Position numbers and translations under genes: made by a program | Source: Trichobilharzia szidati | Taxonomy: Eukaryota; Platyhelminthes; Trematoda; Strigeidida; Schistosomatidae | Assembly (NCBI GenBank): GCA_944472155.2 | Contig: OX235271.1 | Span: forward strand, 81,233,256-81,297,255 | Direction of reading: 5' to 3' | Length of the DNA stretch: 64,000 nucleotides | The notes under the pieces: model-generated | Told to the model about the DNA's origin: nothing | Database searches by the model: none | Seen by the model: the letters and a program-made list of their open reading frames with translations, nothing else | In this document: positions 1 through 64,000 of the stretch, in pieces | Layout of the letters: each line of letters begins with the position of its first letter | Numbering within the stretch: position 1 is the first letter of the stretch

Positions 1-121
1 ATAACTATAATTACTAAACAGAATATAAATGTATATATACATATTAATCACTCCCTAAGTACTCCACTTGCTTTCTTTTGCGTTGTTGTTGTTTGTCCTC
101 TTTTGTCTCTCACCATTTCAG

Positions 122-187
122 CTTCCATTTGACTTTTTGAATGAGAATGAAGAATGTGGATATTTGCCCATTTACAATGACAAATGA
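122..187 (+). CDS. Possible terminal coding exon of an unidentified upstream gene
   Basis: A pyrimidine-rich tract ending in CAG (up to base 121) is followed by an open phase-0 stretch of 21 codons and a TGA at 185-187. The peptide begins LPFDFLNENEE and ends YLPIYNDK; it is acidic and aromatic, and does not look like random AT-rich translation. An AATAAA follows at 294-299, about 110 bases after the stop, as expected for a last exon. The rest of the gene would lie before base 1. I do not recognise the protein. It could instead be a chance splice acceptor in intergenic DNA, since there is no partner exon to test. Confidence 0.4.
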   Translation, partial: LPFDFLNENEECGYLPIYNDK

Positions 188-320
188 TCTGCAAACATTA
201 TTGATCCCATATCTTACAATTCCCTCGTGAATCGCGCATTGCCTTCACCAACGACGCAACCTGGATTACAGTTGTGAAATATACCTTTATGTCAATAAAA
301 GGTATTGATTTACAATACTT
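188..320 (+). promoter_or_regulatory. Candidate 3' UTR and polyadenylation signal
   Basis: AATAAA at 294-299 lies downstream of the putative stop codon at 185-187. It supports reading 122-187 as a terminal exon but is weak evidence by itself in AT-rich DNA. Confidence 0.3.
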
Positions 321-3180
321 CACGATGCACAAGATTTCGAATATCACCAACAACGGGAAGATTGACAAAAGGCTTACGGAGAATTCATGCTTTTCAGTCA
401 AATATGCCCAGCCAGTCACATTCACCCACCAGCCTTATCCTGCAATACTAGATATGTTGACACTGCAGGATGTTAACCTTCTGTATTTACCTTACGTCCA
501 CTTTGTCATCACTGAAAAGTCATTGCAATGCTCAAGTGTTCCAACGGTGTTGACACGGACAGCATATTATCAACTATCATCGTGGTGGCTACCTATTAAT
601 TCGAAGCATTTCTGCGTTTGCACATCCTAACTTACTGTCACAGGTGAAAACGACGTGATCCCGACAAAAGTGTAATTATAGTTCGGGAATGAAGCCAGCA
701 GCCACCACGTAATAATATTATCCCTGTGATATTCGGGAGTGAACATCTTCCCCTTCATGTATGAGATCGCTAGTTAGCAAGGATTCCTGAACTCACTGTA
801 ATGTGTTTTACGTTATGCTGGTTCCATTTGTAGTCATCAGCTCTGTTGGGTAGTTACTAACACTCTTCACCTGTTACGAGGATTTAAGAAGACTGGGATG
901 AGTTCATTAACATGAGCTGAGGGTCTTAGAGGTAGTTGAGCCCTCCTCAGGGTGGATTAAATCCTTTCCAAGCAACGAGATCCAAGCAGTCAGCAACCAC
1001 TAAACCTTGAACAGTCACTCCCAGTGTATTAGAAGGCGGTGTCCTACGTCCTGTTACGTCTACAGTGAGTCAATTATGTATGTGAATATTCTTTATTTCG
1101 AGAATTTTTCTCGTAACTGATCTTAAAACAGTTCATGTATTTGATTTAAATTACTTTAGGAAGTCAGTAGAAAATGGGCTGGACGTAATAACCACAGGCA
1201 CTTCATGTGGTTACTGCAGATAAACTTAGATAAATGGGGCGACGCTTGTTACAGTAATCTTCCGTTTTCGGCAAATTATCCTCCATAATATTATTCCATC
1301 CAGCCTCCGAGGCATCACAACCCGACAATTAAGTTCCATAGGGTAGTTTGTGAACCTAACCTCGGTCTAAGTGGACACTTCAAAGATTATGTAAGCATTC
1401 TCAAAACTTCTGAAAACATGGTGTTAAATTAATAGCGAATAACACACGTGCAAGACTCCCTTGTATGCTCTATTCGAAGCTGACTGTTCTACTGAAAGAA
1501 CTGCTCAAATTATCACTTGAGAAAACGTATATAGGATTAAATTTTATCTTCGAACTGCAGCACCGTGTGAGGTAAAAAGACTTCTCAAACTCATGGAAGA
1601 GAATTGATCATTCGGTAGATAGAACAGACCTTACAATTCACAAATAAGATATTGTTCATACACAGTTACTTGTCTCACCTTTCTGAATTCCGGGACTACT
1701 TTTTAGTAAACACATACCCCTGTGTGTAGAGACCTTATGCTGTCGTTTTATTCCTCACAATAATCATGCAGGTGATAAGCTGATAGCTGAACTATTTGAA
1801 GACATTTTACGCCAGCATTAATTGAACGTGAGTACTAGTCCATGTCTGTAAACTTAAGCCGCTTTAACAACAGCAGCTGAGGATAAACTGTGCAACCATT
1901 AAGTTCTATCAATATCAAGTGCCCAAAAGTCAATGTGGTTTGTCCAGTGGGTGAGCATGCCCGTTTACTCTCACCTCAAGCGAGAGGACTCGTTGATCAC
2001 ACGGAGAAGCTACCATATTATGAATGAAAGAGACAACTGTCTTTTGCAGTAATTACTTCCATTTTCATTCTCTTTTTGTTCATAATCATTTAGCTCAAGA
2101 ATCGACACATAAATATTACGAAATGATTTCGGCAGCGTTAATTTTGTCCGTTGACTGTTGCACAAAAATGGTGCTGGGGTATGCCATAATTGTAAAAGTA
2201 ACGAAAAAACATTGTAATTATGAAGAAATGCTGTTGAATGTGTCATTCATTACCAAAACGTTGAAAAATGCCGTGTGACAGTGCGGTATGTGCATTATAT
2301 AGAGGAGTATTATGATTACTATTATTAGAGCGTATTGTTAATTTATACCATGGAAACTATGTAGATATTTATTTAAACGCCAACATCGTCGGACCTACAA
2401 AATTCTTATTAAAATTCTGTGTATTAGTCACTTTTACTTTATACTCCACACATACTGTTATAAATATTTGAGCAGTGTGATCATTTCCTAAAATACTGCT
2501 TACACTTTTCTGCTATACATGAGGCAGCGATTGTAGGATGGTCTAGATGAAGAGGTTCACAGCAGCTCCATTATCTGATAGAGATTCAATGCGAAGTATG
2601 CATAGATGAGCCTATGAAGTCTATTTCTACCCACATTAAACGAAAAATTTCTTCTCCTGCCTGATTTCTCGTCTTTCTGAATTACCTAATGAGTAACTAC
2701 TTCTCAGGGACCATAGCTTACTGTGTTGTAGAGGCCCTACGAAACGCAGCCTCAACATAAAAAATTACACAAGGCAAACAAATGGAATTATTGACCACAT
2801 TGCATTTTCTTTTCCCACATGAAATATCATTTACACGCCTGATAATCGAATGGTTTTCATCAATGCAATGTCGAGATCTTTTCATCTTCCCCTACGTACA
2901 CGCTTTCTTCGAACTGAATTGAACCGTCAGATACCCCTTCAGACAACATTTTGATGATGAGTCACCTACTTTAGTTACCACACTGTGAGCGCAACTGATA
3001 GAAATCAGTCGGCATCAACACCAATGGTCTAGACGCTTGACAGTGGTAACACCCTAGTAACCAATCCATATGCATTTTACTGGTATTTCTTATAAATGCA
3101 GTTGTAAGAGTTTATGAATAAATTTGAAGCGTGTGACCCATATATAGACGTAAGTAATTGTCTGAAATGGTAGTGACTTA
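321..3180. other. Intergenic DNA, no supported gene
   Basis: Both strands contain only short open frames with no recognisable domain or matching splice signals. I see no clear repeat terminus here either. Confidence 0.5.
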
Positions 3181-3199
3181 TTTCTCCCATGTCATAACT

Positions 3200-5000
3200 G
3201 GAAGACAACTGTGTATCATGGCATACATAGAAACCAAAATGGCAGCACTACTATTTCACTGGAGGGAGACCTAGTGGCTACTCCCCAAATAAACCCGGCA
3301 ATAGTAATAGGGAAGCTACAGAGACACACACCTGGAAAGTCCCTAGGTTTTGACGACATCAAGCCATCTGTTCTGAAACAGTGCGTCGAAGCTCTCTGTA
3401 GGCCCTTATGCGAATTGTTTTAAAGCTAGACGGATTCAGAGAAACTGGCAAATGATTGGAAAAGAGCCATCCGTTCTCCGATCTTCAAGGGTGGGGATAG
3501 ACAAAATGCCACTAGTTATAGACTAGTAGCTCTCCTCCCAGTGGTATTAAAAGTACTGGAAAGTATTATTGATGATCACAACAGGGAATACCTCAATAGG
3601 TCTAATAAACTCCATGAAGCCCAACACGGTTTCAGGAAAGGCAGATCATGTGTAACAAACCTACTGTCAGCTTGGGACGATTGAACATCATGCTGGGATA
3701 TAAATGTTCCAGTCCATGTTGTCTTCCTAGACTTGGAGAAGGCGTTTGAAACAGTTCACCATTACCTTCTCTAACACAAAATAAGTCAGTATAAGCATAG
3801 GTAAGCCGCTTCTGTCATGGTTGAAGGACTACCTAGCTGAAGGGCAATTTTGCACTAAGGTCAATCGAGTCCGATCATCTTGGCTCAGCTCGTCATCAGT
3901 AGTGTCGCAGGGTTCTACCCTAGTACCACTGATGTCCTTGATTTTCATCAATGGCGTACCATGCCATCTAAGCTTAACGACTCTTCGATAGGCTGATGAT
4001 GTAAAAATATGGAGGGCAATAAAGTGTCCAGAGGACCCAGATAGTCTGCAGGCAGTTCTAAAGCTTCTGGAAGACTGGACGGTGGCCAATGGCATGACTT
4101 TCAACCTGAAAAAGTGCAAAGAAGTGGAATTGTGCACCTGTAGGCTGCAGAATGCAGGTTACACCCTGTGCAATGATAGCTTGTCCTGCACAACTTCGGA
4201 GCGTGACTTAGGTCTAGTTTTAGCGAAAAATATGGACAGCAGCGTAAATTACACGGGGGACCCGGCGAGGGCATATGCTGTCATACACTTAACACACAGA
4301 CAGGTGCATTCAGTGCTGGACTCGTTCTAAGGTTGTACAAAACATGCGTCAGACCACACTTTGATTTACATAATATCATTGCACCACTGGAAAGAGACAA
4401 AAGACGGACGATATAAGGAGAGGTTGATCTCCGAAGTAAACCATATGATGACAGGCTAAAGTAATTAGGCCTATTCACACTTAGCTACCATCGGCTTAGG
4501 GGGGGTTTGATTACTGCCTACAAGATAAAAAATGACCAGAGTCCCCTGAACAAAGGTGTTCTGCCACTGAGTAGGTATAGCCTTCCTCGCGGAAATCACT
4601 AAAGGATATCTCACCAGAGAACAAGGACCCGTGTGCTCTCCCACTTCTTTTCGCTAAGGGGTTTGCCGTCCCTGGAACTCCTTACCAGCAGATGTAGCTA
4701 TGGCACCGTCTGCTGAAACCTCCAAGCGAAGGCTGGACAATCATGCAGCGACACAAGGACTGCGTCCAAATGACCTATCCCCTAAAAATCATATACGCCA
4801 TTCGAGGGTAGACAACTAAAATCGTCGTTTTACTTCTTCACATTCTCTCCCGTCTTACTCTAACCACATTTATTATTATTACCGATATTATATATATATA
4901 TCAACTTCAAATTAAATCGGTTGTCTGCTTTTACGTTTTCTTTATTTCTTTTTCTGTCTGTTAGTCTGAATAACTTCCTTAATTATATCTATTATTATTA
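3200..5000 (+). mobile_element. Decayed CR1/Jockey-type LINE, reverse transcriptase remnant
   Basis: Plus-strand translation in shifting frames gives the usual order of a non-LTR reverse transcriptase. In order: a PGKSLGFDDIKPSVLK segment near 3340, a WKRAIRSPIFKGGDRQNATSY block near 3460, a QHGFRKGRSCVTNLL block near 3625, motif A FLDLEKAFETVHH near 3725, and the catalytic ADDVK block near 3990. A C-terminal LYKTCVRPHFD segment lies near 4340. In-frame stops and frameshifts are frequent, so the copy is dead. The end is AT-rich with ATT runs, typical of the 3' end of such elements. The 5' endonuclease part is missing, which suggests 5' truncation. The RT superfamily is clear; the CR1 clade is an inference from the motif spacing. 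Confidence 0.85.
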
Positions 5001-7670
5001 TTATCTCTTTTCTTTTGACGACGGCACCGGAAGACTAACTGGTGAAAGGATAAACTCCATTCACAGTAGTAACAGTCTTAGCACACCTCATACTACAAAC
5101 CACATATAACTAATCCCAGCACTACTCCATTTGGAGTCAACCAAAGTTACGACAGTCGAGTGGCGGGACGAGCTAGGCAGAATTTTACCGAAGATCGGGA
5201 ACCTTTATCTCACAACCAAGAGGCGGGCACAAATAAATCAAATTGGTTAACACTAACTCATAGGATTGATATTGGATGATGGAATATTGCGCAATCTCGA
5301 AGCGCTAAGCTTAAAGAGTACGTTACAAAGGTGAGTTTTGTGAGATGTTCACGTTGTTACGTTTTATGTAGTAGATTTGCAATGTAGGTCTAAAAAATGT
5401 CAGAAAACATTAGGGAAAGTGAGTGATTCAAATCTTATTCGCAGAATCACACAGCTGACTTATTAAGTGTATATTAGCTGATCTACTGTCAGAATATATC
5501 TAGCTATATAAGTGAATGTCTTATAAACGTCTTTGTTGCCAAATTCGTATACCATAGAAATGTGTATATTTGTTAACTCTCTTTCACGTTCAAACAAGCA
5601 CACTGTCTACAAATAAACAGCTTCATGCATGGGCTCCCGAAGGTATGTTTGCTGACAAATCTTCATGTAGATACCAAAGGCTTGTTCGGCACTTGCCAGT
5701 CTATATTTAACACAGACCTAATACCTCGCTGCCCGTTAGAGCACATGTGCAGTTTTCTGAAATTCAAGACATCCAGCGTAGGACAGCAGTGAGATAATGG
5801 CGTTTAAATAGGGAGATATATTATGATCAGTCCTTTGTTTCATGTATTTAAGTTATCCCCTTTAGGTAGTTTAACATTGTCGGAAATAATGGAGTTAGGC
5901 ACATTGTAATTTTTAAAGAAAGGAAGTTAATCTGCGAAGAGATGCCACATCGACTGAGATGTGTAGAACACGTTACTCATTCCGAGCTATCAGCTTCCTT
6001 GACAAGCAATACTAACTGAAGTAGGATAAAGTTTGTATGAGAATTAGAACATACAACTAAGCTGCACTGTTCTGAACCATCTAGTGAGGTTAAGTCTGGT
6101 TGTAGGACTCCGTGTGTTGGGAATCAATGATAGGAAATTCACTCCTTGCTACTTCTCAGCTGCTATCAGTCCTCATTATCATTATTATTTATGCAGTCTG
6201 CACATTTTTGTTCAATGCGACTTAATCTACTGCATTTTCGCTCGAAGTTCTACGTCAGTAATTCAGTACTGCATGTATAGTTCAAGGCTATCGTTCTAAA
6301 TAAACTACTTCAGGAAAGTTGCATTAATTTCTAGACTCTATTAGCAATAGTCTGCTGAGTTAGGTGCGACTTTCCAAGAGAGTGAATTCTTAATCTCACT
6401 CAATCTCTAATTCGTTAGCTTAAAAATGTTCGTGTTAATCATCCCTGGAGTATGTAATCTAGACCAGGGCTTTCTTAGTAAACTTATTGCGTCGAATTAG
6501 ATGACAAGTTATCTTGAATAAGTTTTCTTCAATTAAGACACTTTGGCTTACTTAGTCTTTGGGAATTGTTATCTCATTAATCTATTCGATATCCATCCTT
6601 CTAGGTTCCCCTAAGCAATGCATGGTTTTAAAGTTGAAACTGGCATATGATGATGACTAGGAATGTAATATTTTGCAGTTTTGAAAATGCACTCATTAGT
6701 AGTAAATTAAACTGTCATAACCTGCAAAGTTGTCGATATCAGTCAATATTATTCATAGTATGACATTGACTGGCTTCTAGTAAAAAAAAGCATAACATGC
6801 CTGGATATCCCGTTTCATGATATCAATCGTACACTGCTGTAATTTCTCTGTATTCATCGTGAAGAAAATTCTTTCATTCAACAGTTTGCCTTTCGAATTT
6901 GGTCAGCACCGAATTACTATATCTTGAATAATACTGACTAGTCTCAACAACTCCACATCATCTACAAACTTTTGGTGAGTTGACTGTACTACCAACCTAT
7001 GTCCACAGAGTGCAATCTTCTCAAAAAACAATCGATTATCCCACAGACGTGACCTAGTTATCCTCTAACTGCTTATACAAGGCTGTCATTTCGCTGTCGT
7101 GGAGTTTGTTGATTTGAATCGACCTACCCCAATGCAACTTTATTCCTCTTATCACGTTTCAAATCAACTCAAACGACAAGGCAATAACAACATTAACCTA
7201 TTCTGTGCCTCAACTTGCATCTTAGTGATTATATTGTCATTCACTAGGTCTCATCTATCATAAAATAAAAATTCTCGGCAAATTCAGCTGTAGGGTACAA
7301 TACTGCCTGAGAACCAAGGCGAATAAACAACACAACTCGTGTAACTCACTCGTGTGAGTAACGCAAACTTCGTGATAGATTTCCGATAACCTGAGTGGAC
7401 GAATACTACGATGGACTACCAAGGTGACTACACCCAGTGGCTAACTTATTGAAAATGCATGCTGTCGGGCTTATCAGCGCACTTTTATATATATACATTG
7501 GTGGTTCAAGTGATTGATTTCGGTGGAAATACAGCAGTCATGCCGAAATTTATAACTTGTGTTAAGTTCTGAGTTAAATTACCAGTTAGTTTGGTCGGGC
7601 ATTGGCAAAACCGAACGTTCACAAATAACTTTTACTCTAACTAATTCCTGTCAACTCACTTTAGAAATCT
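5001..7670. other. Intergenic DNA, no supported gene
   Basis: AT-rich sequence with scattered short open frames and no recognisable domain. The last part, just before 7675, would hold the promoter or outron of the small gene at 7700. Confidence 0.5.
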
Positions 7671-7671
7671 C

Positions 7672-7684
7672 GTTTTTTTTTCAG
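7672..7684 (+). promoter_or_regulatory. Splice acceptor just upstream of the start codon (cis or spliced-leader)
   Basis: A run of T residues ends in TCAG at 7681-7684, 15 bases before the ATG at 7700. An in-frame TGA directly precedes that ATG, so the exon's coding part starts at 7700. The acceptor may join a non-coding 5' exon, or it may receive a spliced leader, which schistosomes add to some mRNAs. The sequence cannot tell these apart. Confidence 0.6.
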
Positions 7685-7699
7685 GAAGGTACTCGGTGA

Positions 7700-8364
7700 A
7701 TGGGCAACCCGTTTTCTAAACGTGAAAGTATCGGATTTGCTTTATTACCGTCTGAAGACATAAGTGGTCCTCTTGGTCTAGGTGAGTTGGGTTTAATACG
7801 AGTGTACTGAAAAGCCAAAAACTGAGTCAACGCGCCACTTAGCTAGATTGATAGGAACAGAATTAATCAAGCTGCAGATAAAATCAAGGCACGGTGGATA
7901 TTTCTAAATTTGGCTTTCACACTCATATTTTCCTATGCAAAATTGTGCATTTTTTAAAAACTGCCTTGTTTTTAAATAATCTCCTTCAGGTGATCCTGAG
8001 AGCAATGAAATCAGTCGAGTTGAGGAGGAGAGCATTATACCCGCATTAATGTATGACAGACTAAGGACAAAACAATGTGCCAATCTTTGGGATGGTAAGG
8101 ACCCACTTCTTATGTCATTTCGCATTTAGAATGGTCTAACTGTACACAGAAATACTACTGGACATCAATATACATCTGTCGCAAGGATTTCTATCGGGCG
8201 CTGGAGTGCAACAAAAAATAGTAATGAGAATAATTATAAGTTGATTCTTGCATTTCAGTATTCAAGACCCTCAGTTCTTCGAAGAAATGAAAAAGTTGTA
8301 CTTGCAAATGCGGTCAGAGTACAGGAAAACCGGACTAGAGCAGCGGGTCGTACGAACTGATTAG
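7700..8364 (+). CDS. Small three-exon gene, putative N-myristoylated 94-residue protein
   Basis: Exons are 7700-7781, 7990-8094 and 8267-8364. The first junction joins CTAG|GTGAG to a pyrimidine tract ending TTCAG. Phases are 1 and 1, the total is 285 bases, and the stop is TAG at 8362-8364. The start is fixed by a TGA immediately before the ATG. The protein begins MGNPFSKR, which fits the N-myristoylation rule (Gly2, Ser6, Lys7), so membrane attachment is likely. The middle is acidic (ISRVEEESIIPALMYDRL) and the end is charged and probably helical (DPQFFEEMKKLYLQMRSEY). I do not recognise the family. The third acceptor is the least certain: use of the upstream CAG at 8256-8258 would give a different, shorter C-terminus ending after about ten residues. 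The gene converges tail-to-tail with UPF1. Confidence 0.7.
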
Positions 8365-8414
8365 TTTTCAAAGAATACATACTAGCTCTTCAACATTTTA
8401 TACAACAGATTTAG

Positions 8415-8440
8415 AATAAAGTCAACGGGACAATAATAAA
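8415..8440 (+). terminator. Polyadenylation signals of the small gene
   Basis: Two AATAAA hexamers, at 8415-8420 and 8435-8440, lie 50-75 bases after the TAG stop at 8362-8364. This is the expected spacing for 3' end formation. Confidence 0.55.
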
Positions 8441-8783
8441 ATGTACACTTTGTATGTGAGAGAATTTATCATGAAAATAAACATCTTCAAATGAATAGAT
8501 CAGTATATCCAGCAATTAAAGGCAAGTAGTGCAAACTTCTGAGTGCATCACTAGGAAGCATAAAAAAGAACACCAATGTTTGTTTCAGAACTATGTGACC
8601 AAATCATTAGAGGCAGTTTTTAGGTCATATTTATGAACCAAGATTCATTTATCCGTTCACGTTCAAATTAATTGATTCTTTCCGTCGTTGTTGTCGAGGA
8701 TGACTGTAAACAGACACCCCATTGAAGATATTATATGTTAGCTCATAATCGCTGATATCCGGCTTTGAAGCCGAATGAGTTCT

Positions 8784-9053
8784 CTAAAACTGCGACAGCA
8801 GTGCACCATTGCTCGCACAGCTGACATTTTGAGAAACATCAATATCTTCTAGGTCGGCTCCGTTAACCAAACTTGCATCGAAACTTTCATTGGATTGGTC
8901 GTCATTTTCAGTACCAAAGAAGTCCTCTTCTCTTTGCAAATTCCTTTTGTTGTTGGGTACCGTAGCTCCTTGAAACGTCGAATCTTGTGACAACAATAAG
9001 TTGTCCATTTGACTAGCACCTTGACCAAGGCGGAAGTCCAATGAAGTGCTTTC
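8784..9053 (-). CDS. UPF1: UPF1 exon 12 (C-terminus)
   Basis: Bounded upstream by TTTTTAG; 89 codons plus stop. Encodes [11 protein letters not shown], very close to the vertebrate SQDSTYQG block, then an acidic stretch and a terminal LLSQF. I found no canonical AATAAA on this strand between 8365 and 8783, so the 3' end may overlap the small convergent gene. Confidence 0.95.
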   Translation of the reverse strand, partial: ESTSLDFRLGQGASQMDNLLLSQDSTFQGATVPNNKRNLQREEDFFGTENDDQSNESFDASLVNGADLEDIDVSQNVSCASNGALLSQF

Positions 9054-12000
9054 CTAAAAAATGAATTGAAAGACAGCTTTGTTAGTAAATAGTAAGTTGT
9101 TAAATAAGTGCTAATTGTAGAACATGCTAAAACATTTGTAAGGGAGCGTTGTAAGAAGTGAATATTTTGTAATTAACCATCACACAAATACTTTTGAAAA
9201 GCACCTCATATTCGCCTAATTTCCTCAGATTTTTTGCACAGAGTACTGCACTCTATATACAGTAAGATTTTTAAGTAAAATAGCAAACTAGGCCACTCAT
9301 CTTCGAAGAAGCGCATTAAATTTAAGTCCTGTTTCATGTCTAAATAGCGCTACTACCTAGCGAGAATTGCAGGAGTGAGTTACGTGCTAGTAAAACAATA
9401 TGCGAATTAGTATCAAATTACCTGAGATAAACCAGAGAGCCCTGCATGACGCGATTGACTATTGTATACACCAAGAGCACCCAGACTAGAAGTTCCTTGT
9501 GTTCCTGAGAATTCTGATAAACCGGGCTGTGACAGTAAACCAGCACCAGTATTGGTATCATTAGTAGTACCACGTTCTATTGAAGCGTTAACCCCGTCGA
9601 CTTGGCGCGATTTTGAGGCATTTTGTGAATTGTTTTGCATATTGCGACGTGCATTTCCAAGATATCGGGGTGCTGTAGAACCGGAACCAGGAAGAGGACC
9701 ACCTGGAGCTCTTGTATTTCCTGTATTCGACTGAGAGTGATTCGTATGCATGTTCATTGCACCTAGTGCTTGAATCGGTCTGCCGAGTGATCCAGCTGCT
9801 CCTAAGTTGTTGCCGTATTTCCCATTGCCAAAATGACCAGAAGAACCGAATGAATTTGTAACATTTGAATTCGAAGGACGATTAGCAGGCATAAGCATGC
9901 TTAATGGCATGGGGAGATCTAGATAAGGTGGAAAACAAATTGTTACGTACACAAGACAGACTTATGCAACAATACTTTTGTGCAAATTAACTACAGATGA
10001 CATCAAGAATTCACAACGCTATTATAAATATGCTTATCTAAAACAGAATTCGGTTTCTTTGTTTCTTCTTCATATATTGTTGTGTATGTTCCAGACGCAA
10101 ATAGTTTAGAACTGTACACGGATACAGTGAAATAACATGTGAATTTATATGAGCTAATTTATCACATCATAACATGAAATTAGACTGATTAAACTATTAA
10201 AGTTTAGTTCACCTTACAATATAGTCGGAAATTAATATAGGACTAGAAGCAACTGACCTAAGCAGTTTATCTTGATGGATAGTTTTGGAAGGGTTCACAG
10301 TCATTTGCTATGCCTATTTCCATACGACTTTCTTTTACTGATCTCTTACCCTTACAAGTTAGTCATTCAACTCCGATCGTATCGTTCATTCTGTAATAGA
10401 ACCGTCCCTCTCGTAACTTGTAAACTGATTATCCACAAGCTAAGTTTCAATATTTTGATCTGACCAATTTGCAAATCAGATTCATGAAAAAATTAGGTCT
10501 GATAACTGCTATAACGGCGTAAAAACCACATGGAAGTGATACATATTTCTTGTAGATATTTGGTGCAACTTACAGTTAATTCTTACCGTTAGGACAAAAG
10601 TATAGCAACACTCGAATACAATCTATCACTTGCATTATTAGGACTGTGTGTCACAAAACTGTTTCGGTACTTTGAAAATTCCCATATGCACAGAAAAACA
10701 AGGTCATCAGCGGCTCTACACTAGCACATAGTTCGTATCGAGATTAAACCAGTTTGAATAAGCCAAGTCTGTGTTCAAAAGGGATTCATAAAGCCTGTTT
10801 TGCTTGCCGTGGCTGGCCACATGACTTCGGTTTAAACATGATTCTCCCTCGTACCTGTGACTGATATTCCGCGGTGTTACTTAACTATGATTACTATTAC
10901 TATTTTAGCTAATTCAATTAATCTACTCGTATCCTGGTGTTCTTACGTAACTCGCTTATCTCTTCCTCCTAATCGCCAATACCTTACAAATTGTCGATTG
11001 CGTAATGACCTTTTGGAAACATCTGAGCATTAACTGTCTTGATTTTCGTGACCAGCTATTTTTAATCCCCCTATACGTCAAAGCTAATAATTATAATTGA
11101 CCGACATAATTTTGATGCTAAACTTTTCTTCAGAATTATGCGTAATCCACAGGCGATTAACTGACTCTGTATATGTAGTGTTCATCGCATATGTACATCA
11201 CTAATAATTTTGCTATACTGAACGCGCAGTTTGTTTTTGGTATTACTCAATGGCTAGTTAAATAAGAACCACAAAAGGCGTATTTCATACATATGAAATG
11301 TACAGAGGAGATCGTGGGACTGTCGTAGGTATGAGTACATTGAATGTTACTTTTCAACAAATCGTGTTGTTGTATACACATTTCAACAACCTCTTTCTAT
11401 TAACTAAATTAATACATGGCGTAGGAAATATCACGAACACCATGGTAAAGGTCGTTTTATCGCTTATTCAAACATATTACCTTGACTTTTTTATAGCCTC
11501 GAAACAGGGATAATTTTCAGCGTTTGTCTACAGAATTACCAGTGGAAAACTAAGTAACGAGTAACACAATTAACCGAGAAAGGCTACAGAAGAATCAATC
11601 ACTTACTTGAACTAGCGTTAGCTTCTGCATATTGTCTGTTTGGTCCAATATATCCAACTTGATCAAAAAGAGATTTGTTCAGAAGTTGATGCATATTATG
11701 TGAACCACCGTTGGTTTGTCCTGAAAATGACTGATTCGGTTGATGATGTTGAGCTGCCGCAGCAGCTGCAACAGCATACGCTGCAGCATGGCTTGCTCCC
11801 GGTTGATTAAGATTTGACGGAACATTTGGTCTAGCATTGGAATTAGGACCACCGAAATAAGCTGCAGCGGCTGCTGCTGCCATTGCTGCCACTAAGGCTG
11901 TAGGTCCATTAGGATTATCAAAACACGGTTGAGATGAATTCGCAAGATAATTGAATTGGTTTGCCGAATGTATGTTCAATTGACTATTTAACTGATTATT

Positions 12001-15000
12001 ATTCAGCAAACCTGGATTCGCGTTAAGCTGTGCTAAATAATGACCACCGGGTTTGAAAGTGTAAGGAACCTTTGGTCTAGGGAACTGTAACATATATTCG
12101 CCTAAGTTGTTCAACGGTCCTTCCACAAGTAAATGCTGATCACGATAAAAGTGTAGTAGCTGGTTCCAAAGTGGTTGCTGAAAAATAATTGTGATGTATA
12201 TTATTAGCTTGATAGATTACACATGTAGTAGGTTAAATATAGCACTGTATGTTAGACAAATCAAAAATGCGTTTAATGAACAGTGAGTTACTTACAACGG
12301 TGTTTCTAAATATGGCTTTTCAGAAACAGATACCATGAAGAAACCATCTGAAGTCTCATATTTTACTACTATATAAAAATCTCCAATTTTAAGGTAAAAT
12401 TAAGTTTACATCACAACAATACAGTTTTGGGACGTTCAATCTCACGGATTATGGATGAAACTTACTAAATGACTAAATGGACTTTAATACACCAGTACAG
12501 TCTGATAATTAAAAATAAATCGCTTTGCCAAAGAATTATTACTATTATCAACAATTATTTGAATAAACTTATTGCAATAGGGAAAATGTTACCTTGCAAA
12601 GTGCCTTTGGATTTCCAACCACTATTAACCCATAACGAGCACGAGTAAGAGCAACATTCAGACGACGTGGATCATTAAGAAATCCAATACCTTGGTTTTC
12701 ATTTGCTCGAACACATGAAAGAATAATATAATCTTTTTCTCGACCTTGGAATGCATCAACACTGGCAATTTCTATTTCTTGATATAATTTAGCATTCAAA
12801 GAGCCGGAATAATGAAGATAATGTGCCAAATAAGCACGTTGACCTTCATAAGGAGTGATTACTCCAATTGTATTTGGATGAACACCAATTTTAAGCATTC
12901 TGTAAAAATCAATTTTAAAAAAACAAATCATATAGCACTCATTACCTATAGTAAATACGATTGGCTAAAAATAGTTATTCCCTCATCAACTACTGATTTC
13001 ATTGTATGGCTTAATAGAATTAAGTTAAATATGATCAGTACGTCAATTTCTGATGTAGAAAAAAAATGTATATAGGGTGGGACCAATGAGATTGATGAAT
13101 TAATCTCCAACTCGCTAGAAATACTTTTTAAAAATAGTCACGTAAATAGTGACGTTTATGGCTAAAGACACTCAGTGATGCAGGTTTGCTAAAACCTTGT
13201 TTTACTGCCAAAGTATTATATTTATTTTACTATTCCACCATCAACTTGATGTGTAAGCTTGGATCACTTCGCAGCAAAACACGATGATTAATGGTGTTCT
13301 TTTTAACAAGGAATCGTCTCTGGTGATATCACAAAAAAAGTATATTGTATTGGAAATACTTAACTTATTTCCTAAAATTTACTTGCATGCAAAGGAAACA
13401 CTACATTTTGTAACTTACTTCGTGACAATTTTTTCAACAGTTGCCGCCTCAGTTCTATTCAAGTATGACACACCATTACCAGATATTTCTTCTTGTCCAG
13501 ATGTGCAATAGAAAAACATGGGTCTATCTTGATTTGGCCATGGAAAGTCAATCTTTTTGCATCGATCTTCTGCTGTGACTCCGTTTTGTAAACTTCCTTC
13601 ATAAAAGACATTACTGGGGAAAGCTGACAACGCTGGATGCATACGATACTGAACCTAAGTAGAAAAAACAACAAAACCAGGAGGGATGTATTATTCAATA
13701 GATTTTCGAGAAAGGCATCATTCTAATTTATCTTGACTACATTCCACACTATTTGGTTTATCATGTAGGTCATATAGTGAAACTATTATTTACTAGATGG
13801 CGTCCCGTCCATGGTCATGTTAAACGTAATTCTACAACTTCGAAAGTTGGTTTTTATGGTCCTCGTCTTTGTTTTCCATTTATCGTAAGGGTAGTAGGAT
13901 TTTTACGATGCCTGGGACAAGTATTTGATCATTCCTGTTGCATGTACTGTCAGACTAGTCGATAAATAAAGCCTTAGTTGTCAATTTCTCTTCGTCCTGC
14001 TATATTACAATTTAATACTGTCACATGGTAAAAAAGCTTTTTCCTAGATACATCTTAGTAAGGTCTACAAGTCCAGATTTTACCACAGTTGTGGAAAGAC
14101 TTAAAGTGATATATCAGACATTGACACCAAGCAATTGGTGCGTATATTCTTAAGAAGGAAAAAACACGAACTTCTAAATCCTTTAAACTAATATTCTTAG
14201 AGGATAAACGAGTGTGACGGCTATTATTGTGGTGTGCTACTGACACGAATTGGTAGGTATACCGAGTAATGTCTGCTGCCAAAGTCTTGAATAGAGGAGT
14301 AATAGATGTTTCAAAAAAGAGAGATGGGGAAAATTAGTTATCAGTATAAAAGCAATGGAAATAGTCGCTACAGGAAGCATAACACGAATACTGAACAAAT
14401 TGGATTTTCAATGTAGGATTGTTATATTTAACCGATACTTTAATTCATCTAGCAAGGAATTTTGCATCAGCAACTTACTCTTTTTCTCACATTACTAGGC
14501 ATAATTATGCTTTTGAAAATAAAGAACTCACCTGTAAGCGTATGGGTCGAATGCCCAAAAGGACAAAACGTTCAAACAGACTTTGAGTAAGTCCAGCACC
14601 AGCAGCTTTTTTACATGTTATTACGGGACCCAACTGACAATGATCACCGACAAGAACAACTTGACGACAGCCCACCATTAAGGGGATTAAACACTCAGGT
14701 TCTGTTGCTTGTGTTGACTCGTCAATTAAAACAGAATGAAAGCTGAGGCGCTCCAAACGAATATCACCGGCAGTAACACAAGTGCAACAAACTACGTCTG
14801 CCGCCAAAAGAATGTCACCTAATAAAAGAATATACAAATCACATAAAAAGGTAGCTCATATACTTTTAGATGTGACAGTGCGGCAGGTATTTTTCAAAAA
14901 ACAGCTTTCGAAACCTCAGGAAACCATACTTCATTCCCAGGACTCCAAACAACGTTTTCTTGCAATAAATCACTGAACTAGTAAGTGTAACACAAGCTAA

Positions 15001-18000
15001 CGTATCAGCAACATTTGCTTCTGTGAAGCTGAGTATATCAGCTGTAGCATGCGCTCGTTTGTAAAACGCGATCGTGAACACTACGCAGTTTGACTGCCAA
15101 AAGTGGAAGGGAAATGCCCTAAATTCAGTAACAGAAAATCCTGTGAACTGAGGTTCATTTGTTAAACCCTCTAAGTCATTTACAAGATAGCAACAAACTT
15201 CATAACGAGACTGAAATCAAGACAATTAGCAGAAGTGAAGCAAAAACAGTAAAACCTCTAAGTAAGCGTTATGCATCCAAAAGCATGCCTAACCACTGTC
15301 TTTACCAGGACCGTCATAACCAGTTTTCCTCAAGAAAATCATTATTATGTAACTATGTCCAAAACTCATGTTCATTTTCCCATTGTATTATTCCACTTTA
15401 TCTTGTTATTGAGTATATTTTGCCACCTGACCGGATGCAGTTCGGAAACTTTCACTCTTTTGTTATATACTTACGAGTGTACAGCCTGGTTGATGACTAT
15501 CGAAAAGAAAAAGTTGTCTTCACCACAAGCCCTTTTATTTCACATAACGTCACGAATATTTTTGCTACTTAATTTTAAAACAGTTCTGATAAATTATAGT
15601 TGGATTCCACTAAATTTCTTGGAAAAATAAGTGTGCTTGAAGAGAATTTGGTGATATTGGAAACAAGGAATAACTTTAGTTTAGCACAGTGCATTACATT
15701 TCAGTGGCTTAAAGATTCCTAAATGACAGATCTTGGTCAGTCTTCATATGAATGGGTGTTAGGATACTCGATACTCTTCGTTTCGAAAAGGAACCTTCAC
15801 AAAGCTCATTTTAGAAATACTGGCACAACGATCTGATCTGATTGGAAAATACGCGTAACTAGATTCTATCCATTAATGGAAAAATGTGGGAAGATATCTC
15901 AACCTCAAATAGATTTGTATTCACGATAATACACGAAGAAATGTACGGAGGCTGTGATACTGTGGTTGCTTAAACAGACCAGTTGGGAGAGGGAGCAGTA
16001 TGACTAAAAATTATAAAAACATTTTAACAACCTACGTTCAAGTTCATGCTTCAAAAGTTGATATCGTTTATCATCATCTTGGCTCAGTTCACCAGTTTCA
16101 TCCTTCAGCTGTTGTAACTTTCGAAGTTCAGTATGTCCCTTCACATTTTGAGCTTGTATATGCAACATAAGACGGCTAACAGGAGAAGCTAGAGCCTCTC
16201 TGGATCTAGCACATAAGCGTACTACCTTTAGTCCTGTGCGATCAATTTTTTCGCACAACTGATCAACTGCAGTATTGCTAGGCGCAACAACTAGGACCTT
16301 TTTCTGATGTATTTGACTTAAGTGATAAACTATTGATGCAGACGTGACAGTTTTCCCCGTTCCAGGAGGACCTTGTATCAGACTAAGTGGACGCTGAAGA
16401 ACCGTTTTGACAGCGAACACCTGACTGTGATTGAGCTCAGGAAGGTCTGGTGCAGAATAGCGTTTGGGTAGGTTGCATTTAAGTACCATATCATCTAACT
16501 CTTGCCCCAATAGTCGATAAAATATGTATGGTGGTAACAAACCACGTGACTCATCTGTTACAGTCACGATCGCTTTTTTCATTCTATCGAAGGGAGTTGA
16601 TTTCCACTTGAATTCAATTCTGTAAGTTGCAGAATCCAAAGGTGTATCACTGACGTGTTTCATTTCCAAACCAACTTCGTCACTAAAATCTATAATAGAA
16701 AGTGGACTCATTAACAACTTTGGACAGTTTAAACAAAATATTAGCGTATTAAGCAAAAACACTATAAGATATCATTTCTTCGAATTTCAATTTTTCAGGA
16801 GGAATGGGAGGAAACATCTGGCCTTTACAGTATGGAACGTGCTGTCCCATTAACTTAGTTTCCCTGTATTAACAGTATTTTCTTCTTAACTAGTTACAAA
16901 TCGAGTACTCACACATTAGTCTAATAATTTATAACTGAAATGAGGGGGGCATCGTTTTATCTCCTCTTAGTTAATAACTAGTAACCTTACCAATAGAATG
17001 CCCAGGGAACATAGTTCTATTACCACTGGAAAAAAATTCACCAACTTTTAATGTAGTAGAAGATTTTTATGTCAGTTAATATTCGATCACCTCTTAAGAA
17101 CTAAAGTAAGATATATATTCGACAGCGACTGGAACTGCGGTCTGAATAGTATGTAGACGCACTGAGTGTAGCAACATAAATTGGTGAACTACATTTTGAA
17201 AACCTCGTGCTTTGGTAGGATATGATTTAAAACATTTACTCACTCCTTTTACTAATCAAAATTCATGAAGCTCATTTATACCTGAATGTGTTACATTTGG
17301 CTTACCACAATATCTTCTCAAACATTTTTGCTTGCAGTGCTATCTAATATTAACAGTACACGTCCGCTGCAAGACGCACCCTAGTTTTTGCACCTATAAA
17401 TTATGCTCCAGAGTCAAAGAAAGTGCAGACAGTGCCACGCAAACACAAGATAGCAACAGAAATAATTCCCCCTAGCTGCCTCTTTTGCATAATGCCTATA
17501 ATTAATAAATAAATATTTTTAAGGACTTACTGTCTGGTACTTTGATTACGTGACCAACGCCAACTAAAAGGTCGTTTGGGCTGTTAAACTGATGAATAAT
17601 CAATTCATCGCCGTGCATAATGCGCAATTCTGGACCTGAAAAAGCAATATTCATTAAGGTGAATTACTAGTGATGAGGTAAGAGGTTTACTGTTACTGAA
17701 CTCTGTAGAGAAGAGGTTCGTTGTTGACAGAAATGTATGGATTTGTATGTTTTATGAATCAAACGTAACTAAAAACATGCCCGACTGCTTTGTTAGCCAG
17801 ATTCCTTCTCAGCCTTGCAGTAGGAAGGTAACCAAAGGTATAATGTTAGTGGTAAACAAGAATCATAATAATAATGTAATACGTAAATACCACTGGAAAA
17901 AGAATTGGGAAGTAACCCACAAGCCGGAACGCAGAATCGTTTAAAGCAGGTTCCAAATAAGTTATCTGTGACACTAGTTACTACTCAACCTTGCGAGATG

Positions 18001-20653
18001 ATTCAAACGGAATGATGTACATCATTAATCAAGAGACAATTTCAGTGGTAACGAGTTTGATCAAATATCCCAGATCCTAGGGTTTGAAGACCTAGTAAGC
18101 TTGCAACTGAGTACTGAAATCTAGAAGAATTTCAGACTCACAAGAGTGCACTGATTATATTTTCAGCTGCAACCTTGGAAACAACAACATAGCGCTCTTT
18201 CATTTCATCAGTTAGTCGGTGTGACAATGAGGAGCACACTTTGAACGAATTTATGAAGCTGTGGAACCTTTTACAATTGTAACCTGAAGTGACGGTAACT
18301 AGATACCCACAAGAGATGCTCAATGTTTAAAAACGGTGTTGCAGTTCTTATCTGGTCTAAAATAGTTCGTCCACTAACCAATTTCCAATAACCAACACAA
18401 GTATTTCAGTAACAAATATATGCGCGTTGTCCAGTATCACCTTATTCTCCTCTACTTCGAACTGTTTTGAGATTTTTCCATGTTGGTACGTTTGTTAATT
18501 CGCCTTACTAGAGGAACGACGTAAAGCTCTGCACAAACACTTCACAAAAGCATTCAAATAAAAAATTTAGCGGTTTTTGACAGACAACGGTGAAACAAGC
18601 AAAATAATTCAATGAGGATTTGTAATATTAAGAAGCTGGATGACAACAACATAACTGCTGCATCTCAGCAGTCTTTACTGATTATCAATACCTCCATAAT
18701 TCCAACCAGTTGACAATCTGCCTAAACAAATCAGACCAAGTTTTAATGCCTGAACGCCCCTGACTTTCCCATATTGGGCCTACTTCATCTAGCATCACTT
18801 AAGACTGGTTTAGTATGCTTACCACATGTCATGGTTACATTGGTTGATGAGAACCTTATTGATTGGCTTGCTTTAACTATCATCCAGCATCTAATCTAAA
18901 TATTACTCCAAATGAGTATACCTGCATGTGAAACTGCATGGCTGACGAAAGATGCTGAAATAAGCACAAACTACATTGGTTTAGACTGCTACTTGTGGAG
19001 GTTTGTATGTGGAACTTAGATCCACTACAGAAATATCCAACCATTTCATTGTTGTGTGAAGATCCAGACTAACCCTAAATAAAACGTCATGTTCTATAAT
19101 CAGTAATTAAGAGGTTATGGAACTTAGATGTAAGCAAATAATTGGAAATGAATCAGCACTACTCACTGTCATCAGTAAATGTACCCCAGATGTGGAATTT
19201 CTTCCAGTCATGAATACAGTAACCTGTGACCACTTTTCTTATACATACATGCTTTGCTGATGTGAAGTGGAGATTTTAGTATCAGTTACGGACGCAAAAT
19301 CCAAAAACCCAGAAGTCGGGTATCCGGAAGATTATACATTCCAAACTGGAACTAACTGCAGATGTGCATTCTTCACCTTTAATCAAGACTTCCGCGTATT
19401 TGTCGACTTACCTGTAAGTATTATACTAAGCAAGCAAAAAACTACTGACAATACAGAAGTACACGACTAATTAAGCTCGACATGAGGTGAAATAAGTACA
19501 GTAAAGTGAAATTATCATTTTAAAAACAAATGTTATTCTCAATACCGAACCCTTAAGTTCTAAAACAGACAAACCTTCATTGGCTCCAGGAATGCGGAAG
19601 TAAGCCACTCGACGCTTGTTGAGTGCAGTCTCCCACCGAATTGAAACGTTTTCGAGTTTTAATGACTCCTTTATCTTTTTGTCATAATCAGCCTCCAGTT
19701 GTACTAGGGGTATGAATACTTCTCGGTACTGGCGCGCATTCTCATATCTGTAGCGTGTGACAATCATATTATCAAATCCTACCTTAGCAATACTGGATTT
19801 ACTTCATTATCAGCTCCAGGTTTTTCTAGATCTTCCACTGCAGCTTGGGGGTTTTCCTTCCACATTTCCTCAAGTCGATTTATCTGCTGAGCTGATATCT
19901 GCCTAGCTTTTGCTTGCTGCTCATCACTAGGGACTTTGACAAGCCAGGAAAGAAACTGACGTCCTTGAATAATAGGTTGCCATTGAGCAGGGTCCCAGTA
20001 CATATCTTTATTGGCATTTGCACATACATTACGACACAATAATACAACGACAGACTCTGACTTGGCAGGTACAAAGCCAAGGAGGAAAACATTTTTTGAC
20101 CCACATACGTAACATTCCAAAAGTGTATCCTTCAGGGGTCCATCTTTGTGCAGGGTTACCTCTTTCGCCCGAGCTCTCACGAGGTGGTTAATTATATGAC
20201 TAAGGGGAGTTAGACAAAGAAGGAACTAACCTTCCAGATGTATTTCCACGACCGTTACAAAACCACTTCTTTGTGGTATTACAAAAAACCACACAAGCTG
20301 GATCATGAATACCACAATAAGCACATGCGTGTTCTGGAAGTTCGGTATTAGAGTCATCTAAATCGTCATCCTTAAAATCTAAATCTGCTACACGTTGGGT
20401 AAGGGCATTTAGGCTATCAGAGCGCTCGAGCTAAATATACATAAAATGGGTAATTAAAGCAACATACTTGTTGAGAAAAACAATTTTTGTCATTATCAAG
20501 CTGAGATGCCTGTGTTTGAGACGGTGAAGGCAAGGTGAAATCGTTACAATCGTAATCTGGCCCCTGAGTATCCCCACCAATTAGGTCATTTTCTTCAGGA
20601 TCAAAAAAGGTTAAGGCCTGTGAATTCGGCCCGTAGGCATCAAAAGAATCCAT
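8784..20653 (-). CDS. UPF1: UPF1 / regulator of nonsense transcripts 1 (RNA helicase), complete 12-exon gene
   Basis: UPF1 is the cytoplasmic ATP-dependent 5'-3' RNA helicase (superfamily 1) at the centre of nonsense-mediated mRNA decay. It works with UPF2, UPF3 and the kinase SMG1. Twelve exons join in phase to 3903 bases, 1300 residues. The start at 20653 matches the conserved N-terminal [16 protein letters not shown] block. In order: Cys/His-rich UPF2-binding domain (about 96-250, starting [13 protein letters not shown]), helicase core with Walker A GPPGTGKT (467-474), DESTQ motif II (Asp611-Glu612), [28 protein letters not shown] and [14 protein letters not shown]. The C-terminal 445 residues are rich in Asn, Gly, Ala and His with several SQ sites, the class of site SMG1 phosphorylates; this makes the protein longer than the roughly 1120-1130 residues of vertebrate UPF1. 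All catalytic motifs look intact. The three 5' introns are only 37, 31 and 35 bases. Confidence 0.98.
9422..9918 (-). CDS. UPF1: UPF1 exon 11 (Ser/Gly/Asn-rich tail)
   Basis: Bounded by TATCTAG and GTAATT; ends in phase 0. Low-complexity Ser/Gly/Asn sequence with SQ sites ([24 protein letters not shown]), the type of site SMG1 phosphorylates in this family. Confidence 0.9.
11607..12177 (-). CDS. UPF1: UPF1 exon 10 (end of helicase fold, Asn/Ala-rich tail)
   Basis: Bounded by TTTTTCAG and GTAAGT; ends in phase 1. Opens with [20 protein letters not shown], then a low-complexity tail with two alanine runs ([22 protein letters not shown]) and many Asn residues. Confidence 0.95.
12593..12899 (-). 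CDS. UPF1: UPF1 exon 9 (helicase motifs V and VI)
   Basis: Bounded by TTTACAG and GTAACA; ends in phase 0. Encodes [32 protein letters not shown] and [19 protein letters not shown], including the arginine finger region. Confidence 0.97.
13419..13654 (-). CDS. UPF1: UPF1 exon 8 (motif IV region)
   Basis: Bounded by CTACTTAG and GTAAGT; ends in phase 2. Encodes [44 protein letters not shown] and [14 protein letters not shown]. Confidence 0.97.
14532..14818 (-). CDS. UPF1: UPF1 exon 7 (helicase motifs II and III)
   Basis: Bounded by TATTAG and GTGAGT; ends in phase 0. Encodes CCTCVTAGD, the Walker B-type [24 protein letters not shown] and [17 protein letters not shown]. Confidence 0.97.
16036..16689 (-). 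CDS. UPF1: UPF1 exon 6 (helicase motifs I and Ia)
   Basis: Bounded by ATTATAG and GTAGGT; ends in phase 1. Encodes [29 protein letters not shown], the Walker A loop [22 protein letters not shown] and [11 protein letters not shown]. Confidence 0.97.
17531..17635 (-). CDS. UPF1: UPF1 exon 5 (short exon, 1B region)
   Basis: 105 bases between TTTTTCAG and GTAAGT, phase 1 on both sides. Encodes [12 protein letters not shown] and [11 protein letters not shown], which match the beta-barrel 1B subdomain. It is too short to stand out as an open frame. Confidence 0.93.
19575..19747 (-). CDS. UPF1: UPF1 exon 4
   Basis: Bounded by CTACAG and GTTTGT; ends in phase 1. Encodes [15 protein letters not shown] and the [14 protein letters not shown] segment leading into the 1B region. 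Confidence 0.95.
19783..20199 (-). CDS. UPF1: UPF1 exon 3 (CH domain and linker)
   Basis: Bounded by CCTTAG and GTAGGA; phase 2 on both sides. Encodes [19 protein letters not shown], the second Cys cluster ([10 protein letters not shown]), [10 protein letters not shown] and [19 protein letters not shown]. Confidence 0.96.
20231..20430 (-). CDS. UPF1: UPF1 exon 2 (start of CH domain)
   Basis: Bounded by ATTTAG and GTTAGT; ends in phase 2. Carries the first zinc-ligand cluster, [18 protein letters not shown] and [13 protein letters not shown]. Confidence 0.95.
20468..20653 (-). CDS. UPF1: UPF1 exon 1 (N-terminus, residues 1-62)
   Basis: Starts at ATG 20653-20651 and ends ...SQQ before GTATGT. 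An in-frame TTG lies 18 bases upstream but is not a likely eukaryotic start. The GGDTQG and DFTLPS blocks match the conserved UPF1 N-terminus. Confidence 0.93.
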
Positions 20654-23600
20654 GTGGCCTTTTGCAGTCAAGAGTGCGCGGTTATCTCGAATGTACGAAC
20701 TTAAACAATTGTGGCCCTAAACATGACTTCAAACAAAACAACTATTACAAGAGGTGCTTGCACCCCGTATTTTCCAGTGTTATTGTGATATAAACGTCAA
20801 ATGAGAGGCTTATGGGTAATTTACACTAGTTCGCTAGCACAAGAAATAAGTTTCGAGAACCAAGTTAATGAGTAAATGGACATAGTCTAGCCATTGTGAA
20901 ATCACAAGAACGTGGTTTCTTTCTGCCCTTTATGTAAATCGAAGTTATGAAATTCTAAATATTGATATGATGACAGCATCTTAAATGGCAAATGGGACCG
21001 GTATTTACATGCAAGAAACTAACAGTCCATTACGCGTCATGCAGGGACCTCTAGGATATCTGAAGATGTAGACTGGTTGCCTTAGTAATACATTTTGGTT
21101 AGAACTGGCAGATTATATGTCCCCAGACGACTTCGATACAACGGAGTACTAATACGGCAGCTTTTTCAGCTTAAAGTTGCATCAGACACTTCGGTAGCAA
21201 GTTTTATCATACTGTAGTGAAAACTTTCTTTATATCAGGTATTCCTGCTTAAAAGGAGTTTTTTCCCATAGAAAAAATTTCCCTGTGATCGTCTTCATAC
21301 ATAAGGTAGAAAAGCTAGCACCTACACTTTCATGGACAGGCAGCAAATTGTGAGGTCGATCATTTTATTGAGCAAAGAGTGGGAGTTGGTCAAACGGAAT
21401 GAGATTTGAAAGTGATAAAGAGACCTCAGATACCCTGTATAGAGTTTTCCTTAGAGTTCTCAATGTCAAGGGCAAGCTATTTAACTGGTGCTGACCCAGG
21501 TGAAATTACTTGCTGACAGTACAGGAACAGTGCCCTGTACCATTTTCAACAGAGAATAAGGTGGTTACCTCGGAGGGTGTAGAGTGTTACTGTGGTTGAT
21601 GTTAGTCGACCACATCTCTGAAGAAAAGGGGCTATTTATATTGGTACTGGGGTTGAGGTGTCATGTTGGCTGAGAAAATTGGGCTGGATGATAAAGTGGA
21701 GGCAGGTATTTCCTTTATCTAGCGGGGCTATGTGAAGCTATATGTGCCTTAATCGTAACTCATTATGTGTGCCTAAGCTATTTTGGTAAGTGCTAATCCA
21801 TGGATTGTATCGAGTAATTTGCGCCAGATAAGTCTCAGGGATATGGCGAGTCAGAGAGTGAGCTTTAAAAGAGGTATTTATCCTAGTGGTCCCTCATCGC
21901 ACATGGCCCTGGACTGCGTTTCCACATATTTTAACCACACAGAGTTGTATCGAGGGCGGTTATATGCCTGTTGGTAGGAGTTTGATTTAGTCATCGGATA
22001 GCTGGAAAAACCGCATCTGTTGCATCCCTCGGGCTAAGATGTAGTCGGTGCTGGACAACTCCATGAATCCCTTTTCATGGACGTTATGTTTGTAGTAGTA
22101 AGAAGTCTAATTCAGCTTGTGCAGGCTAATAGTGGAGCTAGAGCAATGCATGTTAACATTATTACATTTGGTGCTGAGTAGCCAATGAAAAACGGGTTTG
22201 AGTGCAGGTATCTTCGACAGTAGGTTAAGTGACTTCGCTCTGTGTGATTAGCAGTCCAAGAGACTACTGATGTTCTGTTTGCAAGCATCGAGTCGAGCCT
22301 GGTTGCTTGAGTAAATTTAGCAGTGGAGTAGCTAAAGGATGGATTAACTCTTCATGGTAGTGGTGTTGTTTGAAGGAAGAATAGCTCTAATGATGTGTTC
22401 AGGCCTGTGGTCGCAGTTGCCTCACCGTTCGGTTCAATAGGACAGGCACTGTCACTAACATCTTGGGGGGATTGTAGCAATTCTGGAAAATTCTGTGGTG
22501 AGATAAGGTTTTGAGACACTTGATACATTTGCACCAATACTTCTCTGGCTTGGCGTTAGATCACGAGCAGTTTTATTACTGCTACAAGGCCTGATTAGGT
22601 GACTGTTCGCCGATGGCATGTCACACCCTTGAAGACATCAGACTTTAAGTTGATTGGGCGGTATGGAATCAGGCAGATCGTATGCTGGAATGTTGCAAGG
22701 GGATACAATTCATCCAGCAACTTCATTTGCTATAAAATCTAACGTGTACTCAGCACACTTTCTCAATTGGTTTCATGAACTGGACCACTGAGAAACATTA
22801 ACGGCGTAATGGTGTTTATTTTGGTGTCGATATAGTTTATCAAATTCCCTAGTGATATAGGGACCAGTGTTTAGTTGCCTATAGTTCTCAGAACAAGCCA
22901 GGGAGATTGGCATCGGGAACATTTACGGAGTGCAGAATGATGACAGTATCTTTTTAGCTATGTGGCTGAAGGTATACTTACGCTTAGAAATTATTCATCC
23001 AACTCGTTGGGGAATTATTATACACAGATTCAAAGGATTTCAAGTGATACTTGGGTGAAAAAGAACCTGAGTGTCTAAGAGAATATCACATCAAGTAACT
23101 GCAGGGAATGCAGAACCACTGCTAACACAACAGAGTTGTTTTAAATAAACAGTGGGCCAACAAAAGTTACAAGCTGGGAAATACTGACTACGGAAAAACT
23201 TTTATCCAGTAAGTTAGTTCCGATATTTTCAAGCGACAAAATGGGGAACTTCTCTGAAGTTTGATTTTGTCCTGGGTTTCTCTTAATTTGCAAAGAAAGG
23301 ATAAGCCTCGAGTTTCGTACATCACTTCACTTCCAAATATCACAATTGTACTACATATGCCATTTTACTTTTATGTATTAATTAGACCATTTGTGACTCA
23401 CTGCACTGCTGTACATTTCTTGTTTTAGTGAAAATTTTCGTTAACTGTGAGCCATTTTATGTTCAGCTATTTTTCCCTTTGTGTATGCATGCCGGATAAC
23501 CTCCTAAGCGAAGATTTGTACTATGGTGATCTGGTACATTTTGTTAATCGGAACAATAAATATTGCAGTAACTTCTAATATACTGGTTTTAATACGAACC

Positions 23601-23740
23601 CATTTGAAACAACTTAGGATTTTGAATTGAAGATTGCGAGTCGTATCTTCGGGAGTTTTTCTCACAGTATATCCAAAATATAATTTCGGTGATACACCTC
23701 GATATCCGGAAGGCAAAGGCTTATCCATAACCAGTAATAA
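20654..23740. other. UPF1 upstream region and intergenic DNA
   Basis: The region just above 20653 should hold the UPF1 promoter and 5' UTR; no element can be picked out by eye. Bases about 21300-22600 are distinctly richer in G on the plus strand than their surroundings and carry short open frames on both strands. They may be an old repeat, but I could not assign a class. Confidence 0.4.
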
Positions 23741-23747
23741 TTTTTCA

Positions 23748-23875
23748 GTAATTCCATTATGGGTAAATTTTATTTTGATAAAGTCTCACAGTGTTATACA
23801 GTAATATTTACTGATGACGTTTCGGGCACAATTTATTGCTCATAATCGTATCAAGGTAATCGTATCATTAGTGCT
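23748..23875 (-). repeat. Solo PLE terminal repeat (pLTR) fragment
   Basis: Nearly the same sequence as the terminal repeats at 45943 and 47765: TTCCATAATGGGTAAAT, a CTCACAGTGTTATACAG block, then TTTACTGATGACGTTTCG. On the minus strand it ends in the hammerhead-like CCCGAAACGTC. No PLE coding sequence adjoins it. Confidence 0.8.
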
Positions 23876-23879
23876 ACAC

Positions 23880-26690
23880 ATTTCAACTGTTTGTTAGCGC
23901 TATCAGAATAATATTCCTTGAGTATAACTCAACCTTTCGGTGTGAAAAACGCTGCAGTTACCATGAATGTTCTTATATTGCATACCATAAAATTTTGTTT
24001 CCACCAAAGTTATTAGCTATTGCCCACTTCTACAACCCTCATGAGTTTTTCTCCTGTTTTATCTCCTTTCTTTGCCCAGATTTCCTTGAGCCCCAATACA
24101 GTGGCAGCCATTCTATATCCCACACTCTACCACAAACTGTACTTCGTCGTTATTCAGTAAGGAGTTTGCACACTCCATGAGAACCCAATAATTATCGTCA
24201 CGAATTCTGTTCGGCAAATCAAAACTGGATGTGAGCTACTGTAACTCATTATATCTATCAGTAACTGTGTTTGCCAAACTCCTTAGACGCCAGACCCAAG
24301 TCCAGTCTCTGGTTTGTTTTTCATTTCTCTTAAACCATTAATGAACGTACAGTTGGATGACCCTATATTTCTTCTTAACGGCAGTAAATTCATTCTGCCA
24401 GTTGCCTACCATAAAGTAATCCCTATAAACCCAATGTAAAAATCAACACGTAGTCATCAACCATATCTATACAATTTTGGTTTAACCCATTAGTTTGTAT
24501 TTTGTACAGTTGTGAGACAAATTTATGAAACTTTTATCTAGTATGTGTCTTTCCCGCTAACATTTCGGTTCTTTAGACCAGTGACAAATTACTGTTAAGT
24601 TTGTCCTTGTAGCCTGGTTCGTTGTCACAATTGCTGGAGATTGATGGTACTGAATACATGTACTTGAGTAAATCTGGCCAATTTTCACGATATTTTTTGT
24701 ACAGGCAGTGTGATTTACGTCTCAAAACAATTGTAAACTATGATAGCTGAATTTGTTGCATAGTTATGTCAGATATGACCATGCCTGTAAGAACGGCATG
24801 CCAATAATGTAAATGCCAAATTTATGCGAATAAACCATTATTAATTAGTCAGAGATCTGAGGAGCTTCCCCAGGAACTATTTATTTCACAACAAAAGAAG
24901 AGCATTAGAGAGCGACTCTATCCCAAAGTTATTTCTTCGCGGGGCTGCAAGTACCATGACTAAAATTTCAACAACAAGATGAAAGACTGGGAAGAGTTCT
25001 TAACCAACGGGATCTGTCAATTTTGAGTATCATTGTTCCATTATAAAATGGGCGATGATGAGATTCCCGCCAAGGGAAATGTTGGCGAAGGCTACAAAAC
25101 AACCTCAGAAGAATCATTGAGTGATCGCGCGTTTGAAGTGTATGGAATCGAATCGTCCTTTAATAAATGGATGACACTTCTGATATAGATTCCTTGTTTG
25201 ACTTGAAATCATAACTCCGATCATAAAAGGGCTCATTGGAAATTAAGCTTAGCACCGAAATCGATGACGAAGTGAGAAGTGCTACTCAAATTAGTGCTCA
25301 AAAACAAAACTCTGAAAAGATTCAACAATGAAAAGGACGTCACCGCATGTGCATTTGTCCTTCCTAACGCCAATATACCATTACTGTGAAAATAAATAGC
25401 ACAAAATGATTTAACTTAATATGAACCAAACAGATGCCACTTAAAGGTAGTTCATATAAACCACCGGGCTACCCAGTCTTCTGTAAAACTCAGTACTTTC
25501 ACATAATCTCCTATTTTCCTAAAAATCAATCTGTAATCACATACACTTTGGGATGCCTTCCTACATACTTCTGGCCTGTCTGAAGGAGACAAATACGTTT
25601 GGCGTAGGTGCATGTTATAGAGGGAACGAAATCCCATCGAGTGACACTCTAAACTACTGTTTCGCTTGAAAAGTCCATATAAGAGTAGATAAAACCAGGC
25701 AACTTTTTTCTTCATCTTGGACCGCTGTACACTATTTATTTAAATTCGAGTCCTTGTTAGTCACCAAAAATTTTATGTAACAATTAAGCTCTTAGTGTAT
25801 GGAAACAGAATAACCATGAGGCTGAAGGTCTGCAATAAGACTGCCTGATCTATTTCCCAAGTAGAACAACTTCACAGTGTCTCCGCTCAGTGGTTCTTAA
25901 CATGGCCGTTTTGAACAATTCAGCCCTTCTGTTTGGCCATTTTTTGAAGTCTGCAAGCCTTTGTCTCTACAGCAAGTCATATTCACAATGGTTGCGGCAG
26001 CTCTAACTTCAAAAACCAAGCATCTCTGTACATTTCATTGCCAGAAACCCAAAAGTACAATTTATTTAAGAGGGTTCTGGAAGAGCAGGACTGCAACTGT
26101 GAATTATCGAATTCCTAAATCAGTCTCTCGAGAAAATCAAAGGAATCAAATTCAATGAGAGTGAAATTGTGGTTTTTCCTGGTGTCAGAATACTCACATT
26201 TCAGAAAGACAAGAATCGGTAAAACAATACAGCAACTAGTGCTCAATATTCCCTGAACGTACAAAAATAAAATATTAAGATTAAATGAGGTTCACCGCTT
26301 ATTTCTGATACCACACCTTTAACTGAATGACTGAAAGGACACCTCTAGTTTCCAAAGATAATATAAGCGGAGAAAAAGCGAAAGTTCCATAAAATTATGA
26401 CATAAATTCTGGGTGCGGTAATTGAATAGCACAATCGTCCTAGAAGAAGTTATCAAGAGAGCATTTTCTACAGTACTGCATTTATAAAAAGACAAATCAC
26501 ACAAACAAAACGGAACTTCTAATGTTTCGGCTTTCAAGAAGATTTAAACTGCTAGTGGGCTGGTAGAGGACGAAGTCACTGAAGGGAACAATAATGCTGC
26601 CAATTCTTCAGCATTACTCGATTAATGATCTTATGTTGCATGTATTTTTGCTGGTATTCATTTATTGCTTACTAATCTATAATCCTTAAA
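23880..26690. other. Intergenic DNA, no supported gene
   Basis: Only short open frames without motifs. The longest (25452-25715 minus, 25961-26158 plus) carry no domain I can name and no matching neighbours. Confidence 0.4.
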
Positions 26691-26691
26691 A

Positions 26692-28040
26692 TTGTGGTTC
26701 AAATTTCTGAAAACACGTGTTCGTAAAAATACAGTTGTTTTAGCTAGTGGCTCAAACTTGGTTACAACTGCACTAACTCCCTCTAATACAGTATTAACTA
26801 CTAGCTCACAGAATGGTTCGAGTGCAATTCGCACTCCTGTAATACAGGTGAAAGATGTTCTGTTAGAGAACTCTGAGTTCCGTAAATTAAATTGCCTTGT
26901 GAAAGATATCCAGAGGCGAGTAAATGAACTTCAGGAAAAATTAGGTCACTAGCATGACACTGCAAATGTCAAATATCTCGAAGAACCCTCCTAATATTGA
27001 CCAGGTTAAGGCTTTACTGGGTGTAGCTCAGAACAGTCTTGCGGATTTCGACCCAATAAACTGCCTTTTAAAAGAACATCCTAAAATTTCTCCGGACCAG
27101 TTAGATAAAGCAGAAAATCTGGTTGGCTGCTTGGCTTCCAAGGTGGTGAAGCGTATGGCCTCTTCTCATCAGGCTGTAGTTTGCAATATCCTAGTATCAC
27201 TACTTCTAAAGACTATAAATGACAAAACCCATGGTTGTTACAGCATGGCGAGTGTGCCATGTGAATGCAAAAGACTTCGTAAAAAGTCGACCCAGTCTAA
27301 TTGTCCCATCATTTTTAGGCTCAGAAATTCTCTTGATGCTAGTGAGTTTACTAAATTTCAAGATCATTTAGGACTGAATAGCAGTCATAAGTCTGTAACC
27401 ATAGTTCAGGATAAAACACCATGTCAACTCAGAATAATGCGTAGTAATAATCTGGTCACTTCCTCTGGCTTAAATTTACCGAAGAGGGATCATGCACCGT
27501 TACAGTTACCTAGTACTAACAGTAGCGTTCAGCAACCTATACGACAACCACGGTTGCCACTAGAACTAAGAACTGATTTAGATATCAGTACCCCCTATTA
27601 ACAAAGCTTCAGTGAAAGATATTAAAAAAGCTAGTACTGCTACAACTTGTCCTGGGAAATTTTCAACTAAAAGTAGTAACCTCACCATGGTGAACAAATT
27701 TTGCCGGATTGAGTCTAATGATGGGGAAGAATACTTTGTATTCAACAAGTCTGCTGGGAGTAAACGCGTCAACAAACCCACACTTGATACGAAGAAACCC
27801 TCTCAAAACACATGTGTATTTGATGGTTTTCAGTATGCTTCGCGTGATAGAAACTTAGGTTTCAAATCCCCAGTCCTGCAGATGAAGCACCTTCCTTGCA
27901 ATATTCTTCCGTTTATAAAAACAACATCAAGGCGCATACTGGTATGCCAAAAAGCGGGTTGTTGGGTAGACCTTGCAATGCTATGATTTTTAATCCACAA
28001 CCCAGCTCCAACCACTAATGCCCGTACATCCGGGAACACA
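26692..28040 (+). mobile_element. Remnant of a LINE ORF1 (gag-like), broken into frames
   Basis: Consecutive plus frames (26692-26952, 26954-27601, 27612-27986) read as one protein cut by stops and a frameshift. The first has a short coiled-coil-like segment (LLENSEFRKLNCLVKDIQ), the second a basic Cys-containing region (CECKRLRKKSTQSNCPIIFR) and LDASEFTKFQDHLG. Basic, DNA/RNA-binding ORF1 proteins of this kind accompany CR1-type LINEs in schistosomes. That assignment rests on general resemblance and on the nearby LINE pieces at 28.8-37 kb. It is not a working gene. Confidence 0.55.
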
Positions 28041-28768
28041 GTGAGTTCTTAGGCGTCCCGAATCACTGGTACGACCCAAGGTCCCTAGGACCATCTCGTC
28101 GCACTCTAACCCCAATATATGAACACTCAGTCCGACCCCTTTCAATCCATAAACGCTTCCGGTGCTGACGCACAAATAAAATTAGGTCGTGGTGATATTT
28201 TAAGCCAGTTTGCAGCATCCCTTGTCTTAGTCACGATATTACTAATTAATGCACTTAAAGTTTGTAGTAGTTTTCAAGTCATGGTTTACCATCACTCAAA
28301 AAGAAGTGTGCGTCTGAACTTAGAGGAGAAGTGCCCCCTCTATACCGTATTCGCCTACACTTGCGTGTTCAGCGTCGAAGGCTGCGCGCATTGCTGCAGT
28401 AATAAAATACATACGTTATTTGGATCGACCGAACGGGTTACTGATATTTATTTGCAGCGTGAGCACGTTGTTCAAATCCTTCAGCTCTATTTTTTCTCAA
28501 GTATTTGTAATCCATCTAACACATACTTGGGTTTTTCTTGTTAATGCGAAGTCAATGATTCTATATTTCTTGATATGCTCCACTGAATCACTAGTTATCA
28601 GATTGTTCCCACAAACTAAAGGCAAAATGACAACAACCATGTAATTTCACCATTAACCAAATTTACGTAATTTAAATAATACTTATCCATGCCTGTGCAA
28701 TTGGTGCATGCTACATAGGTAGGAATAAATATGCATTGTATTATATTATTTTCATTAAATATGCTCAC

Positions 28769-28852
28769 CAATCGTATATGTAATTTATCATATTGATGAT
28801 GCCTGCAAACTGGCGTCCCTCATGTACAAAATATGAGAATATATTATTATTG
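28769..28852 (+). repeat. 3' end of a non-LTR element, copy 1
   Basis: Contains GATGCCTGCAAACTGGCGTC followed by CCTCATGTACAAAATATGAG and an ATT-rich end. It closely matches 30080-30170, so this is the shared 3' terminus of one repeat family. Confidence 0.65.
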
Positions 28853-29419
28853 AATAATGAATACATGCTGATGGCTGAATTCGAAATCTCACTGACTCGC
28901 ATGATGTTAATTTCCGGCTCCTACATGCCCCACTTGTTATTTTATGTGGATTAGTTCGCCATTATTCCGGTTCCTGGTAGCATATGGACTGAAAATTACC
29001 CATCGCTGTGACAATATGTTTTTGTATGTTTAACTGGACACCTGCTGTGGTGAGTCACTGGCAGTTAATATTGCTAATAACACGGTGACTCTAAACTACA
29101 GCAGCCCAAAACGAATCTACCTTTAGCGACCAATCAGATTAGTAAGAAGCAGAACTGCGCAATTTGAGGCAAACGTCTATATACAAGTAGTGCAATGTTG
29201 AGGAATGGCCACATAGGATAATATTCTTGTATATGTTCCAAAAGACCTCCCAATTTCTCACAGGAGTCCTCATAGTCAGGTTAAACCAATTTCTGTAAAT
29301 AAAATCATCAAGGTTTTAGAGGCTATAGGTGTGGACGTTGACAGATAGTACGAAGTATATTAACACAAGATCTAATACCCCCAACTACAATATCCGTTCG
29401 GCGTAGACCAAAGGCAAAG

Positions 29420-29720
29420 CATAATACCAAAACTGATCGTCCAAATTACGAGTTATATATCGGGACCAAATCGGAGTGCGAGATGATTGCTTAACTAGCG
29501 AGGGATCGTGCACGAACGAATGAACGTAACACAACTGCGTGCCAAATGGCGTGAATGCTTGACCAGAAACCTTCGGCCAAACAAATTGACTAAAATAGTG
29601 AGGGTCAGCACCCAACGTTCAGTCACGAATGCTGTGGCTAATAATTCTGGGGAATTACCTACCGCCACAAGGTCATCAATCCGTTCATTAGGTAGTTTCT
29701 TTTTTGGGCTGGCATAGTTT
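29420..29720 (+). repeat. Dispersed repeat, copy A (pairs with 36975-37260)
   Basis: Shares AAACTGATCGTCCAAA, TGATTGCTTA(A/G)CTAGC and GTGCTTGACC-type blocks in the same order with 36975-37260. The position relative to the LINE fragments suggests the 5' untranslated part of a LINE, an inference only. Open frames across it on either strand are not conserved between the copies. Confidence 0.6.
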
Positions 29721-30079
29721 ACAGTCACCAGCAGCATTACCATTGGTGAACTAACCAACGTTTTACAAAGCAATTTTAGCACTTCGTGAATAACCTACCT
29801 GCACCTATCTCCAGTAATGCAACCATTAAATATGACAAGCATTTTGGTTAAATTTCTTCAATGGAGATACTTTGTATTATACTGTCACACGGCTTCCGCC
29901 TGTGTAAAGTGACATTACAGGTATTATTTTAATATCCAATATCAATTTTGAGAGCTAGTTTGAACCAATTTGGTTTCTTTGTGCTCGCTTCTTGATTGTG
30001 AGGCAAAGATTCCTGGTCTTCGGCCTTCCGTAAGCTTTTTAAGTATATATTACCTAAGTGAGTAATTGTAAACATGCTT

Positions 30080-30170
30080 GCTTCTCGTATATGTTATTTA
30101 TCAAACTGTTGATGCCTGTAAACTGGCGTCCCTAGTGTACAAAAACTGAGAATATATTATTATCATTAAA
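30080..30170 (+). repeat. 3' end of a non-LTR element, copy 2
   Basis: GATGCCTGTAAACTGGCGTC then CCTAGTGTACAAAAACTGAG and a terminal ATTATTAT run; a second copy of the end at 28769-28852. A looser relative occurs near 35190-35270. Confidence 0.65.
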
Positions 30171-32240
30171 AGTTTACTAGGCAAGCTTTCAAAGTGCCAT
30201 TGTAATTTTTCGTATAAGCTGCAGCAGGCCGTTAGGCACTTTATAAGGACTTTGTAATATTTCAGTTAATTCGGGTATTTATGCATAGGGAAAATGGATA
30301 GAACCAGAAGAAATACTTATTGTTACACTGCCAGATGTCAGTTTCCATATTTCTTCTTTTAATTACTATATGATATGCGTCTTCATCTAAGCAAATTAAT
30401 TTACATGAACAGCATGCCAATTTTGATGGCACGACCAAGACGAAATAATTTCATATCGTAAAATATTTTATCGTTCTGATAAGTTAAATAAATGACTTCC
30501 AACGCGAGTTTTTGTCACGACAGAGCCATTTTAATGTTAAGGGGTTGAGTCATCGTCAAAGTTGAGGGAGTATCTCAAATATCGTTTCGGTCTTTTACAG
30601 GTGACTGTTCGTGAAACGCAGGCAAACGTTTCTTCAGACGGTGATCAACCAGGTACGCAAAACTACAAGTTATTAAAAGACAGTAAACTTCCCAAGAAAA
30701 ATTAAGGTTTTATAAAAACGAAAAAAAGGGAATAGATGTATAAAAATAGTCCTACAGAGCATACGTGGGAGGAAGCTACGCAGTCCATTGAAAATTAAAT
30801 GTGTGGTGAGAGCTGTCCGCTAGTCAAAATTGTAGACACTAATTTACGTCATTGTTTACGTCCCGAATCTGGGTAACAAGATAAAACAAGAACAAAGCCT
30901 AACTGGGGAACCCAACAACCAGGAAAGTGCTCTTATGGAATCCTACCATGTTCCACACCAACGATTAGTTGAAATGTGCAGTGGTAAAAAGGGGTGATTG
31001 TCTCCATTTATTTGAGGTGATGGTAGGAATGGGTTCTGATGTAGAGCCTCTGAAACACAGTGTGCTATGGTTACTTAGATCTATCTGGGGATTAAGGAAT
31101 TAGGGGGGATAAGACCGGTAGGCAAAGGAGAATCGTATCCTGTTTATGGATTGCTAGGACTTCTTCACATACTGAATGAATGCATTTCTGTGTGATTGAT
31201 AGGGTTTCACGCTTCGCTTTCCTTCTGTCATGCTTTCAAAAACAAGGTTTGGAATATGCGATTAGGCTGTCAGTGATCTGAGTAATTATTTTGGTGGAAG
31301 TCTCGGTTTTTAAGCCAAAAATGCAAGGTTACAACTACACATATTCTGTAAATCAACAGCAACAAAATTCACAGTAATACTTCTGCCTGCCTTCTGTCAA
31401 ACAAAGAACGACTAGACTACGGTGACCACTGTTGCCTCCGCGGAAACTGCAGATCCGTTTTAATAAACAAACCGCATGTCGCTCACTCAGTGTTCACCAA
31501 AATTGACAGATTTGTCACTGGCACTTTGCAGTACTCCTGATTCTGTTGTAAATGAAGACATTGGTTGCCTGGAGAAAACAAATGACTTCTTCAGTGGATG
31601 AAAGACATCACGATTTATTCTAAAATACGTCACTGGAGAACCTCAGAATAATCAGAAATGATCCTGAGATGTCACCATCACCTTTTAATAGCCTGATCGC
31701 TTCCTTTGCCACAAAAGTTCGACAGTATTCACTGCGAGAATTGGGTATCATGTATGATAAAAGCGACAGTGCCAATTCTGGCAAGGTAAAAAACAACTCC
31801 CTCAATCTATGCACTACGAGATAATTGATGGGAAAATGTCAAAATCTTGGAAAGTCATCTAGGAATAATTGTTGCCCATTTATAATCAGTTGCAACATCT
31901 CCATAGAGACCGATTTGTACTTCATCAGACGGACATCTCTTAAACACACTAGGTGAAGTCAGGCAAAATTAGCATGTGACAAAACGTCGATTCAAGCGTC
32001 TCAATAACGGTATCAGAAAAATTTACTGTAGCCAGAAGACAACTCTCCGGAACTCAGAAAACTAATTTACGTTTTTAATAACCAACTAGATTTCAACTCA
32101 AGTGGTATTAAAAAATGGATGGAAAGTCGCGGATTTCTTGATCAATCAAGCATAAGCCAATTTAGAAAGTTAAATACACAGCAGCTTGACCATGTGATTT
32201 ACACTTGGTTACTGTCAATACACTAAAAATGTCTACAAAT
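30171..32240. other. Unassigned repeat-rich DNA
   Basis: No intact open frame and no recognisable motif. A minus frame at 31620-31814 has no features. It lies between LINE pieces and is probably further decayed element sequence. Confidence 0.35.
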
Positions 32241-32244
32241 ACTT

Positions 32245-33760
32245 TTGGGCTCACTGCTCCGATCTTCTGTCAACGGGCAAAAGTCTCATCCACGAAAGGG
32301 TTTATTGCTTCCAACGAACAGGAAACTGGTTCGGACAAACAAATTCATTAGACATCCATTCAATGTTCACCATCACCGACAAGTTGAGTACCGAGAAACA
32401 CGCAAACAGTGGACATCAGTTCCTTTACCTTTTCTAAAATCCTCTGCTTATTAACCTCATTTGAAGTGTATTGCAATGAGAGGCGCTACCCAATAAAATT
32501 AAATGGGCATACATCGCAGTCAGTCTCCTTAGAAGGATGACTGCAAACGGTTGTTCTGGTCAGCACACATGACTATCCGTCATCTCCAGTGGTCAGTCGT
32601 TCAGTATCAGCCCCTTTAACCGGTAACTTTGTAACCCAGTCCTATTAAAGTCCTTAATGTGAATTGTCCTGGTCTATCAGTTATATCATTGACACAGAAA
32701 CCCAGAGATTTTTAATAAGATACTAGTAATACCCTGGAATTTTCTGATGGTGAACTAAAATATCTCACTAGACAAGCATTTATTTCAAATTCGGGGCTCT
32801 GTTTGAATGTTGAATGCAAAATCAACCAATCAGGGTCTATGAGAACCACTAATCCACATTAGAAAGTAGAGTATGTGACGTTACCGTAAGGTACAAAGAA
32901 TCAGGAACAGCGAATAAACGATTCAGTTCTGAACAGAACTAAGAACCATTTTCAACGAGTCACAACAATGTAGCTTCGCAGGTAATCCTCCCAAATAATC
33001 CACTTCCAATCACAAAACATAAAGTCTAAATGAATTCTCGATTTCCTTGACTTGTTTCCACACCTTTTTACACAGGTCCAAGACATGTCAACCTAGATGA
33101 CACATATATTAACAACGTTTCAGAAACTCCCACGATTAATACGTCATTACAAGAGGTATCAGAAATCGTGACCCTCAAGAATGACTGCCTGAGCTCACCC
33201 CTGTTTACTTTAATAAATGAATAAAAAAGGTTCATACTCCTGGTCACTCTTGTGAACTTCTCTTTTTGATTCTTGTTCTGCTCATAACGAACTGTTCTGT
33301 TTGAGGTTTTCGGCTTGTGTGATTAATCCCTGTTGCATCCTGATGACGGAAACCTGGTCCATGGCAGATATATCAGATTTGACCTTTAATCAGAATGAGT
33401 ACAATATTTTTCGTAGCGAACATAATATGAGTAAAGGTGGAAGGTACACTATTTATATCTGCACTGATTTTATACCCTCAACAGCATCCTCACAAGCTTG
33501 GGGCCTTTTAGAGGATGCGTCTTCATAACTATTGGTATTTGCAATCACTACTCAATGTCAGCAGGTTTCCCGCATCAACCTCCGAATGCCGAACCAACTA
33601 TCGATGAAAATGTAGAGGAAACACTTTTTTATCTTTCGTCACAGAACGTCCGCACACTAGTGAGTGGTGAGTTTAATGGAGGGGCCATCTCATTTTCACA
33701 CACTCCTTTAAACACTATATACCAATGGTTGGATATAGACAGTTAATGGAAAAAAGGGAA
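32245..33760 (+). mobile_element. CR1-like LINE endonuclease remnant
   Basis: Plus frames from 33301 read MTETWSMADISDLTFNQNE and YNIFRSEHNMSKGGRYTIYI, then a frameshifted segment with CNHYSMSAGFPHQPPNAE and VRTLVSGEFNGG. The TETW block and the GGxxIYI block fit the AP-type endonuclease that opens ORF2 of CR1 and Jockey LINEs. The open frame at 32245-32454 is basic and may belong to the same element. Several stops and shifts make it a pseudogene. Confidence 0.6.
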
Positions 33761-36700
33761 GAACAGTTTACTAGATCCGATCTTTTTAAACAATCTGTCA
33801 CCACACACCACACCAAGTCCGGAAAATGATCACAAAGTGTTAGTTTCATATTAGATAAGTTTATTCGAAATAACACTCAGTGACGCAGTTTTTAAGGTGG
33901 AAAATCCTCCTAAGAAAAGTAGCCATTGCTATGCTGTCTCTAACAACAATCACAATAGAAAAGAGAAATCATATATGCTACAGCCTGTCCATACAGATAC
34001 CAAATTTCTGATAAAAAATTTGGCGAAACAGAATTATGAATTGTCAGATTTCCCTAATTTTTATCATCGATTCCCACTCACATAATCTGTTGCATTGCTA
34101 CATAAAACAAATTAAACAGAGACGAAATAAGAAAAGCTTTTCTTCAAAGTTGAAATCCTTGGGCATAGGAGATTTAGCATTCCATGCACTACTAAAGCTG
34201 GGTTTTTCAAGATACTACAACAATATTGCATCTCCTAAACATTGCTTTGGAATTGTTACTGATCCAAATTATTTGCCAAAACGTTGGTATTAAACTGGAC
34301 CATTTAGCGTAACCCTAAACTACGGCGACCCATGTGAACGACCAAAGGCGAGTAATTCAAAAAACATTTTTGTAGAAACCGGACGAGGATAAACGCTATC
34401 GCGATGTATTTTCGCGCACTGTATGGGTTATGGCGTTCGTGCCTATAGAGGCGTTATAAGAGTTTATTTTTGTAAAAATGAAGTCTATTTAACTACTTTT
34501 AGGCTTCTGTAGCCGAAGAAAGCAATATTTCCCTGTATTTTGTTCATATTAATGCGTAATAGTATCTTGATATCCCAGACGAATTATTGCAAAGAAAGGC
34601 TTGCATTTAAAGAAGTTATGCATAGAAATGAGTATTGTTTTCGTTTGAAAAATCAAAAATCCAATTGACCGCCACTGTTCTAGCCAATGAGAGACGAGAA
34701 AACCAGAAGCGCGGTAAATTTAAAATGTGATAACCTATATCCTCACACTTTCTTGCTGAATTCTTCAGTAATAGTCCGAGCCAAATTACAGCTTAATTCG
34801 TGCTCTGAGTTCATATTTCCGTGTATTTGCTATGGGCTCGTCTCATTGGTTGTTAAATGTGATCATGATGACAGTTCACCTTGGTCTCTGTAGCTTAGAG
34901 TCACCTCCTTTAGAATAATCAGTGTTATCGCCATTAATATGATCAATGTAAGACGCATGTTGCTCCAGAAATCTTATAATTATTGGACAGCCCATCTTGT
35001 GATTCATTTGTAACGTATATTTTGAATTCCACGCTAATTTGATGTACTTTGAAATGGACTTTTCGACGGAAAAGTTGTATAAGATTACTTCTTTAAACAT
35101 CAAAATACAGTTACTTTTAGTGAGCATATAAGATTGGAAGACATCAAATATTTACTTGCATTAATTATGGATGAATATTTAACTTATTAATGTGACATAC
35201 TGTTGTTGTCTGAAAACTGGCACTTTTTTTATATATACTGCACTGAGTATAATTGCCGTTGTTATTATTAACTGAGCATGTTGTACAATGCTCGTGGGAT
35301 AAAAACAAAATTCCGATAACTGTTTAAGTGATCAATGAACCATGGTAAGCTCTTCACAAAAATGTGCCTATTTTCATCAGTAAATGCAGTAAATATATAA
35401 GATGGCTCTGGGTGACTACTGAGATAACTGGACGTGATTTGCAGCTGTTGCTTGGGAAAATTACGGTTACCTTTAGTCGAGGAAACACTTGCAAGACACT
35501 GGTTGGCAACAGAAGATATACATACCATTAGTTTCTACAGGGTTTTCTGGTGTGACTAGGATTAACGGCATATTGCTGGCTCCCCACGAAAGCTTCTTAT
35601 CTAATTTTAGATCAGTTAAGCCGGTTACTAGGTACTTGGCCTAATTTTTTCGGCTTAGGTCAGAACGAGAATATCATCACCCATGTGTTTATGTATAGTA
35701 ATGATGGGGTGGTAATCTGAGCCTGGATTTTCATTCCTGTTTTCCGTTATTTGAGTGCTTGGATATTCATGGCTGATGTTGGATGACAGGGTAAGCACTG
35801 TATGTTGATAAGTTACAGCAGATCCTTTAGCCACCTTCATAAAACTTAGGCAATTATTATGGTGGCTGGAGAATTCGTAGTCTTGAGTAAACACATGAAA
35901 TTGGTGTTTCTTAGTGCATTAACTGTAGTACTAAGCATAAACTGGTTTTGAGAAAAGGCAGAATCTACTGATTGCCTGAGCCTTGAAGATCGTCTGTTGG
36001 TTTGTACAAGATCGATGTACCCTACAGTATGCAAAGATGTTACTTAACACCACGTCTGTGGTTTCACTTCAAACTGAGGTGCCTTTACCTATTATCTGGC
36101 TAACATTAGTATGCTTATGTTAATTGTTGTGATGTACCTGTCATCAAATATGTTATTTATTGACATCATGAATGATGCATTATTAATAATAACCGTATTT
36201 AGATTGTCAGCAATATCATCGACTTTTACTGTGTGGTAGCGTCTAAGACAAGAAGTTATATCGAGTGATATCCTAATACTCGAATATAGTGGTGACACTT
36301 TAATTGTTTACCTGCCTCTAGAATATGCCTAGTTTCCTCAACTCGGAAAGTACTGAACAGGAATGATTTAAAGATTTCTTGCGGAAACATAAAGGCTGAT
36401 GGTTCGTTTGTGGAGTATCAAGGTTGTTAAATGTCTTCTAGTCTTTTAGATTGTGTCGAGTCATTACGTAAAGACACGATCCTTTTAACAACCCACAGAA
36501 ATGCATGTTTATGCAGATGGTCATATATGACTGGTGAATCTAGTTGGGCTTCTTGGAATATGTCATACTGCTGTATAGGGGCGAGACACTGAGTTATTTT
36601 TCGCTTGTATCATAAAGCGAAGTTCAGAGCCCACCACTTAACTTTTACTACCTGTTCATGTGACCTTTCTTGTCCTAATTAGAGGTGTATACGCTGTACT

Positions 36701-36960
36701 CAGCTTGTTTGGAATGAATTTCTTTCTGTAAAACTAGTCAGTACAAAATTCTTCGTAAGGAAAAATGAATATGTGTAGCAAAATCCGCAGCATAAATTGT
36801 TGATCATAAACTTGTGGGGCTAATTAAGGTCACCTAAACCACAGAAATAAGTTGTTTATTTGTTGGATTAGGCACACGAAAAAGCTCTATAACTCCGAAG
36901 ACCGTTGCCCTTGCTTCTAGCTATCTATTCTATAGCTCTGAAAATACCTATTCTATTGAG
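33761..36960. other. Unassigned stretch between LINE pieces
   Basis: Plus frames at 33897-34293 and minus frames at 35268-36298 are open but short, and I can name no domain in them. They may be decayed element ORFs. Part of 34300-34340 resembles 29080-29110 (CTAAACTAC(A/G)GC(A/G)), another sign of dispersed repeats. Confidence 0.35.
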
Positions 36961-36974
36961 AACACAGGCACATT

Positions 36975-37260
36975 GAAACAACAAACTGATCGTCCAAAAT
37001 ACGAAATATATTCCCGGATCAGAAACACAGAGTGATAGTGATTGCTTAGCTAGCTACGGTTAGTGCAGCAATGACCGAGCCTAATACGACAGCCAGTCAA
37101 CTGGTGTGGGTGCTTGACCCCACACTTTCCACTGAACAAGTCAACTTAAACAGTGAAGGTTGGCATTCAGTGTTGAGTGAAGAATGCAGCAGTCTGGCAA
37201 TTTCGGGGAATTGTTTGCCTCAACTTAACAAACATCATAACAGATATTTTAGCTGTGAAA
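36975..37260 (+). repeat. Dispersed repeat, copy B
   Basis: Second copy of the repeat at 29420-29720, with the same block order. An open frame (37071-37349) crosses it, but the other copy does not keep that frame, so I do not call it coding. Confidence 0.6.
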
Positions 37261-37349
37261 AAAATCGACAAGACAGCCTGAAGACAACTAAGCGTAACAT
37301 GAGGTATTATTGTAGCATTCATCTATGCACACAATACAAAATTACATGA

Positions 37350-40010
37350 AACCAACTACTGTAGGAAATTCGAGTCGTAATTGTAAACTACTGTTCTATC
37401 CACTCATCTGTGTACATCCATGTTCACACAGTTTACTTTGTTTGATAAGTGGTTCACTACACTGACATGAACCGTATCTACAATTATATAGTGTACATAT
37501 CAGTTTCATAAGGGACACAACATCCATATTCAATGGACTTACCCCACTACGTCTCCATTGGAATCAAGACAAACTGTTAAACCAGTGCATTTAATATCAT
37601 TATTAAATATGTGCCCCATCGAAAGTAATCTTAAGGTAGTTTATCTCAGATTTAAAATTTGTGACTTAATTCGCCATCCAGTTGACACAAAAACTTAGCT
37701 AAAGCAAGTCTATTGATACTATATGTAAAGATAATTCTTCATAAAATTTCATTAAACTTATTTCATGTAGAAGTCTTCATTGTTCTAGTCCACCCTCTAC
37801 TACACATCCTTTGTATGTATTATATAATACTCAGTCTAGAATTCTCGTTTGTTCTTATTTGAGTGTATAACCATCCCACCTATTTGTTATTTATCTTCAC
37901 AAGTGCTGCTAAAGAACACAGACAGTATTTATAACACCAAAGTCTTTATCTCCATATAAGAGAATAACACAAATTATATTTTACCATGTGTTTAACCGGC
38001 TTTTGTACTTAGTTTTGCAAAATGGCGGTTACGATATGTATATCTATAATTAAGTAGTTATAACGAGTACATGGGTATGCTAGTATATCAATTTGTAATC
38101 TTCAGATGTATCATTATGCCACTGGTCTGCTATTAATCAGTAGATATCATTATAGAGTGAATTTACGGTCATCCGTATGTGTGAGTCAGTCTGACTGTTT
38201 TCCCTTTGTCCTCATTATGGCTGCCGTTGAAGGATTGTCTAGGTGGTCAATTAACTAACTGTCTTCACTGGTAGATACCTACTATTACCAAAAGCTTAAT
38301 TTGGACTGGGAGTATTCATACATTATATAATGTATTAAATACAATATACTGTATACCATTTTCTGCTTGCTACAGTAACACATAATAGTATCAAGAATTT
38401 ACTCTCGCTGTTGTTGTTTTCGTTGTTACCTCTGCCTTTTATTTTCTACCACATTACGTGTTCTACATAAGCTAGAATGGAATCTCTTGATAGTTCAACC
38501 GAATTCACTCACAACACCTACATCTCGATGTATAGGTTGCTGAAATCATATCAACGTTTGCCATTGTATGTTACTTAATCGAAATATTATTACCAGCTTA
38601 CTATGTATAGTCGAGTCAGTAGAATTACTCCATATCAATGAAATTTCAGTCAACAAATATATAGATCTAAAACCATTCCACAGTCTACTCAGGAACAGAA
38701 ATAGTCACTTTCTAATCAGCTCAAAATCAATCAAGTAGATCAATAGTGGAACGCAATAAGACTATCAGACTGTAGTAACTCAGTCCATTCTTACTACTGT
38801 AATCAACTTCTACTCCTGCAATTTAGTGTTCTCTTTGTCTTGTTATGGACTAGTTATTTATGTAAAGTCTGTTGTAACTGTGCTTATCTGGATTCAGCGT
38901 TCCTGGTAGAACATGTTTACTAAAATTCACAAATGCCTATTCGTTTTACATTTTGCCTACTGACACATTACAACGTTTTCAGATAGAGAAGCGTGAAGAA
39001 CTAGTGGGATTTACGTGTATACCATCGTACTCAGGTCAAATGCATATCAGAACTTGAACTTCCACTACAAAAAGGATCAGTACTCAGAGAACGCCACAGA
39101 ATTTAAGGTCAAAGCATTAATAGACCTCAGATACGAAATCTGCGATGAAGTATGGGTGCATATTCATCGAACTTTTAAATTTACCTAAATTTGTAATGAC
39201 TTAGGTTCTAACAATGACGTATTCACGTTCAAATATCTAAGCTCAAAGATCATCAAACATTTTCGCATTTTTCTCATGTTTCCTTCTTTTTCCCATTTGT
39301 CCCACCTTTCAACAAGCATTTTCCTACTTTTCCCTACATATTTAACATAGATCAACAAATATGCCCACTTTTCCTGACTATTTTTACTTTTTCAACTGAA
39401 TGTATCACACCTTTTGCCGCACTTTTAGCGTGTCAACGAAAATTTCTCCCACTGAGTAACGACTATGCCTTACTGAAGTGGTTTAACAGCTCTTAACATT
39501 CATCTTATGAGTTGTTGACATCCTATAGTGGCGTAATAACATTATTTGTACCACTTCTTATCGTCAAAATGTTAGGAGAATAATGTGGAGTTTAGTGGTA
39601 TAGTTTAATATAGAAATTAGAAAGAAGAGAACACGAAGTTCAACAAAATATATCTTTTCGGCGATTTCATTTTCAAAAGCTGCATAATCGCATTTAAATA
39701 CATAATTTTACACAGATACAGTTTTTACTTGATTCAACATAATTACGAAGGTGAATAAAAGGTGACAATTATTCTCAACTTGACATAAATTACTAGAGAC
39801 TTGGAGATAAAATAAGACAGAATTAGAACGAAATACAGGTGCGAACAAAATGAGCATGGAAACAAATTGAAATAATAATTTCCAACTTGAAATGGAAGTT
39901 AGGAGGTGTGAATATAGATTACAAGAGGCTTAGATTCAAAAATTACACAGGATTAGAATATAATTGTTAAATAGTTATTTTAAACGAATTATAAATCTGA
40001 GCAGCAAGAG
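37350..40010. other. Intergenic AT-rich DNA
   Basis: No open frame of interest, no domain and no repeat terminus that I can see. Confidence 0.45.
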
Positions 40011-40019
40011 CATGGAAAC

Positions 40020-40310
40020 GGACTAAAAATAACTGTTTTTATAACTGAAAATATGTGATGAATTGAGTGAAGACAAAGAGAGAAAAATCACACACAGTGA
40101 ACAAAAAAAGCCGAAGGTTAAGTGAACATACCGAATTAGTTTCTTTTGAACACACAGCTCCTGCTTTTCGACGCATACTGCGAGGGCTTCTGCAGTACAG
40201 AGAAGTCGGAAACATACTGCCTTTGGTAGGTTTCTGTTTATTTTGCAAATTACTTTGAATGAATCAGTTGAGATGCTGTGGGAGGTGTTGAATATAAGAT
40301 CAATCATTTT
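40020..40310 (-). mobile_element. C-terminal fragment of a second PLE family
   Basis: The minus frame reads FKVICKINRNLPKAVCFRLL, then CTAEALAVCVEKQELCVQKK. The same order occurs at 62395-62510 (FKVIYRIRGN, RIRLLQTAETMAVHILKPELC) and, more decayed, at 54440-54540. It is the segment after the GIY-YIG domain of that PLE family, here with nothing upstream. Confidence 0.7.
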
Positions 40311-40740
40311 TCAATAAAGTCAAGTCACTAATTGTCGCTCAGATATAAGAAGAGAAATATAAGCTTGTTGATTTCGTCTTACAAGTGTTAATCGACGCAG
40401 ACAGTTGGATGATATGGAGGTTTTGGGTCAAAATAGGTTACACTGCCACAGATTTATAAATATATGTGCTTTTTCATATCAGTTATAATATCACAAAAAA
40501 AGTAACGAATTTCTTTAGAGAATGTGACTGTTAAGACTTTCGATATTGTTTTTGTTTCTTTGTCATGTAAATCTCTTATTTCAGCACACACTGTGTGTGG
40601 GCATGATAGACATAATAAAAAGTTTTTCATTATATATTACCGTCCAGTTACATCCTTAATTTATGGCTACATGTTTTTATTTTCTTGAGTAACTGTTTTA
40701 TTCAGATAAGTTACGTTTATGAGGGCAAAGATGATATTTA

Positions 40741-42000
40741 GTGACCGAATGATTGAATTAACCAAATTCACTTATTTAGGAAGCTGCATCAGCCACTGTC
40801 AGCGGATTGATCGCTGACGAAATCTCAGCATGGATATAGAAGGCTCGTTTGGTATATGCCAACTTACCCCATCTCTAGCGTGGACTTGATATCCGGCTAT
40901 CGACCAAAGGACGTGTGTACTGCTCAGCAGTTCACTCTATCCTCCTTTATGTCTGTGAGCGAGACATGGAAATGCTAGCTGTCTTTTATCATAGGTGTCT
41001 GTATTCTATCTCTCATGTTGGGTGGTATGATAAGATGAGCAATACTGAGGTTAGGCATTGGTCGAGTGTTAGGTAGGGAGGGGAAATCAATCGACAAGGT
41101 TGTGAGGTTATACCGACTGAGGTGGTAAGAACATGTGTTACGCATGCATATCTAGCCATCACCTTCCCCGACGGGCTATGTTAGCTGACTGACATAGGAT
41201 CAGATTGGAAAAGAGCGAGCTAGTGGTGTTCAAACGGATACGTTGCATTAGTCAATGAAATCCACAACAGCTAGGTAGCTACCTGGGGTTCTAGTGGCAA
41301 GTCGTGACCAGTAGGGTGCAAGAGTTCGAAGGTGAGGACATATACTCGCCGAAGACATTTGCTAGTGGTCGCGCTGTGTCGTGAATTGGCAGAAGTTGTA
41401 ATTCATGGGCCATTGAGTCGGGTCCCAGTGGCTTAATGGCCAATAAGCTAGCTTGCCTTGAACCAGAAGGTGCTGGGCTCGAACTCCTGTGGTGGGTGTG
41501 TACTGAGGAAGAGTCCCAAGCACTAGGATGAAACAGCTGTCCAATACTCCCTCCAGGTTTTCCAATGGTTCTCTAACTGATGTCAGCTCATGATGAAATC
41601 CTGTAACCAATCAATAAAATCCCTACAAACCAATACTTGAAAATCCACAACAGTTAGTTTAAGCCATGTAGGGAGTTGTAGATTTCTTGGCTGGATGAGG
41701 TCCTCGGGATGGTAAGAAACAATGGCTGAAGAAAATTGGTGATATGGTTCAAAACCCTTCTCGGTGATGGAGTAGATGCATTCATTCTTCATAAGTTTTC
41801 ATATGTAATAAAACTCTGCCGTTCTTCCATATTACTATTCTTTTTGCCTCATATTTCTGTTTATTATCTCTCCCTCTCTCTTTTGAATCGCTCTTTACTC
41901 TCTCCGCCTGCTTTGTGTGCTACAAAGAGGGAGTGTAGCAACTCGAAATGCTGCACCTCTGTGCAAAGTTCTACGTTGAAACCAGTCAGTCAGTCAGTCA
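40741..42000 (+). mobile_element. RTE-type LINE (SR2-like) 3' part, split by a SINE
   Basis: Close relative of 60060-61070. It encodes decayed forms of the RT C-terminal region (SGLIADE..., LVYAN, CDERDMEMLAVFYHRCLYS-like blocks) with stops. It ends in CTGCACCTCTGTGCAAAGTT and a tail of CAGT repeats (41984-41999), the short tandem tail typical of RTE elements. A SINE at 41271-41640 interrupts it, so the LINE is older than that SINE. Confidence 0.8.
41271..41640 (+). mobile_element. Full-length hammerhead SINE (Smalpha-like) with target duplication
   Basis: A 370-bp insertion flanked by the 13-bp duplication AAATCCACAACAG (41258-41270 and 41641-41653). It contains a tRNA-related head with an A-box-like GTGGCTTAATGGCC and a B-box-like GGCTCGAACTCC, a hammerhead-like region (AGAGTCCC..CTAGGATGAAACAGCTGTCC) and the 3' part GGTTCTCTAACTGATGTCAG. 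The ribozyme core is damaged: three extra bases in CTGA-gga-AGA and a weakened stem II. Confidence 0.85.
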
Positions 42001-43330
42001 AATTCTGATAAGTTGATCAGTGAAAAATGATACCATATAGTGTGGACGTGTAATAATTACTCACGTTATGAATAAATTGATTACTTCAACTCTTATTTAG
42101 TGCATTTTTAAAGTTAATCGAACTGAAAATAAAGTAGACTAAATAATTACTTCATTTCATTGTTTATCCTTATCATTCTTTGACACAAAGCACTGAAGGG
42201 AAAACAAAATACTGTAGATACAAATCATGTATCTAAAGTTACTCAGTCAATCAAGAATAAGGAGCAATAACACAAGGTAAACAACGATTTCTTACCATTA
42301 AATATAAATGTGATGCACTGCAAGCTGTATGCTGATGGGTGTATCCATTTTACACATTATTTGTTTTTGTTTACACTGCACTTATTTTGGTGACTGTACA
42401 GTTTTCAAACTTGTTTTAATGCCAGTAAGCAGTAAAAACCAAAACTCTTTTGGATCGTTGATTCATTAATACCTTCAATATCTCCGTACACTCTCATAAA
42501 TCTACTGGTCATTCCCTGTCATTTTTCCAGCTTGATTATTGCTCATATTCAATCAGGTTATACTCACCAGAATTTTCAGCTTTTAATTGCCTGCAAATTG
42601 CTGACTAGGTTTACAGCATGACTTAATTGTTCTAGGTATCCTTAGTACTGTTTAACCATTTCTTGTTAGATATTGTAGTATCAGGTGGAAGCTGGAAGTT
42701 AGAATAAAGCACTTTATATTGGTACTAACTTAGAAGCAATTAGAACAGTAGCAGTTATTTAAAAATGCCAAAAATATTTGGTATAACAATGGACGTAGAG
42801 TATAATATGCTACAAATTCGCTGACATATTTACTAACCCCTAATATCTCTATTTGGTTTACTTGGACAACGGAAAATTAAATGGTTGCATTTATCATTTA
42901 TGAATCCACTTAGGGCCTCGTTCTGTTCCTTATCAAACAGTCAGAGAACAGTTAGTCACCGCTAGTTTATAATAAAAAAATTAGATTCCTGGAACTAAAG
43001 TTTTGTGCACTTGTATCAAGTTTTATTTCAATAACTTCGGTTGGTCTATAAATGCTAAATGTTCATTCCACTGTAATTATAACTCAGGAGGGCTGTGATA
43101 AATAGAGTGTATCTAATAATTACAAAATATAGTCAACCTTCTAAGAACAATGTGAAACAATATTGCTTCTATTGTGACGGTTCATAAGTTCTAACGTAAT
43201 TTTAGAGCTTATAGCGTTTTAGTCTGGCAACATAAGAGATGGAATAAACTACTGTTCTCAAACTTACTTGCTGAGCAAAGCTACTCACTGAATAAATTAT
43301 TCTAGGAATTCAATTATTTCTGACGTCTGC
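42001..43330. other. Intergenic AT-rich DNA
   Basis: Nothing recognisable; no open frame with features. Confidence 0.45.
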
Positions 43331-43334
43331 TGTC

Positions 43335-44200
43335 TTCAAATTCCATGGGAAAATATGAAGACAAAGAGAAGGTGTAGCAATGGGATCACTGATACCTCCA
43401 ATTTTTGCAGATGTCTTCACGAATAGTTGAGAAAATGTGTCTCGTGAGACATCTAATAGTACCTCACAGGTATGGTGAAGATATGTGGTTGACATTTTCG
43501 CAATGTTAAAAGCGAGACATACCTGTGGTTTCTTCACGCATATAAACTCAGCAGTAGAAGGAATTGAATCTACACTGCAGTTATAAAATGAACAAGGAGA
43601 ATTAGCTATATTCGACTGTACGAGATAAATTACTCACCGGCGTCAATAAAATGCCAACAGTCAAACAGATATTTAGACATTAGGTCATCTCATCTATTAC
43701 TTGTAAACACAGACTTAATTAAGTGTCTAACAAACCGGGTGAAAACTCTAAGTAGTATATCAGGAAACCTAAATAATGAAATGAAAGTGATGGAAAAAGC
43801 ACTAGTTCTGCATAATTATCCCATAACACTCATCAGGAAGTCCATGGAAACTCACAAAAATAAGAAAAATATGGTAGTGAAACTACTCGTCATAACACAA
43901 ATAGGAAGCAATTTAAGGCGTCTGGAGTTTTATTAAATAAGGAAGGTACATCGTAAACCCTGCTTGGGATTCTTAATAAAGCAAGAATCAAGGTGGCATT
44001 CAAACTCACAAAATCCTTCAAAGACAAACTGTGTAGACTAAAGGATTACACTGTCTCTACTAAACAAGGTCACTTAATTCGTGAATAACCTTTTTATGAC
44101 TGTGAAGTTAAATAGATAAGTCAAACCAGTAGTTTAGGGTGAAACAGGTAATCAGGACATAGGAATTTGGCCAAGTATAAAATGACTGACCACAACTTCC
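43335..44200 (+). mobile_element. Decayed PLE copy (same family as 46157-47305)
   Basis: Follows the intact PLE frame almost base for base: GAAGGTGTAGCAATGGGATC at 43370, the equivalent of the YVDD region near 43467, AACAAGGAGAATTAGCTATA, ATATTTAGACATT and the region before the GIY-YIG domain near 43975. Many stops and small indels. The end near 44110-44195 matches the endonuclease part in very poor condition. Confidence 0.85.
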
Positions 44201-44269
44201 TGGCCAGGAACACCAGAGAAATGAGAGTTTGATGTAACTAAGTAAACGTAGCGCAGTAATCGAAAAGTG

Positions 44270-44870
44270 CGTCAAGAAATCTGAAAGAAGCAACCTCCTT
44301 TACCTAGCCACCTGGGAAGCATCGTTTCAAATACAGGCGGAACTGATGAGGATATCAAAGCGAGGATATGGAAAGCAAGGCAAGCTTTCATCTTTCTCAA
44401 GTCTGTCTGGAGATCAACAGCACTCAGCAAGAAAAATAACATCAGCATTTTCAACTCCAATGTGAAGTCAGTGCTACTATACGTATCAGACAATTGGAGC
44501 ATCACGAAGGACACTTCAAACAAACTATAGACCTTCATCAACAGCCGTGTTCGCTCAATACTACTAAAGATAAGATGGCCAGAAAAAATGAGCAACAGGG
44601 ATCTCTAGGAGCAAACCAATCCAAGCAGGAAGAAATGGAGGTGTATTGGCCATACCGTGAGAAAACCATCAAGTGACATCACGCGCCAAGCCATCGCTCG
44701 AGTAGAACCCGAAAGGAAAGCGGTGAGTTGGTCGTCAGTGGGAGGGTGATATGGAGGAGGTCATGAGAAGAGGAGATGAAAGCATGTGGGCAGACGTGGA
44801 GCTAGGTGAAAACGTTGGCGGAGAACTGAACGCAATGGAGACGTGCGGCTGAAGCCATATGTTCCTCTAT
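44270..44870 (+). mobile_element. LINE reverse transcriptase C-terminal remnant
   Basis: The plus frame reads LGSIVSNTGGTDEDIKARIW, KARQAFIFLKSVWRSTALSK and FNSNVKSVLLYVSDNWSIT, then a shifted WRCIGHTVRKPSSDITRQAI. This is the post-RT region common to RTE-type LINEs in flatworms. It is distinct in sequence from the element at 40741 and 59730, so it represents another family. Confidence 0.75.
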
Positions 44871-45470
44871 GAACTAAAGGAAACATTAATAATAATATTC
44901 GTATTCTGCAACTTTTCTCTTCACTTCGAGCTTTCTGTATTGATCCAAAAGTATTTTTACTTTTCCTCTTTGCAGCTTTACCCGTTATTCTGCTATTCAG
45001 CATTCTTTCAGAAGTCTCCAATTAACCACTTAACAAATTCTGCTTAATAGTACACATCTCAGAGATCGGTTACTTGATGTATAAGCTCCTATTAAGCTTA
45101 TCAGTGGATAAATAGGCTTTGCTATAAAGTTTGTGTTAGTCAGTAAGCGAAAAACAGACACGACATTTTATATTAATGTTTCACTGTCTGATAATAAAAA
45201 GCCTGTTCACAGTAATGTAGACCAATGGCTTAAAAAATCACAGCTGACAGATTTCAGCTGCATTAAAGATTTTTGCATGAATGATTAAAACATACCGTAA
45301 TAGCAGAATCCAGGCACTTTGATGGAATATGCTTCCATTTAAAATAATTTTATCTGACATCATACAGGGACAGAACATGAATTACTGGATGACGTTTCCA
45401 GGACAATATGCTGCTAATAAGTATAGCGACGTAATTATAAGATGTCTTAACTTATTTGACATAGTTTATC
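44871..45470. other. AT-rich spacer
   Basis: No supported feature. Confidence 0.4.
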
Positions 45471-45477
45471 ATCCTTC

Positions 45478-45690
45478 ATTTGGTAGCGTTATTTTCCACA
45501 TATTCGGGACCAGGGTTGCGTCATCCCTATTACATCTTTCTGGTGTTGATTCTAAGAACAAAGATTTACTGGTTAACCTCTCTTCCCACCTTACCGTATT
45601 ACTTTTCAAAATTTAACCTGCCGCACTTTATTGTGTGTTTGTGTGTAAGTGCATGCATAGCTGCGCTTGATATCTCTTTTTCCGGTTACT
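45478..45690 (-). mobile_element. Decayed PLE 3' fragment, minus orientation
   Basis: The reverse complement matches 47090-47270 of the intact PLE (GGTGGGAAGAGAGGTTAACC, TCTTTGTTC, CAACACC). It is a separate old copy in the opposite orientation. Confidence 0.7.
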
Positions 45691-45724
45691 TTGAATCCAT
45701 TTACTCGATATCAGTATAGGCAAG

Positions 45725-45906
45725 CTCAATTAAATGTGAAGAAAACAAAGTCTTCATACCTTTATCATATAAGGAAGGGAAATCCGAAACCATAAGTAGA
45801 ATTGTTAATGAGGGTGGAATTAAGGTGGCATTTAAACTTAAGTACTCACTCTGAGATGGACCATCTCGGACAAATGATTCAGCTAACCCAACTAGACAGC
45901 ATAATT
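45725..45906 (+). mobile_element. Older PLE, left part (host of the young PLE insertion)
   Basis: Matches 46775-46925 of the young PLE with many changes (CATATAAGGAAGGGAAATCC, AATTAAGGTGGCATTTAAAC). It is cut at the 14-bp target duplication; a matching right part occurs at 48260-48490. Confidence 0.75.
45893..45906. repeat. Target-site duplication of the young PLE, left copy
   Basis: TAGACAGCATAATT, identical to 47764-47777. It fixes the insertion as 45907-47763. Confidence 0.85.
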
Positions 45907-45942
45907 GATATAAGAATAAAACTTGGGCACTGTGGTAGAGTG

Positions 45943-46177
45943 TAATTCCATAATGGGTAAATTTTTATTTTGATAGAGTCTCACAGTGTTATACAGTAAT
46001 ATTTACTGATGACGTTTCGAGCACAAACTATTGCTCATAATCATATCAAGTTACTCACACAACTTCTTTCCTTCATTTATATACATGTGTGGAATCGACT
46101 AGATATTGGATTAAAATTCAATATGAGATAATGTACATTCAGAAATAATAGTACGAGTGTTATTAATCCATTGCAAT
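45943..46177. repeat. PLE terminal inverted repeat, left (235 bp)
   Basis: The reverse complement of 47531-47765 with no difference that I could find by eye. It starts TAATTCCATAATGGGTAAAT and ends CCATTGCAAT. Identity over 235 bp implies a recent insertion or recent correction. Confidence 0.92.
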
Positions 46178-47305
46178 CCATTGCAAGGCAAAATATATAG
46201 ACAAACTGAAGGTGTAGCAATGGGATCACCAATATCCCCTATCGTGGCAGATATATTTATGGATAGCTGGGAAAATATGGCACTTAATACATTTAATCCT
46301 ACTCCAAAAATATGGTGGAGATATGTGGATGACACTTTCACAGTGTTAAAAACAGAACATATCTCTAGCTTCTTGACACACATAAACTCACTAGTGGAGG
46401 GAATAAAATTCACATTTGAAACCGAAAATGAGCAAGGAGAATTAGCTATGTTAGATTGTAAAATAAAACGAATAGAAGAAGGCAAACTACAAACTAGTGT
46501 TTATAGAAAACCAACGCATTCTAATAGATATTTAGACTTTAATTCATCTCATCCTGTAACTATTAAGGCAGGCTTAGTTAAATGTTTAACAAACCGAGCA
46601 ATGGCACTAAGTAGCACAAAAAAAGACCTTAATGATGAAATAAAACATATAGAAGAGGCGTTGGTTTTAAATAACTATCCTCTAAAATTCATTAGGAAGA
46701 TTGAAAAAAGCCAAAAGAAAAATAAAAAGAATTGTGAAACTAGTAGTAATAAAATAAATAAGAGAGAATATAAGTCATCTACAGTTATACCATATAAAGA
46801 AGGGACATCTGAGACCCTACGTAGGATTCTAAATAAAGCAGGAATTAGGGTGGCATTTAAACCTACAAACTCACTCAGGGACAAGCTCTGTAGGTTAAAG
46901 GACCCAGTGGACCCAATTAGACAAAATAATATAATTTACAAAATACCCTGCAATGACTGTGAGGTCAACTACATAGGTCAAACTAGTAGGTCAGGGGTAG
47001 TCAGATTGGCAGAACATAAGAATTTAGCTAAGATAAGAATGGTTGACCCAGAGAAGATAAGTAATTTAGAAAAAAGCTCGGCAATCGCACTGCATGCATT
47101 AACACACAACCACACAATAGGGTGGGAGAGGGTTAAAATTCTAAAAAGTAATCTAGGTAGGTGGAAAGAGAGGTTGATTACTGAATCTTTGTTCATCGAA
47201 TCTACACCCAACACATGCAACAGAAGTGACTCAATGCAAATACCAGAAATATGGAAGATATTATTGCCGCCAGTCAAATCAGAAGAAGATGATAAATTGT
47301 CTTAA
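46157..47305 (+). CDS. Penelope-like element: truncated RT plus GIY-YIG endonuclease
   Basis: PLE proteins copy RNA into DNA and cut the target with a GIY-YIG nuclease. This frame runs 382 codons without a stop. In order: GKIYRQTEGVAMGSPISPI (RT motif B, residues 11-29), the catalytic WRYVDD (54-59), FNSSHP and KAGLVKCLTNRA (about 128-148, typical of PLEs), a lysine-rich linker (181-207), then YKIPCNDC (261-268), YIGQT (272-276) and VRLAEH (282-287) of the GIY-YIG fold. The first in-frame ATG is 46220; the frame is open back into the terminal repeat. The RT fingers and motif A are missing, so this copy cannot supply a full RT. It is 5' truncated but otherwise undamaged, unlike the relatives at 43335 and 45725. 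Schistosome PLEs of this type have been called Cercyon; that name is an inference here. Confidence 0.93.
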   Translation: MLLIHCNPLQGKIYRQTEGVAMGSPISPIVADIFMDSWENMALNTFNPTPKIWWRYVDDTFTVLKTEHISSFLTHINSLVEGIKFTFETENEQGELAMLDCKIKRIEEGKLQTSVYRKPTHSNRYLDFNSSHPVTIKAGLVKCLTNRAMALSSTKKDLNDEIKHIEEALVLNNYPLKFIRKIEKSQKKNKKNCETSSNKINKREYKSSTVIPYKEGTSETLRRILNKAGIRVAFKPTNSLRDKLCRLKDPVDPIRQNNIIYKIPCNDCEVNYIGQTSRSGVVRLAEHKNLAKIRMVDPEKISNLEKSSAIALHALTHNHTIGWERVKILKSNLGRWKERLITESLFIESTPNTCNRSDSMQIPEIWKILLPPVKSEEDDKLS

Positions 47306-47560
47306 AATTCTATTTCCATTCAAGCACATCATAACATTCTAACAATCAACTTATTATGACTGTAAAAAACACTCGTCGTATTTCCCATCTAATGGCAATG
47401 GATTAATAACACTCGTATTATTGCCACCAGTCAAATCAGAAGAGAATAATAAATAATCTATTTCCATTCAAACACATTCTAACAGTCAACTTATTATGAC
47501 TATAAAAACACTCGTCGTATTTCCCATCTAATTGCAATGGATTAATAACACTCGTACTAT
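47262..47560 (+). repeat. Tandem duplication of about 150 bp at the PLE 3' end
   Basis: The block TATTGCCGCCAGTCAAATCA through TTCCCATCTAATGGCAATGG is repeated once, starting again near 47418 (TATTGCCACCAGTCAAATCA). The first copy overlaps the last codons of the frame; the second runs into the right terminal repeat. The two differ at several positions. Confidence 0.8.
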
Positions 47561-47765
47561 TATTTCTGAATGTACATTATCTCATATTGAATTTTAATCC
47601 AATATCTAGTCGATTCCACACATGTATATAAATGAAGGAAAGAAGTTGTGTGAGTAACTTGATATGATTATGAGCAATAGTTTGTGCTCGAAACGTCATC
47701 AGTAAATATTACTGTATAACACTGTGAGACTCTATCAAAATAAAAATTTACCCATTATGGAATTA
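47531..47765. repeat. PLE terminal inverted repeat, right (235 bp)
   Basis: Inverted copy of 45943-46177. On the plus strand it holds TGTGCTCGAAACGTCATCAG (about 47681-47700), the 3' part of a hammerhead-like motif known from PLE terminal repeats. The 5' CUGANGA box is not intact. Confidence 0.92.
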
Positions 47766-47777
47766 GACAGCATAATT
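47764..47777. repeat. Target-site duplication of the young PLE, right copy
   Basis: TAGACAGCATAATT, identical to 45893-45906. Its first two bases overlap the end of the terminal repeat. Confidence 0.85.
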
Positions 47778-47784
47778 CACAGGC

Positions 47785-48215
47785 TTGGTCACCAAGTGAC
47801 TTCAGTTAGAGAATCACTGGAAAGCCAGTGAGTACTGGACAGTCATTTCGTCCTCGTTTGGCACACCTAAGTAGTACTCATCCACGGCCCCACCAATTAC
47901 TGAATCTAGAACTTTTAAAAACTACGAGACCAGCTCGTTTATCACTTAACGTGTGAATTGTGACTTCTGTCATTTCGCGATTTTCAGCCACACTGCCCTC
48001 GTAGACAATTGGATTCAGTGCTCACTTTGTAACTGAGAGGTCGTAAGTTCGAACCCTAGTGGATGCATACTGTAAAGAGTCCCAAACTAGGACAAAACGG
48101 TTGTCCAGTAATCCCTGGTTTTTCAGTGGTTCTCTAACTGATGTCAGCTCATGATCAAAGCTGTAACCAATCAAAACTCTGCAAACCGATACTTGATAAC
48201 ACCATGCGACAAACA
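47785..48215. mobile_element. Old head-to-head pair of hammerhead SINEs
   Basis: The left arm (about 47785-47980) is in minus orientation: reverse complement reads AGTACT..GAGGACGAAATGACTGTCC..GATTCTCTAACTGAAGTCAC. The right arm (about 47985-48215) is plus: B-box-like AAGTTCGAACCCT, AGAGTCCCAAACTAGGAC, then GGTTCTCTAACTGATGTCAG. Both ribozyme cores have lost key bases. The pair interrupts the older PLE. Confidence 0.75.
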
Positions 48216-48259
48216 TGAATTCAAATAAGTAGACCCGTGCAGTTTGGGCTATTAAAAAA

Positions 48260-48490
48260 ATAAGAAATTAGCCATAACTAAAGTGGAATAGTAACTTAGC
48301 CACTTCTATGCAAATACTAGAACAATCACTGCTTGAAACAGGGTTAAACATTGAAAAGTGATACAGTTAGGTAGGAACAGAGGTTAGCCACTAAATCTTT
48401 GTTCATCGAATCATCAACCAATACGTTTAATAGGAGTGATGCAACACCTCTCCCAGATATTTGAAGAACTGTACTAAAACATGAAGAAGT
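48260..48490 (+). mobile_element. Older PLE, right part
   Basis: Matches 47130-47285 of the young PLE (AAATCTTTGTTCATCGAATC, then AATAGGAGTGATGCAA and CCAGATATTTGAAGAA for the frame's end). Together with 45725-45906 it is one old copy split by later insertions. Confidence 0.7.
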
Positions 48491-48539
48491 AAAACCATAT
48501 AAACAAAGTTAGAAAGTCATGTGAACACACTGCTATTAT

Positions 48540-48780
48540 TTTTATCACTCCTTCACCTTCCGAGTGGAACATGGGGATTTAGGCTTGAAGTTTTACTAGC
48601 CGTTGTGTTGTTTTTACAGGATAGGATTGCTAACCTTGAACCAAAGCCCCCCTTTTTTCCAGGTCTACTGAAAACTAGTCAACTGGTTGTTCAGGAATAC
48701 GTTGGCTGAAAACCGAACCCCTGACCATTTGCTTGGTTTACGAACATTCCATCTACTCATCCACCACTGAACGTACATTG
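48540..48780 (-). repeat. tRNA-related SINE-like repeat, family 2, copy 1
   Basis: Shares GTGGAACAT(G/A)GGG, TTTTTACAGGAT and CCGAACCCCTGACCA with 54898-55110 in the same order. Read on the minus strand, the right end has a B-box-like GGGGTTCGG. This family lacks any visible hammerhead core. Confidence 0.6.
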
Positions 48781-48840
48781 ATATGATTATGAGTAGCAAT
48801 GAATTGTGCTTAAAGTTTCATCCTGTAAACGATACTGTGT
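48772..48840 (+). repeat. Decayed PLE terminal repeat
   Basis: TTGATATGATTATGAGTAGC..TTGTGCTTAAAGTTTCATC matches 47650-47700 of the young terminal repeat in the same orientation. It probably belongs to the older PLE ending at 48490. Confidence 0.65.
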
Positions 48841-49047
48841 CATTGTGCAACGTCAAATAAACTCCTCTAACGCAGGAAACAGAAATTCATCTACTAGGTG
48901 GGATAAGAACACGCATTACAGATTACGAATGGAGTGTGTTTGTACAGGAATGATTCTTAGTACATGTGTCGATGATGCCAATTTATGAAACTTACAGGAT
49001 TTCATCATGAGCTGACGTTAGTTAGAGAACCATTGGAAAACCTGAGA

Positions 49048-49093
49048 GTACTGGACAGCTGTTTCGTCCTAGTTTGGGACTCTTCAGCAGTAC
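49048..49093 (-). ncRNA. Hammerhead ribozyme, apparently intact
   Basis: On the minus strand: stem I GTACTG paired with CAGTAC (6 bp), core CTGAAGA, stem II GTCC/GGAC with loop CAAACTA, core GAA, stem III ACAG/CTGT, and cleavage site C after GT. All invariant core positions are present. Stem III has no loop, as in known Smalpha ribozymes, so cleavage may need a dimer or may be slow. Confidence 0.82.
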
Positions 49094-49158
49094 GCACCCA
49101 ATGGGACTCGAACCCAGGACCTTCTGGTTACAAGGCGAGCTCGAATCCCGGTGGGCGC

Positions 49159-49204
49159 GTACTACTGAAGAGTCCAAAACTAGGACGAAACAGCTGTCCA
49201 GTAC
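49159..49204 (+). ncRNA. Hammerhead ribozyme, core intact, one stem I mismatch
   Basis: Same layout as the minus copy: GTACTA, CTGAAGA, GTCC-AAAACTA-GGAC, GAA, ACAGCTGT, C, CAGTAC. The base pair next to the cleavage site is A/C instead of G/C, so five of six stem I pairs remain. Confidence 0.75.
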
Positions 49205-49439
49205 TCCCAGGTTTTCCAATGGTTCTCTAACTAACGTCAGCTCATGATGAAATCCTGTAACCAATCAACCAAATCCCTACAAACCAACACTTGAATATTA
49301 TGAAACTTAGTTGGTGTCCAGTTACGACCTAAGATTATCCCCTTATTTCCATAAAGGTGATTTCACTTTATTTTCTTCTGAACGAAATTATTGTCTTAGA
49401 CGTTTCATACCTTATAGTTAAATTTTAAAGTGAGATTTC

Positions 49440-49620
49440 ATCAGCCATTCCAATCCATCCCGAGCTCACATGGTAACCTGAAATTTCTGGGTTCGGTTCC
49501 AGCTCCATGCTTACGAAGAGTCCAAAACTAGGATGAAATGACTGTCCGGTACTCCGTGATTTCACTGCTTCTCGAACTACCATACTTCTGTCATCTTTGT
49601 TTCACGCATTCCTTGTGTTT
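49440..49620 (+). mobile_element. Decayed hammerhead SINE
   Basis: B-box-like GGGTTCGGTTCC, AGAGTCCAAAACTAGGATGA, AATGACTGTCCGGTACTC, then a diverged 3' part. The core reads ACGAAGA in place of CTGAAGA, so it should be inactive. Confidence 0.7.
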
Positions 49621-50530
49621 CATGTTAGTAGATATCAAAAAGATGGTTTATATTTTCATAAAATAGTTGAAAATCTTCCCAATTGTTAAATTTATGATCC
49701 GTTAGTACATTGCATTTGGCTTGATTCAGGAATTGGTTTCCACCAAATAGTCATGACTGATTTGCATTTAGTTTTTCTACTTGTAAAGTTGTGTGTAGCA
49801 GAGAGTGAAACCTGGTGAGATTTAACTGAAATCAATAGTGTTCTCTTACATGCGTGGCTCTAAGTTTTACCATGGGAATCTTCTATATTATCCAGCAGGT
49901 GATAAGTGAAGGTAAAATGGAGAACTGGGTCGTGTTAAGACTGAAATAAGCGGCTTCTGAAATAGTAGTCCAGCAGTCTACAAGACTAGTAACTCAGACA
50001 GGCAGCTCGTTCGAGTCCCTCAATTCTTTACTTTATACTGGATCCCCACCGATTATACAGATAACAGTGTGTCAATCTAAGGCTACTTCAGATAGTCTCA
50101 CCACGTATTATTTATTTCTTATTCACCGTATTATCGGTCTAATGCATATATATTCCACTTTTGATTTCAATTTATGCTGATATTTCTGTTCACTTTCTTT
50201 TATGCAACTGATAAATATGATTATGCATTGAAGAATCTAATTTGACAGAAATTAAATTGAGAATGGTAATCAATTTTATTGTTATCACTACTTTTTTTCC
50301 ACTTTGTATCATATTATTGTCGAGAAAAGATTTATATCTCTCTCTCCTTTTTCTTTTGAAAACAAGACTAGATATTAGCCTATAAAAAAATAGATTACAG
50401 AGTCGACTTGATCAGTGACGAAGATGAAATTCATGCCACCCTCCCCCCCCCCCAAAAAAAAGAAAATCTAGAAAATAGGAAGAGAAGGCAAAACAGAAAG
50501 TAAGCATATTTGTCAATATCATTCAATATT
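49621..50530. other. Spacer with homopolymer run
   Basis: No gene. A C run followed by an A run lies at 50442-50460. GCAGCTCGTTCGAGTCCC near 49999 looks like an isolated B box, perhaps the head of another SINE. Confidence 0.4.
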
Positions 50531-50539
50531 TATCAGTTC

Positions 50540-52340
50540 ATGTTACCTTCAGAAAGGGAAGAAAGAAGACAACTGAAGTATGTTTGCCATTGATTTCGAT
50601 TCTTAGACACATGCAATAACGTCTTGAGCCACTGATTCAAACTGCCTTTCGAACCATAAAATGGGCGTCGTGATGTATCAACTAATGCCAACCTAACACA
50701 GATATCCTTCATCCCACAGCGCTACGTCATAGGCTGACCACCTCTCCACCTTCTCCTTCCATTCCCAGGTCTAGTAGCAGAAATAGGTAAAAAAAACCTC
50801 TGGTATGACATTCATAGCTAGTTTGCAAGCCATCTAGACCTATATTTCCAGGTAATGAAACTCAATGAATGGTGATCTTCACCATTTCCATATATACACC
50901 GGCGGATCTCAAGATTGCTCCCATGATGAAGCCATCAGCTGCAAGCAATTCCATAGAGATGGTGATGATCGAATACGTAAAGTCGCCGCACATCCCCAGA
51001 TCGGAGAGGTCAGGTTTCACAGGCTTACAGCAAACCTGCGTCCACCGGAGCATTATAAATCCAATCTATGGCAACCAGGGTAACATCGTAACGGCACCAG
51101 AACTGGCCTGAGTTGGCTTATTTTACCATAACTTTCACTGCACAGATACAGATCTTGTCCCTCGTACCTCCACTAGCACTCTCACAACTACCTATATACA
51201 TGAACTTGTCGAAAACTTCAAGTTGCTTACCTACAATAGGGGGTGCAGGTACAGGTTACTCCCATCTGCCAATAGTGCTTTCCATTTAAACGTCACAAAG
51301 CGCATACCATACTTACTGGCACTGATCGCCAATTGATTAAGTGCAATTTGAGCGGCCTGTATGTTGTCACACAGTAAAACGATATCGTATGCATACTCGA
51401 GGTCGAAAGGTATTTCTCCAGGAAGCATATCTATGCCACCACCGTACACATTCTTCAGAGCTGACTCCAGACTATCATCGATAGAGAGAATGGGCAACCT
51501 CGTCAAACCCCACTGTTGGCTGTATGCTCTCACTCTACATGAAGGTTTTCTGTGTAGGGCTTTCAGGATGTCAACAAACTTCTGAGGTACATTTCTCTTA
51601 AACAGATAGCTCAAGAAGACAATACTGTCCAACGAATCGAAGGCAGCCCTAATATCAAGAAACACAACGATTTTTGGCTTGCAGTAGGTGTGACCACGTT
51701 CCAACAACTGACGAAGGGTAAACATTTGGTCAATGAATCCATGGTCTGCTCTTCGCGAATCAGCTGCTCGCGTGTTTTCAAAACCTGCAGAGCAAGACAA
51801 AAACCAACATTTTAGACGCAACTGATAGCAAACTAATACCCCTATAATTATCGTACCCATTACGTACTACCTTTGTAGAGATTAGTACAATGATGGCTTC
51901 ATTCCACACTGACGGGACATCCTCAATTTCCCATACCATTCTGAACAATCAGGTCAAAACCCTGGCGAGAATTTCGCCATCGTCTTTGAAATTGTGGGGG
52001 ATAGATTGTCTGGGCCCGAAAACTTGTAGAGTTTCAACACTTAGAATCTTTTTCGGACCTCTGCTTAGTTTAGAAGGTTGGTACTGACCGACCATGGGGT
52101 TCTATATTTGATAATGTTGGAGTTGTTTGCCAGCTGAACTGCTTCTCACATTGCTTTGCTCAGCGTTTAAAGCATCTTTTGGGGCTGGTAATTGGAGAAC
52201 CATCTGCTTGACAGACAGCCTCGCTAACACGATGCTTCTTGCTGCAGATGGCTCGGATGTGCTGGAACATCTTTCGACTGTTGCCAGATGTAGCTGCTGA
52301 TTCAATTTCACACGCACGTTTTGATCACCATACATAAGGA
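50540..52340 (-). mobile_element. RTE-type LINE, reverse transcriptase remnant
   Basis: The minus frame from about 51790 reads DQMFTLRQLLERGHTYCKPK, IVVFLDIRAAFDSLD (motif A), a missing or altered motif B, then PFDLEYAYDIVLLCDNIQ (YADD changed to YAYD) and FMYIGSCESASGGTRDKICI. Downstream, near 50620-50800, LNQWLKTLLHVSKNRNQW matches the usual C-terminus. Stops and the changed active site show it is dead. It belongs to the RTE clade but is not the same subfamily as 40741 and 59730. Confidence 0.82.
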
Positions 52341-52486
52341 AAAATGATCACAATGCTTAAATGATGTGGGTGGACTGCAGACATAATCATCGAAAAATAA
52401 GCTAACACATAACCTTAGATGTACATATAATAACCATTCATCTATTTTTAGAAGAATATCATAAATCCATTATGCAAATAGATTAC

Positions 52487-52722
52487 AAAGAGACTTTTCA
52501 ATACTGAACACGAACTGACCTCAGTTAGAGAAGTACTGAGAACCGGGGAGTATTGAACTGCTGTTTCGTCCTTGTTTGGGACTCTTCACATAATCCAATC
52601 AGGGAATGAATCAAGGACCAAGCACTCCCTAGTTTTCAGTGCTTCTCTAACTGAAGTCAATTCGTGGTCGAAATTGAAACCAACCGAATCCCCACAAACT
52701 AACATTTGAAAAGAGGCTTTTA
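52487..52722. mobile_element. Second head-to-head SINE dimer, older
   Basis: The left arm (from about 52505) is minus: GACGAAACAGCAGTTCAATA on the reverse strand with core GTGAAGA (one change). The right arm (to 52709) is plus: AGTTTTCAGTGCTTCTCTAA, then ACCGAATCCCCACAAACTAA. Similar flanks AAAGAGACTTTTCA (52487-52500) and AAAGAGGCTTTTA (52710-52722) look like an aged target duplication around the whole pair. As in the younger dimer, the left arm lacks the 3' tail. Confidence 0.72.
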
Positions 52723-53224
52723 CTCATTTATTGTATAGCTATGGTCAGAGTTGGATAGAAGCTTATTTGCAGTAACCTCAGATTAGTAGAGTCGATTTTC
52801 ATTTTTACGCCGAAAGTAGTACGATTCAAACCTGTGAGTTTTATTCTGTAATTATTCCCCTTTGTTATTTAGTTTGTTCAGTCTTTAATCTAACATGAAG
52901 ACACTTTGTAATCGATCATTCAAAAACTATATTACTGACACATAACATATATTTCAGATAATCTACGGCTTCTGATTACGATGTTTAGCAATGGTAATTG
53001 GATTAACTGTCTAAATTTCTGCCACGTAAATCAATTACAACGTTTTGATCTGCCTGCTGTGTGTGGATTATACAGTTTTATATACTACTCACCGTCGGGA
53101 AGCAGTTCAGTCTTGCTAGTTGATCTTAATTAATGTTGGAACATTACCTGAAGTGGATAATTTTCTAAATAAAATAAATAACGATAGATGTAAATTCTTT
53201 CTGTCTGCTTGTTCACTGGTGACT

Positions 53225-53575
53225 GACTAACTATGGGATTAAGTTGTCTGAAGTTTTGGTGAGAAGTCGTGACAAGCAGGAATCCACTAAGTTGATTGTG
53301 AGGAAAACTACTCGCACTAGACACTGACTGACAATCGTGCTATGTATTGCCAGAAGTTACAATTCATGAACCATTCGATTTCATCCCAGTGGCTCCCATT
53401 GTAACCCAAATGCCTTGGGTTAGATCGTGCTTGTCAACTGCTGAAAATTACCAAACGAAAATGAAATGACTTTCCAGTACTCCATAATTTTCAATAATTC
53501 CCTAATGGAAATCAGTTCGTAATCAAACTGAAAAGCAATCAAATCCCTGCGAACAAGCACTTAGGTGTTTGAAAA
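53225..53575 (+). mobile_element. Old, near full-length hammerhead SINE
   Basis: Starts with the same 5' segment as the copy at 41271 (GAGAAGTCGTGAC..GTGCTATGTATTGCCAGAAGT) and ends with CAAATCCCTGCGAACAAGCA. The hammerhead region is barely recognisable (ACGAAAATGAAATGACTTTC). Confidence 0.7.
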
Positions 53576-53689
53576 AAAACTTGATTCTGTCGAAAACTTC
53601 ACTTCCATCTCTTACTCCTGATAGTGTTAAGTCTTATGGCTGATTTGGAAGACGAGAACTTAAAATCAACAATCGATAAATTACTACTG

Positions 53690-54720
53690 TACGAAGAGGT
53701 GTGTCGACGACACTTTCAAAGTATGTCATGATGATACCGATTTAAAATGTATCTTACATGAATTTAATAATTGCCATACTTCCAATAAGTTCACAATAGA
53801 ATTAGAAAATGAATCAGAACTATCCACAGAAAACCATTATGGAATAGTCAACTGACAAACATTTATAATTGGATATCCGTGAGTCAAAAAATGCTCTCAT
53901 GATTTCACTGGCCTACCATATCAGAAGGATTTACACCACAGACTGTTTAGAAGAACTGCTCTCATTCAAAAAAATATATCCTGGCTCCAAATGGATATCT
54001 GGCATTTTTCGTGGAGAAAATAAAACCAATGCCGAAATAAGAAGAATTCAGTCCACTGTCAAAGAAAATACTGTGTACGCATGTAGACTTCAGGTGAGAC
54101 TAAGTGGCAGATATCCTAATGGGGAGGATCTCCAGTTCCCTTAAGAAGACCTTTCCTGTAAAAAAACTAAGACTGATGTTCTCTAACCTCCCACTGCTTC
54201 TGAGCAATATGAAAGACAAACTGTCACATGTGACCACACCAATGTCCATATGTCAATTCACCAGTTCCTGTGGAGCTAAGTACATAGGTTGTTCTTCGTG
54301 CGGTTTATACAAAACATGTCAGAGAACATTATTCAGCATGGCTGCAAAGAGGAGCTAGTGGTTCAATCAGTAGCGCCATAATTGAACACCTTGTCGACCC
54401 CTGTCACAGCACCTTGACTGGGTCATCATTCAAAGTCAAAACAAAAGCCTACCAAAGGTAATGTTTTCCAACTTTTTGTACTGCAGAATCACTCTCCATA
54501 AACATCAAAAAGCCGGAGTTAGGTGTTCAAAAGAAATAAATTCAAATTCTACATTTACCATGGGTCAAATTGGACTTGACTCCTTATTTTTCGCTTTTCT
54601 CTACTGTTTTTTTTCATTCTCTTCACTTTCCTCATCTTCAGTTTTCATACTCATCACCTTCATACATGTATTCGTAAAAACTACTTTGCATCTTAATCAA
54701 CTACTTCCTGATACTGTGTA
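53690..54720 (+). mobile_element. PLE of the second family, decayed
   Basis: Near 53700 a VDDTF catalytic block (GTCGACGACACTTTCAAAG) is followed by FTIELENESELSTEN. A shifted frame at 54230-54300 gives ICQFTSSCGAKYIG, the start of a GIY-YIG domain, then IEHLVDPCHSTLTG and SSFKVKTKAYQR. It is the same family as 61580-62560. Multiple stops. Confidence 0.8.
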
Positions 54721-54897
54721 ATTTTGTTTCTAAGCCCGTTGTATATTTGTTGTATCTATATTTACACATTCGAACTTTCATATCAAGTCGAAAACTATCA
54801 TCACATTTAGTCTCCCTCGTTGATTTGTGAAATTAAATAATAACTGTATCTATGTAAACTTATACATATATATTATTTATTTTCTCATTTTATTCCT

Positions 54898-55110
54898 TTA
54901 CATTCCAAGTGGAACATAGGGCTTCAAGGTAGAGCTCTGAAGTTCCGCTAGCAGTGGTATTTATTTTTACAGGATGCGGTTGTCAGCCTTATTCCCAACA
55001 TTTCCTAGTCTTTTTACTAGCTTAGCGAAGTGAAGGAGTGAGTCGGCCGTCGATCGAACCCCTAACCACCTGAGTGGTTGACGAGCATCCTACCGCTGTG
55101 TTCCCTACGC
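54898..55110 (-). repeat. tRNA-related SINE-like repeat, family 2, copy 2
   Basis: Matches 48540-48780. On the minus strand the head reads AGCGGTAGGATGCTC..GGGGTTCGATCGAC, which looks like A- and B-box pol III elements. Confidence 0.65.
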
Positions 55111-56822
55111 ACATATATATATATATATGTATAAATGCAACTGAATAGCATATGAGGATGAAACCGCCGAAAAGACCTCTTATTTGTCGAGGTTCTTTTT
55201 CTTTTCTCTCTAATGCCCTGATGGATATTTTCCATGATTACTGCTAAATACCAGGAATTCACCTTAGGAGTCAACAAATAAACAGGTTGGATTAATTCAC
55301 CACTATCAAGGCAAATCTAATCTAAATCCTGTCAAAGAGATAAAGTCAAAGAAAAGAACAAAAACGGTAACGTCATTTTTCTTATCTGGTAGTATTATAT
55401 GTATATATATATGTCATAATGTGTAAGTGATAAAAGAAGAAAAGTTTAAAACATTGAACATGCTTTACTAAAATACTTAGATAAAAACTCGAAGAAATGT
55501 AAAAACTGATGTTCGATAGGTCGGCTTTTAAAAGAAAGTTTATATATATATATCTTAAATATGTATATGATAGAAGAAAGAAATGGTTTCAATCCTTATT
55601 GGCACTATTAACAAGGTTATTTGTTTGTTTTTCTATTGAGTGCTTAATCTGTTTCCCCTTATTTTAATTACATAATAGGTAATATAAAGAAAAATAGGGA
55701 AAAAATATAGTTCAATGTGTCTAGTAGTAATAGTAGTTTACCTTTCTGTGTTTAAAATAAAAATAAGCAAGATGAAGTTCTGCTGTACGCTGGAATGGTA
55801 TCATGTGGAGGAGAAGGAGGAGATATTAAGTATAAAGGTTGTAACTCAATGGCCCCAAAATCTAAAAATTTTCACTATTAATATATATATATACGTATTT
55901 GTTATGCACTATTTATATATGTATATATATGCAGATATATATATGTCTACTTTGATCAGTAGGTTAATTACATAAGAAGTAGGAAAGTTAGGTAACTATT
56001 GCTTTGTTTTAATCAAAGGGTATATAATTGAAAAATCTAAGTATGTAAGTAGATTGATAGATAAGTAGATCGTCATTATATGATGAATCAGGATATGACT
56101 GATTGTAATAATGGTAGTAATAATAATAATAATATGAAATGATAGGGAAAGAAGAAATAGATATGTGTTTGCATTAGATCTTTTTTGCTGATGATATCTT
56201 GAATTATTGACTTCACTCTATGTATACAAATCTAACTGAACTGCTAACATTAGGGCAAACTAAAATAACTTTTTTTTAAAGAATGAATGCAACTGAATAG
56301 TGAAAACTACTTTACAAACGGAAGAAGAAATTAAATGCAATGCTGGTTATATTTGAGGAATAAGAGAAGGAAGAATAAGAAGAGGAAGAAGAAAAAAAGA
56401 AGAGAAACAGGTGAAGAAAATGGAAGATATTCAAAGTTTTGGTCATTTGCTACTTTAACTGACCGAAGTAACATCATAAAATGTATAGATATTTGTATAG
56501 TATATGTATATACTGGAGGCATAGATTAGAAATCTCATATAAAAATAACGTGAAGTTGGTTGTATTTTAACAATTTTTTATTTTAATTTGTTTTAATTGC
56601 ATTGTTTTTATTTGGAGGTTATTACAAAAATATGTATTTATGTATGTATGTATATATTTGTGAGTATGTATATGTTTACGTGTATGTTAGCAGTTAAAAT
56701 TCCCCAGTTTTCTTTTAAACAAAACATTTTACATGTTTTCTGTATATGAATGAGCATTTTATTTGAAAAAAACAGCTTTCTGTCTCTTTATTTTATTTAC
56801 TTGTAAAGCATTTGATCTATTG
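55111..56822. other. AT-rich 3' flank of the RIM gene
   Basis: Several TA runs (about 55114-55130, 55535-55552, 55885-55895, 55915-55945), AAT repeats near 56115 and a purine-rich run at 56360-56410. No gene. Minus-strand AATAAA at 56787-56792, 31 bases after the RIM stop, and another near 56580 could serve as RIM polyadenylation signals. Confidence 0.5.
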
Positions 56823-57287
56823 CTATCTTCTTGTGGAATGTGGTGAGCCAAGATTACGATTCGAGGACATTGTTCCGTCATTTGTCTTGCCTATACTTGG
56901 TTGTGTTGATTTCACTTCTTGAGATGATTTAGATTTCGCTCGATTGGGTCGTTCACTGTTATTACTGTTTTCATTATTACCATTATTATGACGACTGGTA
57001 CGGCTGATAGGCTTTTCAGTTTTTGTTTCTGTTAACTTACTACCTTTATTGATTTTTGAATCATCACAAGGTGCAGACGATGATGATGACATTGGTAGGC
57101 CTTTCTGTTGAGGATTATGCTGATGTTGATGATGGTGATGATGATGATGTGCATTCGATGCTATCATTCCAAATAGTTTATACCAGCCGAAAACAACAGT
57201 TTTTAAGTCTAGATCATCTAGTACAATTTCACACATTCCTAAAAATACCTTCTTATCCATACGGCCATACTCACCCCATACACTTAC
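56823..57287 (-). CDS. RIMS: RIM last exon: end of C2B domain and low-complexity tail
   Basis: Follows an ATTTTAG acceptor in phase 0 and ends at a stop at 56823-56825. After GWYKLFGMIASN it has seven consecutive His residues, then Gln/His, a Ser run, and an Asn/Ser/Lys-rich stretch ending SPHSTRR. Confidence 0.93.
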   Translation of the reverse strand, partial: VSVWGEYGRMDKKVFLGMCEIVLDDLDLKTVVFGWYKLFGMIASNAHHHHHHHQHQHNPQQKGLPMSSSSSAPCDDSKINKGSKLTETKTEKPISRTSRHNNGNNENSNNSERPNRAKSKSSQEVKSTQPSIGKTNDGTMSSNRNLGSPHSTRR

Positions 57288-60200
57288 CTAAAATGTAACA
57301 AAAATAAAACCATAAGAACGTAAATGGACGAAACAAAACGCATAATACAATTAAAACAAAGAATTGTGTTATTACTGCATCAGAGAAGAACTGATGCTCT
57401 GATTGATGACAGAACTCGATATTGAACACTTCAGTAAGGAGTTAGACTAATTCGTCAGCACTTAACTCGTATTTTCAAGTTCCGTGATTGTCTATGTACA
57501 ATATATACCCATTTAAAAGTCACCAGAATAGAGTTAAACAATTTTGAGTTGCGTATTTAGGCTTTAGTGTGTGATTAACACAAGCCCCAAAGAGAATTCA
57601 AGTTGAAATTCATCTATATTTCCAACGTATTCAAACTGTAAACATTGCAAATGTATGAAAACAGCTCATTGAAATGCCTTTTCTGTTGAGGTACATTTGA
57701 AGAAACAAAATACCTGATGTCGAGTGACAGATTTTTAAGGGAAAATACAGCAAGTATAAAATTACAGATTGGTTTGTCATTTAAAGCTTGATATTTTAGA
57801 TTTTATTATCTGATTTAAAATGTCAAATATTGGTTTGCAGGGATCTGCTTGATTCCAAGTCTGATGCATGGAGAGATCCATTGGAAACGAGAGAGTATTG
57901 GTAAGATGTTTAGTCCTCGTTTGGGTCTGTTTATTAGTATACATATATGACCCCACCGTCAATCGAAACTGGGACTTTCATGTTACAAGGCGAGCTCGTA
58001 TACAACAGGGACAGAATCCAATGGCCCACCAAATCCAACTTCTGACAATTCGCCACATGTAGCTTAACGGGCAGCCAGCATTAATAGTGAGTATTTTTCC
58101 TGACAGTGGTCACCACTTCTTACCATAGACTTAAGGCAACTTAAGCCTGAAAATCATTTACGGTTATTGATCGTTACAATGTGAACTGATTTATCCCCTT
58201 GAGATGACATTTTGCTCAACTACTATTTGCATTGACACGCATTTGACAATGAGTGACACCTGTTTTATAAGGGCTCATAATACTATCTTGTCGCCCAAAC
58301 CAATCTAGGGGGGGGGGGAGGCTGAATTCGAACCGATGATTTATTGGAGGTGCCTTGATCTCCTGGACTTTCTTGGCTATTGAAAACTAAATAAAGAATA
58401 ACCACTTTATCAAAATGTAAATGCAATGTAGTGTTTCTGATAGGACAATATTCATTTTCTGTCTTATTTAGTTCGTTTTAAACACAAATTATTTTACTAT
58501 TCAACCTTGTCATTAATTAAAAATTGATTTCTTATCACTCCCTGCTAAGTGATAACTTTAGTTGTGGAATTGTTGTAAGGGAAGCTATGATGCCACATTG
58601 TAAAAGTAGAAGAGAATATTAGGAAGTAACGCGTTCGATAAGGGACAATTGGCTCGGTCAGAGAATTGACAATCTTGAGGCCAACTTCGGAAATATTCAT
58701 GGGTGTATACCATTGTCAATTTCCAATTTGAAAGGAGATACTCTTTTAACGCTCTGTCGTCTTCTGTACTTCTGTAGTTGGTGTTAGTTCGAGATTTCGC
58801 TGTCTTACCCAGACATAGTAGCTGTGCTAAGAAACAGTGAGTGCTATTAGGTACCAGTTAGTTTCTGGTTACAGGAGATCGGAAGTCATATAAGGTCGAT
58901 GTAAACATCACATCCAAGAAAATATTTTAAGCTATCAGCTGTCAGTCAGAGTGAGAGATAATGTTGGATGCAGTCTCATACATTACGAAAGCTAACTAGT
59001 TGCCACTTTCAGGTTATTGTGATTTTTATGTCATACTTATTCAATTATGAAGTATAATGGTAACTCATTTCTGAGTACTTCGTGAAAAAAGATTTGTACC
59101 TTACGTCTAAACCGTTAAGATTTCCAGAAAGACAAATGGTATGACAAGTCAGGTTGGTTATGCTAGAGATGACTTATAATGAAAAAAAACAAATACAGCA
59201 CAAAGAATATTTCACTGCATAGTAGAAAAATGCAACAAATAATGTTTAGTATATTCCAGAATAATGAATATTACTCACTTGTAGAATTTTTCCATGATAT
59301 GGTACTGAAAAAGAAAGTTGTTGTTGGTAAAGTGGATCTAGTGTACGTCTTGGCGGATACATAGTTCTTAATTTCTCTACTGACTGTTTACCTTCCAGTA
59401 AATGAAGTTTAACATATGGAGCTGGAAGCGGTTTAGCTGTATTCTTCTGTTGTAAACCTCTGGCACGAATAACTTCAACTTCTAAATGACCTTTACGATC
59501 ATAAAAGCTTAGTTGTATTTCTCCAAGACAAGGCATTCCAAGTACTTGTCGACCGACTAGTTGACCAGGACCAAGACCTTCTACAAATTCTCCAACATGT
59601 GATTCATTACGTCCCATATAAATACTGTTCAAAGAAATATATAATTTTAATGATAAACATTAGTAAACTTATTAGTATATAAGTTACATAAAACGTTGAG
59701 AAAAAGGTATAAAACGTATATCCAATAGAATACATCGCACTGATCAAGGCATTCTACTAGAAATCATGCAGACAGGTGGAAGCCCATGGAGAGCTGTCAT
59801 CTGAAGTGGTGACGACCAGTGGTGTCCATCAGGGATATACCAATGGAATTAATCCTAGCTGATTTCAGTGATTCAGGGATTGACTTGCTACCAGGGGATG
59901 ACCTCGTTGACTTAAAATATGCAGATGATATAGTCGTTCTAGGTGAAGACGCTAATAAAATGCAGAGTCTTCTGAGCACCTTAAACTGAGCAGTAATCTT
60001 CGAATGTTTGGCATGTTATTCGCTCCCGTCAAATGTACGATGATGCTACAGAACTGGACTACAACGACTACTCATAGCTTAAAGACAGGAAGTGAAGTGG
60101 TAGAGATTGTTGACCACTTCACTTAATTGGGGAGATACATCAGCCAGTGTCAGCGGGCTGATCGCTGACGAAACCTCAGCATCGATAGAGAAAGCTCGTT

Positions 60201-63200
60201 TAGCATATGCCAACTCACGCCATCACTGGTGCAGACGTGATATCCAAATGGGTGTCGACCACAGGGCTTGTATACTACTCAGCATTTCTCTCCGTCCTCT
60301 TTTATGGCTGTGAGCGAAACATGGCCACTGAAAATGGAAGACATGAAAAGGCTAGCTGTCTTTGATCATAGGTGTCTGTGTTCTATCTCCGGTTTTCAGT
60401 GGTACAATAGGGTGCACAATATTGATGTTAGGAATTGGTCGAGTGTAAGGTAGGTAGGGGAAATCAATCGACGAGGTTGTAGAGTTAAATCGATTGAGAT
60501 GGTTAGGAAATGTGTTAAGTATGCCTAGCCATCGCCTTCCTCGACAGGCTATGTTAGTTGCTGACATAGGATCAGATTGGAAAAGAGCCAGTGGTAGTCA
60601 AACCAAATCATAGCTTCATCAGTCAATGAAATCCACAGCAGTTAGTTTAAGTCAGCCACGTAGGGAGGTGTAGACTGCTAGTCTGGTTGGGATCCTCGGG
60701 ATGGTATAAATCAATGTCTGGAGACATTTTGTGGTATGGGTCAAAATCGTTCTCGGTGGTGGTGCAGATGCGTTTTGTTTGTCTGTCTGTCTGGTTTCAA
60801 CACAGAACTTTGCATCGGTGTGCGGCAGTTCGAGTCGCCACACTTCACTCAGCACTCACTTTTTATGATTTATAATATCCAATAAAAATTTATTGTTCCT
60901 CCATGTTACTGTTCTTTTTGCCTCATATTTCTGTTTATTATCTCTCTCTCTCTTTTGAATCTCTCTTTACTCTCTTCTCTTGGTTTGTGTGCTACATTGA
61001 GGGCGAATGTCAACTCGAACTGCTGCACATCTGTGCAAAGTTCTACGTTGAAACCAGTCAGTCACACTCAAGTAAAACACAATTCAGTCTTAGTACTACA
61101 TTTTCCTTCCTTCACAAACAGTAATTACTATTCGTCCAACTTCACATTTGTTCCATATGACAGTATCTACTGTTAGGCTTTCTAAAGTATAATCGGTTCA
61201 CATTTGCTAGTTAGTGAGAACTCAGTAGTCCAAAGTGATTTTCCATATACCAAGCTATGTGAACCACAGTTATTACGTGAGGACTGGTGATACTACACAG
61301 TTGCCTAGGCTGAAGTAGATGGAATGGAATTTGAATCCAGGACCTACTGGCTTCGGTGAATAGATCCTTTAGATCAGGATAGTATGCTTAATGTTTTACT
61401 TGAGTGACTTCCGACTACTCAAATTAATCAGTAGTATGTACAAATTAGTAAAATATTGTGTAGTTAAGGCATGAAAAAGTTTTTCATTACACCTGTTTTC
61501 TCTTAAAGTCTCCCTGCTCTTAAAAGAGTAAGAATCATTAATGTAAGTATAGAACTTGGGCACTGTGGTAGAATGTAATTGCTGTGAAAACTATAAAACA
61601 AGCATCTAAAGAAAATGATTGACAACTTTGGATTCTACAAGAGATCCGTGGACGACACCTTCATTATCTCCAACAATCAGGAGAATTTGGATAACATCTT
61701 GAACTTTTTCAATAGCTGCCATCCAGCAATCCAGTTCACACTAGAGAATGAAACCGACACAGAATATCTTTTCTGGACGTCCAATTAACAAAACGTGAAC
61801 AGGATGGAACAATAAAAATAGACATCTACAAAAAGTCGACGTAGGATGGACAACTTACTAACTTTCACAGTTGGGTGCCCCTATATACACTGGTAGCATT
61901 TTCAACCCTGATACTATAGAAGAGGATTTAAACACTCTGAAGGCAATCTTCCCAGAAAACGGCTACCCAGAACTTCTTATCACAAAATCTATGAAACGTA
62001 AACCGCTAAAACCCTCCACACTCTCTGCTCCTAAAATCTTCTTTACCTGAACCTAAAATTCAATAATGATTCATCAGCAGAAATACTGAGAAACCACCTG
62101 TCCCGCTCACTGAAAAAAACCTTCACGGATGAACTCCGACTAACCTTCTCTACGAATTAATGGTTTGCATGAACGTGAAGGATAAGCTACCACTGTTGGC
62201 CTCATCAGTGTGTATTTACCAATTCACCTGCTCGTGTGGAGCTAGGTATATCGGCCGTACCCAGCGTCAACTATCTAAACGTATCATCGAACACTTATCC
62301 TCATGATTTCAAAAAGGAGAAGAGAGGTCCTCTCGAAGCTCTATTCTGGAACACATGTTCGAATAGAAGCACCAAGCAAACCCGCAAAGTAACTTCAAAG
62401 TCATCTACAGAATACGTGGGAATCTTGTTAAAAGAGCACGAATCAGACTTCTTCAAACCGCAGAAACAATGGCAGTTCACATATTAAAGCCCGAACTCTG
62501 CATACAAAAGTTTGTTCAGTCATTAAATATACAATGAACCTGACCTATCTTAATACCAAATACGTAGTTTTTGTTTCATCTGTTTCTTGCTTGTCTGTTT
62601 CTTAATTGTATAATATTTTCCCCACCCCTTATTACCACTGTTGTTAACCTGACTTTTGTTCACTTTTAATTGTAGCTGAGCTCTACTCAACTCCGTCAAT
62701 TAGATGACGTCACTCAAGTTGCTTATTTAATCTTACTTTGGTTTCTAACCAATTAACGAAGTTTGTTATCTAAAACTTACAATTCTAACAATTTTATTTT
62801 AGTTTCTACCCGATTAACGTTCTCTACGTTACGTAATTTTTTAACTAAAATTTACAATTTTAATGACAAATCTTTGAAATATGCATTTTGTTGCTAAGAC
62901 AATTAACCATATGTATGCGATCATACAGCTTGAGAATGATATCACCGAAAAGAGTAACTCTTCACAGTGCGCCATGATGGCTGACCACATTACAAGCTTG
63001 ACTGATATAATTCAGTCTGCACTGAAGATAGGACTAGACATATTACACTAGTTACCGACTAGTGTATAATCTAAAATATCCTGTACAGTCCTACAGGAGG
63101 TAAATGTCAAGTCTGAATAGCTCAGTGATAACGTCTCTGACTGCAGGTGACGCGGGTTCGAATCTCAGAGGGGACATGAGTTCCTTCAAGACTGAAGATA

Positions 63201-63755
63201 CGCCTTGCTGACTGGTGAGTGCCAACTAGCACGAAACATAGTTCAAGCAAGGCTTCCTATTGATTGCCTCCAGCCATCTAACACCAACAAGAGTAACTCT
63301 TCGCTGAACGTCTTTTCTTTTATATGACTCAATGGGAGCAAATAACTGCAAATAACACAGCAATAAAGTCTCTGACTTAAAAAGTGAGTAACTGAAGCTC
63401 AAATTTGGAAAGGCATAGTTTTCTCAGCATTGCATATATACCGACAAACATCAAACTTCTATTTGAAATTTGATGCTGAATAAGTCGTAATACTTATTGC
63501 AATCTTTGTGGACAAATCACTAAAAAAACAGCCCAGAAATCACCTACCTGTCTTGATCTGTGTTGTCTGAATTTGTACCGCATCGAGGATTTTGGCCATC
63601 ACTTTTTCCACTGCCTATACTAAGCTGACGATGCATCATTGATGATCTTCCGTTTCCAAATGAACCCTCCTGTTCCTGTCCTTCAAAAATTGCACCGTAT
63701 CCACCAAATGGTAATACTTCTTCACTCCTTTGGAAGCTTGTTCTTGACTTTTTGT
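56823..63755 (-). CDS. RIMS: RIM (regulating synaptic membrane exocytosis), C-terminal exons
   Basis: RIM proteins are presynaptic active-zone scaffolds that bind Rab3 and calcium channels and prime vesicles. Three exons join in phase: 63755-63548, 59624-59279, 57287-56823. The middle exon starts the C2B domain (GLGPGQLVGRQVLGMPCLGE, LEVEVIRARGL, LPAPYVKLHLLEG, TLDPLYQQQLSF). The last completes it (VSVWGEYGRMDKKVFLGMCE, then FGWYKLF). The C2B match to RIM is close, including GQLVGRQ and GWYKLF near the C-terminus. The final exon adds a tail of about 110 residues that is rich in His, Ser and Asn. The PDZ, C2A and Rab-binding parts must lie beyond base 64000. The introns hold LINE, PLE and SINE copies. 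The orthologue group is clear; which RIM paralogue the gene corresponds to is not. Confidence 0.93.
57822..58150 (-). mobile_element. Old full-length hammerhead SINE in a RIM intron
   Basis: On the minus strand: AGAAGTGGTGACC.., a tRNA-like head ending CCAGTTTCGATTGACG, a worn hammerhead region (ACAGACCCAAACGAGGACTA), and TCCCTGCAAACCAATATTTG at the end. Same layout as 41271-41640 and 53225-53575. Confidence 0.75.
58151..59278. other. RIM intron remainder
   Basis: No gene or clear repeat. A G run of about ten lies at 58309-58318. Confidence 0.5.
59279..59624 (-). CDS. RIMS: RIM exon: linker and first part of C2B domain
   Basis: Acceptor TTTGAACAG, donor CAA|GTGAGT. It begins with the last base of a serine codon, which fits the phase-2 end of the upstream exon, and ends in phase 0. 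Encodes MGRNESHVGEFVEGL, GQLVGRQ and most of the C2B beta sandwich. Confidence 0.95.
59730..61070 (+). mobile_element. RTE-type LINE (SR2-like) in a RIM intron
   Basis: Encodes DDLVDLKYADDIVVLGEDAN with the YADD catalytic motif intact, then a shifted SVSGLIADETSASIEKARLA and CETWPLKMEDMKRLAVFDHR. The 3' region ends TGCAAAGTTCTACGTTGAAA, CCAGTCAGTCAC, like 40741-42000. Frameshifts and stops make it inactive. It lies in the opposite orientation to RIM. Confidence 0.85.
61545..62870 (+). mobile_element. PLE of the second family in a RIM intron
   Basis: Reads RSVDDTFIISNNQENLD near 61645 (catalytic VDD), FTLENETDTEYLF, then after stops CVYQFTCSCGARYIGRTQRQ near 62210 (GIY-YIG), FKVIYRIRGN and ETMAVHILKPELC near 62480. 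The GIY-YIG part is better kept than the RT part. It begins with AACTTGGGCACTGTGGTAGA, also found at 45920 next to the other PLE family. Confidence 0.82.
63111..63290 (+). mobile_element. tRNA-Cys-derived SINE with a hammerhead-like core
   Basis: The head (63111-63174) has an A box (TAGCTCAGTGAT), a TGACTGCAGG anticodon arm with GCA, and a B box (GGGTTCGAATCTC). These resemble tRNA-Cys, but the acceptor and D stems no longer pair, so it is not a tRNA gene. At 63211-63237 CTGGTGA, GTGC-CAACTA-GCAC and GAAAC follow in the hammerhead order. One core base is wrong (CTGGTGA for CTGATGA), so cleavage is unlikely. Confidence 0.72.
63548..63755 (-). CDS. RIMS: RIM exon: C2A-C2B linker
   Basis: Acceptor CTTTTAG, donor CAG|GTAGGT; phase 1 in and phase 2 out. 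Encodes KKSRTSFQRSEEVLPFGGYG and SSMMHRQLSIGSGKSDGQ. It is Ser-rich and likely disordered, as expected between the two C2 domains. Its exact phase fit to the C2B exon is the main support. Confidence 0.85.
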
Positions 63756-63967
63756 CTAAAAGTGAAATATTGTAACATATTAAGGTTGTTCTAAGAAATA
63801 TTCTTTTGAGGGAACTTGATTAGTACTCAGCCAATAGTTAAAATATTAATACCCAAATTCTAAATTTTGTATTGCTGAAAAAAATCTTAAAAAACGGAGC
63901 CTTTCATAAACTCATCTTCAATAGGAAAGGAGACCATGGAAATGCTACATTCAGAACACAATCTTAC

Positions 63968-64000
63968 CACTTTCTTTACCTATAAACCATATAATTCGGA
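63968..64000 (-). CDS. Possible further RIM exon, cut by the window edge
   Basis: GTG|GTAAGATT gives a donor in phase 1, which would join the exon at 63755 to make an Asp codon. The only open frame reads RIIWFIGKES. The phase fit is suggestive, but the segment is too short to recognise. Confidence 0.3.

Follow-up and report, generated by a model that had tools for sequence, protein, structure and literature searches.

Head-to-head hammerhead SINEs in Trichobilharzia szidati share the insertion anatomy of Penelope-like elements

In the genome of Trichobilharzia szidati, two SINEs that each carry a hammerhead ribozyme lie head-to-head at positions 48983-49309 of the window, the 64,000-nt stretch of contig OX235271.1 that was analysed here (the assembly containing it comprises 1.11 Gb in 907 contigs). 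The locus raises the question of how two inverted copies of a short element come to sit in one place, and why only one of them has a tail. As argued below, the pair was probably produced in one insertion by Penelope-type two-strand target priming. It is composed of the following features:

48983-48994, plus strand: left target-site duplication copy, TTATGAAACTTA, 12 bp; the TTA at its 3' end agrees with the RNA sequence of site A (...cctgTAAcc)
48995-49143, minus strand: left arm (A-arm), an antisense SINE cDNA that ends at internal site A, without tail
49048-49093, minus strand: type I hammerhead ribozyme of the left arm (RF00163, 54.1 bits)
49141-49143, no strand: arm junction, a 3-nt microhomology (TCG) explained by both arms, by eye against the family consensus
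49141-49297, plus strand: right arm (B-arm), a sense SINE copy that ends at distal site B
49159-49204, plus strand: type I hammerhead ribozyme of the right arm (RF00163, 49.8 bits)
49261-49297, plus strand: tail between sites A and B, about 37 nt, in the right arm only
49298-49309, plus strand: right copy of the target-site duplication, TTATGAAACTTA

Both hammerheads exceed the Rfam gathering score, and the inverted arms align over 120 nt at 94% identity (7 differences in 117 nt). The last letters of the left arm read ...cctgta. A or C make up 78% of the family tail, and a GGTTCGA-type B box is visible by eye in the consensus, in the putative tRNA-like 5' part. Duplications were judged against a null in which flanks were swapped between loci, calls being made above the 95% level. 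The 12-nt duplication of the window pair scores 12, as compared to a 95% point of 7 and a maximum of 10 in this null. Since it surrounds both arms, the dimer entered the chromosome in a single event, as the sequence-only reading of the locus had proposed. Just at the start of the left arm, the RNA matches the TTA at the 3' end of the left duplication copy, which is what priming by the target end at this point would produce. Both arms also carry a linked two-base variant (AACG for GATG) present in none of the 24 other copies matched by the search expression; they thus derive from one source or from close relatives. Two more head-to-head SINE pairs are found in the window:

47782-48196: second pair, older; left arm to site A, right arm to site B; no duplication found
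52505-52709: third pair (A/B), diverged; 12-nt near-duplication AAAGAG(A/G)CTTTT

Separately, the window holds two copies of a dispersed repeat of about 1 kb (40767-41992 and 60118-61064, with pieces 79-88% identical) that match mir-3492 weakly (E 0.13 and 0.26).

The head-to-head order proved to be characteristic of these elements. In a 264-kb sample made of 20 random 10-kb pieces and the window (itself not random), 75 SINE fragments of at least 25 bits were identified and neighbours within 100 bp were counted. There were 16 head-to-head (-,+) pairs, three of them in the window, and one pair each in the tail-to-tail (+,-), (+,+) and (-,-) arrangements. Random placement gave an expectation of 0.86 (-,+) pairs and at most 5 in 2000 trials. 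A younger hammerhead SINE was sampled by fetching the 30 loci with the best ribozyme scores among 74 scored, out of 368,299 first-look candidates. This choice favours pairs and long arms, which is to be held against the Penelope interpretation. The 30 loci represent 26 distinct insertions, because L017 and L021 overlap L016 and L020 while L012 and L030 repeat L011 and L029 within duplicated segments. The L029/L030 insertion occurs twice, 1.1 Mb apart in opposite orientation on contig 4, and that of L011/L012 twice, about 0.25 Mb apart on contig 1, both through segmental duplication. Twenty-five of the 26 insertions are head-to-head; the remaining one, L023, is single. A 20-mer of the younger SINE occurs at 5722 genome sites. 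Among 100 of these listed for contig 1 (0.4-24.1 Mb), seven (-,+), no (+,-) and one (-,-) pairs lie within 400 bp, with 0.17 expected for all orientations together. Six further loci taken at roughly even steps from the 20-mer list yielded five head-to-head insertions and one single copy, L055.

Single copies thus exist, L023 and L055 among the young ones, and 29 older copies of at least 40 bits look single in the 264-kb sample, a second point against the Penelope interpretation. Six of these 29 show a duplication exceeding the null, which is flush at L038 8317 and L050 973; two of the 29 (L032 4982 and L044 1547) do show a left arm in another search. The single young copy at L055:163-489 spans almost exactly one full unit, from site A to site A (211..207 across the joint), and might be what a circular RNA copied once round would give.

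Enclosing duplications above the null were found around 31 of the 38 pairs tested (23/25 young, 8/13 older; one of the eight, in L045, is a simple repeat). Outer ends follow a two-site rule. All 25 young pairs combine an arm ending at A with an arm ending at B, as read from alignments that are least clean for L001, L009, L015, L018 and L022. In the young unit, site A falls near positions 202-218 (CCACCAATTAAATAC) and site B near 309-327 (TTCAATTAAAT); the corresponding sites of the older family are about 30-37 nt apart. Two of the 16 pairs in the 264-kb sample are cut by piece ends, and 13 of the 14 classifiable ones are A/B, as are both fully visible pairs among the extra loci from the 20-mer list. 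One diverged pair reads A/A (L046 8405/8660), and this too speaks against the Penelope interpretation. The missing tail of the left arm, pointed out for the window pair in the sequence-only reading, is therefore a general rule (25/25 young pairs and 13/14 classifiable pairs of the sample). That reading had suggested counting pairs that have one enclosing duplication and whose left arms stop at a constant point; in the parts of this one genome covered here, the count came out as it had hoped.

Two loci deserve separate description. At L025:2347-2816, a second young head-to-head insertion, outside the 25, lies 0.5 kb from the first one in L025, with the left arm running to B and the right arm to A. 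The diverged pair at L046:8405-8882 has intact hammerhead cores (CTGATGAGTGCCAACTAGCACGAAAC), is close to neither SINE and perhaps represents a third hammerhead family.

The two SINE families resemble each other only around the 5' half of the ribozyme and in the tRNA-like part; no similarity was detected on comparing their 3' ends. In the young unit, the stretch flanked by A and B folds better than 200 of 200 shuffled versions (z -3.7). Arms of both families cross unit joints, revealing tandem units of 327 nt (young) and about 402 nt (old), so that a tandem or circular RNA can, judging from the sequence, have been the template. No ORF for reverse transcriptase (RT) and GIY-YIG is present in these 327-402-nt units; the SINE is therefore not itself a PLE and only inserts like one.

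The anatomy described above recurs 1.2 kb from the SINE pair, in a truncated PLE with a 13-bp duplication, inverted arms and a one-sided tail:

45894-45906, plus strand: left target-site duplication of the PLE, AGACAGCATAATT, 13 bp
45907-46177, minus strand: inverted pseudo-LTR with a tail of about 36 nt, which reads as ORF start (MELHSTTVPKFYSY)
46178-47302, plus strand: 5'-truncated open frame with the end of an RT domain (RVT_1 E 1.8e-5, 25 bits, below the cut-off of 29.6)
within 46178-47302, plus strand: GIY-YIG-like stretch, by eye only
47531-47764, plus strand: direct pseudo-LTR, ending at site A, without tail
47765-47777, plus strand: right target-site duplication of the PLE, AGACAGCATAATT

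This copy (45894-47777) looks young: its duplication is perfect, its pseudo-LTRs are at most one base apart and its 5'-truncated RT and endonuclease frame is unbroken. A second, older PLE RT fragment lies on the same strand at 43275-43837. A search with a Penelope RT motif query (threshold for fetched loci, E below 1e-4) returned the PLEs of the window (46181-46345 and 43278-43505) and nine fetched loci. In all three PLE pairs found, those of the window, of L050 (arms 3088-3321 and 4044-4295) and of L044 (arms 3690-4143 and 4615-4849), the tail is on exactly one arm. The asymmetry that the sequence-only reading noticed in the SINEs is thus a two-site rule common to Penelope-like elements, one of which adjoins the pair; this it had missed. 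A fourth locus, L047, contains head-to-head PLE arms that match over 865 nt at 99.65%, the left arm being cut by the piece end. Its RT (RVT_1 E 5.5e-11) has a Trichobilharzia regenti protein as best relative (91%), and its GIY-YIG match (20.1 bits, E 8e-4) stays under the 22.6 cut-off.

Several observations count against linking the SINEs to these PLEs. A clear duplication is present in one of the three PLE pairs and absent from those of L050 and L044. Comparison of the SINE ends with one PLE family revealed no shared end sequence, the best match being a 23-nt inverted one (E 0.03). The Rfam model detected no hammerhead in the PLE pseudo-LTRs of the window, L044 and L050, and a regular expression likewise found none in the pseudo-LTRs examined. 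Apart from these comparisons, a genome search for GIY-YIG (PF01541), in which 150 of 2611 candidates were scored, gave two equal matches, and the one examined is by eye an SLX1-like gene; the PLEs of this genome fall below the reach of that search. As a separate observation, SINE pairs directly adjoin Penelope pseudo-LTR ends twice (L024:1104-1262 and window 47765-47782), possibly reflecting a preference of the SINE for PLE targets, or chance.

Besides the Penelope interpretation, four other origins can be considered. The strongest, though improbable, is twin priming of the LINE type with two SINE RNAs: on one strand the LINE enzyme would begin from the 3' terminus of the RNA, and priming by the other strand would take place within a second SINE RNA. 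The duplications and microhomologies of the SINE pairs do resemble LINE insertions, and a LINE-type RT ORF is present in the genome. Junctions were tried in 22 cases, of which two were without anchor and 11 too mismatched for resolution; the nine resolved junctions (of 20) all have 1-6 nt of microhomology, with a mean of 2.4 versus 0.64 expected. Setting the 11 unresolved ones to zero lowers the mean to 1.1 (P 0.025). According to passages of PMC12016303, 18-22% of L1 insertions show twin priming, with a median overlap of 12 bp. Like that 5' inversion, the SINE pair consists of opposite cDNAs inside one duplication with a microhomology joint, and the likeness drawn in the sequence-only reading, two inverted cDNAs in one event, is to this extent supported. 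The difference that it named also stands: the SINE arms represent one and the same segment of RNA, in contrast to those of ordinary LINE twin priming. Moreover, the outer ends lie at two fixed sites and the arrangement is frequent in a SINE, whereas in human Alu, a LINE-driven SINE, the same passages put twin priming at 0.02% of germline insertions (one Alu in 5936 insertions). Independent RNAs should also give A/A and B/B pairs, and there is none among the 25 young pairs. Finally, a LINE control showed no such pairing: among 27 fragments matching the RT of L051, which we take to belong to an RTE-like LINE, the one (-,+) pair within 400 bp consists of unlike copies (91% and 53% similarity to the query).

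The proposal of two SINE RNAs draws further support from differences between arms. For 22 of the 26 loci in this comparison, L030 included, at least 15 overlapping sites could be compared (arm overlaps reach 324 nt, and four of the 26 loci have no overlap). Paired arms diverge by 0.075 per site, about as much as swapped arms (0.081; 87 of 500 permutations as low). Differences between arms fall at family polymorphisms, defined by presence in at least two other loci, more often than expected: 19 of 102 versus 7.8 when all loci were used (P 0.0005), and 13 of 56 versus 4.5 in 13 hand-chosen younger loci (P 0.001). In this test L022, L027 and L030 were dropped, and CpG sites and gaps excluded. For example, the two arms of L002 are distinguished by a linked 74A-75A pair that the two arms of L014 have in common. 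On the other side, shared minor variants are roughly threefold enriched in paired relative to swapped arms (0.0127 versus 0.0039 per site; none of 500 permutations as high). Of 48 two-copy variants, four occur in both arms of one locus, as compared to 1.0 expected, and the L007 arms have 76 identical nt together with a private shared variant. Thus, the sequence-only reading's requirement for two RNAs is supported in so far as some arm differences are family polymorphisms and divergence is not below that of swapped arms; the excess of shared minor variants goes against it. On sequence grounds, the template units copied appear related, sometimes perhaps the same and sometimes different; either a pair of RNA molecules or a single tandem RNA with two copied units would account for this.

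A quite unlikely origin is self-priming, in which the cDNA folds back and copies itself, or antisense RNA primes itself, to give an inverted dimer. It accounts for the head-to-head order and, in passages of PMC3846280, is the model offered for Penelope of Adineta, where self-priming on antisense RNA is proposed for inverted pseudo-LTRs. Some junctions are palindromic (GAGCTC in the window pair, ATCCAGCTGGAT in L003); the GAGCTC was dismissed as a sign of self-priming on being recognized as part of the family consensus. However, arms copying one another should have the same outer end, and the outer ends are regularly different, one at A and one at B. In addition, one arm extends further 5' than the other, and some of the arm differences are segregating variants.

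Still less credit can be given to the ribozyme, through self-cleaved RNA pieces, as the source of the arm ends. Such a role had been suggested for the window pair on first reading and fails there: the whole ribozyme is present in both arms, and therefore did not make their ends, and the inner ends (49141-49143) are situated upstream of the ribozyme. Among 23 listed arm starts of the young family beyond the ribozyme 5' end, four come to 3 nt or less from the cleavage site, and that of L003 coincides with it. The cluster would have a P of 0.008 had the site been named in advance, but some 7-nt window holds four starts in 49% of random draws, and the other 19 starts lie elsewhere; we treat it as a lead only. 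Furthermore, as described in excerpts of PMC11167929, ribozyme mutants of PAc left insertion unchanged. Lastly, two independent insertions side by side, conceivable given 75 fragments in 264 kb, can hardly be entertained with one duplication around 31 of 38 pairs and tail-to-tail neighbours numbering one in the 264-kb sample and none among the 100 listed 20-mer sites.

Under Penelope-type two-strand priming, a PLE-type enzyme would cut the two target strands about 12 bp apart, and the 3' ends exposed by the cuts would each prime reverse transcription of hammerhead-SINE RNA, with the start at internal site A for one strand and at distal site B for its counterpart. The far ends of the two antisense cDNAs would then join by short microhomology, in line with the resolved junctions. 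Because both cDNAs are antisense and joined at their far ends, the arms come to lie head-to-head; because one starts from A and the other from B, the A-B stretch, the tail, is left on one arm only. The data show the single event, the excess of head-to-head pairs, the A/B rule and a matching anatomy in PLE copies of this genome; from these we infer a PLE protein as the enzyme, extension of both strands in vivo and end-to-end joining of the two cDNAs. The templates could be a single tandem RNA, two separate RNAs, or the same RNA used for both cDNAs. We see about an even chance for a broader proposal, namely that a Penelope-type complex, acting in trans on a tRNA-derived SINE with a ribozyme, normally yields head-to-head dimers, through an asymmetric enzyme pair with one subunit always at A and the other always at B, one per target strand.

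Precedents exist for most of these steps. PAc, a purified PLE protein of a lizard, is described in PMC11167929 as cutting both target strands and extending each of them, and as starting reverse transcription at two internal RNA sites, the interval between which is the genomic tail. In vitro, PAc did not prime by homology to the cut DNA, whereas many outer SINE ends here show short matches to the target (by eye), a further discrepancy with the Penelope interpretation. Adineta Penelope copies, in passages of PMC3846280, have an inverted pseudo-LTR, a 31-bp tail on one inverted pseudo-LTR and 8-10-bp duplications. Their pseudo-LTR holds the first 12 codons of the ORF, or 22 with the tail, and the tail of the window PLE likewise reads as ORF start. 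As described in these two papers, PLEs (Adineta Pen2a, PMC3846280; PAc, PMC11167929) resemble the SINE in their head-to-head arms, short duplications, one-sided tail, two start sites of reverse transcription and tandem units. Unlike them, the SINE has no ORF, a putative tRNA-like 5' part, a full hammerhead and no end sequence in common with the one PLE family compared.

For the SINE itself, we assume that SMalpha is the name for an element of this kind, a likening by description that draws on passages of PMC8490949. The hammerhead SINEs of schistosomes, SMalpha and Sjalpha (Ferbeyre 1998 and Laha 2000, as cited in passages of PMC8490949), are, like this one, short and SINE-like, with a type I hammerhead and a fluke-type genome as host, the comparison being by description. 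Metazoan non-LTR retrozymes are also similar, with small tandem units of about 300-400 bp and type I hammerheads (in parts of PMC7229834 and PMC7761336), and PLEs have been proposed as likely candidates for mobilising retrozymes or type I hammerhead repeats (in a passage of PMC7761336). Searches of openly licensed PMC papers turned up no description of hammerhead SINEs in head-to-head order, nor any of a rule of two end sites and a tail in SINEs.

Altogether, a strict two-site, two-strand signature is common to two SINEs with unrelated 3' ends and to PLEs in one genome, which makes the question of the mobiliser testable from sequence alone. Inverted SINE pairs may, in addition, be sources of hairpin RNA. 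If a trans-acting Penelope-type complex is indeed responsible, the machinery behind animal type I hammerhead repeats would be identified, and inverted Penelope pseudo-LTRs with a one-sided tail, an old puzzle, would be given a simple cause.
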